Source: a virus. Taken from it: a stretch of DNA of 33,641 nucleotides. The notes under the pieces are model-generated. The model was not told the origin of the DNA and ran no database searches. It saw only the letters and a list, made by a program, of their open reading frames with translations. Made by a program: the position numbers and the translations under genes. Positions 1 to 33,641 of this stretch are shown piece by piece. Location: positions 1-33,641 of IMG/VR virus record IMGVR_UViG_3300046373_000239, one strand, 5' to 3'. Every line of letters starts with the position of its first letter. Position 1 is the stretch's first letter.

Positions 1-300
1 ATGAATATGAGTGAATGTCCGATAAATGAAGTCCTGATTAGCCGGATAGTGGAAATTAAAGAAATGATGGAAGATTACGAACATATTAAATCGCGGGGAA
101 ATATAAAGGGCCAAGAAGCCTTTTTAAGGGAGCAAGCCAAGCTGTATGAAGAACAATTCGAAGAATGTATCAAAGACCTCTTGTCTAAGCTAGAACAAAC
201 GGATAAGGCTTTGTCTGCCCTATCTGACCCCAATGCCTTCCAATCCTCTCAAGCTGCTCAAATATTTGCAGCTGATCGTTTGAAAGAGCTGCGGGAGTAA
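1..300 (+). CDS. Host hypothetical coiled-coil protein (5' end may be cut)
   Basis: A 99-codon frame opens with ATG at the first base of the window, so upstream codons and the ribosome site cannot be seen and the true start may be earlier. The product is charged and mostly helical (many E, K and Q, with the stretch EAFLREQAKLYEEQFEECIKD), suggesting a short coiled coil. It has no membrane segment, signal peptide or motif I recognise. It lies outside the prophage, before the tRNA gene, so it is probably a host gene. Its function is unknown. Confidence 0.6.
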   Translation: MNMSECPINEVLISRIVEIKEMMEDYEHIKSRGNIKGQEAFLREQAKLYEEQFEECIKDLLSKLEQTDKALSALSDPNAFQSSQAAQIFAADRLKELRE

Positions 301-322
301 TTTAAAAGTTATTGGCGAGTAA

Positions 323-351
323 TTGACAACCCCATAAAACCTTGGTATTAT
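323..351 (+). promoter_or_regulatory. Sigma-A promoter of the tRNA-Val gene
   Basis: TTGACA (323-328) and TATTAT (346-351) are separated by exactly 17 bp and lie about 20 bp before the tRNA gene. The -35 matches consensus fully and the -10 at five of six positions. Transcription should start near 358. Confidence 0.8.
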
Positions 352-370
352 AACACTTGTCGCACTATTT

Positions 371-443
371 GACCTGATAGCTCAGCTGGGAGAGCGCTAT
401 CTTGACAGGGTAGAGGTCGCAGGTTCGATCCCTGTTCAGGTCA
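371..443 (+). tRNA. tRNA-Val (anticodon GAC)
   Basis: The cloverleaf can be folded by eye. The acceptor arms GACCTGA (371-377) and TCAGGTC (436-442) pair over 7 bp with discriminator A443. The D arm contains AGCTCAGCTGGGAGAGC. The anticodon arm is CTATC-TTGACAG-GGTAG, with GAC in the standard position of the 7-base loop. The T arm contains GGTTCGATCC. CCA is not encoded. The gene has its own promoter and a strong terminator just downstream, so it should be functional. Its 3' half is the likely phage integration target and is kept intact at this end. Confidence 0.95.
421..443 (+). other. Probable attL core (tRNA 3' end)
   Basis: Tyrosine integrases commonly use the 3' end of a tRNA gene as attachment core. 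Here the tRNA is followed at once by phage-like intergenic DNA, and the integrase lies at the far right edge of the element. No second copy of the tRNA tail occurs inside the window, as expected if attR is just beyond 33641. The exact core limits are inferred. Confidence 0.5.
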
Positions 444-461
444 TTCATACAGAAAGCTACG

Positions 462-486
462 AACCCTTACATAGTAAGGGTTTTTC
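462..486 (+). terminator. Intrinsic terminator of the tRNA-Val unit
   Basis: AACCCTTAC (462-470) and GTAAGGGTT (474-482) form a perfect 9-bp stem with a 3-base loop, and further T's follow. It lies about 20 bp beyond the tRNA 3' end. If integration is at the tRNA end, this terminator is brought in by the phage. Confidence 0.8.
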
Positions 487-536
487 TTATGTAACAGAGC
501 AAAATGCATGAGTAATACAGCAGGCTAAATATTCAC

Positions 537-556
537 TTGTTGACGGATTGTTGACG
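537..556 (+). repeat. Direct repeat TTGTTGACG x2, candidate integrase arm sites
   Basis: TTGTTGACG occurs at 537-545 and again at 548-556, an 11-bp period (one helical turn). The pair lies about 100 bp inside the prophage end, in non-coding DNA. Short direct repeats one turn apart beside an attachment site are typical arm-type binding sites of tyrosine integrases. The role is inferred from position. Confidence 0.5.
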
Positions 557-646
557 AAAAATAAAAGACTTCAATCAAATGAAGCATCATACTAGGAAGT
601 TTAACTCAATATCCTACAAATAGCTGATTATCTATTCTCTGTGTTC

Positions 647-677
647 GTGGGCAATGATGTGGGCAAATGCGTGGGCA
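647..677 (+). repeat. Direct repeat GTGGGCA x3, candidate integrase/Xis arm sites
   Basis: GTGGGCA occurs at 647-653, 659-665 and 671-677 with an exact 12-bp period, in non-coding DNA about 230 bp from the tRNA end. Its sequence differs from the TTGTTGACG pair nearer the end, so it may bind the same integrase domain with another spacing, or the excisionase. The remaining non-coding DNA between 487 and 700 shows nothing else I can name. Confidence 0.5.
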
Positions 678-678
678 G

Positions 679-702
679 AAAAAAAGCACCGGTTAGGGTG
701 TT
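679..702 (-). terminator. Terminator of the YjcQ-like gene
   Basis: On the minus strand AACACC and GGTGCT form a 6-bp stem (one G-U) with a 6-base loop, followed by a run of T's (complement of 679-685). The stop codon of the gene lies inside the stem. Confidence 0.65.
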
Positions 703-976
703 ATTTCAACCAATCTCTTAGTTCTTTTAAACCTCTGTACGTTTTAGCCCAAGCGCTGTTTTCTTCAATGAATTCATAACCCTTCATTGTCACGTTACAA
801 TTATTTAGGAATACAATTGTCGCTGCAATTGCGATGTTATCGAGGTACTCTTCTTGCTTAATTATTTTTGCCGCTTTTACAAAATCTTCTTTACTAATAC
901 CCAAGTCTTCTGCCTTTGGTTCATTGCCCTTTTCGACCTCTTTTAAAATACTATAAATTATTTTTTTTACGTTCAT
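701..976 (-). CDS. YjcQ-family phage protein
   Basis: The product (91 aa from ATG at 976) resembles the YjcQ family, small phage and prophage proteins probably built on a winged helix. Supporting stretches are the N-terminal KKIIYSILKEVEKGN, the middle GISKEDFVKAAKIIKQEEYL, a segment reading VTMKGYEFIEENSAWAKTYR, and the ending GLKELRDWLK. An in-frame TTG at 982 is possible, but AGGGGGTGA stands 6-9 bases before ATG 976, so that start is preferred. It is the gene nearest the left attachment site and ends on its own terminator. The family has no settled function; DNA binding is a guess from the fold. Confidence 0.75.
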   Translation of the reverse strand: MNVKKIIYSILKEVEKGNEPKAEDLGISKEDFVKAAKIIKQEEYLDNIAIAATIVFLNNCNVTMKGYEFIEENSAWAKTYRGLKELRDWLK

Positions 977-1110
977 GAACAATCACCCCCTGCCTATCAA
1001 TTCGCCACATTCCAATAATTTCCTGCATACCCACCAATAAATAACCTGCCGTCTCGTTAAGCCTTTCGTGATCTTCCAAATGCTCGAAAATGCTAGGTCA
1101 ATAGATTTCA

Positions 1111-1279
1111 CCGATGTCGGGGAATTCACGTATAATTTTCTAGCGTGGTACGTACCACGCACGTGTCATAAACCATGTATCGATTCATGATTTGAGTTTG
1201 TGCCCAATTATGAAATGTTCCGACGTCGGATCATTTGGTCGTCCAAAATTTGGACTAGCTGTTCGTTCAAATATTGAAC
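1111..1279. other. Cluster of unrelated palindromes in a 340-bp intergenic region
   Basis: The gap 977-1318 has no gene. It holds a series of dyads of different sequence: CCGA-TG-TCGG (1111-1120); GCGTGGTACGTACCACGC (1143-1160, perfect 18 bp); CATGTATCGATTCATG (1174-1189, one mismatched pair); TCCGACGTCGGA (1219-1230, perfect); GTCCAAA-A-TTTGGAC (1241-1255, perfect); GTTCAA-ATA-TTGAAC (1265-1279, perfect). The last three have centres about 24 bp apart. None is followed by a T-run, so they do not look like terminators. The cluster lies downstream of the replication-relaxation gene and upstream of the YjcQ-like gene. An origin, transfer site or operator array is possible. Confidence 0.6.
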
Positions 1280-1318
1280 AATCGTTTGTTTCCGACAATC
1301 AATTTAATAACCGATTAA

Positions 1319-1924
1319 TCATGTAAATTTACGTACTGCAGCTGCTAGAAACTCATCTACATCTTTGCTTTGAATGGTTTTAAACGGTGCGGTTAGGTTA
1401 TATCTTGTTTCTGTTATCATCCAAACCAGGGGAAACAGTTTCTTGTCTACAGGCTGCCAAGGCTCTTTTTTCCACTCCTCGCTATAATAATACTGCTCAT
1501 ACCGATTCGTTTTATCCTTCATCTCCTTGGCTGTATATTGCTTTCTTTGGATCTCTACATAAAACGGAGCGCCTTTCCAAATGACGAATGCATCCGGTTC
1601 TGGACTCCCTTTGCCGTACTTCGGTTCTACATCAAAGGTTCGCGGTTCTTCATGCTTTCTTAGTTCCCGGTAAAAAGATACGATGGCGAGAAAATGGGGA
1701 ATCTTCTGTGATTCTCTTTTAATGCTGGGTATGGGGAAGTAACGGTAAATCCTTTCTTTAGTGCAGCAATCTATTTGTTTATCCCTGCGAAGCCTTTTAA
1801 GGACAGCGTTAGCCTGTTTTACAGGGTTTTTCCATTCGGAGAAGTGTATGCCCATAATATCATCTCGAGTCATTACTCGGAATCGCATAAGGTTATCGAT
1901 GATCTGCTTATCTCTTTGGTTCAT
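1319..1924 (-). CDS. Replication-relaxation family protein
   Basis: The 201-aa product matches the replication-relaxation family, which is linked to plasmid replication and DNA relaxation and is also found in Bacillus-type phages. The N-terminus (MNQRDKQIIDNLMRFRVMTR, then a basic segment VLKRLRRDKQI) reads as a winged helix. The middle has PDAFVIWKGAPFYVEIQRK, which resembles the core of a PD-(D/E)xK nuclease fold, though with Q where the catalytic K would be. The ATG shares one base with the stop of the FtsK-like gene (TAATG), so the two are translationally coupled, as is usual for this pair. The family assignment is fairly sure; nuclease activity is not. Confidence 0.75.
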   Translation of the reverse strand: MNQRDKQIIDNLMRFRVMTRDDIMGIHFSEWKNPVKQANAVLKRLRRDKQIDCCTKERIYRYFPIPSIKRESQKIPHFLAIVSFYRELRKHEEPRTFDVEPKYGKGSPEPDAFVIWKGAPFYVEIQRKQYTAKEMKDKTNRYEQYYYSEEWKKEPWQPVDKKLFPLVWMITETRYNLTAPFKTIQSKDVDEFLAAAVRKFT

Positions 1925-3126
1925 TAGCCCAACACCCCAAACACGGTTTCCTCCTCTACTGCATGCCCTTCAATGTCGATAGGTTCCCCTTTTGCTTCTG
2001 CTTTTTTAAACGGCTCGAGCAGCTTCTTTGCAACGAAAAGATCAAGGAAAGGCGCTTGCACCGTTTTAAGTTGATTAAGCTTAAAAAGCATACGCCCTTT
2101 CTCGCTTGGCTTAATAAATTCTGCTCCTCCCGTTCCTAATGTAATCCGACTGTTAACTTCGTCTGAGTGCTTAAACGCCATGCGAACCGTGAGATTGTTT
2201 TTCAACTTCCCATCTAAAATCTGAGCATCAGGACGTTGCATAGAGAGGATAAGGAACACACCTAGTGCCCTGCCGATTGCGCTGATTTCTTCGATGATCT
2301 GCATGCAATCCCTTTCCTTTTTGAGCAGTGCTACTTCGTCCACACATAAGATGATATAAGGGGGCCGATCTTTCTCAGGTAGATCTGTGATGTTGGCCAG
2401 CTCCGCTTCGTCCAGTAAATCACCGCGCCTCAGTAACTCCTTTTTGATCTTGTAGAGCATTCGTAGGAGTGATACTGAATCAACAACCACCTGTTCAGCA
2501 GCACGTTTGAATAAGTGAAACTCTGATCGCTTTAAGTCCGCTAAATATAGTCGTAATTGAAAAGGAGAAAGGGTGAGCAATAAGGTAGTTAGAATAGAGC
2601 GCAATTCAGTTGATTTACCGCTTCCCGTTTCCCCAGCAAGTAGTAAATGGGGATGTTCACACATGTCGTATACTTCCCAACCTTCCCGACTCTTGCCAAC
2701 TACAATCGGCAATTTCATCCCCTTAATTGCGTCTGTGAGATCGTTATAATTATAGTCGAAGGCTTTAATAGCGCTTGGGTGAATCTTCAATGTAAAGGAA
2801 CGTAGAGAGCCGCATAAGTCGATGTTCTCACCAAACGTTTGTTGGAAGATCCATTCGTTTTTCATTAGATTGTCGGGATCAATTCCTACAGGAACAGTGA
2901 ACACCACTTGTGTAAAATCCTGCTTAAAGAAAATATTATTTATCACCGGGAATATTCGCACATCCCTTCCCTTGACCCCTTTCTTCGTTAAAAACAACCC
3001 ACCTAACTTAAAGCAGTTGAGCATCTTACGTTGTATGACTATGTCCGGCATGGTGCGATAGGTCACCCATGCACCTGCCATGCACGCCAGCCCAGATAAC
3101 CCTTTTAATATTTCCCATTCTAACAT
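1924..3126 (-). CDS. FtsK/SpoIIIE-type DNA translocase ATPase
   Basis: The 400-aa protein has a Walker A motif GETGSGKST at residues 165-173, a Walker B IILCVDE at about 258-264, and a later arginine/sensor stretch ALGVFLILSMQRPDAQIL typical of FtsK/SpoIIIE and of conjugation coupling ATPases. A weak hydrophobic segment lies at residues 6-23. There is no gamma DNA-recognition domain, and the protein is half the length of host FtsK, so it is a mobile-element ATPase. The start is ATG at 3126 with AGGAGGGTGAGTGA before it. It is coupled to the replication-relaxation gene. The pair is known from Bacillus cereus-group phages and plasmids; its role in those phages is unclear. Confidence 0.9.
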   Translation of the reverse strand: MLEWEILKGLSGLACMAGAWVTYRTMPDIVIQRKMLNCFKLGGLFLTKKGVKGRDVRIFPVINNIFFKQDFTQVVFTVPVGIDPDNLMKNEWIFQQTFGENIDLCGSLRSFTLKIHPSAIKAFDYNYNDLTDAIKGMKLPIVVGKSREGWEVYDMCEHPHLLLAGETGSGKSTELRSILTTLLLTLSPFQLRLYLADLKRSEFHLFKRAAEQVVVDSVSLLRMLYKIKKELLRRGDLLDEAELANITDLPEKDRPPYIILCVDEVALLKKERDCMQIIEEISAIGRALGVFLILSMQRPDAQILDGKLKNNLTVRMAFKHSDEVNSRITLGTGGAEFIKPSEKGRMLFKLNQLKTVQAPFLDLFVAKKLLEPFKKAEAKGEPIDIEGHAVEEETVFGVLG

Positions 3127-3184
3127 TCACTCACCCTCCTAACACTTTTCAAAAACCTTATAAAATCAATCTTTCTACTTGTAC

Positions 3185-3232
3185 TAGTGCGGTAATGAAA
3201 CCTAGGTAATTAGTGCGGTAGATACTGCGGTT
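3185..3232 (+). repeat. Direct repeat TAGTGCGGTA before the FtsK-like gene
   Basis: TAGTGCGGTA occurs at 3185-3194 and 3211-3220 (26 bp apart), with a weaker copy TACTGCGGTT at 3223-3232. They lie in the gap between the 135-codon frame and the FtsK-like gene. They could be binding sites for a protein of this module or a regulatory site; nothing decides between these. Confidence 0.4.
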
Positions 3233-3638
3233 ACAAATGGTTAATGATGTCCGTCCCATGCTTGATAATTTCCTTAAAAACCTCATAGTTTTCAATGTCC
3301 TTGATCTTATTTACAATGCTCACAAATAAATTGTAGCGTTCATGATCGGTTAAATTGCCGGCTTTTGCTGAATTGTTCAAATAGTCTTGAATGCTCTGCA
3401 GCTGTTCTTTCTTGGAGCTGGATGCAACTAAATCTTTGAGGTAGCTTTTAGAAATTCCAGAATCAGTAGCCAATTCTTTGATCTTATCCGCATGCGTCCA
3501 AGGAGCTTCGGCTGCCCTTATGTCTCTGGCAACCAATTTCCCTCCGCTTTTACCGACTGTTTTAGCGCTCTTCTTAGCAAGCAAGTTAATTATCTGACCG
3601 ATGGGTCCGGATGTTAACACGCATACCACCACTTTCAA
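3231..3638 (-). CDS. Hypothetical protein, start uncertain
   Basis: This is an open frame of 135 codons from a TTG at 3638. The product is basic in its first half (LLAKKSAKTVGKSGGKLVARDI) and helical and acidic in the second (LTDHERYNLFVSIVNKIKDIENYEVFKEIIKHG). No known domain is recognised. The first 50 bases overlap a better supported small frame (3586-3735), and no clear ribosome site stands before the TTG. The true start is therefore probably one of the in-frame GTG or TTG codons between about 3630 and 3570. It sits in the minus-strand operon leading to the FtsK-like gene. Confidence 0.55.
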   Translation of the reverse strand: MKVVVCVLTSGPIGQIINLLAKKSAKTVGKSGGKLVARDIRAAEAPWTHADKIKELATDSGISKSYLKDLVASSSKKEQLQSIQDYLNNSAKAGNLTDHERYNLFVSIVNKIKDIENYEVFKEIIKHGTDIINHL

Positions 3639-3735
3639 TATTCTTTAGCAACAATTCAGGGAAGTTCTTTTCGCGTTGTTTTTCATACCAGGTTTTAATT
3701 GCAATACTCACCATAAAATACAGTAGAGCTTTCAC
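3586..3735 (-). CDS. Small protein of 49 aa coupled to the preceding gene
   Basis: GTG at 3735 opens a 49-codon frame beginning MKALLYFMVSIAIKTWYEKQ and ending RTHRSDN. It is preceded by AAAGGAGATGTTACC. The start codon overlaps the stop of the upstream gene (GTGA), which strongly supports translation. The first 15 residues are hydrophobic and the rest is charged, so it may be a small membrane-associated protein. It overlaps the next frame by about 50 bases in another phase. No family is recognised. Confidence 0.55.
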   Translation of the reverse strand: MKALLYFMVSIAIKTWYEKQREKNFPELLLKNIESGGMRVNIRTHRSDN

Positions 3736-3959
3736 GGTAACATCTCCTTTGCGTGATCGATAACATCCTTGATAAGAGCAATTCTTTCCTCACTGATCCA
3801 CTTCTCTCCGTTCCCATAAAAGGGCTTGCAGAGGTAATCCACGCGATTCCAAACTTTCCGAATGTCTAATACTTCAACGGGAACTTTTAACCCTTCCACT
3901 TGCCAAAAGGCTTTTTTACCAATATCGGCAGCCATTTTAATAATTTCGCTGGGTAACAC
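3732..3959 (-). CDS. Hypothetical 75-aa phage protein
   Basis: GTG at 3959 follows the TAG of the upstream gene directly, with AAAGGAG about 9 bases before it inside that gene. The product is MLPSEIIKMAADIGKKAFWQ followed by a central VEVLDIRKVWNRVDYLCKPFYGNG and a helical end. It has no membrane segment or metal motif. Its tight packing (0-base gap upstream, GTGA overlap downstream) makes it part of the small-gene chain ahead of the FtsK-like ATPase. I cannot assign a function. Confidence 0.7.
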   Translation of the reverse strand: MLPSEIIKMAADIGKKAFWQVEGLKVPVEVLDIRKVWNRVDYLCKPFYGNGEKWISEERIALIKDVIDHAKEMLP

Positions 3960-4085
3960 CTAAAACAACTCCTTTAACAAATGAATTAAATCCTGCGTGT
4001 TCATTTGTGCCATTACATCGGTTGGGTCTATCTTAACGCCTTTCTCCAGAAGCTTTTTAACCATTTGCTTGATGATAAAACCCAT
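3960..4085 (-). CDS. Small hypothetical protein (41 aa)
   Basis: The frame is open further upstream, but those codons overlap the well-supported gene at 4088-4303. ATG at 4085 has AGAGGTGTAATC before it and starts 2 bases after that gene's stop, so it is the preferred start. The product is basic at the front (MGFIIKQMVKKLLEKGVKID) and helical (DVMAQMNTQDLIHLLKELF). No family is recognised. Confidence 0.6.
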   Translation of the reverse strand: MGFIIKQMVKKLLEKGVKIDPTDVMAQMNTQDLIHLLKELF

Positions 4086-4087
4086 GA

Positions 4088-4303
4088 TTACACCTCTTTC
4101 TTCGGCTTCCACACCTTCGACAAAACTGGCACATCCACGAACTGAACAACCTTCTGCTTCTGAGTCGTAATTCCAAATGCTTGGCGCAAAGCTGAACAGC
4201 AAATATCCCTAATCTCCTCCCCCGTTTTTTTCTCAATTACCGAAGCCAAGTCATCGTCCACAATTTTCCTAAGTCTAAAACCCACCATGTTCTTGTTAGC
4301 CAT
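4088..4303 (-). CDS. Small protein, possibly ribbon-helix-helix
   Basis: This 71-aa product is the first gene of the minus-strand left-arm operon and starts at ATG 4303 with GGGAGG 7 bases upstream. The N-terminus MANKNMVGFRLRKIVDDDLA, a short strand followed by two helices (IEKKTGEEIRDICCSALRQAFG), recalls an Arc/CopG ribbon-helix-helix DNA-binding fold. That fold would suit the first gene of a plasmid-like module. The call rests on pattern only. It diverges from an Xre-type gene across an intergenic region with paired AGGATA half-sites. Confidence 0.55.
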   Translation of the reverse strand: MANKNMVGFRLRKIVDDDLASVIEKKTGEEIRDICCSALRQAFGITTQKQKVVQFVDVPVLSKVWKPKKEV

Positions 4304-4332
4304 TCGCTTACCTCCCGTTATCGTAATGATTA

Positions 4333-4398
4333 AGGATATTGTCGAGGGCTGTCCTATTATGCACGTCCTAAAGATAATATTTTATCGCTTGTAGGATA
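4333..4398. promoter_or_regulatory. Divergent operator region with AGGATA/TCCTAT half-sites
   Basis: Between the diverging genes at 4303 (minus) and 4438 (plus) there are AGGATA (4333-4338), TCCTAT (4352-4357), TCCTAA (4366-4371) and AGGATA (4393-4398). They make two inverted pairs centred near 4345 and 4382. This is the expected place for operators of the Xre-type regulator encoded at 4438. Confidence 0.5.
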
Positions 4399-4437
4399 TT
4401 TAGAATTAGTGAAGAATCTTACTGTAGAGGTGAATTT

Positions 4438-4659
4438 ATGGGCGGTTTACATTGCAATCTTGAAAAGATACTTGGAGAACGCGGGATGAAACAAAAGTTC
4501 TTTGCCGATAAATTGAACATGAGGCGAAATACGATAAGCGCTATTATCCATGGGACTAAAACTGATATCGAAACAGCCCTGCGGATTGCTAACGTTTTGG
4601 GGTTGAAAGTGGAAGATATTTGGAATCTGGAAGAAGAAGGAAAAATATTAGACACATAA
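4438..4659 (+). CDS. Xre-family HTH transcriptional regulator (Cro-like)
   Basis: The 73-aa protein is a single HTH domain: LEKILGERGMKQKFFADKLNMRRNTISAIIHGTK gives helices 1-4, with the recognition helix around NMRRNTISAIIHG, followed by TALRIANVLGLKVEDIWNLEEE, the usual end of this family. The start ATG has AGAGGTGAATTT in front. It diverges from the FtsK/relaxation operon and precedes the Ltp-like gene on the same strand. It is therefore a local regulator of the left arm, separate from the CI-like repressor at the right end. The family is sure; the targets are inferred. Confidence 0.85.
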   Translation: MGGLHCNLEKILGERGMKQKFFADKLNMRRNTISAIIHGTKTDIETALRIANVLGLKVEDIWNLEEEGKILDT

Positions 4660-4743
4660 TGTATTGGGGTATGTTACACTAATTTTTGACAGAATTGAAG
4701 CAAATACTCCAGCCGATGGGGAAATTACAGATGGGGAATAGAG

Positions 4744-5367
4744 ATGGGATTTTTAAGAGTGCTTGGATGGGTATTTTTTCCGTATGTGATGATATTCATC
4801 AGATGGAAAACAGTAGGAATGCCAGTAAAGATTATTGGAGGTATTTGGGCGGGGTTAATACTCATTATGACTATCACCATAGCTACTAGTGACGACACTA
4901 AAAAAGGTTATGAAGCTGGCACGGTTGACGCTCTCAATGATACAACAAAAGCTACGAGTGAAGTTAGTGATGCTGTCAAAACACCTGAACCTACTAAAAA
5001 TCCAAAGCCAACAGTTGCACCTACTAAATCTCCAGAACCAACAGCTACACCGGTTGTGGTACAAGAAAGTGTGTCAGAAACCTCCGGCCAACGTAATGCT
5101 GTTCGTGCCGCGAAAAATTATCTAGACTATACGGCATTCTCGAGGCAGGGCTTAATAAAGCAGCTAATATTTGAAAAATACAATGAAGCTGATGCAGAAT
5201 ATGCTGTAGACCAAATTAGCGCAGATTGGAATGAGCAAGCCGTAAAAACTGCTATAAATTATCTTGATTATACAGCATTCTCTAAACAGGAACTTATAAA
5301 ACAGCTAGAGTTTGATGGATATACAAGTGAACAGGCTATATATGGTGTCGATAAGTCATACAAGTAA
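4744..5367 (+). CDS. Ltp-like membrane protein, possible superinfection exclusion
   Basis: The product is 207 aa. Two hydrophobic segments (about residues 3-20 and 28-48) are followed by a Thr/Pro/Lys-rich linker (about 78-105). Two copies of a helical repeat come next, each containing NYLDYTAFS(R/K)Q-LIKQL-F---Y--A-YAV/GVD. This repeat is the Ltp domain (host cell surface-exposed lipoprotein), known from Streptococcus phage TP-J34, where Ltp blocks DNA injection by other phages. No lipobox cysteine is seen, so membrane segments appear to replace the lipid anchor. It lies downstream of the Xre gene and ends on a terminator. The domain call is firm; superinfection exclusion is by analogy. Confidence 0.75.
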   Translation: MGFLRVLGWVFFPYVMIFIRWKTVGMPVKIIGGIWAGLILIMTITIATSDDTKKGYEAGTVDALNDTTKATSEVSDAVKTPEPTKNPKPTVAPTKSPEPTATPVVVQESVSETSGQRNAVRAAKNYLDYTAFSRQGLIKQLIFEKYNEADAEYAVDQISADWNEQAVKTAINYLDYTAFSKQELIKQLEFDGYTSEQAIYGVDKSYK

Positions 5368-5375
5368 ATTTAGAT

Positions 5376-5398
5376 AAGCCCACATCCGGGGCTTTTTT
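5376..5398 (+). terminator. Terminator of the Xre-Ltp unit
   Basis: AAGCCC (5376-5381) and GGGCTT (5389-5394) form a 6-bp stem with a 7-base loop and are followed by T's. It lies directly after the Ltp-like gene and before the converging gene at 5400. Confidence 0.7.
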
Positions 5399-5399
5399 A

Positions 5400-5687
5400 T
5401 TACCCATAAATACTCTTACAATCTGCTTTGGTCATGCTTTGAACAGTTTTTCCTCGATATGTAGTGCATACCTCTTCTGAGATAATCGTATAGTCATCCA
5501 TGCCTTTCGGAACATCCTCAAGCCTCTCGTAATAGCCATTGACCTTATAGTAAGCCTGAGCTTTCCACCAGCCCCATACACAGCGCCACCAAGGTAAATC
5601 CTGCAATTCAGCCAAGGTTATATCGGTACCGTCTACGTCTTTGGTGTAGCGTATTAAAAGATCGTATATTTCTTTTTGAAAACTCAT
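5400..5687 (-). CDS. Hypothetical 95-aa protein
   Basis: A frame on the minus strand starts at ATG 5687, with GAGGTGATGTG before it (a GTG one codon earlier is also possible). The product is soluble and rich in aromatic residues: a tryptophan-rich middle, LPWWRCVWGWWKAQAYYKVNGYY by parts, then EEVCTTYRGKTVQSMTKADC. No domain is recognised. It converges with the Ltp-like gene. The 280 bases between it and the YitT gene show no gene or clear element beyond the YitT ribosome site. Confidence 0.6.
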   Translation of the reverse strand: MSFQKEIYDLLIRYTKDVDGTDITLAELQDLPWWRCVWGWWKAQAYYKVNGYYERLEDVPKGMDDYTIISEEVCTTYRGKTVQSMTKADCKSIYG

Positions 5688-5968
5688 CACATCACCTCAG
5701 GAACATTATAGGCGAACAAATATTCGCATATCAAGAGGAATAATTTTTCACTTGGAGTGCTTATAGTGTAATGTGAAATACCTGGAGAGAATGAATAACG
5801 GGGCTTTGGGGATATGTACGTTTCGAGGGTTTGCAGTCTGAACTATCGTTTATTATTTTTCGGGCATTTCAGAAAATTGTATTATTCTGTATAAGAACAA
5901 TTAAAATATGGGATGTTAACCGTTGAGTCTGTAAAATTCAGTCTCTATTTTTATTTAGGAGGGTATAT

Positions 5969-6850
5969 GTGGAATCAGGGCAACAAATTGTCATGCATCC
6001 GAAGATGCGTCGACTAAGGCTACTTCGCCGAATCGCCTTTTTAGTTATCGGATCAGCACTCTTCTCTGTAGGACTGGAAACGTTTTTGGTCCCTAATAAC
6101 ATCATTGATGGTGGTATCACAGGTATTTCCATCATTTTAGCCCATGAAACTCACTTACCATTAGGAATATTCCTAACACTTCTTAACTTTCCATTTCTTA
6201 TTTTAGGTTATAAGCAAATAGGAAAAACGTTTGCTTTATCTACCTTGTTCGCTGTTCTGCTTATGTCCATCGGTACAAGTCTCCTCATACCTGTGCAACC
6301 ACTAACCATTGATCCTCTTTTGGCTGCAGTATTCGGTGGTATTATTTTAGGTATTGGTGTGGGGATAGTAATCAGATCAGGTGGGTCTCTGGATGGAACC
6401 GAAATAGTGGCTATCCTGATAGACAAGAAAACTTCGTTCTCTGTTGGTCAAGTCGTCATGTTCTTTAATTTTTTTATTTTGGGTAGCGCTGGTTTTATAT
6501 TTGGTTGGGACCATGCTATGTATTCTTTAATTGCCTTTTACATTGCCTTTAAGATGATCGATATTGTCATTCTAGGGCTAGACCAATCTAAGTCTATATG
6601 GATTATCAGTGATAGTGCCAAAGAAGTTGGAGAGGCGATAGTCAGTCAGCTGGGACGCGGGGTGACATACCTGAACGGAGAAGGTGCATTTTCGGGAAGC
6701 GATAAACAGGTCATTTTCTGTGTAATTACCAGGCTTGAAGAAACCCAGTTGAAATCTATTGTTGATGAAATCGATCCCATCGCCTTCCTGGCCGTTGGCA
6801 ATATTCATGACGTAAAAGGTGGACAATTCAAAAAGAAAAATATTCATTAA
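5969..6850 (+). CDS. YitT-family membrane protein (DUF161 + DUF2179)
   Basis: The 293-aa protein has a hydrophobic first two-thirds with about five to six membrane segments. It contains the family signature NNIIDGGITGISIIL near residue 50 and GGSLDGTEI near 140. A soluble C-terminal domain follows (from about 205: SIWIISDSAKEVGEAIVSQLGRGVTYL, ending DPIAFLAVGNIHDVKGGQFK), the DUF2179 domain typical of YitT proteins. GTG 5969 is the start, with TAGGAGGG 6 bases before it. The length is normal and the gene looks intact. The family is common in Bacillales chromosomes, and its biochemical role is unsettled. It is unusual cargo in a prophage and is oriented against the phage late genes. Confidence 0.9.
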   Translation: MESGQQIVMHPKMRRLRLLRRIAFLVIGSALFSVGLETFLVPNNIIDGGITGISIILAHETHLPLGIFLTLLNFPFLILGYKQIGKTFALSTLFAVLLMSIGTSLLIPVQPLTIDPLLAAVFGGIILGIGVGIVIRSGGSLDGTEIVAILIDKKTSFSVGQVVMFFNFFILGSAGFIFGWDHAMYSLIAFYIAFKMIDIVILGLDQSKSIWIISDSAKEVGEAIVSQLGRGVTYLNGEGAFSGSDKQVIFCVITRLEETQLKSIVDEIDPIAFLAVGNIHDVKGGQFKKKNIH

Positions 6851-6918
6851 CACAGAAAAATCAGGGAAGCTATTGATGAATAACTTCCCGGTCACGGCAG
6901 CCCATTTCTTCTTTATTC

Positions 6919-7077
6919 GAAAAACTCGTTCAGGACTTGAAGAAGATGCTGCAGCCATTTCCCGTGGAACATATGAGAGCTTATCCGGTGAGTAAGGATG
7001 TGGGGAATGTGAGGAATCAAGGGACAGAGTTAGTTGCTGAAGTGAATAAAAAAGCACAAACTAGGGTGCCTTTTTAA
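6919..7077 (+). pseudogene. 3' relic of an SRAP (YedK/YoqW-like) gene
   Basis: In one plus-strand frame, about 6919-7077 encodes a stretch reading LQPFPVEHMRAYPVSKDVGN followed by VRNQGTELVAEVN and a TAA at 7075-7077. This closely resembles the C-terminus of SOS-response-associated peptidases, which process abasic sites in DNA (YedK, HMCES; YoqW in SPbeta). The catalytic N-terminal cysteine and most of the domain are absent: a TGA lies upstream in the same frame near 6876, with no start or ribosome site. It follows the YitT gene on the same strand. It is a leftover of a deletion, not a functional gene. Confidence 0.7.
7048..7075. terminator. Terminator downstream of the 7078-8196 gene
   Basis: On the minus strand AAAGGCAC pairs with GTGCTTTT (8 bp with one G-U) around an 8-base loop, followed by T's. 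It also has T's on the plus strand (7071-7075), so it may work in both directions. Confidence 0.65.
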
Positions 7078-8196
7078 TCACCTATCATAAGTAAAATGTT
7101 TGTCGATAAATACCTTTGGGTTCCAGCCATTTATTAATTTATCTACCCAAAAAGCATCTATGGTTGAAATTGCTGTACCAAATGCCGCAGAACCAAATGA
7201 ACCATCAAATGCCAGACCAAATAAAGTAGATGCTCCAATCCTTAACAATTTTGTTGGGATATTTGTAGACGTTGGATTTCTAAATGTTTCAGTATATAGC
7301 TTCAATATGCTTTTATCATCATTTGTCCTCATGCTATATAACCATTCTCTAAATTCAAACAAACGCGGGTCTTTTTTCATACTCATGACTTCATCAGGTG
7401 ACCATCCAAGAGTAACTAATTTTGGTATGTCAGGAATATCTTCAAATTCTAAAATTTTATTTATTCTATTCTGAGCTTCTTGAAAAGTTGTATTCTTAAG
7501 GGGATATCCTCCAATAATTGACCAAGTTAATTCATTTCCATAGATATTACTACAAGCTGACTGTGAGGAACATTCCAAGTCTAGATTAACTTTAGCGATA
7601 TTGAGTAACGAATTGATTATCTCATTGTCCTTTTCATTATCGTAAGCTAGTAATGCCTCCTTGCTATCAACATTAAATATGTCCTTATTCTGAATAGCTA
7701 TGTTATATGTATGTTCAACAATTTTACCAGGATACTGGCTTTTAAGAATTTCTCTTGAATATTTAGAAACTCTATTTGCTAATCTACTAGCCTTTCCGTG
7801 TGATAAATTTAATTCTTCAATAAGCGGTACTTTTATTGCATCAATGATATTATTCCATTCCTTATCTGTGCCGATAAGCCATTTAATTCCGCTTTCGGTG
7901 AAGTTAGATAATGCGATTCTGTTTCTATCAGAAACATATGTAAATGTCCCGGGTATATAACAAAGATTTATTGTTCCTTCCTCCACTAACTTTTCGAAGT
8001 TTTTCAACCCGAACCATCTTATTAATATAACCAATTCTCGAGCGGGACCGTAAATAGGGATAGTAATTGTTTCGTTTAATAACAAACTCTCTGCAAATCT
8101 ACCAATGATACTTAAAGAATTCTGGGATTCTAAGTCCGAAATCTCTTTATACCTTTGGCCAATTATTGTACTTATTTCGCTAAAATATTGATTCAT
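7078..8196 (-). CDS. Unknown 372-aa protein, candidate defence or moron gene
   Basis: ATG 8196 (MNQYFSEISTIIGQRYKEIS) is preferred because GAGGTGAGAG stands about 10 bases upstream; the frame also opens at ATG 8226. The N-terminal 100 residues contain AESLLLNETITIPIYGPARE and LVILIRWFGLKNFEKLVEEG, a pattern seen in uncharacterised bacterial proteins. The C-terminus has a small-residue, glycine-rich helix (LFGLAFDGSFGSAAFGTAIS) before WVDKLINGWNPKVF, which could insert in a membrane. No catalytic motif is recognised. It is AT-rich, alone between terminators, and sits among other unknown genes in the accessory block. Function unknown. Confidence 0.7.
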   Translation of the reverse strand: MNQYFSEISTIIGQRYKEISDLESQNSLSIIGRFAESLLLNETITIPIYGPARELVILIRWFGLKNFEKLVEEGTINLCYIPGTFTYVSDRNRIALSNFTESGIKWLIGTDKEWNNIIDAIKVPLIEELNLSHGKASRLANRVSKYSREILKSQYPGKIVEHTYNIAIQNKDIFNVDSKEALLAYDNEKDNEIINSLLNIAKVNLDLECSSQSACSNIYGNELTWSIIGGYPLKNTTFQEAQNRINKILEFEDIPDIPKLVTLGWSPDEVMSMKKDPRLFEFREWLYSMRTNDDKSILKLYTETFRNPTSTNIPTKLLRIGASTLFGLAFDGSFGSAAFGTAISTIDAFWVDKLINGWNPKVFIDKHFTYDR

Positions 8197-8296
8197 GCGA
8201 CTACTCTCACCTCTCACCGTAAACATTCGCCACTGACCAATATTTCCCTCCTACAAGAAACAAAAGAGCCCTCCTCCTGTGGAAGTAGCATGAAAT

Positions 8297-8809
8297 TTAG
8301 TACGTTTGTGAATTTTTCTCTAAATCCCTATATTCTTGCACATCATCCCACATGTACTTTATTAAATATTTTTTGCATTTGTTATATAATGTTTCATTAA
8401 ATTTATTTTTAATCACTCTTACTTCATATGTATTTCCAATTTCATTTGTAATTTCTACTAGATTATGTTCTTTTAATATTTTATCAGATCCGTACGCTGA
8501 GGAACCAACCACAGTGTTAAATAACCTTTGATACAATTCTGATCTGTTAACTTTTATGGGTTTGTTGGATGCCACACACCATAAATAAAGAAATCTATCT
8601 GCATAAGGTTCTATATGTCCACCACCAGTTCTTAATCTAGGGCGGTTATTTTTCATTAAAATATTAAATAATTTCTTCCTTTTAATAAAAGACCTAATTA
8701 ATTGATTCGGCTTTTTGTACATAACGAATAATACGATAGCGACTACAAACGTACTGAAAAACCAATCGAATGAATTGTTAATAATATAATTCCATAACTT
8801 TTCAAGCAT
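8297..8809 (-). CDS. Single-pass membrane protein with cytosolic domain
   Basis: The 170-aa product starts at ATG 8809 with GAGGTG 6 bases upstream and an extended -10 promoter (8840-8848). It has one membrane segment near the N-terminus (about residues 13-33, FDWFFSTFVVAIVLFVMYKK), then a basic juxtamembrane region and a soluble domain of alternating helices and strands (SELYQRLFNTVVGSSAYGSD, KILKEHNLVEITNEIGNTYE), which could be a winged-helix-like fold. No family is recognised. The gene is AT-rich compared with the structural genes, a sign of separate origin. It may be co-transcribed with the 7078-8196 gene. Confidence 0.7.
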   Translation of the reverse strand: MLEKLWNYIINNSFDWFFSTFVVAIVLFVMYKKPNQLIRSFIKRKKLFNILMKNNRPRLRTGGGHIEPYADRFLYLWCVASNKPIKVNRSELYQRLFNTVVGSSAYGSDKILKEHNLVEITNEIGNTYEVRVIKNKFNETLYNKCKKYLIKYMWDDVQEYRDLEKNSQTY

Positions 8810-8839
8810 ATATACACCTCGATTTCGTTGTTGATCATA

Positions 8840-8848
8840 ATTATAGCA
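8840..8848 (-). promoter_or_regulatory. Extended -10 promoter for the 8297-8809 gene
   Basis: On the minus strand TGCTATAAT occurs, a perfect TGnTATAAT extended -10, about 25 bp before the ribosome site of the 8809 gene. The -35 region lies in the preceding terminator and is poor, which the extended -10 can offset. Confidence 0.6.
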
Positions 8849-8854
8849 TGAAAA

Positions 8855-8893
8855 ACAAATAAGCCCCCACGGTTAAGTGAGGGGCTTATTTGT
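8855..8893. terminator. Strong bidirectional terminator
   Basis: ACAAATAAGCCCC (8855-8867) and GGGGCTTATTTGT (8881-8893) form a perfect 13-bp stem with a 13-base loop. T's follow on the minus strand. It separates the 8922-9167 gene from the 8809 gene. Confidence 0.85.
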
Positions 8894-8921
8894 ATAAAAA
8901 ATATGTGGAAGGTTTTTGTTT

Positions 8922-9167
8922 CTAGTTCTCTAGTCTGAATTCATTTGACCTCAACCCGACGGAATTTTGATGCATGATATTATTTCGTCTCATTAACATT
9001 TGCGCTGAAATTTTTTTCGTTTGTATATCTACAACCTGACTTTTTCGTTTTTCTACAAGACTTATTGTAGTAAGGACCTCATTAAACTCCTGCAATGATA
9101 TGCGTTTTTCTTCATAGGCTTTTTGGGCTGCTCCGCGCATTAGAGGAATTTGTTTATAATTAGCCAT
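8922..9167 (-). CDS. Small hypothetical basic protein (81 aa)
   Basis: ATG 9167 is preceded by GGGAG about 11 bases away. The product is soluble, helical and basic: MANYKQIPLMRGAAQKAYEE, then KRISLQEFNEVLTTISLVEK, then RKSQVVDIQTKKISAQMLMR. It resembles no family I can name. It lies between the GAF-like membrane protein gene (38 bp upstream) and a 13-bp terminator, so the two may form a short operon. Confidence 0.6.
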   Translation of the reverse strand: MANYKQIPLMRGAAQKAYEEKRISLQEFNEVLTTISLVEKRKSQVVDIQTKKISAQMLMRRNNIMHQNSVGLRSNEFRLEN

Positions 9168-9204
9168 TATAGAACACGCTCCCTTCTTCCCATATTATAC
9201 CACA

Positions 9205-10017
9205 TCATGTTTCATCTTCGCTACTAGCTCCAACTTCCTGTACGGTGTTTATTTCAGTTAATGCGCTGATTGCCATAATATGTTCACGTATTATACCTTC
9301 TAATGCAGTTGCATATAGCTCACTTAACAGTTGTATATGCTCTCCCATTGGTTGGCTACCATCAACACTTAATACAATCCAGTCGCTAATTGGAACACAA
9401 ATTAATGAAGTATACTGGCTTTTAGATTCGGGATTAGTTTCCCAGTCACTATCCGAGCGTACATCATCGGAATTGACAACTTGCATCCGTCTTATACATC
9501 TTCCAGCAACGGAACGATTAATATTTAAAATTCGACTATTTGCATAATTTTTTGGAAATCCCGAGCTCGTAAAAGCAAGTCTCAGATTATCTTGTTCTTG
9601 TATCCAAAGACCACATCTATGGGAACCACCGGCTTTAGTTTTGATATCAGAGGCAAGTGTATCGAGCCATTTTTGAATAAGTTGAACAATTTCCTGGACT
9701 CTAATACTGACATCTTCTTCGGCCCTTATATTATTTAGAGCCTCGATTATTGTACGAATATTGTGACAAGCAGTAGTAAGTTGTAACGAAATTCCTTCGA
9801 ATTTACTTGATCGTTCTTTTTCCTGGGCAAGCTTATTATGTAGATCCTCAATCCTATCGTCTCTCTTTAAAATGCTTTGAAATATTTTTGAAAGTTTAGA
9901 AGTACCAAATAACACTAACCATAGAAAAATACATATAGCAATAAGTAGGACTACGCCTGTCAATTGAAAAAACCAACTAGGTAGATTGTCCAAAGTAGCC
10001 TTAATAATCTTGTCCAA
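9205..10017 (-). CDS. Membrane-anchored coiled-coil protein with GAF-like domain
   Basis: TTG 10017 is chosen because AGGGGGG stands 6 bases before it; the open frame runs to 10041. The 270-aa product has one membrane segment (about residues 17-39), a coiled coil (about 45-75, RIEDLHNKLAQEKERSSKFE) and a C-terminal domain with GAF features. Those features include SRILNINRSVAGRCIRRMQV, then VNSDDVRSDSDW, then SQYTSLICVPISDWIVLSVD. GAF domains bind small ligands or act as oligomerising sensors. No output enzyme is attached, so signalling would need a partner. It is the first gene past the truncated late operon, with its own ribosome site. Domain call moderate; role unknown. Confidence 0.65.
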   Translation of the reverse strand: MDKIIKATLDNLPSWFFQLTGVVLLIAICIFLWLVLFGTSKLSKIFQSILKRDDRIEDLHNKLAQEKERSSKFEGISLQLTTACHNIRTIIEALNNIRAEEDVSIRVQEIVQLIQKWLDTLASDIKTKAGGSHRCGLWIQEQDNLRLAFTSSGFPKNYANSRILNINRSVAGRCIRRMQVVNSDDVRSDSDWETNPESKSQYTSLICVPISDWIVLSVDGSQPMGEHIQLLSELYATALEGIIREHIMAISALTEINTVQEVGASSEDET

Positions 10018-10088
10018 AATAATCCCCCCTAACCATGTCAATCATATTCTATATGATAAATATTGGAAATACAATAATTTCCTTAAAT

Positions 10089-10122
10089 AAAAAGAGCCCC
10101 TCACCTGAGTTAGCGTGAGGGC
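10089..10122. terminator. Terminator closing the late structural operon
   Basis: On the minus strand AGCCCTCAC and GTGAGGGGCT pair (9 bp, one bulged G) around a 10-base loop and are followed by TTTTTATTT. It lies about 65 bp after the tape-measure stop, so late transcription ends there instead of running into tail-tip and lysis genes. Confidence 0.75.
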
Positions 10123-10186
10123 TTCATTTTATAAATTAGCGAAATTCTTATTATCATTCCATATTGATTCAAACACCTGATCCCAT

Positions 10187-11968
10187 TTAATAACCAAATT
10201 GTCTAGCTAATTGCGGAAACCTTTTAAAGAAATCTATAATATCCTGAATATCTTTCAAGCTACTTGCATCGATCCGGAAAGCTCCATCGTGAAAATTGTT
10301 GGTTATTTCCGTCTTTGTTCGTCTCTCATCATTTACTTCCTTATCCAGTGGTGTTACTCTCGCGCCTGTGGGAAGGTCAAGAAACTCGGGTCCGCGTTCA
10401 CCTACCAAAACTCTACCGGCTTCGGTAATATCGCCACCTTCTGCAAGCATGGGGATGTTCGGAATATTGGGAAAGCTAATTTCTCCACCGCCAATAGTCT
10501 TATCGGTAAATGGAATTTTAACAGATGGAATAGTGATATGAATAGCGTTTATACCGTTGATGAAGGAGTTTATAGCTCCGATGATGAAATTAATCGATCC
10601 CTTAATTCCGCTTACAATTCCATCCCAAATGCCAGATATAAAGCTAGCAATTCCATTCCAAACATCTTTAAAAACTGTTGTTACACCATCCCATATTGTA
10701 ACTAAAAATTTCACAATTCCCTGAAATACGTTTGTCGCCTTCGTGGATATTCCATCCCACAATTCAGTAAAAAATTTGGCGATCCCATTCCAAACAGATA
10801 TAGCCACGTCTCGAATAGCCTTCCATACTTTATCTAGAAAAGCACTTACCGTATCCCAGTTTTTATAAAGCAGCACGCCAACCGCGACTAAAGCAGTAAT
10901 GGCTAGTATTACAATTCCAATAGGTGATGTTATAAACGCAATCACTACTGCAAAGGCTCCGCCCACCGTGGTTGCTATTCCCGTCACCGTTGACCATATG
11001 CCGGTAGCAATTGCTGCAGCGTTAATTGCCAAAGTGTATATCCCAAAAACCAAAGCCCCCGCACCTATGCCAATTAATATTGGTTGTAATATTGCCCAGT
11101 GATTAACGAAAAAGGATGTTAGTGATTTAATTACATCGATCACTGTTCCAATCACTATGCCAGCTGTACTAAAGGTTGTATGGATTACATTCTGAATCTC
11201 TGGCATGTGTGCTATGACCCAATCCATCATAGTTTGGAACATCGGCATTAATTCAACGCCAACCTTAGCAGCCACGCCCCCTAGAGCCCCTTTGATTTGA
11301 TCCAGTGTATCACCAAAGGTATCTGCTGAATTAACGGCATCCTTGCTTAACACAAGCCCTAACTCATGGGCCTGCTTCGACATAGCGTCTATCCCTGCGC
11401 CGCCTGCGTCAAGTAAAGGAACAAGCTCCATGGCACCCTTACCAAAGAAGCTCATGGCTAGAGCATTTCGATCCGATGCATTCGTCATCCCTGCGAGTTT
11501 CTTTATAACTTCTGGGAAAACATCATCCATCTTTCGTAGATGCCCACTGCCGTCATTTGTTTCAATACCAAGCTTTTTAAATGCTGCTGCCGCTGCCTTG
11601 CTTCCTTCGTCCGCACCCGACATCGTTTTGGTAAGTTTGCCGACCGCTCCTGTAATAGAGTCAAATTCAACTCCAACCTGTCCGGTAGCAAACTTCAATT
11701 CTTGTAATCTATCCGTAGACAACCCTGTTCTAACACTCATATCGTTTATTTCAGATGCACTATCACTTACGTTAGCGGCTAAAGCAAAAAGACCGGCACC
11801 AGCTGCCACAGCCCCAGCCGCAAGTCCGGCAACCCATTTAGCTGCCGTTCCTATCATTGAGCCGAGTGTAGTACCCGTTTTGTCTGCTTTTCCGTCTATA
11901 TCATTCAAACTTTTGATTGCGTCCTTATCATCAATAAACACACTGCCGAATAGTTTAAATATTTCCAT
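10187..11968 (-). CDS. Phage tail tape measure protein
   Basis: The 593-aa protein starts at ATG 11968 (GAGGGTGA before it; an earlier GTG at 11977 is less likely). It shows the tape-measure layout: an N-terminal helical region (MEIFKLFGSVFIDDKDAIKS), Ala/Gly-rich hydrophobic stretches (around residues 45-65 and 280-370), and tryptophan-spaced amphipathic repeats (VWNGIAKFFTELWDGI, IWDGVTTVFKDVWNGI). The typical C-terminal segment LAEGGDITEAGRVLVGERGP is followed by EFLDLPTGARVTPL. It is short for a siphovirus tape measure, implying a short tail. It would scaffold the tail tube and set its length. It is the last phage structural gene before the accessory block. Confidence 0.92.
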   Translation of the reverse strand: MEIFKLFGSVFIDDKDAIKSLNDIDGKADKTGTTLGSMIGTAAKWVAGLAAGAVAAGAGLFALAANVSDSASEINDMSVRTGLSTDRLQELKFATGQVGVEFDSITGAVGKLTKTMSGADEGSKAAAAAFKKLGIETNDGSGHLRKMDDVFPEVIKKLAGMTNASDRNALAMSFFGKGAMELVPLLDAGGAGIDAMSKQAHELGLVLSKDAVNSADTFGDTLDQIKGALGGVAAKVGVELMPMFQTMMDWVIAHMPEIQNVIHTTFSTAGIVIGTVIDVIKSLTSFFVNHWAILQPILIGIGAGALVFGIYTLAINAAAIATGIWSTVTGIATTVGGAFAVVIAFITSPIGIVILAITALVAVGVLLYKNWDTVSAFLDKVWKAIRDVAISVWNGIAKFFTELWDGISTKATNVFQGIVKFLVTIWDGVTTVFKDVWNGIASFISGIWDGIVSGIKGSINFIIGAINSFINGINAIHITIPSVKIPFTDKTIGGGEISFPNIPNIPMLAEGGDITEAGRVLVGERGPEFLDLPTGARVTPLDKEVNDERRTKTEITNNFHDGAFRIDASSLKDIQDIIDFFKRFPQLARQFGY

Positions 11969-12026
11969 ATGGTTCACCCTCTATCTATTGAATGATGTAT
12001 AATTAAGCCAAAAGGAGCGTGATCCC

Positions 12027-12185
12027 ATGACTTGGAAAGGCATTTTAAGAATGGTGAATAAAGCTGCTGCTAAAGCGAGGGATGTTGAAGCGATTAGTTC
12101 GGGAGATCCAAAAAAAATCGCCCAACGCCTGAAGAATAAGGCGAAGGGCAAATTGTTAAGCAAGCTCGGTTTCTGGAGATGGTAA
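12027..12185 (+). CDS. Small basic protein encoded opposite the tail genes
   Basis: A plus-strand frame of 52 codons (MTWKGILRMVNKAAAKARDV to LLSKLGFWRW) starts at ATG 12027 with AAAGGAG 9 bases upstream and a TATAAT at 11998-12003. The product is very basic with the pattern SGDPKKIAQRLKNKAKGKLL. Similar short Arg/Lys-rich proteins at the same spot in Firmicute phages come to mind, but I cannot confirm this. It fills the gap between the tape measure and chaperone genes, which run the other way, and overlaps the end of the gpGT extension by 30 bases. It could be expressed in the lysogen. Function unknown. Confidence 0.65.
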   Translation: MTWKGILRMVNKAAAKARDVEAISSGDPKKIAQRLKNKAKGKLLSKLGFWRW

Positions 12186-12500
12186 TTCGAACTGCTTCCG
12201 GATAACATCCAGTTCATCAAATAATTCTTGTGTCGGTGTAATATTGACTTCTGACGCATATCTATTTGTAATCTTTTCGTAGTATTCGCTAAAGGGGATG
12301 AAGTTCTCTTCGTCCATGTTAGGATATATGGATAGCCACATTCTAAAAGCTTTATCCTCTTCATCCTTCTCTACGGCTTTATTGATTAATAGAATACCAT
12401 CCTGTATATCGAGGTCCATTACAAATTCAATATTTGCATAGCGAGATAGAAGCAGATCGTAGATTCGAATTTCGTCTAACGAGCTGCTAGTTGCAAAAAA
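12156..12500 (-). CDS. Tail assembly chaperone extension (gpT-like, made by -1 frameshift)
   Basis: This frame has an ATG at 12419 but is open back to the gpG frame. Reading -1 from the heptamer at 12494-12500 gives FFATSSSLDEIRIYDLLLSR, continuing through MDLDIQDGILLINKAVEKDE to RMWLSIYPNMDEENFIPFSE. This last stretch is the motif typical of the T domain in Gram-positive phage tail chaperones. The fused gpGT product would be about 232 aa. There is no ribosome site for the ATG at 12419. In lambda-like systems gpGT binds the tape measure through T and the tail tube protein through the G part, and is absent from the mature tail. Confidence 0.8.
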   Translation of the reverse strand, partial: FFATSSSLDEIRIYDLLLSRYANIEFVMDLDIQDGILLINKAVEKDEEDKAFRMWLSIYPNMDEENFIPFSEYYEKITNRYASEVNITPTQELFDELDVIRKQFELPSPETELA

Positions 12501-12853
12501 CTTCTAAGCCCTGTTTGATTTTTAAATTGTTTCAGTACCTCGATACAATCTTCAATCGGTAAATCTAAAAACTCGTCTCCTTTTAAACCAACAAGACCTC
12601 CAATAAAATCAGCAATCTCTGGTTCAGCATCGGATAATGAATCGAGCAGATCGCTAAACAAATCAATTCCCATCTGTTTTTGGGTTTCTGCTAATTCTTC
12701 TTTGGACTTACCGTCTACACTAACGCCTTTCAAAAATAATTTAATTTGTTCCTTCATTCCCAGCTGACGGAGTATTTTCGATAATTTAAAACCATCCCTC
12801 GTCGATAACTTTCGCATGATCAATTCCTTTTTTTCTTCCACTACTTGATCCAT
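12476..12853 (-). CDS. Tail assembly chaperone (gpG-like)
   Basis: The 125-aa protein starts at ATG 12853 with GGGAGG 7 bases before it; upstream open codons overlap a terminator hairpin. It is acidic and helical (KLSTRDGFKLSKILRQLGMK, then LLDSLSDAEPEIADFIGGLV, then LPIEDCIEVLKQFKNQTGLR), as in Gram-positive phage tail chaperones with a DUF1799/gp13-like layout. It lies between the major tail protein and the tape measure, the standard place. Its last codons carry the T TTT TTG slippery sequence, from which a gpGT fusion can be made. It would coat the tape measure before the tube assembles. Confidence 0.8.
   Translation of the reverse strand: MDQVVEEKKELIMRKLSTRDGFKLSKILRQLGMKEQIKLFLKGVSVDGKSKEELAETQKQMGIDLFSDLLDSLSDAEPEIADFIGGLVGLKGDEFLDLPIEDCIEVLKQFKNQTGLRSFLQLAAR
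12494..12500 (-). other. -1 ribosomal frameshift site (T TTT TTG)
   Basis: On the minus strand the heptamer TTTTTTG is placed in the gpG phase as AGT-TTT-TTG, a canonical X-XXY-YYZ site, 6 codons before the gpG stop. The -1 frame is open through this point and continues 112 codons to a stop at 12156-12158. The position matches the programmed shift known in tail chaperones of lambda and many siphoviruses. Confidence 0.8.
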
Positions 12854-12881
12854 TACAAAACCTCCCGAATTTTTGATAAAT

Positions 12882-12908
12882 AAAAAAGGGCATCCGCTGT
12901 GGACACCC
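12882..12908 (-). terminator. Intercistronic terminator after the major tail gene
   Basis: On the minus strand GGGTGTCC and GGATGCCC form an 8-bp stem (two wobble pairs) with a 5-base loop, followed by TTTTTT. It sits 14 bases after the stop of the major tail protein and before gpG. A leaky terminator here would favour tube protein over the chaperone. Confidence 0.7.
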
Positions 12909-12922
12909 ATCTAATAGTGAAA

Positions 12923-13810
12923 TTAAGCTGTTACAACAGCGTCAAAATTTGTTGTGGCTAATGCAACATTAGGTGTTGTCGCTGTATCTTTGACTGCTGC
13001 AGCTTTGAAGTTCAGACGAACGGTTTTCCCAGCTACAAATGTAGTAGAAGGAATCGTGATCACAGCTTTAGGGTTTGCAGTAAATGTATCTAACCATGTT
13101 ACTGAATTGGCTACTGACGTAATTGCAATGGCTACAGGCGTGCCTAATGCATCATTCGATAAAGCAGATAACAAATTGTTTATATCTGTAATAGCTAAAG
13201 TGGTGGCATTTAGTACTTCGTTGAAGGTAAATATCAATTGAGTTTTAGCGCCAGCAGCAGGAGCGGATAACTTACCGTTTGGAGCTGTTAAATCATTCGC
13301 TACCACCTTCGCAAACTCAATACTCCACGGTTCTGTCGTAGGTGTGGTTTCATCATATGTTGCAGTAAATGTAAGTTTAGGAACGATTTCATCCTTATCT
13401 TTGAGGGTCCAGTCCAATCCCTCTAAATTGATAGCATTATTCAGGATGATCTTGACCGTCTTACCTGCCTTTGTTTTACCAAACCAGTACACTACACTGT
13501 AATCAGTATCTACAATATAAGTGGAGGCAGTTAACACATCCTTTACAGGATCAGATGTATTCAGAGTTAACGCCGCATAAAGCTTCGGGAGATTCGCTGT
13601 GTTCAGTTCCAACGCGCTAATGTCCAGCGTGGCCACACTCTTTGTCTTAACCTGTCTGCCTTTGACTGGTCCGAGATCTCCATCGGCTTCCATAAGCTTG
13701 TATGTCGTTTTTACAACAAATTTACCACCACCACGAGTAAGGCCTATATCAACACCATTTACGTTGAATATTCCATACCCTAAAATAATATTACTCGGGT
13801 TTCCTTGCAT
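12923..13810 (-). CDS. Major tail (tube) protein with C-terminal Ig-like domain
   Basis: The 295-aa protein has a tail-tube fold region (about residues 1-165: NIILGYGIFNVNGVDIGLTR, then GPVKGRQVKTKSVATLDISA, then GLDWTLKDKDEIVPKLTFTA). An Ala/Thr/Val-rich extension (about 170-295, SAPAAGAKTQLIFTFNEVLN, then NPKAVITIPSTTFVAGKTVR) looks like a bacterial Ig-like/SwmB-type domain displayed on the tail surface. It lies between tail-completion and chaperone genes, the normal place for the tube protein. ATG 13810 follows 3 bases after the preceding stop. Surface Ig domains on tail tubes are known to bind cell-wall or other polymers weakly; that role here is inferred. Confidence 0.88.
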   Translation of the reverse strand: MQGNPSNIILGYGIFNVNGVDIGLTRGGGKFVVKTTYKLMEADGDLGPVKGRQVKTKSVATLDISALELNTANLPKLYAALTLNTSDPVKDVLTASTYIVDTDYSVVYWFGKTKAGKTVKIILNNAINLEGLDWTLKDKDEIVPKLTFTATYDETTPTTEPWSIEFAKVVANDLTAPNGKLSAPAAGAKTQLIFTFNEVLNATTLAITDINNLLSALSNDALGTPVAIAITSVANSVTWLDTFTANPKAVITIPSTTFVAGKTVRLNFKAAAVKDTATTPNVALATTNFDAVVTA

Positions 13811-13813
13811 GGC

Positions 13814-14191
13814 TTAACCACCTTCATAAGTTCTAATTTGATATACATATTTTCTTCTGCGGATGCTTGGTTCCGGGTCATGCAAGGTCATTCTGTTTTC
13901 CCTAAAAAACTCCATTGAAACATTATTTATGATTATGGATTTACGATGCAATGCTTGATCGACAGAAGCCATCATTGTTTCTAGAGCAGTGGTATCGCCG
14001 TTTGTCGGAGCATCCCAGCCGTCAACATCTAACACGAATTGCTCCAATGTTCCATCATCGTTTGAATTAGGAAGGTCATAAACAATATAGGGATATACCG
14101 CATCATCCGGAGCGACTTCAAAATACACAGTTGGATGAATTGTTTTTAATAAAATTTGGATGCATTTACGGATTTCGATAATTTTACTCAT
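13814..14191 (-). CDS. Tail completion / minor tail protein
   Basis: ATG 14191 (MSKIIEIRKCIQILLKTIHP) overlaps the end of the previous gene by 8 bases and is preferred over the ATGs further upstream. The 126-aa product contains VYFEVAPDDAVYPYIVYDLP, then QFVLDVDGWDAP and a C-terminal REN-RRRKYVYQIRTYEGG. This resembles the neck/tail-completion proteins found between gp10-like and tube genes (DUF3168-like in layout). It would form the ring joining tail tube to head. Function is assigned from position and pattern. Confidence 0.7.
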   Translation of the reverse strand: MSKIIEIRKCIQILLKTIHPTVYFEVAPDDAVYPYIVYDLPNSNDDGTLEQFVLDVDGWDAPTNGDTTALETMMASVDQALHRKSIIINNVSMEFFRENRMTLHDPEPSIRRRKYVYQIRTYEGG

Positions 14192-14627
14192 CTTCCACAT
14201 CCCCTTCGTCGTCCGCATCAATCAATCCGATTGCTCTGTTCTCATCTTCAATCTCCTTGATGTAGAGCCCTGCGATACGGCGTATATCGTCGATGTTATT
14301 CATAGCGGCATTTCTGAGGATCGCACGCCTTGGCTGCTTGCTCGTACCAAGTTCTTGTTTCACCCCGTACCAGGTATCGTGCTTTATGCCCACTTGAAGA
14401 TTCCCCTCACGCTTACGTACCCATATTTGGAAGGCTTTCAACGGCCTCTTGCCTCGCTTAAAGCCTTTCAATTTACGGACCTCATCTAAAGCCCGCCTAC
14501 GAATAAGCTTTCCAATATCACGCAAGGCAGCTCTCTCGAGCTCCTGCATTAGATACATTGCGCGGTCAATGGATGAGGTGAATTCAACGCCGTTCCTTGT
14601 TATCTTTACAGCACTAGGGATCGCCAT
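14184..14627 (-). CDS. HK97 gp10-like head-tail joining protein
   Basis: ATG 14627 (MAIPSAVKITRNGVEFTSSI) shares a base with the preceding stop (TAATG) and has GGGGTGAAATA before it. The 147-aa product has the layout of HK97 gp10/neck proteins: a helical front ERAALRDIGKLIRRRALDEV, a basic central region KGFKRGKRPLKAFQIWVRKR, then GVKQELGTSKQPRRAILRNA and an acidic tail. These proteins act in joining head and tail. The phrase YGVKQELGTSKQP is the family's usual signature. Confidence 0.82.
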   Translation of the reverse strand: MAIPSAVKITRNGVEFTSSIDRAMYLMQELERAALRDIGKLIRRRALDEVRKLKGFKRGKRPLKAFQIWVRKREGNLQVGIKHDTWYGVKQELGTSKQPRRAILRNAAMNNIDDIRRIAGLYIKEIEDENRAIGLIDADDEGDVEDE

Positions 14628-14935
14628 TATTTCACCCCATTTACTAATCCAGAACAAATAAGCTCGAGGATTTCGCCATTCTTTGAATAGGTACGGATAA
14701 TAGTGTAAGTCTTGTTTTCGTATTCCAGCTTCGGCTCATCAAAATACTCGATACTCCGAATTTCGAACATGATCTCGGGTTTTAAGCCTGTTGAAGCAGC
14801 CTGATAAAATTCGGTTTGTCGAATGGATTTTTTGTTAGCGAATACCTGCCTGGAAGTTTCGGTTTCAATCGGATCACCCATAACGTTTTCTCCATTAGTG
14901 ACAGCGACTAGGTTTATTACGTCACGCCACATCAT
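14627..14935 (-). CDS. Phage head closure / head-tail adaptor protein
   Basis: The 102-aa protein begins right after the connector stop (TAG-ATG). The sequence MMWRDVINLVAVTNGENVMG, then RQVFANKKSIRQTEFYQAAS, then YENKTYTIIRTYSKNGEILE is typical of SPP1 gp16/HK97-type head closure proteins, which stopper the portal and form the tail interface. A second in-frame ATG directly follows. Order and length fit the family. Confidence 0.82.
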   Translation of the reverse strand: MMWRDVINLVAVTNGENVMGDPIETETSRQVFANKKSIRQTEFYQAASTGLKPEIMFEIRSIEYFDEPKLEYENKTYTIIRTYSKNGEILELICSGLVNGVK

Positions 14936-15451
14936 CTAAACCACCGCCGTCATGAATACTGCAACTGTTCTGCTTAACTCGATATCAACGATCCCATTTA
15001 GAGCAACATAACCACCTAATATAACCCGGTACTTCATATTTTGTTCTTGCTTTACTCCAATGAAGATAGCGGTACCTGCAGAGTTGGTTATTTGCTCTTG
15101 ATCGTTAAAGGTCACTGTTGCATTCTCAAGCAACACTGTCCCGACTTTAACCGTGAATGTTATCGTAAATGAGTTATACTCCTGCGAAAGCGTGAGGTGC
15201 GCCTTAAGTGCCTCATATGACTCCATAAGACGCTTAGCATCTGGATTGTCAAAGCCGAAGTTCGCCTTAACATAAATAGAAACCGTCCGTTTAATCAGCG
15301 GGTCGGCTTCGTCTTCAGTTTTGGTTTTTAAAACTCCGGCTAATCTCAGGTCATTTTGAGCAGCAGTGATCAAGTCGCTCACTTCTTCGTCAAACGTCGT
15401 GTTTGTTGCGCCGATCCGTAAAAGTTTTTTGGTGCTTTCGAGTAAGGGCAT
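14936..15451 (-). CDS. Head-tail connector (gp6-like) with C-terminal beta domain
   Basis: Residues 1-90 match the gp6-like connector: KKLLRIGATNTTFDEEVSDL, then ITAAQNDLRLAGV, then RTVSIYVKANFGFDNPDAKR and LMESYEALKAHLTLSQEY. Ordinary members end there at about 95-110 aa. This one carries about 80 more residues (FTITFTVKVGTVLLENATVT, then TNSAGTAIFIGVKQEQNMKY, then GGYVALNGIVDIEL), which read as a carboxypeptidase-regulatory or Ig-like beta sandwich. The extension may be a surface decoration at the head-tail neck. The connector call is firm; the role of the extension is unknown. Confidence 0.82.
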   Translation of the reverse strand: MPLLESTKKLLRIGATNTTFDEEVSDLITAAQNDLRLAGVLKTKTEDEADPLIKRTVSIYVKANFGFDNPDAKRLMESYEALKAHLTLSQEYNSFTITFTVKVGTVLLENATVTFNDQEQITNSAGTAIFIGVKQEQNMKYRVILGGYVALNGIVDIELSRTVAVFMTAVV

Positions 15452-15463
15452 GAGAGCACCGCC

Positions 15464-16075
15464 TTACACCATCAAGTAAACATCAACAATAGTACTGTTT
15501 AATGCGCTATTAAGATCAATAGTGTTATCCTCAATGGCTGTTATAGATGTTGTGACTGCCGGTGCAGTTCCTTCTTTCACGTTATTGCGATAAGCCTCTC
15601 GCACTGTATTGTGGGGAAGGAGATAAGGCAAGCCTAACTTCTCACCGAATCCAATTGCTGTTGTGGCACCAACTCCGTCATGAGCAGGGATGGTGATGGA
15701 TGTGATTGTCTTAAATGCTTTGTTGCCTACTACGGTACCCACTGTATCCAGAGTAAAAGCTGGCAATACTTCGCTGATTACCTCGTCCTTATAGTTGGTG
15801 CCTGTGATGGTTATTTGAATTCCTTTAATGTCCGTTGCCACGCCTCCGACCGTTGCTGTGATGTTCCTTGGAACACTCGGCTGTGTAAAAGCGGTTGTCA
15901 CCACTTGCTGCGCTCCATTATCAACAACAGCAGCATGAATGCCAGCTGCTGCAGCAACAGTTGCAAAGGCTGCATCAACTTGAAAATGAGCTAGAAAGAC
16001 CATATCAGCAGCTACATTTGGAACATCGGTCGCTATGGCCTGACCAATTTTATAATTATAAGGGTATAGTCCCAT
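15464..16075 (-). CDS. Phage structural protein, probable head decoration or neck
   Basis: The 203-aa product lies between the capsid and connector genes. It begins MGLYPYNYKIGQAIATDVPN and is rich in Ala, Val, Thr and Ile with mostly beta character (PSVPRNITATVGGVATDIKG, then IQITITGTNYKDEVISEVLP, then FKTITSITIPAHDGVGATTA). It has no helix-rich connector pattern and no signal peptide. By position and composition it is a virion surface protein, perhaps a head decoration or fibre-like component. I cannot assign a named family. Confidence 0.7.
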   Translation of the reverse strand: MGLYPYNYKIGQAIATDVPNVAADMVFLAHFQVDAAFATVAAAAGIHAAVVDNGAQQVVTTAFTQPSVPRNITATVGGVATDIKGIQITITGTNYKDEVISEVLPAFTLDTVGTVVGNKAFKTITSITIPAHDGVGATTAIGFGEKLGLPYLLPHNTVREAYRNNVKEGTAPAVTTSITAIEDNTIDLNSALNSTIVDVYLMV

Positions 16076-16137
16076 GGTTTTTACCGCCTTTCAGAGTTTT
16101 TAGGGCAGCATTGAACTGCCCTAATTGAATCAAATAA

Positions 16138-17349
16138 TTAAGCTTTTGGTGCTATTTTCACAAAGGCTTTGGCTAATACCGGCTTCGAATCCCCGACCAA
16201 AGTTCCCTTGTAATCAATCAAATTCGCTTTGAAGCTGGACTCCAATGACTTCTCAATCATCACGTCTTGCGAAATGTTCATGCTGTATTGCATGAAGTCG
16301 CCATAAACAATAACGCCGTCAGGAACGAAATCATTTTCAACTACAGGTGAACCGAGAATGCGACCAACAAAATCTCCAGTTGGATCCAGAATGAAAACAG
16401 GTTCGCCATCAGCTGTCATCATGCTTGCTACTTGATTCCAAAGAGTAGCGGTGCTCATGGTGTATTTTGCATTTCGCTTGTAACCTTGTTTTAACTTACC
16501 TTTGGAAGCTGTCATTGTGGCATAGGTCATGCCTGAAGCCGGGTATTCAACTAGATTGCTATTGGCGAGCGAGAAAGTGATACCCACTAAAATTCCAGTA
16601 GGCTCTGGAGGGTTAGCAGCTGCGCCCAAACCATTAACAATTGCATTTTCAATAGCTTTACCCATCTTATCGGAAAGCTTGGACACGACAAAAGCCTCTA
16701 ACGCATCAATGGACATTGCATTAACTGCTTTCGACATGGATATGATCTTGACCAACTCATAGCCACCCAAACTAACGCCGCCGATATCGATTTTCTCCGA
16801 ATCCACTGCAACCCCTTGAACATGATTCCAAGAAGCATCTGCCAAATCACTGGCAACTGGAATAAATACATTGCCGGGGATAAAGTTCTTATCGATGTAT
16901 GGATACAAGGCTAGCGTTTGCTCCCAGTTTGCTTTGATCAGGTTAAGGGTGATTGTTGGTATTGCCTTACCTGCACTGTTCGAATCAGTCGTCATAAAAG
17001 TGCTAACACGTCTTTCAACTTCGCTCGTTACAAAGTCGAAAGCTTTTCTTTCTTCAGGGTGAAGTTGACGTCCAGATATGTTTTTGAAAAATGCTGAGCG
17101 ATATTCCTTGCTGCCCAACGTATCATAGAAGTCTGATCTTTGTTCTGTGCCAGGAGCAGGGATAGGTGTAGGGTTTCCGCTACCAGCAAGTATTGCTGCC
17201 GCCATCGCTGCACGCTTTTCAATTTGTGCCTTTTCTTCGTTTAACGCTCGAAGCTCCGTTTCCAAAGCGACTAAATCACATTCTGCACCGCTTGTTAAAA
17301 TTGCACCAATTGCCTGTTTTCTTGTTTCGATTTCTTGTAAACGATTCAT
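16138..17349 (-). CDS. Major capsid protein, HK97 family
   Basis: The 403-aa product starts at ATG 17349 with AAAGGAG 8 bases upstream. Residues 1-50 are a charged coiled coil (MNRLQEIETRKQAIGAILTS, then LRALNEEKAQIEKRAAM), the delta scaffold removed by the prohead protease. The mature HK97 fold follows, with characteristic stretches SAGKAIPTITLNLIKANWEQ, then LGGYELVKIISMSKAVNAMS, then the E-loop/P-domain region and a late VVENDFVPDGVIVYGDFMQY. It directly follows the protease gene, as in HK97. It appears intact. Confidence 0.93.
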   Translation of the reverse strand: MNRLQEIETRKQAIGAILTSGAECDLVALETELRALNEEKAQIEKRAAMAAAILAGSGNPTPIPAPGTEQRSDFYDTLGSKEYRSAFFKNISGRQLHPEERKAFDFVTSEVERRVSTFMTTDSNSAGKAIPTITLNLIKANWEQTLALYPYIDKNFIPGNVFIPVASDLADASWNHVQGVAVDSEKIDIGGVSLGGYELVKIISMSKAVNAMSIDALEAFVVSKLSDKMGKAIENAIVNGLGAAANPPEPTGILVGITFSLANSNLVEYPASGMTYATMTASKGKLKQGYKRNAKYTMSTATLWNQVASMMTADGEPVFILDPTGDFVGRILGSPVVENDFVPDGVIVYGDFMQYSMNISQDVMIEKSLESSFKANLIDYKGTLVGDSKPVLAKAFVKIAPKA

Positions 17350-17377
17350 GGGTCATTCTCCTTTTGTTATGGTTTTT

Positions 17378-17971
17378 TTAAATTAAGGTTTGAATTATCA
17401 ATTTCTTACGCAATTCAGCAGCCTCCACCGCTTTACGCCCTTTCTCGGCCTCCACCTCGAAATAGCTCCTTGCCAGAATTGAAGTGTCTGAATACGCCCC
17501 CGAATCCACGGCAGCGACATCATACAATCTTTTGATTTTCAAAATAGTGCGAGTATGGGTTTGTACGTTGTAAGAGTCTTCCTCTACCGAGAAAGCAAAC
17601 GACATTTCCGTTATCGCACCACCTTGAATAAGTGTATATAAATCCCTTGCGGGAGCTATATCAAACAGAGTGGCTCGCATGTTCAAGCCTGAAATATCTT
17701 TGACCAGTTGTAAGGATCCTCGCTTTGTTCTAGCCATAATCATTACATCGCTAGAATGGTTGTAGCGGAAAACAACGTCAGTCATGTCCGTGCTATCCAG
17801 TGCTTTGGAATCTATTGTTTCGAAATACTGGATGCCGTCATATTCATATAAAAGCGTCGGTGAATTGAACACTATGGCCCGACCTTCAACAATCATTTCC
17901 TTACTATCAGGTGCCGCCTGAGCTGCCCTGATCTCCATTAGGCGTTTTTCCGTCTTGATTTCCACTTCCAT
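17378..17971 (-). CDS. HK97 prohead protease (peptidase S78)
   Basis: The 197-aa product is taken from ATG 17971, since the upstream open frame lies deep in the portal gene. It has the S78 pattern: IVEGRAIVFNSPTLLYEYDG, the His of VVFRYNHSSD (H72), and the Ser of AITEMSFAFSVEED (S124), followed by RLYDVAAVDSGAYSDTSI. These fit the His-Ser catalytic core of HK97 gp4. The start overlaps the portal end by about 65 bases. It cleaves the capsid delta domain during maturation. Ribosome site GGAAAGGGTG is close to the ATG, so a GTG two codons later is also possible. Confidence 0.88.
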   Translation of the reverse strand: MEVEIKTEKRLMEIRAAQAAPDSKEMIVEGRAIVFNSPTLLYEYDGIQYFETIDSKALDSTDMTDVVFRYNHSSDVMIMARTKRGSLQLVKDISGLNMRATLFDIAPARDLYTLIQGGAITEMSFAFSVEEDSYNVQTHTRTILKIKRLYDVAAVDSGAYSDTSILARSYFEVEAEKGRKAVEAAELRKKLIIQTLI

Positions 17972-19163
17972 CACCCTTTCCCACTTGATATTCATTCGCT
18001 TTTGAAGCATCGATAAAATTAAGTGACATGATACGCATTTCTCCGCCATCAATTGGCGGCAAGTTGAATATTTCTAGCGCGTCATTCTTGCTCAACAAAC
18101 CTCTGTCCATAAGCAGCGTCACAACACTTATTTTCGTAGCATTAGTGGCATATTGGAGTCGGTTAGCTTCGAAAACAATTTCATTCCCGAATCCCTTTTG
18201 TCCAGTAGTAAAAAGCTTGGCTGTAAATTCCAAGCTGAGTTGTAAGGATATTGGCTCCAGCACGCTTTCATAAAAAGAAGCCCATTGTTGTTCGGAATAA
18301 TCCGACATAACAATTGAGGCATTCACATTGAAATACTTATATACTTTTTCCTCGATCAACTTCATTTGAGTAGCATTGATCATCATCGGTGTACTTTTCA
18401 ATTCGGTATAATCAAACTTTCCATCAGTTGCAGCCACACCACCATCATTGTTGATAGACATATAGTCTTTCATGAAGTCATCGCGCTGTTTGATCAAGTC
18501 TTCTCGCTTCATCATGGACGTAAACTTTAAAATCCCTCGCAAAGATGCAGAGGATTTAATCGCATTTACGATCCCTTGGTTTGTCGTTGTGACCAAATTC
18601 AACGCCGGTGTTAATGCTGCATCGGATGTTTCGCCATATATATCATGCTTGTAGAAAAACCGGCGCAAATGAATCAGGTCTGTGTATGGTAAAACGACAG
18701 TTTGCCCTCCCATAAAATTAAACCGGGCAAACATTTCCCCGGAAACTTCTAGCAATTCTACTGTAGAGGAGAGTAACGGATACAAGCCACGGACTGTACC
18801 GAAAGCATCGCGCTGGATGTAGATGAAAGCATTGTTTTTCAAATACCACTGCGTAATCACTTTATAGTAAAAGCTGTATGCATCCATGTAAGGATTCGGA
18901 CGCACTTGCAAAAGTTGCTCAAGGTTCGAATCTGCCTTTTGCATGCCATCTGCCGTCCTCCGTATATGCTTTGGTTTAAGCTTTGCACCGTTCCGCGCGA
19001 TAGCATCGACTGCCGTTCGAACAGTGTCTTGTTCATAGGCATCACCAGTAAAGCTAGTAAAGAAAGGTGTATATCCATTGAGCATTTTTAATTGTGATTG
19101 CCCTTGGTATTCTTTCGGTTTACTTCCAAAGATCTTTTCATACATCGAACGTTTTTCTGTCAA
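17907..19163 (-). CDS. Portal protein, HK97 type
   Basis: TTG 19163 is the start, with AAGGAGGTGAG 7 bases before it. The 418-aa protein contains the portal signatures YEQDTVRTAVDAIARNGAKL, then LLQVRPNPYMDAYSFYYKVI, then LIHLRRFFYKHDIYGETSDA and a later KVYKYFNVNASIVMSDYSEQ, typical of HK97-type portals. The C-terminus is a low-complexity Gly/Asp/Asn tail (GDGSGNQDG), common in this family. It forms the dodecameric channel through which the terminase pumps DNA. It directly follows the large terminase (13 bp gap). Confidence 0.92.
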   Translation of the reverse strand: MTEKRSMYEKIFGSKPKEYQGQSQLKMLNGYTPFFTSFTGDAYEQDTVRTAVDAIARNGAKLKPKHIRRTADGMQKADSNLEQLLQVRPNPYMDAYSFYYKVITQWYLKNNAFIYIQRDAFGTVRGLYPLLSSTVELLEVSGEMFARFNFMGGQTVVLPYTDLIHLRRFFYKHDIYGETSDAALTPALNLVTTTNQGIVNAIKSSASLRGILKFTSMMKREDLIKQRDDFMKDYMSINNDGGVAATDGKFDYTELKSTPMMINATQMKLIEEKVYKYFNVNASIVMSDYSEQQWASFYESVLEPISLQLSLEFTAKLFTTGQKGFGNEIVFEANRLQYATNATKISVVTLLMDRGLLSKNDALEIFNLPPIDGGEMRIMSLNFIDASKANEYQVGKGDGSGNQDGKTPNGDQGSSGGT

Positions 19164-19175
19164 TTTCTCACCTCC

Positions 19176-20827
19176 TTAAATCATGGCTTGGTAGTCTGAT
19201 AGATTTTCAAACAATCCGGTATAGGCGATGAGTAAAGAGACCGCGCCATCAATACGAAGTCTTTGCTTTTTCCCTTTTATTGGACGGATGTTATCGTTCT
19301 TGTCGCGCTCTACACTGGTGTTGGTTAGACACCATTGCAGAGCTGGGTTAGCGTTAAAGTTAATTAGCTTTGCTCCGAGGTCAGCACCCATTTCCTTCAT
19401 CGGCTGGCTGAGCGTTTGAGCACCCTGTCTACACTGAACCATCTTAAAACCTTTTTCTTTATTTCATCTACCCAATACTTACTGCACCAAGGATCGTAGT
19501 AGTTCCATAGAGGGCTAATTTCGTATTCCTGATACATCTTTACATACCAATCCGTAATATCGCTAAAATTAATCTTGTTTCCTTTACAAAGGGTTAATAA
19601 TTCGCGCTCAGCCCACTTGTCGTATGGTATCTTGTCATCTTTAACTCGCTGTTCCAATAGATCCTCTGGTAAGAAATACATTTGCAAAGCGTATTTCTTG
19701 TCGCTACCCGGCTTCATCAGCAATAGTGTTGCACATGATAAATCAGTAGTGGATGATAAGTCCGTTCCGCTTACTGCGTAACTGTTTCTAATGTCATCCA
19801 TTGTAAATGTTTCAGGATTCTTTATCGTGTCAAAAGTTAGCCATGTGCCTGCGACGGTATCTCGGATGTTGAAATCTTTGGTAAGCAGTGTTGGTAGAAA
19901 GTCTGGATCGTTTTTCGCCCTCTCCACATTGGCGGCTAGTTCGTCATAGCTCTTGATTGTGCCTAGACCCGGATTGGCTTTCTCCCACATCCGGAAGTCT
20001 GTCCATTCATTTCTATCGTCTAGCTCATAAATGAAGGACAAGAATCGTTCGTCTGTAAATCCATCTATACCGTCCAGCACCAGACATGCGTAATTATAGA
20101 TGCTGTCAAAGATGCACTCGCGGACAAACCCTGCAGTTGTGATCATGTCCAGCAACGGTTGTTGTCTAGCTGTCATGGATTGTTTTGCAACGTCGTATAG
20201 ATTACGATCCTTAATCGCGTGTAGTTCATCCATGATGATGTTGTGCGCGTTCAATCCGTCTAAACTGTTGCTGTCTGAAGATAACGGCTCAAATTTGGAA
20301 AAGGTTACTGGGAAGTACAAATCCGTTTTTCGCTTCTTGATATGTTTGCTCAGCGCTGGCGACTGGCTAATCATCTTTATGGCTTCACCGAATACAATTT
20401 TGGCTTGATCCTTTTTCGTGGCCATAGAATAGACTTCTGCTCCACCTTCACCATCGCCAATCATCATGTATGTTCCACTTGCTGCCTTTTCAGTGGATTT
20501 TCCGTTTTTACGACCAACTAGAGTAAACACTTCGCGGCAGCGCCTAAACCTTGTTTCGCGGTTAACGAAACCATACACAGCTTGCATCTTTGCTTTCTGA
20601 AATAGTTCCAGAAAAACAGGCTTACCGATCCATTGCCCAGTTGAATGTTTGCAGAATCGTTCAATGAATTCTATGGGCTGCGTAGCTTTCTCTAAGTCAA
20701 ATTTCCAATCGTCTTGTGGATGTTTCAGCTCATCAATCAACTTCGTGTATTGCTGTATGATTCGCTTTGAAACCTGAATATCTCCCGCTTCCATTTGATC
20801 CCAGTACTCCAACATATAGTTTTTCAT
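19176..20827 (-). CDS. Terminase large subunit, split by a one-base frameshift
   Basis: The first frame (19397-20827, 476 codons) carries the ATPase: Walker A GRKNGKST (residues 105-112) and Walker B IIMDE (197-201), plus SGTDLSSTTDL, the first nuclease aspartate. After YDPWCSKYWVDEIKKK it runs off into VLRWFSVDRVLKRSASR. The expected continuation (KMVQCRQGAQTLSQPMKEMG to RIDGAVSLLIAY) lies in the -1 frame, 19176-19442. One missing base at 19450-19451, or a -1 shift re-reading the G of AAG, restores a product of about 550 aa, the usual length. Without it the last nuclease aspartate is lost. ATGA overlap with the small subunit. Confidence 0.88.
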
Positions 20828-21180
20828 TTACGACTCCTCAAGAAACCCATTAGTTCATCTGCCGCTTTTTGCGATCCGTCATTGCTGGGAAGCAAGTCCA
20901 GTAATTGCTTGCAAATCGCCAAATAGTTTCGCACCATGGAGTTGTATGTCTTAGATGCCGGATGTTCCCTAAACATTTTCTGTTTGCCTTGTTCGAATAA
21001 ATCAACCGCGCCGTCATTATTTATCATTTCTTGCAGCTCTGCGAGTGTTGCGAGAACGAAACAAGCTTGATTCTTCAACCCTTCAGACAACCTCTGTTTA
21101 TCTTTTGGTAAGTTTTTAAATATGCTATTTAGTTTGGTTAACTCTTTCTTTATCAGCTTTTCTTTCTCAATCTTATCCAT
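20824..21180 (-). CDS. Terminase small subunit (P27-like)
   Basis: ATG 21180 (MDKIEKEKLIKKELTKLNSI) is chosen, with GGGGGAGGGGATGAAACG in front; the frame is open to 21249 but those codons look non-coding. The 118-aa product is helical (LSEGLKNQACFVLATLAELQ, then ASKTYNSMVRNYLAICKQLL, then LLPSNDGSQKAADELMGFLR), the layout of phage P27-type small terminases. They bind the packaging site and bring the large subunit to it. Its stop overlaps the large-subunit ATG (ATGA). Confidence 0.8.
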   Translation of the reverse strand: MDKIEKEKLIKKELTKLNSIFKNLPKDKQRLSEGLKNQACFVLATLAELQEMINNDGAVDLFEQGKQKMFREHPASKTYNSMVRNYLAICKQLLDLLPSNDGSQKAADELMGFLRSRK

Positions 21181-21433
21181 CGTTTCATCCCCTCCCCCTA
21201 ACCCCCCCTTGTACGAAAATCGCGTTTCGGGGCATTCGACTCTCCCCAAACGGTCCGTAGGTTAATATCTTTAATATTTTTGATGGGGGGTATCGCCAGA
21301 ATCCGCAACACAATTCGTATTGATTTTATTTTTCTACAGATTCAAATATAAACCCGTTATCTTTTGTATCCTTACGATTGATCCTAGTGGTTCACGATTG
21401 ACTTGAGCGGCAATGACTATGCATTCCGAATAA
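21181..21433. other. Intergenic region before the terminase, candidate packaging (cos) site
   Basis: The 250-bp gap between the kinase-like gene and the small terminase holds several small dyads. They are CGAAA-atcgcg-TTTCG (21213-21228), GGGG...CCCC (21229-21247), ACGG-T-CCGT (21250-21258) and opposed C- and G-runs (near 21190-21208 and 21285-21290). In cos phages the packaging site usually lies just before the small terminase gene, and the HNH gene nearby fits that type. No cut site can be fixed by eye. Confidence 0.35.
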
Positions 21434-21892
21434 TCACAACATGGACAATGCGACTAACCTTTTCCTTTGCTCATCCTTGAGCAGCTTATACTTCTTAAAC
21501 CAATCTCGTATTAGCCTGATCTGCTCATCCTTACTCGCTTGCCTGTCATCGTTCTCATTCACACGCTTGATACACTCGGCTTCAGTTGTATCCATTACCT
21601 TATACTTCACATCATCAAAGTCTTTGAATAGTGCTTTAAAGGCATCATCTACCCATGTAACAATGATCCATGCAGCATCTAACTTACTTTCAGTCTTAAG
21701 CTTATCGATGATGAGCTGACGTATAGCTAATACATAGCCAATCAAGTTATCATTCTTTTGGTGTGCATCATAGTTGGACAGTGTTCGCATGAGTAAGTCG
21801 AAATCAAACCTTATATCGTTCTTGCCCATTTGCTCTACTACATAGGTGCTCTTGCCTGAAGCTGGGCAACCCCATATCACATTGATCTTCAT
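21434..21892 (-). CDS. P-loop kinase-like protein
   Basis: The 152-aa protein begins MKINVIWGCPASGKSTYVVE, with a Walker A GCPASGKST at residues 8-16, and FDFDLLMRTLSNYDAH resembling the substrate-binding region of polynucleotide kinase-like enzymes. Later AAWIIVTWVDDAFKALF fits the second strand and DDRQASKDEQIRLIRDWFKK the lid. Such AAA kinases are frequent near terminase genes in Firmicute phages, where their substrates (DNA ends, nucleotides or proteins) are mostly unknown. No second catalytic domain is present. Confidence 0.75.
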   Translation of the reverse strand: MKINVIWGCPASGKSTYVVEQMGKNDIRFDFDLLMRTLSNYDAHQKNDNLIGYVLAIRQLIIDKLKTESKLDAAWIIVTWVDDAFKALFKDFDDVKYKVMDTTEAECIKRVNENDDRQASKDEQIRLIRDWFKKYKLLKDEQRKRLVALSML

Positions 21893-21907
21893 TTATTAAA
21901 TCGCCCC

Positions 21908-22219
21908 TCACTCACTCGCTTCACCATGATCTGCGACAATCAAATCGACTTGTTCTATGATGTAAGCTCTTGTTGCTTCACATGTGGTTGTCTCTGCTGC
22001 ATGATGCAATACCTCCAGCAGCTTAGTGAATAGCTCTGTGCCTGTCACACTAACTGTCACGTTGAATAGGCTTGGTTTAACCTTCTTGTCTAATGCTGGA
22101 TCAGCCGGACCTATTACACTTGCATGTGATCTACATAACGGACAGCTAACACCATCTTGCTTAATGGGATCTCCATTGAATATGTGACTGCATTCGATAC
22201 ACTCGTATTTATGTCTCAT
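21908..22219 (-). CDS. Zinc-ribbon protein
   Basis: The 103-aa product has an N-terminal zinc ribbon, CIECSHIFNG and CPLCRSH (CxxC...CxxC, residues 7-29), then a disordered link and a helical C-terminus (TELFTKLLEVLHHAAETTTC). It overlaps the HNH gene stop (ATGA), so the two are made together. It may support DNA binding near the packaging genes. No named family. Confidence 0.7.
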   Translation of the reverse strand: MRHKYECIECSHIFNGDPIKQDGVSCPLCRSHASVIGPADPALDKKVKPSLFNVTVSVTGTELFTKLLEVLHHAAETTTCEATRAYIIEQVDLIVADHGEASE

Positions 22220-22521
22220 AACGGCTCCCCTCTCTTCACTAAGTCTCCATTCTCGTCAAACATTAATCCCTCTGCTGTTACTTCGTGCTCGCTGCCAAAG
22301 TGCTCCTTATTGTGACAATCCTGACAGAGATACTCAAGCAACTCATGATTCAGCGATATCATAGGATCATTGATATTAGCCGGCGTAAGGTAAACGGTAT
22401 GATGCACTATCTTGCCTGGTGCCGGGCATCTTTTGCATAAACCAAAGACGGATATTATAAAGGCAGTTCTGCACTTCTGCCAGGCTTTTGACTTGTAAAA
22501 CGATCTGGCCCACTCCTTCAT
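22216..22521 (-). CDS. HNH endonuclease
   Basis: The 101-aa protein has the phage HNH pattern: FYKSKAWQKCRTAFIISVFG, CKRC, then IVHHTVYLTPANINDP with the double His, the Asn in SLNHELLEYLCQDCHNKEHF and the final His. Zinc-binding CKRC and CQDCH pairs are complete. HNH proteins next to terminases, as in HK97 gp74, are known to act with the terminase in cos-type packaging, which fits the order here. It shares ATGA overlaps with both neighbours. Confidence 0.88.
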   Translation of the reverse strand: MKEWARSFYKSKAWQKCRTAFIISVFGLCKRCPAPGKIVHHTVYLTPANINDPMISLNHELLEYLCQDCHNKEHFGSEHEVTAEGLMFDENGDLVKRGEPL

Positions 22522-22808
22522 ATCAATGCTTTCAGGTTAATCCTGTCCTTATTTCGCTCAGCCCAGCTCAATGCTAAAGGTAGGTCAATGATTGACCGGC
22601 CATAGCAGGTAATGAATGTAACAACTTCATCTGTGAAGTCATAGACCCACCACACTTCGCCCAATTGTAAAAAGCATTCTTTTCGCCTAGGTTTTCCTCG
22701 TGCAAGGAGTTGTTTATTGCATGTCGTTAGCAATTGCTCATATGCAATATGTTCAACTCTTTGGCAAAATTGTTTGTGCGCATGTTCAGTAATTTTTAAT
22801 TGGATCAT
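22518..22808 (-). CDS. Conserved phage-type hypothetical protein (96 aa)
   Basis: The product begins MIQLKITEHAHKQFCQRVEH and continues with a strand-rich half (FLQLGEVWWVYDFTDEVVTF, then ITCYGRSIIDLPLALSWAER). The opening resembles small phage proteins starting with a -TxHAxxRFxxRV- pattern, of unknown function. ATGA overlap with the HNH gene and a GGAGGG ribosome site support it. The 113 bp upstream contain nothing I can name. Confidence 0.7.
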   Translation of the reverse strand: MIQLKITEHAHKQFCQRVEHIAYEQLLTTCNKQLLARGKPRRKECFLQLGEVWWVYDFTDEVVTFITCYGRSIIDLPLALSWAERNKDRINLKALI

Positions 22809-22921
22809 AGCCCCTTTCCCTCCTGTTCATTTTGGAAATAAAATAAACGCTAACCGAATTGACTACTGTTTGAATCAACATTTATTCATTTAGTTAATGC
22901 TTACCCGTACTTGCCTTACCT

Positions 22922-23476
22922 TTAGTTTATAAACAAGCTCATTTCCAAATACTCAGACACTTTCTTTTGAGCTCGATTTACAAAAGTTTGAACGCTACCT
23001 AAAGTAATACACATTCGACTGGCAACCTCTCTCATAGGTGTACAATTACCGTGTATGGATACAAAACATTCACGTTCGTTCGGACTTAAACGACCCAGTG
23101 CATTCTCTATTTGAAGCAATTGAACGCTTGTTAGAGTTGAAACGCTGCGAGAATTAACTGGATTAGAGAATGCTTGCATGATTAATGGATCAACAAACTT
23201 GTGTTTTTGATAAGCAGATCGCCTATCTGCTCCTCTTTTGCTCCCTGGCATCTTTCCAGTATGCATCCAATTGATCGCCATATTTAGATCTTCGATGATC
23301 CCTCGTTTAATTACGGTGTCCCTGTGCTCGGCTTCGGCTCCTTTATATAAAGCAGATTCCTCCGCATTGTCCTTTTCAATCGAAGCCCGCACAACCCTAT
23401 GTGTTTCTCGATAGGATGCTTTTAAATCACTCATGTGTGCTAAGTAACCACTTTCGTCTAGCTCATGCTCTTTCAA
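22922..23476 (-). CDS. Sigma-70 region 4-like phage regulator
   Basis: TTG 23476 is chosen as start, with AAAGGAG 8 bases upstream; the frame is open to 23551. The 184-aa product has a helical charged N-terminal half and a C-terminal sigma-70 region 4-type HTH (about residues 125-180): IENALGRLSPNERECFVSIH, then PMREVASRMCITLGSVQTFV, then NRAQKKVSEYLEM. Proteins like this (Xpf and other sigma-like regulators) often direct late gene expression. It lies before the packaging and structural genes in the direction of transcription, as a late activator would. A possible conditional terminator stands upstream. Confidence 0.8.
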   Translation of the reverse strand: MKEHELDESGYLAHMSDLKASYRETHRVVRASIEKDNAEESALYKGAEAEHRDTVIKRGIIEDLNMAINWMHTGKMPGSKRGADRRSAYQKHKFVDPLIMQAFSNPVNSRSVSTLTSVQLLQIENALGRLSPNERECFVSIHGNCTPMREVASRMCITLGSVQTFVNRAQKKVSEYLEMSLFIN

Positions 23477-23620
23477 GCCACCCACTCCTTTAATCCGCAA
23501 TCCAGTATAGGATGTTGATACTTTATAGAATCTAGAATAGACACAAATCATTTAAGGCATCTAGAAGCCATTTTAAGCCACATAAAACACTCGTGGTTCT
23601 TACTAACACTCCCAACGCAC

Positions 23621-23689
23621 AAAAAAGAGAGCTGATTAGGCCCTCCGTTCTCGTCACGTTCGTATATAAGATTAGTAAAGCGAGGGCCT
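23621..23689 (-). promoter_or_regulatory. Possible conditional terminator upstream of the sigma-like gene
   Basis: On the minus strand GAGGGC (23645-23640) and GCTCTC (23632-23627) form a 6-bp terminator stem followed by TTTTTT. The same 5' arm is part of GAGGGCCT (23645-23638), which can instead pair perfectly over 8 bp with AGGCCCTC (23689-23682) transcribed earlier. The two pairings exclude each other, as in attenuators and riboswitches. The rest of the 374-bp gap 23477-23850 has no gene. Confidence 0.5.
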
Positions 23690-23762
23690 GGAATTTAACC
23701 CAGATTTCCAGCGAAAGGCTGATGTCATAATTGAACGAATCTAGCATAAGGACTTAATTTTT

Positions 23763-23777
23763 GATACAGGTTGTATC
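23763..23777. promoter_or_regulatory. Palindrome GATACA-GGT-TGTATC, candidate operator
   Basis: A perfect 6+3+6 dyad lies between the conditional terminator and the promoter of the plus-strand zinc-ribbon gene. It could be an operator for either direction. The binding protein is unknown. Confidence 0.4.
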
Positions 23778-23803
23778 CGCCTATCACAAATGATATATTT
23801 TTA

Positions 23804-23832
23804 TTGCACTGTAAATACATTCCAAATAATAT
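23804..23832 (+). promoter_or_regulatory. Promoter of the plus-strand zinc-ribbon gene
   Basis: TTGCAC (23804-23809) and TAATAT (23827-23832) are spaced by exactly 17 bp and lie just before a perfect AAAGGAGGTGA ribosome site. This gives the small gene its own sigma-A type promoter on the strand opposite to the surrounding phage genes. Confidence 0.65.
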
Positions 23833-23850
23833 AAAAAGGAGGTGAATCTA

Positions 23851-24003
23851 TTGGCGATAGCATATGTTACTTGTGAAATTTGCGATAAAGAATTTGATTC
23901 CGGTTTTGATGTACCACAAGACACTGATCTTGCTACTAATACTTCCGTTTGCCCTGAGGGGCACATTGTTGAATTGACTGCAGATAAAGTGAAATTTTCG
24001 TAA
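23851..24003 (+). CDS. Small zinc-ribbon protein (50 aa) on the opposite strand
   Basis: TTG 23851 follows AAAGGAGGTGA by 7 bases. The 50-aa product MAIAYVTCEICDKEFDSGFD ... SVCPEGHIVELTADKVKFS has a CxxC at the front and C-PEG-H in the second half, a compact zinc-binding pattern. It has its own promoter and a strong convergent terminator, while all neighbouring genes run the other way. It could act as a small nucleic-acid or protein-binding factor. No named family. Confidence 0.7.
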   Translation: MAIAYVTCEICDKEFDSGFDVPQDTDLATNTSVCPEGHIVELTADKVKFS

Positions 24004-24016
24004 ATTTTAACAAGTT

Positions 24017-24040
24017 GAGTCGTCGTTCGCGCGGCGGCTC
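24017..24040. terminator. Bidirectional terminator between converging small genes
   Basis: GAGTCGTCG (24017-24025) and CGGCGGCTC (24032-24040) form a 9-bp stem (two wobble pairs) over a TTCG-type loop. It sits between the stops of the converging genes 23851-24003 (+) and 24046-24201 (-). Confidence 0.75.
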
Positions 24041-24045
24041 TACCT

Positions 24046-24201
24046 TTATTGAATGTTTACTTTGTTTCCATAAACGACACATGGCATCGAATCATCGATT
24101 TTGATTCCCTTTTTACTAACGTTTAAATTAACCGCTACTGCAATATCGTCACCTGCAAGTTCTTCGATTTTTGTCTTACGTTGATCAATTGTTAATTCCA
24201 T
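24046..24201 (-). CDS. Small hypothetical protein (51 aa)
   Basis: ATG 24201 follows GAGGAG by 9 bases. The product MELTIDQRKTKIEELAGDDI, then AVAVNLNVSKKGIKIDDSMP, ends VVYGNKVNIQ: a short helix followed by alternating strands. No known domain. It ends at the shared hairpin 24017-24040. The 245 bp upstream, to the ArpU-like gene, contain no gene I can support and only weak promoter-like AT-rich DNA. Confidence 0.6.
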   Translation of the reverse strand: MELTIDQRKTKIEELAGDDIAVAVNLNVSKKGIKIDDSMPCVVYGNKVNIQ

Positions 24202-24446
24202 CTCAACCATCTCCTCGTTTTTTATTAGTTTATTCTAAATCACAAGATCATGAGATACCCAAACTGATGCCATCCGAAGCGATACTCTTACAATTCACTA
24301 AATTTTTCCCCGCAAATGCTATCGGGATGGATCGTTTGCTGCTTTCTTTTAATCTCTACTCTATAACTATAACCTATCTAAAACCTAATGACATATAGTA
24401 ATTGGTTATAATGAACATTTTATTCGTCTTTTATTTTCCAAGTAAT

Positions 24447-24914
24447 TTATTTTTGTTTTTCCAGTACAGCAACCCCCAACGCAAAGGCTAATTTGTAAAA
24501 TGCAAACCATCTATATTTGTCATAGGTGGTTTTGCTGATAGGTGGTTTGAAAGAAAAACAGTAAACTAGGATGTCGTTCACGTAATTATACTCAGATGTC
24601 ATATACCGTTCTTCGATCAAGAATCGCTCCTTGGCTGGTAACCTTCTGACGGCCCATTCTACCCTCTCACAAAACCTCTTGCGCAACATCGCCTCGTCCG
24701 CATTGTGAACTGCAATCTGAGCGGTTTGGTCACTCGTTACGTTCGTATTGCCACCTGTCCTTTCGCCATATGGTGCCGTGGTAACTGCTTCCCTTTCTTC
24801 AAAAGAGAGGTATTTGAAAATTCTATATTTCTCGAATAACTGTTCAACGGCTTTCTTGGTAGCTTTAGCATTTGTATCCGGCATATCGAAAGTTTCTTGG
24901 ATTGGGTCGTTCAA
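24447..24914 (-). CDS. ArpU-family phage transcriptional regulator
   Basis: TTG 24914 is chosen, with AAGGTAGGTGATG just upstream and the preceding stop 7 bases away; the frame is open to 24989. The 155-aa product matches ArpU-type late regulators: KATKKAVEQLFEKYRIFKYL, then RRLPAKERFLIEERYMTSEY, then VNDILVYCFSFKPPISKTTY and DKYRWFAFYKLAFALGVAVL. The last part is a sigma region 4-like HTH. ArpU (Enterococcus hirae) controls muramidase export, and phage members are placed before late genes, as here. With the sigma-like gene downstream, it may form a two-step late switch. Confidence 0.88.
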   Translation of the reverse strand: MNDPIQETFDMPDTNAKATKKAVEQLFEKYRIFKYLSFEEREAVTTAPYGERTGGNTNVTSDQTAQIAVHNADEAMLRKRFCERVEWAVRRLPAKERFLIEERYMTSEYNYVNDILVYCFSFKPPISKTTYDKYRWFAFYKLAFALGVAVLEKQK

Positions 24915-24921
24915 TACATCA

Positions 24922-25230
24922 TCACCTACCTTCAATATCGTTATTATCAATGAACTGTTGAAATTCACATTCGAGGTTACGTGATACAAGGAAAGATTGA
25001 AACCTTTTCACGTCTTGCTGCTTTTCAATTGAAATTCGATCAATTTGGCCTTGCATAGCAAGAACTCCTTTTTCAAAGAATTCACCTGCATTTCCAAACT
25101 CATCTCCTAATCGGGCTACTTCGTGTCCGAGAATACTAAACATCTCAAGAATCTCGTCTTTATTAATTTGATCGTTTTCTAACCTACTCATATACGTCTT
25201 GAATATCGTTAACACTACGTCAAAGTGCAT
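24922..25230 (-). CDS. Hypothetical helical protein (102 aa)
   Basis: The product is soluble and helical: MHFDVVLTIFKTYMSRLEND, then ILEMFSILGHEVARLGDEFG, then QIDRISIEKQQDVKRFQSFL. It has no motif I recognise. It lies 7 bases before the ArpU start and 42 bp after the 25273 gene, within the minus-strand middle operon. The ATG at 25230 has AAAGGAAAGTGAGCGAGC in front. Confidence 0.7.
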   Translation of the reverse strand: MHFDVVLTIFKTYMSRLENDQINKDEILEMFSILGHEVARLGDEFGNAGEFFEKGVLAMQGQIDRISIEKQQDVKRFQSFLVSRNLECEFQQFIDNNDIEGR

Positions 25231-25272
25231 GCTCGCTCACTTTCCTTTCATCGTACTTGAGAATAAATATCG

Positions 25273-25848
25273 CTAATAACGCCTAACTTCCATAAGGTCT
25301 ACCCAAAAAGCAAATGGATCGAAATCAGTAGTGTCCGATTCAACTTCTTTCCTTGGACCTTTACGTGAAATTGAGTCAAGAGGTGGTTTGTTTTTCCCCC
25401 AACGGATCATTAGAAATCCCGCTGTAGTGATTGTAGGTTTAATCTCGTCATACTTGGACATGGTCATAAGGTTAGTCGCTAATTCTCTCATCCCTTGTTT
25501 CAATTGCAAAGAATCCACATCTTTTTGCTTTTTGATTTTCCCTTCAATTGCCGCAATTTGTTTTTTTGTAAGTGAGGAAGTGTAGTAGTTGAATATGGAA
25601 AATTGTTCTCTTAACAGATCGATGGTCATTTGATCCTGCAATCGTTCTTCGTCGCTCACTTTATAACGTGAAAACAACTTTGGTAAAGTTAAAACCTTTA
25701 ATTCACACATAGCAAGCTTACTTTCATACTCGCCGAGTTGGGTAAGCCATTTACTTACGTATTCTAAATTAATCTTTCCCGCAGAAAACATTGACTCATC
25801 ACCGTTGTTTTCGATATGCGATTCGATTTCTTTCTTTTTTCGTGCCAT
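25273..25848 (-). CDS. Hypothetical phage protein (191 aa)
   Basis: The product begins MARKKKEIESHIENNGDESM and is largely helical (YVSKWLTQLGEYESKLAMCE, then TSSLTKKQIAAIEGKIKKQK, then MRELATNLMTMSKYDEIKPT). It ends with an acidic stretch DTTDFDPFAFWVDLMEVRRY. It has no membrane segment, zinc site or nuclease motif. It lies one base after the upstream gene's stop, so they are co-translated. Function unknown. Confidence 0.7.
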   Translation of the reverse strand: MARKKKEIESHIENNGDESMFSAGKINLEYVSKWLTQLGEYESKLAMCELKVLTLPKLFSRYKVSDEERLQDQMTIDLLREQFSIFNYYTSSLTKKQIAAIEGKIKKQKDVDSLQLKQGMRELATNLMTMSKYDEIKPTITTAGFLMIRWGKNKPPLDSISRKGPRKEVESDTTDFDPFAFWVDLMEVRRY

Positions 25849-25849
25849 A

Positions 25850-26047
25850 TCATACCCCCGCTTTTAAGGTGCCGATTCTCAATATTTGAATACATTCCGT
25901 CTCCATGTCATGTAATATACATACTGCTTTGTCTAATGCGTTTACAGCATCATCAACTTTATAATTCGCATCGTTCTCCAACCCTCTGGATACACCTAAG
26001 ACGATTGCTTTTAGTTCGCCGAGGCTAACTAAAGAAAGTTTGTCCAT
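25850..26047 (-). CDS. Small helical protein following ParB
   Basis: ATG 26047 (MDKLSLVSLGELKAIVLGVS) has AGGGAG 10 bases upstream, inside the end of the ParB gene; ATG 26056 is also in frame but lies directly on that ribosome site. The 65-aa product is a probable helical hairpin (ANYKVDDAVNALDKAVCILH, then DMETECIQILRIGT). It recalls the short helical phage protein at 29602-29970 but is not clearly related. Function unknown. Confidence 0.65.
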   Translation of the reverse strand: MDKLSLVSLGELKAIVLGVSRGLENDANYKVDDAVNALDKAVCILHDMETECIQILRIGTLKAGV

Positions 26048-26048
26048 T

Positions 26049-27179
26049 TCACTCATCTCCCTCTGTGTCACGTGACACTATAGATTCATCATCATTTTGA
26101 TTTGGGTACATTTCCTCGAGCATCATCCAGACATCTACATAACCAAGTTCTGCAGCTGCTTTTTCGAGAATAGCCATATTTTCCTTTATTACTTCGGCTC
26201 GCTCTTCTAAAGTTTCGTTTTTAAAAGCAGATTCGTGCTTCTCCATAAACTCCTTATTGAGAATATCGAAGTCTCTGGGCGGTACCCAATCAATCGAACT
26301 ATCCAATAATATTTGTTTGTTCAGATGCCATTGCTTTTCCACTTCCCACGGTTGATAATTCTCGTCAACGTGTTCCAAATCGTATTTTTTTGCAAATTCA
26401 AGATCGACTAAAGTGATTCTCGAAGGATGTAGGTCGTACATTTGACAGTAAAACTCAGCTGTAATGGGGATGCCTTTGCTGTCGGCCACCCACAAATCCT
26501 TACATCCTTTTAACAAAAACAGTGGCACAACTATCATGAAGTACTTCAAGAGATCAACATACTCCTTTACCTCATCAACGGTGATTTTGTCCTTCATCCA
26601 AAAATCAGAAAACAACCGGCTCTGTAAATTGTCTAACGTTGGTTGTACTACACTTTTTGGACCAAAGAACCGGATACAATCTTCTAGCTTTAGAATTTGC
26701 TTAGCGTGTCCGTCCGAAATCCTACCTTTTGCGATCCAATCTTGAAAAGTAAGGGAAAGCTTGAGCAATCTCAACCGACTCGTAACATAGTCCCTGCTCT
26801 TGCTGATCTTCTTGGCAATCTCTTCATGCGTGAATCCCATTGTCACGTATTGCCGAAATGCTTCAGCTTCTTCTATTGGAGCGAATTGATCGCGGTGGAT
26901 ATTTTCAATAACTGATAAATGAAAAGCTTCATCATCCGAATACTCTTTAACCTTAACCTTGATCGTAGATAAGCCGGCTATTTTGTGAGCTCTCCAACGC
27001 CTCTCACCTTGAACGATCTCGTAATGACCATCAAACGGTCGAACGAGTATTTCTTCCTGCAAACCATCCTTCAAAATGGAGTCAGCAAGCTCCTGAAGCG
27101 ACTTTTCATCAAAATATTTTCGAGGCTGCTTGGGGTTCGGGTGTATATCTCCAATATTTAATTCATTCATAACCTTCAA
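26049..27179 (-). CDS. ParB/Spo0J-family protein (orphan)
   Basis: The 376-aa product has the ParB N-terminal domain: IGDIHPNPKQPRKYFDEKSL, then QELADSILKDGLQEEILVRP, the CTP-binding GERRWRAHKIAGL, and SVIENIHRDQFAPIEEAEAF. The central HTH follows: MGFTHEEIAKKISKSRDYVT. The long C-terminal region, acidic and helical, differs from chromosomal ParB. The start is TTG 27179, or ATG 27170 three codons later. No ParA is encoded anywhere in the window, so partition in the usual sense is unlikely. Phage ParB-like proteins can be nucleases or regulators; which applies here is unknown. Confidence 0.88.
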   Translation of the reverse strand: MKVMNELNIGDIHPNPKQPRKYFDEKSLQELADSILKDGLQEEILVRPFDGHYEIVQGERRWRAHKIAGLSTIKVKVKEYSDDEAFHLSVIENIHRDQFAPIEEAEAFRQYVTMGFTHEEIAKKISKSRDYVTSRLRLLKLSLTFQDWIAKGRISDGHAKQILKLEDCIRFFGPKSVVQPTLDNLQSRLFSDFWMKDKITVDEVKEYVDLLKYFMIVVPLFLLKGCKDLWVADSKGIPITAEFYCQMYDLHPSRITLVDLEFAKKYDLEHVDENYQPWEVEKQWHLNKQILLDSSIDWVPPRDFDILNKEFMEKHESAFKNETLEERAEVIKENMAILEKAAAELGYVDVWMMLEEMYPNQNDDESIVSRDTEGDE

Positions 27180-27192
27180 GTTGTCACACCCT

Positions 27193-27597
27193 TTAATTTA
27201 GCAATTTGTAATCAAGTTCTACTTTCGAATATGGCTCATCCAATTCAATACTTTCAGGGATTTTCCCGTACCTTATTAATGCTGTTAGTTTCCCATCAGG
27301 ATCAAATGTTTCAGGGTTTCGGGTTTCGAGCATGTGCTTATCATAAGCTCGATTGTAAAAATCTTCGTAAAAGCTGCGCCTTAATTTCTCAATGCGTGGT
27401 TCAATCACTGTTACCTCTGCGATAGTTGGAGGATAGCGAACAGCAGCGATGTGTTTACTAACATTCCTCTCAGCGATGCGAATATCGGTTTCTCCCAGGT
27501 GTTTACTCCACACCCCAACTCTTTCATTCGTTACTTCAAATGCCGAGTAAGCTGCTGAAATGGTCATTAACAAACTGATCGTTTCCGCTTTATTCAT
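27193..27597 (-). CDS. G39P-like helicase loader/inhibitor (copy 2)
   Basis: ATG 27597 overlaps the preceding stop by 8 bases (ATGAATAA) and is chosen over upstream codons inside the previous gene. The 134-aa product MNKAETISLLMTISAAYSAF, then NVSKHIAAVRYPPTIAEVTV, matches the N-terminal domain of SPP1 G39P-type proteins, which bind the replicative helicase and hold or load it. It aligns along its first 65 residues with the protein of the next gene upstream, so the two are paralogues. The C-terminal half differs (FYNRAYDKHMLETRNPETFD). Replication role by family. Confidence 0.7.
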   Translation of the reverse strand: MNKAETISLLMTISAAYSAFEVTNERVGVWSKHLGETDIRIAERNVSKHIAAVRYPPTIAEVTVIEPRIEKLRRSFYEDFYNRAYDKHMLETRNPETFDPDGKLTALIRYGKIPESIELDEPYSKVELDYKLLN

Positions 27598-28027
27598 ATT
27601 CAGCCGAACTATAATTCTCAAGGAATATTTGCTCAGCTCGTTCATCCTCAATGTAATCACGGCTTTGACCTTCGAAGATATAATTTTTAGGAATTTTAGC
27701 AAACCTGATTTTTATTCTCCAGTGCTCAATATCGAAGGTGTCCATAGTTTTACCGTCCCGGAGATGTGTAGCAATCGCTTGTTTGCATTCGCCTTCCCAA
27801 TGCGATACCCTGAACCATTCCATACTGCCACCTAATTTCGTTATATCCGCTATTGTAGGTGGGAACACATTTGTTAATATATGCTTGTCAAGGTTCGCCT
27901 CTGCTTCATCCATATAAAACCCCAACAATGAATCATTCCATAGTTGAATTCTATCCTCGGTTAATTCAAAGTTCGGGTATGCTGCCGTTATCTTCTCTAG
28001 CAATGTCAATATATTCGCTTCGTTCAT
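27590..28027 (-). CDS. G39P-like helicase loader/inhibitor (copy 1)
   Basis: The 145-aa product begins MNEANILTLLEKITAAYPNF and contains AEANLDKHILTNVFPPTIAD, the same pattern as the neighbouring copy (YPPTIAEV). This is the G39P N-terminal helicase-binding fold. The C-terminal part is specific (EWFRVSHWEGECKQAIATHL, then IRFAKIPKNYIFEGQSRDYI). ATG 28027 lies inside the end of the replisome organizer gene (62-bp overlap). It would deliver the host DnaC-type helicase to the phage origin. Confidence 0.72.
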   Translation of the reverse strand: MNEANILTLLEKITAAYPNFELTEDRIQLWNDSLLGFYMDEAEANLDKHILTNVFPPTIADITKLGGSMEWFRVSHWEGECKQAIATHLRDGKTMDTFDIEHWRIKIRFAKIPKNYIFEGQSRDYIEDERAEQIFLENYSSAEYE

Positions 28028-28904
28028 TCTTCTTTTTCGCCTCCCGTTCCTTTGCTTGTCTAATTAATTCCTTATTTCGCTCAGCCTTGCTAAATGAAGC
28101 ATTTCCTGAAGGTTTCGTGTTAGCGGGAATTGTCGAGACATCAATAAAATCTTTATATGTTTCCTGATTCACAAATGCGGAAGCATCCTTTAGAAAGCGA
28201 TTGTCTTTGTTACAATGGTCAACATAATTTTTAGTTCCTGTCACAAACTCATCAAAGCTGAATGCCTTGTCTTTATTTAATCGCTCAAAGTGTCTTAACG
28301 CGTCTTTCTTTCCTACTTTTTTAGGATAGAAAAGATAGAATTCTTCGAATTGTGCGAGTATAATATCTTTAGATTTAATATCTTTCTTTTTCTTTTTTTC
28401 TTCTAAATCTAGTTCTAAATCTAAATCTAAATCTAGTTCTAGTTCTTCTTCTGTATCGTTACCATGCGTTACATTTGCGTTACTGGTAACGTTACCTTGC
28501 TGTAGCTCCAATTTTTTCTTTTCTCTATAGTTGGCAACCCTTATTCTTGTGTCGTCCCTTATCTTGTCTAACTTCTCGACAAATTGATGTTTCTCCCGGT
28601 TAGTAACGAAGATATATCCATCATCTTCAACATCAATCATTCCAAAGTTTATGAAGGTGCGCATCGCTGATTCAACCAATTGCTGGGACTTATTAAACAA
28701 TGTTGCCAACATAGCATTTGAATATGGGATATTTTTCTTTAGATAAATATAGCCGCCATCGTTCGTCTTTCCTGCTTGAGCCATTACCTTAAACCACATT
28801 ACTAATAAGGCATCACCCTCAGGTAAAGATTCAATGATTTTAATTTTATCATCCGAAAAAATATCAGTTAGCACCTTGAACCACGCTACATCCGCCAATT
28901 CCAT
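27966..28904 (-). CDS. Replisome organizer (replication initiator)
   Basis: The 312-aa product has the phage replisome-organizer N-terminal winged helix (residues 1-125: ADVAWFKVLTDIFSDDKIKI, then LLVMWFKVMAQAGKTNDGGY, then GMIDVEDDGYIFVTNREKHQ). A low-complexity linker follows (NVTSNANVTHGND, then ELELDLDLDLELDLE and a lysine run). The C-terminal domain resembles DnaD-like or helicase-loader-binding modules (FYLFYPKKVGKKDALRHFER). Related proteins of Lactococcus phages and SPP1 gp38 bind an origin inside their own gene, and the linker codons here contain such repeats. It acts with the G39P-like proteins downstream. Confidence 0.88.
   Translation of the reverse strand: MELADVAWFKVLTDIFSDDKIKIIESLPEGDALLVMWFKVMAQAGKTNDGGYIYLKKNIPYSNAMLATLFNKSQQLVESAMRTFINFGMIDVEDDGYIFVTNREKHQFVEKLDKIRDDTRIRVANYREKKKLELQQGNVTSNANVTHGNDTEEELELDLDLDLELDLEEKKKKKDIKSKDIILAQFEEFYLFYPKKVGKKDALRHFERLNKDKAFSFDEFVTGTKNYVDHCNKDNRFLKDASAFVNQETYKDFIDVSTIPANTKPSGNASFSKAERNKELIRQAKEREAKKKNERSEYIDIAREDNGSIPEL
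28400..28497. other. Probable phage replication origin within the initiator gene
   Basis: GTTAC occurs at 28458, 28468, 28479 and 28491 (steps of 10, 11 and 12 bp, close to one turn each), read GTAACG on the minus strand, with a palindrome GGTAACGTTACC at 28485-28496. Beside it (28400-28452) lie repeated TCTAAA/TCTAGT units in AT-rich DNA, suited to unwinding. Repeats inside a replisome organizer gene form the origin in several Firmicute phages. Confidence 0.6.
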
Positions 28905-28911
28905 TCACCAC

Positions 28912-29505
28912 CTAAACTATTTCTCCATAAACTTCAACTCTGAATTTATTGTAGTTTCGATTGAACTCTATTCCCTCGCTAATCAATGCTTTTAAAAACG
29001 TAGATAGATTCTTAGGGTTGCTGAATGAAAATAATATAGAACTGCTTCCCACACCGATGTCCACCTTATTGCAAACATTCAGATCCTGGTCGAAGCATGT
29101 TGGGCCGGCAGATTTCTCCGTTTTTTCATTAAGATAATCCCTGACTTCCTGCAAATAAGTTTTAAATTCTTCAAAGCATGCATCCAAAGATACTTCCCCG
29201 GACGTATAATTCCACAAGATATCATCCACATCATCCCTGCAAAAGAAGTTTGGCAAGTATTTGATGTCGCCGTTATCTAAACGAATCATTGTCGTGCTGG
29301 TGTTATCCTCTGGAACCTCGAATATTGTTAAAAGACAATTTTCAATCCCGCCCCAGACTTCATCTAAATCTTCAATCTTAATTCCGTTCTCTTCCAAGTG
29401 AAGGATTCTTTCAGCAACTAACTTTGCTTGAATCATTAGGGATTTGAATATCAACTCATCTTTAGCCGTTATTATAAATGTGCTCATTTGACCATGCGTG
29501 TCCAT
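28912..29505 (-). CDS. Hypothetical phage protein (197 aa)
   Basis: The product begins MDTHGQMSTFIITAKDELIF (a second start at M7 is possible) and is acidic and helical: IQAKLVAERILHLEENGIKI, then SLDACFEEFKTYLQEVRDYL. The C-terminal part is strand-rich (VGSSSILFSFSNPKNLSTFL, then NYNKFRVEVYGEIV). No recognised domain. It precedes the replisome organizer by 7 bases, so it belongs to the replication operon. AAAGGA stands 10 bases before the ATG. Confidence 0.7.
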   Translation of the reverse strand: MDTHGQMSTFIITAKDELIFKSLMIQAKLVAERILHLEENGIKIEDLDEVWGGIENCLLTIFEVPEDNTSTTMIRLDNGDIKYLPNFFCRDDVDDILWNYTSGEVSLDACFEEFKTYLQEVRDYLNEKTEKSAGPTCFDQDLNVCNKVDIGVGSSSILFSFSNPKNLSTFLKALISEGIEFNRNYNKFRVEVYGEIV

Positions 29506-29584
29506 TTAGCGATCGTCCTTTCAATAAGGGATTGGAAATATTTGAAACCTTCTCAAGTACCAAGGCATATGTTATGATGATTGC

Positions 29585-29641
29585 ATAATTTGTTTTACTA
29601 TTTAGGCGCTCACGCCGTTACAGCGGCTTGGGCGTTTTTCT
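29585..29641 (+). ncRNA. Candidate small RNA on the plus strand
   Basis: An extended -10 (TG-T-TATGAT, 29570-29578) with TTCTCA (29550-29555) 17 bp upstream predicts a start near 29585. A strong hairpin follows: CGCTCA-C-GCCG and CGGC-TTGGGCG (about 29607-29634), then TTTTT. The predicted transcript is about 55 bases, with no ribosome site or reading frame. It lies opposite the last codons of the 29602-29970 gene and near the start of the 29505 gene. Confidence 0.45.
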
Positions 29642-29970
29642 ATTAACCTTTCGTTGCGAACTTTAGTGAAAAGAATTTCTAATTCGGATGTGTCAAAGCC
29701 TTGCAACTTAAGGACTTCAGCAAGTCCGTTTAAGTCAACGTATTCCTTGGCCTTAGTCTCGAGCTTGAGAGATGCTTCGATCTCAAGTTGATTCAAATCA
29801 TCGAGATATACCCGCTCCAACGTTTCCACGGAATCAGCGATATCCAGTAAACTTTTCTTTGCTTCTTCAACTGTGAACATATCATCCTCGTTTGACCAAA
29901 CTGCAACGGATAATATAGCTGTTTTAATTTCTGCGATACGTAACCAGGTTGATAATTGATTATTATTCAT
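29602..29970 (-). CDS. Hypothetical helical protein (122 aa)
   Basis: ATG 29970 is preceded by GGAGGCG. The product is helical and acidic: MNNNQLSTWLRIAEIKTAIL, then EEAKKSLLDIADSVETLERV, then LEIEASLKLETKAKEYVDLN. A short basic end, RPSRCNGVSA, is encoded by the plus-strand hairpin region, so the last ten residues are an accident of that element or have been gained by it. No family recognised. Confidence 0.65.
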   Translation of the reverse strand: MNNNQLSTWLRIAEIKTAILSVAVWSNEDDMFTVEEAKKSLLDIADSVETLERVYLDDLNQLEIEASLKLETKAKEYVDLNGLAEVLKLQGFDTSELEILFTKVRNERLIEKRPSRCNGVSA

Positions 29971-29990
29971 TGTCCAACGCCTCCAAATAA

Positions 29991-30158
29991 TTAGTATGAT
30001 GACTTACAATAAACCGTTTTTGCTTCATCTATCGTTTTCATATCGTGGGCATATTTCATCGCATTGATTAGATCCTGAATTAGCTCGTCCTTCATACCTA
30101 AGTCTTTAGCGGCTAGGATCGCATAACCGTAACAAGCGTTATTGCTCCATTCTTCCAA
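29991..30158 (-). CDS. Small conserved-looking phage protein (55 aa)
   Basis: TTG 30158 has GGAGGTGAACAACA before it. The product MEEWSNNACYGYAILAAKDL, then GMKDELIQDLINAMKYAHDM and ending CKSSY, has the look of short phage proteins starting MEEW-NNAC-GYAI found in Firmicute early regions. Its role is unknown. It overlaps the end of the upstream membrane-protein gene by 20 bases in another frame. Confidence 0.72.
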   Translation of the reverse strand: MEEWSNNACYGYAILAAKDLGMKDELIQDLINAMKYAHDMKTIDEAKTVYCKSSY

Positions 30159-30266
30159 TGTTGTTCACCTCCTCGCGGCTTGCATCATAGATACACCAGG
30201 CTAAAGTTACGAATACTGCGATGAACAAAAGAATACCGATCGTTTGCCAGATAGGATTAAGACTCA
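30139..30266 (-). CDS. Small single-pass membrane protein (42 aa)
   Basis: ATG 30266 overlaps the stop of the upstream gene by several bases and has AAGGATCC in front. The product MSLNPIWQTIGILLFIAVFV, then TLAWCIYDASREEVNNIGRM, has one membrane segment (about residues 7-28) and a charged cytosolic end. Codons upstream of this ATG belong to the neighbouring gene's frame. It is far from any lysis gene and made early, so a holin role is unlikely. Function unknown. Confidence 0.65.
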
Positions 30267-30775
30267 TCGGAAGGATCCTTAGTCGGTTTAATGAGAGTAA
30301 AATAATAATGCCCATCGTTTTCAACATTATCTTCAACTCTCTCTAAGGTATGACCGTTACGGATATGCTCAGCGATTTCTTCAAAACGTTTGGCCATATC
30401 TGGGCCGCCCTGCTTAACGTCGAAATAAATGAATGGAAGGGCTTCTGCTTCTTTTAACTCCCTCATAACCTTTCTTGAAATAAACTCGTTATATGCTTTT
30501 TCAATAGAGTTCATCAAATCGAAATAAATATCATGTTCAATTTCAACAGAATCGGCCAGTAACTTGTCCACGATTGGACAAAGATAGTTTTCCACATCTA
30601 CCCAGTCTAATTTACCTTCAACCGCAGCATCCATGATTAAACCACAATCTTTATCAAACCCTTCCATTCCGTTTAAAAATTCACGAAATGAAATTGCCTT
30701 GCCTTCCATGGTTATTGTGCCGTAAATATCGCTAGCTTTAACAGGATTTAATGAAATAGTTTTTGGATTAGTCAT
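30257..30775 (-). CDS. Hypothetical early phage protein (172 aa)
   Basis: ATG 30775 follows AAAAGGAGCGATTTTACT. The product starts MTNPKTISLNPVKASDIYGT and includes SFREFLNGMEGFDKDCGLIM, then LLADSVEIEHDIYFDLMNSI, then ERVEDNVENDGHYYFTLIKP. It is soluble and acidic, without a motif I recognise. It is the second or third gene of the early minus-strand operon. Function unknown. Confidence 0.7.
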   Translation of the reverse strand: MTNPKTISLNPVKASDIYGTITMEGKAISFREFLNGMEGFDKDCGLIMDAAVEGKLDWVDVENYLCPIVDKLLADSVEIEHDIYFDLMNSIEKAYNEFISRKVMRELKEAEALPFIYFDVKQGGPDMAKRFEEIAEHIRNGHTLERVEDNVENDGHYYFTLIKPTKDPSDES

Positions 30776-30860
30776 AGTAAAATCGCTCCTTTTATTTTTT
30801 TGTTTAATTTTCGCATTGAGGATAAGGGTGGTAGTTTAAAACACCATCATCCTCGCACCT

Positions 30861-31187
30861 CTATTCTGGTTCCTTTATCTTGGCGATTTCTTTGTAAAAC
30901 TTGGCCATGCATTCTTTTATGCCAAATTTATCTTCAAACATGTAATGGCTCATAATATCTTGCGCAGTATATGTGCTCTCCATATTCTCGGACACATTAT
31001 TCAGTTGGAATATCTGTTGCCTAAATTCCTCATCCAATTCACCCAAAAGCTTGTCATACTCTTCATTCAGCTTTTCGACTTCTAATGTCAATTTGGCTAA
31101 AAGCTTATCGAAGCGCCTGCTCCTTTTGTACATGGATCGAGCTGAAACTAATAAAAATTGAGTTAACTTCTTGGTGTTATCTTCCAC
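30861..31187 (-). CDS. Hypothetical coiled-coil early protein (108 aa)
   Basis: GTG 31187 is chosen, with AGGAGG 10 bases before it, inside the end of the Xis-like gene; the frame is open to 31235. The product has a basic patch and a long coiled coil: SMYKRSRRFDKLLAKLTLEV, then EKLNEEYDKLLGELDEEFRQ, and an end FGIKECMAKFYKEIAKIKEP. It starts 2 bases after the Xis stop and is expected to be co-expressed. No named family. Confidence 0.68.
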   Translation of the reverse strand: MEDNTKKLTQFLLVSARSMYKRSRRFDKLLAKLTLEVEKLNEEYDKLLGELDEEFRQQIFQLNNVSENMESTYTAQDIMSHYMFEDKFGIKECMAKFYKEIAKIKEPE

Positions 31188-31189
31188 GT

Positions 31190-31375
31190 TTACTTGGCCT
31201 CCTGGTTGCAGTTTTGTTCTTGCTTCACAATCCACTCATCGATCGTTGCTTTCCTGAATAATATCCTGCTGCCGATCCGGTAATGCGGAATCTGTTTCAA
31301 TCTGACCATATCGCGCAACTTGAATTCCGATGCTCCAATATATAGAGCTGCTTTCTTGACATCCATTCTCTCCAT
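31190..31375 (-). CDS. Xis/MerR-like HTH protein (excisionase candidate)
   Basis: ATG 31375 has GAGGTG 5 bases upstream; earlier open codons run into the operator region. The 61-aa product MERMDVKKAALYIGASEFKL, then RDMVRLKQIPHYRIGSRILF and RKATIDEWIVKQEQ, is a single helix-turn-helix of the MerR/excisionase type (HTH_17). It is the first gene transcribed leftward from the lysis-lysogeny switch. Excisionase or early regulator is the likely role. Confidence 0.8.
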   Translation of the reverse strand: MERMDVKKAALYIGASEFKLRDMVRLKQIPHYRIGSRILFRKATIDEWIVKQEQNCNQEAK

Positions 31376-31494
31376 GTATACACCTCGCTTACTTGTTGTA
31401 TTTTGTTGTCTACCTGTATACTCTATCATAAAAGTATACTGCTTGTCTACAGTTAAGTTTACCATTGTTTTCTCTTTGTATACATGGTTATAAT
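31376..31494. promoter_or_regulatory. Lysogeny switch: operator array and divergent promoters
   Basis: GTATAC occurs at 31376-31381, 31416-31421, 31434-31439 and 31478-31483, and the variant GTCTAC at 31408-31413 and 31445-31450. The rightward repressor promoter has TTGTTT (31465-31470) and TATAAT (31489-31494), with one GTATAC between them, so the repressor can control itself. The leftmost site covers the Xis ribosome site. These are the expected operators of the CI-like protein. Confidence 0.65.
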
Positions 31495-31521
31495 GAGGTT
31501 ATTATATAAGGAGGCTTAAGG

Positions 31522-32301
31522 ATGGGAAAAGTTGAATTTGGGGTATTCTTAAAAGCTCAGAGGAATAAGAAAGGAATCACACTAGAAGCCCTTGGCGAGA
31601 AAGTGCAGCTATCCAAATCTTACTTGTCGCATATTGAAAATGGGAAACGAGAAATTCCATCACCTGATATTTTAAGGAAAATGGCAAATGCGCTTGGCAT
31701 CGAATATGAAGAACTTATGATCAAAGCAGGATATTGGAACGAGAAGTTTGATGAAGGTGATAGGGCTCTTTTCGAAGATATTTACAACGATCAACGGGTT
31801 CAAAATAATCAAATTAGTAAACTCCTTAAATTAATAGCAGATGACGATGGTTTATTTCCAGATTATCTACACAAAGATATATTTAAAATATTCGGAGGTT
31901 GGCTGAGTCTCGGTGATGGTATAGATTCATCATTCAAACATGATCAGTGGTATTTAAATAATTATTTAAATGAACCAGAGGAAGATTTTAGAGAGAGTGA
32001 ATTAAAGGGAATAACCGATGATTTCAATAGAATTTACAATTACACGACAATTAAATATGGAATTATTGAATATAACGGTTTCAATAAGGATCGAAGAGAC
32101 TTTCTGAAGGAACTATTGGAACTAATAGACAAACATGATTTGGTAAATATAAATTCTCGCTTAGATGAAAATGATCTAACTGCTTTCCTTCAGCGTTCAG
32201 ATATTACCTACGGAACGATCAAATTAGATGAATCTGATCGAAACATGATTGATGCTTTAGTCTCTGTATATTTAGCTAATAAAAATTCCTACAGTCAATA
32301 A
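31522..32301 (+). CDS. CI-like repressor, Xre HTH
   Basis: The 259-aa protein has an N-terminal Xre HTH (residues 6-65: FLKAQRNKKGITLEALGEKV, then QLSKSYLSHIENGKREIPSP, then DILRKMANALGIEYEELMIK). A C-terminal part of about 190 residues follows, with no S24 (LexA/CI) protease motif and no IrrE-type zinc motif. It is acidic and helical (DNDLTAFLQRS near the end). Induction would thus differ from the RecA-driven self-cleavage of lambda CI. AAGGAGG precedes ATG 31522. It diverges from the Xis-like gene and is followed by the integrase. Confidence 0.85.
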   Translation: MGKVEFGVFLKAQRNKKGITLEALGEKVQLSKSYLSHIENGKREIPSPDILRKMANALGIEYEELMIKAGYWNEKFDEGDRALFEDIYNDQRVQNNQISKLLKLIADDDGLFPDYLHKDIFKIFGGWLSLGDGIDSSFKHDQWYLNNYLNEPEEDFRESELKGITDDFNRIYNYTTIKYGIIEYNGFNKDRRDFLKELLELIDKHDLVNINSRLDENDLTAFLQRSDITYGTIKLDESDRNMIDALVSVYLANKNSYSQ

Positions 32302-32330
32302 CGGGCTAACGAAACGTGAGGTCATATGGG

Positions 32331-32345
32331 GTAGTTTGAAACTAC
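32331..32345. promoter_or_regulatory. Palindrome GTAGTTT-G-AAACTAC before the integrase
   Basis: A perfect 7+1+7 dyad lies between the repressor stop and the integrase start. No T-run follows, so it is more likely an operator than a terminator. A protein that controls the integrase is a plausible partner. Confidence 0.45.
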
Positions 32346-32465
32346 ATCACAACGAGAATGAACGTTCCCAAGTACAAATGTTCCCGCAATGCTATAAAGT
32401 GTCTGATAACGGCTCACAGGCGGTCACAGCTATATCTACACAATAAACTAAAGGAGGGTTTTATC

Positions 32466-33641
32466 GTGGCAAGTGTTCAGAAGCGTGGTGAAGGATCTTA
32501 TTTGCTCGTTGTCGAAGCCGGATACAAATCCGATGGATCCAGAGCCAAGAGAACTAAAACCGTTAAAGCAGATGGCATCCGTGAAGCTCGGAAGCTGCTA
32601 GCTGAATTTCAGACTGAGGTTGAAGCTGGAGAATATATTTCACCGGAGAAAATGAAGGTTGCGGATTTTATAGAGGATTGGCGTACCAAGTATGCTCAAA
32701 AAGAACTGGAATCTGCCACACTTGCCACATATAACGTGCATATTAAAAATCGGATTATCCCCTATTTCGGACATATGCGCTTAGACCAGGTTAAGGCGAT
32801 CCACGTTGTAAACTTCCTGAGTTCACTTGACAGCAATATCCGAATGGACGGAAAAGAAGGCGGCCTCTCTTCTGGAACGATACAATTCGTTCACCGAGTC
32901 CTTAAAAACATATTTAGTCGTGCCTGTGATTGGAAGCTTATAAAAGTTAACCCGCTTGCAGATATCAAGAAACCTAAAGTCACTCAGAAGGAAATGCAGG
33001 TGTACGACGAGCAGGAAACAGCCCTTCTTTTCCAAACTCTTGAAGATGAGCCAATAGAATGGCGTATGATGGTTATACTCGCTCTCACTACCGGCCTACG
33101 CAGAGCCGAGTTGCTTGGGCTAGAATTTGAACATATTGATATGGTAAACGGGACAGTACTTGTTAAACAATCGATCACTATGAGTGAAAATGGTGAACGG
33201 CGAATTAAGGCCCCAAAAACGAAAAGCAGCGTTCGAAAAGTATCGCTAACCCCCTCTGTGTTGGATGATTTGAAGGAATATTATTTGCATGAAAGAAAAA
33301 AGAAGCTTCGAGTCGGAGACAAATGGAAAGGCGGGGAGCATTTCTTTGTCTTCAGTTCGTGGGATGGACAAGCCCTCTACCCAACCTCTCCTACTATGTG
33401 GTGGAGACGGTTTATTATCAAGTCAGGACTAAAGCATATTCGGTTCCATGACCTTCGCCACACGGCTGCTACGTTGTTAATAAATCAAGGTGTTCATGCA
33501 AAGACGATATCGGATAGATTAGGTCATGCATCGATTTCAACTACTATGAACGTGTATGGTCATCACCTGCAGGTAGCAGATCAAGAAGCAGCGAATAAGC
33601 TTGAAGGGTTGTTTTCCAACCGCAAGAAAAAGAGCTTATAG
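32466..33641 (+). CDS. int: Tyrosine integrase
   Basis: GTG 32466 follows AAAGGAGGG by 7 bases; the frame opens earlier, at 32358, without a ribosome site. The 391-aa product has an arm-binding N-terminal region (MASVQKRGEGSYLLVVEAGY), a SAM-like core-binding domain (about 65-165, MKVADFIEDWRTKYAQKELE), and a catalytic domain with R212 (TTGLRR), K253 (KTKSS), H328 and R331 (HDLRH), H354 (LGHAS) and Y364 (MNVYGH). All six key residues are present, so it should be active. It ends at the last base of the window, and attR is expected immediately after. Confidence 0.93.
   Translation: MASVQKRGEGSYLLVVEAGYKSDGSRAKRTKTVKADGIREARKLLAEFQTEVEAGEYISPEKMKVADFIEDWRTKYAQKELESATLATYNVHIKNRIIPYFGHMRLDQVKAIHVVNFLSSLDSNIRMDGKEGGLSSGTIQFVHRVLKNIFSRACDWKLIKVNPLADIKKPKVTQKEMQVYDEQETALLFQTLEDEPIEWRMMVILALTTGLRRAELLGLEFEHIDMVNGTVLVKQSITMSENGERRIKAPKTKSSVRKVSLTPSVLDDLKEYYLHERKKKLRVGDKWKGGEHFFVFSSWDGQALYPTSPTMWWRRFIIKSGLKHIRFHDLRHTAATLLINQGVHAKTISDRLGHASISTTMNVYGHHLQVADQEAANKLEGLFSNRKKKSL

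Follow-up and report, generated by a model that had tools for sequence, protein, structure and literature searches.

P2-like phages carry small cargo genes between conserved phage genes, at sites described as defence hot spots (Rousset et al. 2022, PMC9122126; Vassallo et al. 2022, PMC9519451, both as far as their available text goes). The available text of the latter names the place beside the portal gene, between it and the replication endonuclease gene. Phage TP-J34 represents the Ltp family of superinfection-exclusion lipoproteins (available text of PMC3952083). In Geobacillus phage GBSV1 and phage SpaA1, holin and endolysin genes are followed by variable genes, an HTH gene, FtsK, a replication initiation protein gene and the integrase gene. 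Here we analysed 33,641 nucleotides of viral DNA (IMG/VR record IMGVR_UViG_3300046373_000239; the window), which carry a prophage of a Paenibacillus-like bacterium (Table 1). Its gene order is like that of GBSV1 and SpaA1, but no Dit, tail-tip, holin or endolysin gene was found in it and there is more cargo. Unlike the P2 hot spots, the window belongs to a Bacillales-type prophage with a different slot. One Bacillales prophage accessory site beside a regulator gene also resembles this slot; the borders differ, and the likeness, drawn from its description, serves as a lead.

Table 1. Features of the window, with the evidence or remarks for each.
Feature	Position	Strand	Evidence or remark
tRNA-Val, att-core-like terminator and TTGTTGACG direct repeats; probable left prophage end	370..561	+	
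Replic_Relax + FtsK/SpoIIIE pair, att-proximal phage module	1319..3126	-	Pfam
Small HTH gene (Xre-like by eye), inner border of slot	4438..4659	+	position, sequence
Ltp-type lipoprotein, candidate superinfection-exclusion protein in the same slot as A-D	4744..5367	+	PF07553 3e-29
YitT/DUF2179 membrane protein gene	5969..6850	+	PF02588 9e-69
Possible SRAP gene remnant, last 28 positions	6928..7011	+	PF02586 16.2 bits, below cut-off 27.1
Predicted hairpin terminator after gene A	7048..7076	-	z -4.1 against shuffles; missing from consensus terminator scan
Gene A, 372 aa (382 aa from upstream ATG at 8226)	7078..8196	-	ORF
Gene B, 170 aa, one N-terminal transmembrane segment, net charge +12	8297..8809	-	ORF
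Strong predicted bidirectional hairpin between C and B	8850..8895	.	z -7.0 (-), -6.4 (+); also in terminator scan
Gene C, 81 aa, basic, net charge +6	8922..9167	-	ORF
Gene D, 270 aa from TTG, N-terminal transmembrane segment and GAF domain	9205..10017	-	
Predicted bidirectional hairpin in the TMP/D gap, at the place of the missing Dit-to-endolysin genes	10086..10130	.	z -3.3 (-), -4.6 (+); missing from terminator scan
Tape-measure protein (TMP), apparently intact to C-terminus	10187..11977	-	PHROG tape-measure 3e-51
Tyrosine integrase, right end of record	32358..33641	+	PHROG integrase 1.3e-78

The prophage probably extends from the tRNA-Val gene (370-444) past the integrase and beyond position 33641. 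We infer these limits because the right att site lies outside the record and the repeat beside tRNA-Val is present in only 1 of 20 related integrase loci. FtsK and Replic_Relax (Pfam) together with the HTH gene (by eye) beside the inferred att end fit the Bacillales FtsK/Replic_Relax prophage type. The possible SRAP gene was considered as an attachment site and rejected, the fragment having no convincing match in the 20 related integrase loci (best E 0.91). Head, packaging and TMP modules were found, residues 2-595 of the 596 of TMP aligning to L082. A PHROGs scan of 35 window proteins, which took in all minus-strand ORFs of at least 125 aa to the right of 10187 and left out several small holin-sized ORFs, detected no Dit, tail lysin, fibre, holin or endolysin. 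With tail-tip and lysis modules absent among these proteins, the window does not qualify as a complete functional prophage; the slot therefore abuts TMP and the prophage is probably defective. A deletion would have brought the slot against TMP. The claim of the sequence-only reading that genes A-D stand in place of the lysis region is thus correct as an outcome.

Four annotated phages with a related FtsK (GBSV1, SpaA1, 268TH007 and TS-12) share the order lysis genes, zero to three genes, HTH/repressor gene, FtsK and replication-type gene. Together with the Ltp-type lipoprotein gene, this shared order bears out the proposal that the block lies in a prophage accessory slot. Of 16 Paenibacillales regions chosen by FtsK, 10 gave an endolysin match, which precedes FtsK by 1.9-8.4 kb; the cargo of these regions varies and, by eye, includes lipoproteins and proteins resembling Ku, ligase, DinB and ParM. 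Since the slot also carries such ordinary genes, position alone is no proof of defence. The YitT protein is 82% identical to a chromosomal gene product of Paenibacillus cremeus (which we take to belong to the order Paenibacillales and class Bacilli), and its gene is probably a captured host gene. The Ltp-type protein contains two PF07553 stretches, its point of likeness to TP-J34 Ltp (available text of PMC3952083); its gene lies outside the A-D block and is unrelated to A-D by the scans made.

The four genes of the block lie on the minus strand, and a purine-rich stretch, read from the sequence, precedes the start of each. Their GC (A 0.332, B 0.282, C 0.358, D 0.364; that is, 0.28-0.36) is below that of four phage genes (TMP 0.432, major tail protein 0.414, TerL 0.426, integrase 0.438; 0.41-0.44), in agreement with their earlier description as AT-rich. 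They had also been described as each set off by terminators or a promoter of its own. The first part holds at three places, the TMP/D gap, the C/B gap and the stretch downstream of A, where hairpins were predicted in stretches chosen by eye for folding. At the A/B junction folding was no better than in shuffles (z -0.3), yet the consensus terminator scan lists this site. That scan found 4 terminators against 2.0 expected (sd 1.6), and none in the D/C gap. Promoter-like sites numbered 11 against 17.3 in shuffles (sd 4.1), fewer than chance, so the claim of own promoters is unsupported.

The small basic protein of the earlier description is C. The membrane protein with a possible winged helix is B, for which the transmembrane segment was recovered, whereas no wHTH match was found in Pfam, PHROGs or NCBIfam at E up to 1. 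Neither B nor C has relatives in scans of 104 genomes (where all candidates among the matches listed were scored) and 392 genomes (at most two candidates scored in each), nor has B in IMG/VR by single-sequence search. The only match to B, a weak one in L202, resembles an ECF sigma factor when inspected by eye, and we put it down to chance.

A single strong transmembrane segment spans residues 19-37 of D (Kyte-Doolittle mean 2.99). The Pfam matches of D fall below the gathering cut-offs (GAF_2 3.9e-6, 27.6 bits against 28.6; GAF 20.9 against 22.4). A profile of the D family (19 sequences, window D included) matches the GAF structures 3ci6, of PtsP (2.6e-5), and 3e0y (1.3e-4), and the domain has an invariant H133-R134-C135. 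D thus has in common with these proteins a GAF domain, by profile, but differs from them in being anchored to the membrane at its N-terminus; nothing in it was recognised as a catalytic or output domain. This agrees with the reading of D as a GAF-like membrane protein, with sensing as its putative role. Relatives of D were found as single genes in 18 of 392 Paenibacillales genomes (L162-L179), and two more (L245-L246) by profile search of IMG/VR, where a single-sequence search returned none. One of the latter is the phage L246, which has a pair similar to the Replic_Relax (by eye) and FtsK of the window. Its D relative (37%) occupies the same slot, with an amidase-like gene (by eye) on one side and, on the other, an FtsK that shares 47% identity with that of the window. 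The relatives are mostly lone genes with no recognised phage genes around them, and for D this is the setting that, by the sequence-only reading itself, would speak against its proposal. D would be a membrane-anchored ligand or redox sensor from the host lineage, and would alter lysogen physiology or gene regulation.

Judged by sequence, A is a distant member of an undescribed, phage-borne family. It is the 372-aa protein with a glycine-rich C-terminus of the earlier description, and the ORF and sequence agree with this. The family (L201, L203, L204, L205, L236-L244 and L275) aligns over its full length, with a conserved C-terminus G..S..D.F..DKL..GW.P..FI. The full-length homology rests on alignments, because single-sequence BLAST with window A was mostly partial or empty: it matched about 200 residues in three P2-like contigs (L204/L241, L239, L242), only the C-terminal 50-90 residues of L201, L203 and L205, and nothing at E 1e-4 in L236, L237, L238, L240 and L244. 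In 12 of 12 cases measured, the A-family gene is 0.06-0.19 lower in GC than its own locus. Window A stays below the cut-offs of Pfam and NCBIfam, is without a PADLOC match and reaches at best E 0.2 in PHROGs; the family members scanned likewise gave no Pfam match above cut-off and no PADLOC-DB 2.0.0 match. Single-sequence searches found no relative of window A in IMG/VR or genome_contigs, and none of the L201 A protein in IMG/VR; the IMG/VR relatives of A and D were reached only by profiles. With a profile of the full family, 3 of the order's 363 genomes gave a match: G179, G099 and, with a broken gene, G284. When 398 genomes of the host's class were searched with a two-row C-terminal profile the result was negative, which says little as no known positive was shown among them. 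Searches for A and D among 50,697 phage records returned no relatives; of 72,556 plasmid records, none matched D or window A and one matched the A family. Word searches of the literature (none by sequence) met no paper on the family or its function.

The structure model of window A is poor (pLDDT 43). That of the relative in L236 (pLDDT 69.7) has no match at E 0.001 in PDB or BFVD, and its fold comparison gave tied weak Rossmann-like matches, the best being a cyclodipeptide synthase (Z 5.2), with TIR at 4.0. The hydrophobic C-terminus of A peaks at a hydropathy of 1.2-1.5, and transmembrane segments are usually called only from 1.6. Over some 50 residues, the A family resembles the phycobilisome linker ApcE (PDB profile E 1.5e-4, 0.002 and 0.02), and the A relative of E. 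coli UTAK-6 matches Pfam PBS_linker_poly at 0.0046, below cut-off. Weak sub-cut-off matches of A to Eno-Rase_NADH_b and FabV in Pfam and NCBIfam fall on the glycine-rich part and were set aside.

The family, as distinct from the window itself, recurs at fixed cargo sites. Its genes in nine IMG/VR contigs lie between P2 genes V and S in six, beside the portal gene Q in one, and in other phages in two (these two read by eye). In the Q contig (L240) the gene stands between the portal gene and a 753-aa protein resembling a replication endonuclease (by eye), which is the place named as a hot spot in the available text of PMC9519451. The V/S site is unnamed in the P2 hot-spot descriptions contained in the available text of PMC9122126 and PMC9519451. 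The A relative of UTAK-6 is at V/S too, and UTAK-6 and L236 are probably one prophage. Cargo was present at all 10 V/S sites opened, of 51 E. coli genomes matched, and was of six types. One type, in another E. coli prophage, is an NsnA-like DUF262 defence gene (6.6e-80) with a HEPN gene; the other five, the A family included, have no PADLOC match at E 0.01. Another A relative shares an 11.7-kb contig with Gabija GajA/GajB, at about 5 kb from them, with polymerase-like and transposase-like ORFs between (by eye); GajA and GajB were not found among the window proteins scanned. The copy in G099 (L275) has SIR2-like, Mrr-like and HNH neighbours by eye. PDB searches of the SIR2-like and Mrr-like proteins returned nothing, so these neighbours were not counted as defence genes.

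We lean, by a small measure, towards the block being mixed lysogenic-conversion cargo of an accessory slot, in a prophage without tail-tip and lysis genes, and not one four-gene machine. Directly observed for this are the gene order, the absence of Dit to endolysin among the proteins scanned, predicted hairpins between some genes and the separate histories of the A and D families. The sequence-only reading had seen in the membrane sensor and effector-like genes the pattern of uncharacterised defence systems; as one such system, D would sense at the membrane and A and B would act as effectors. A shared strand, adjacency, low GC and the membrane segments of D and B speak for such a system, but no genome of 392 showed relatives of more than one of the four proteins (at most two candidates per genome were scored, and weak relatives can have been missed). 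A relatives stand alone between conserved phage genes, D relatives are single, B and C are orphans, hairpins separate C from B and end A, and none of the four proteins matches PADLOC-DB 2.0.0 at E up to 1. We therefore rejected the four-gene system as highly improbable. What survives of the defence proposal is indirect and concerns A only, through its relatives at P2-like cargo sites and on the Gabija contig.

It is somewhat unlikely, at the same time, that A, D and YitT are ordinary conversion genes, acting on the fitness or surface of the host and unconnected with phage defence. The repair-like and segregation-like genes (by eye) in neighbouring slots would suit this, as would the single D relatives, found near YitT-like, flavohaemoglobin-like, transporter or YchF genes. 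Against it are the recurrence of the A family at P2-like V/S and portal sites, the portal being a published hot spot, the A-family gene on the contig with Gabija and the Ltp-type lipoprotein in the same slot. That the block is host chromosome beside a truncated prophage might be argued from the chromosomal match of YitT, the possible SRAP remnant beside it and the D relatives, mostly outside recognised phages. This reading is weakened by the gene order and by arm-type repeats: on the other flank of the block, beside tRNA-Val, are FtsK/Replic_Relax, the HTH gene and integrase arm-type repeats, and D occupies the same slot in phage L246. We consider it very unlikely. Nearly as doubtful is the view that the record was misassembled, or is a mosaic of two elements in which an integrative element at tRNA-Val adjoins a truncated prophage. 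The tRNA-Val gene is flanked by two different repeat sets, TTGTTGACG and GTGGGCA, which may point to a pair of integrases; the first repeat is lacking in the two closest relatives of the window integrase; and tail-tip and lysis genes were not found. The gene order, however, matches single phages (GBSV1, SpaA1, 268TH007 and TS-12) on both sides of the gap.

Within the mixed-cargo reading, A is a credible single-gene anti-phage candidate, and we give such a role about even weight. A would act alone against incoming phages: its alpha/beta N-terminal part would recognise or bind a product of the infection, and the C-terminus of A, which is hydrophobic, rich in glycine and ends in DKL..GW.P..FI, would contact the membrane or a partner, stopping the infected cell. 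This two-part mechanism we regard as unlikely in its details. More tentatively than the role itself, A may represent an undescribed single-gene anti-phage family common to phages of Gram-positive and Gram-negative bacteria, in which an alpha/beta N-terminal part senses infection and a glycine-rich C-terminal effector, bearing the signature G..S..D.F..DKL..GW.P..FI, seeks the membrane, and the P2 V/S gap may be a further defence site beside the published ones. The rest of the block is a caution that genes lying side by side in a prophage slot need not form one system. If A protects, it would add a solo gene family that spans Paenibacillus to enterobacterial P2-like phages, and the P2 V/S gap would be a place to look for more.

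Read from right to left, this 33,641-base IMG/VR virus record runs through integrase, repressor and replication genes, a sigma-like gene, terminase, portal and protease and, continuing leftward, capsid, connector, major tail protein and tape measure. Genes for Dit, tail lysin, fibre, holin and endolysin are expected after the tape measure. None of these was found among the 35 window proteins scanned, which include all minus-strand ORFs of at least 125 aa right of 10187. The tape measure itself aligned to that of locus L082 over residues 2–595 of 596, and L082 carries, by eye, tail-like genes directly after it. To the left of block A–D lie a possible SRAP remnant, YitT, an Ltp-type lipoprotein and a small HTH gene (by eye), then FtsK, Replic_Relax and tRNA-Val. 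The YitT gene was 82% identical to a Paenibacillus cremeus gene, the first of 80 relatives kept, most of them from Paenibacillus; on this sequence evidence we regard the host as Paenibacillus-like. No genome close to that host was found.

Four annotated phages found through FtsK (GBSV1, SpaA1, 268TH007 and TS-12) resemble the window in gene order, except that the window lacks the Dit-to-endolysin stretch. In these phages the lysis genes are followed by 0 to 3 genes, an HTH/repressor gene, one or more small genes and FtsK. The gene after FtsK is annotated as replication-relaxation in 268TH007, replication initiation in SpaA1 and GBSV1, and hypothetical in TS-12; an integrase lies a little farther on in all but TS-12. 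Because this order is shared, block A–D probably occupies a phage accessory slot rather than a chromosome edge.

Direct repeats beside tRNA-Val are 96% identical across 25 bases to repeats located ~30 bases beyond the integrase of locus L218, which is 61% identical to that of the window; the left prophage end is thus probably at tRNA-Val. This is not certain, since the repeat was present in only one of 20 integrase loci (L218), being absent from L216 and L217, the loci of the two closest integrases. By eye, several other integrase loci have different paired repeats and then, close to a host gene, a AAAACCCTT-like core. The right att site falls outside the record. Adjoining the direct repeats are three GTGGGCA repeats, 12 bases apart (647–677), which a second integrase may use as arm sites.

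Coordinates of features in the window and in compared P2-like prophages
Feature	Position	Strand	Remark
Direct repeats TTGTTGACG	537, 548		beside tRNA-Val
Ltp-type lipoprotein	4744-5367		two PF07553 stretches, 3e-29
YitT/DUF2179 gene, full length	5969-6850		appears to lie inside prophage
Possible SRAP C-terminal remnant	6928-7011		after YitT/DUF2179 gene
Gene A	7078-8196	minus	ORF
Gene B	8297-8809	minus	ORF
Gene C	8922-9167	minus	ORF
Gene D	9205-10017	minus	ORF
Gap without Dit-to-endolysin module	10041-10187		between apparently intact tape-measure stop and predicted bidirectional hairpin
V/S cargo proteins without PADLOC match	L206:2736-3665, L207:1945-3576, L211:1978-3771, L213:2583-3569		unexplained candidates, P2-like prophages

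The four ORFs that the sequence-only reading had placed at 7078–10017 are present there, and its description of them as AT-rich was confirmed against four phage genes measured. A purine-rich stretch precedes the start of each. Matches to any of A–D occurred in 21 of 392 genomes of the order: 18 with D relatives (24–46% identity), two A-like and one chance match to B. B and C had no relatives in 104 family-level and these 392 order-level genomes, nor did B in IMG/VR. In the 18 regions fetched, D relatives are single genes. A YitT-like-cluster gene lies near D in 10 of the neighbourhoods displayed (Pfam-confirmed in L187), and three of the four closest D relatives adjoin YchF-like and DUF6612 genes (both Pfam-confirmed in L183). 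A Pfam scan assigned none of nine proteins neighbouring D in L183, L184 and L187 to phage families; the remaining neighbourhoods were compared by clustering only. Nineteen D sequences share 22 invariant positions, H133-R134-C135 among them. IMG/VR holds D relatives in two loci, L245 and L246, of which L246 was examined. In L246, D is flanked on one side by a lipoprotein-like gene, FtsK and a Replic_Relax-like gene (by eye except FtsK), and on the other by amidase-like, then holin-like, fibre-like and tail genes (by eye). The single-gene genomic relatives and the slot placement in L246 argue that D is a bacterial family which phages have acquired on at least one other occasion, again in this slot.

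The A family had one match in 72,556 plasmid records (Buttiauxella), one in 5,426 E. coli genomes (UTAK-6), three in 363 genomes of the order (one copy broken) and nine IMG/VR contigs, of which fewer than nine are independent (L236 is 100% identical to UTAK-6, probably the same prophage, and L237 and L238 look alike). By pairwise BLAST, window A matched relatives in L201, L203 and L205 in the shared C-terminus only, and those in L204/L241 (one contig), L239 and L242 over ~200 residues at 28%. Aligned with nine viral relatives, it is colinear over its full length, with 23 invariant columns. A short stretch of the L236 protein (residues ~232–280) resembles the phycobilisome linker ApcE. The L236 model has an N-terminal alpha/beta part, mostly with pLDDT >70 to about residue 260, and a helical, low-confidence C-terminus. 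Fold comparison returned weak, tied Rossmann-like rows only, and we therefore claim no enzyme class.

In six contigs (L236, L237, L238, L239, L241 and L242) the A-family gene sits in the gap separating P2 genes V and S, and in L240 it follows portal gene Q; by eye, it adjoins a terminase-like gene in L243 and precedes a lysozyme-like gene in L244. The portal-side site is the published hot spot of P2 (PMC9122126, PMC9519451). We sampled the V/S site in UTAK-6 and in nine more E. coli matches, taken from the remaining 50 so as to span identity groups. All 10 carried cargo, which falls into six types when sorted by size or accession. One type has NsnA-like DUF262 and HEPN genes, and the other five, the A family included, had no PADLOC match. 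At the portal-side site of the UTAK-6 prophage, L205:25068-27736 encodes an NsnB/AriA-like ATPase, next to which lies a hypothetical gene. In another P2-like prophage, L204:543-2597, adjoining the tail-fibre end, encodes a 684-aa protein with a weak CARF-PDDEXK-type match only. In L201 an A relative lies ~5 kb from strong GajA and GajB matches on one contig. GC content of A-family genes was 0.06–0.19 below that of their own loci in 12 of 12 measured, two pairs being probably not independent. The V/S and portal placement, the GajA/GajB contig and the low GC argue that A is a recurrent mobile solo gene of phage accessory sites. Anti-phage genes show this same pattern, though it falls short of proof.

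As to mechanism, what the analysis shows are sequence families, positions and predicted hairpins. A alone would act on infection, and would comprise an N-terminal alpha/beta part and, with low confidence in the model, a helical C-terminus. In 16 FtsK-chosen regions, neither YitT, Ltp nor any of genes A–D of the window recurred at E 1e-3, and slot cargo was mixed, with no obvious enrichment for defence by eye; the slot is therefore best called one of lysogenic conversion. Within it, the candidates for defence are A and the Ltp-type lipoprotein, the latter a candidate superinfection exclusion gene of the same prophage slot.
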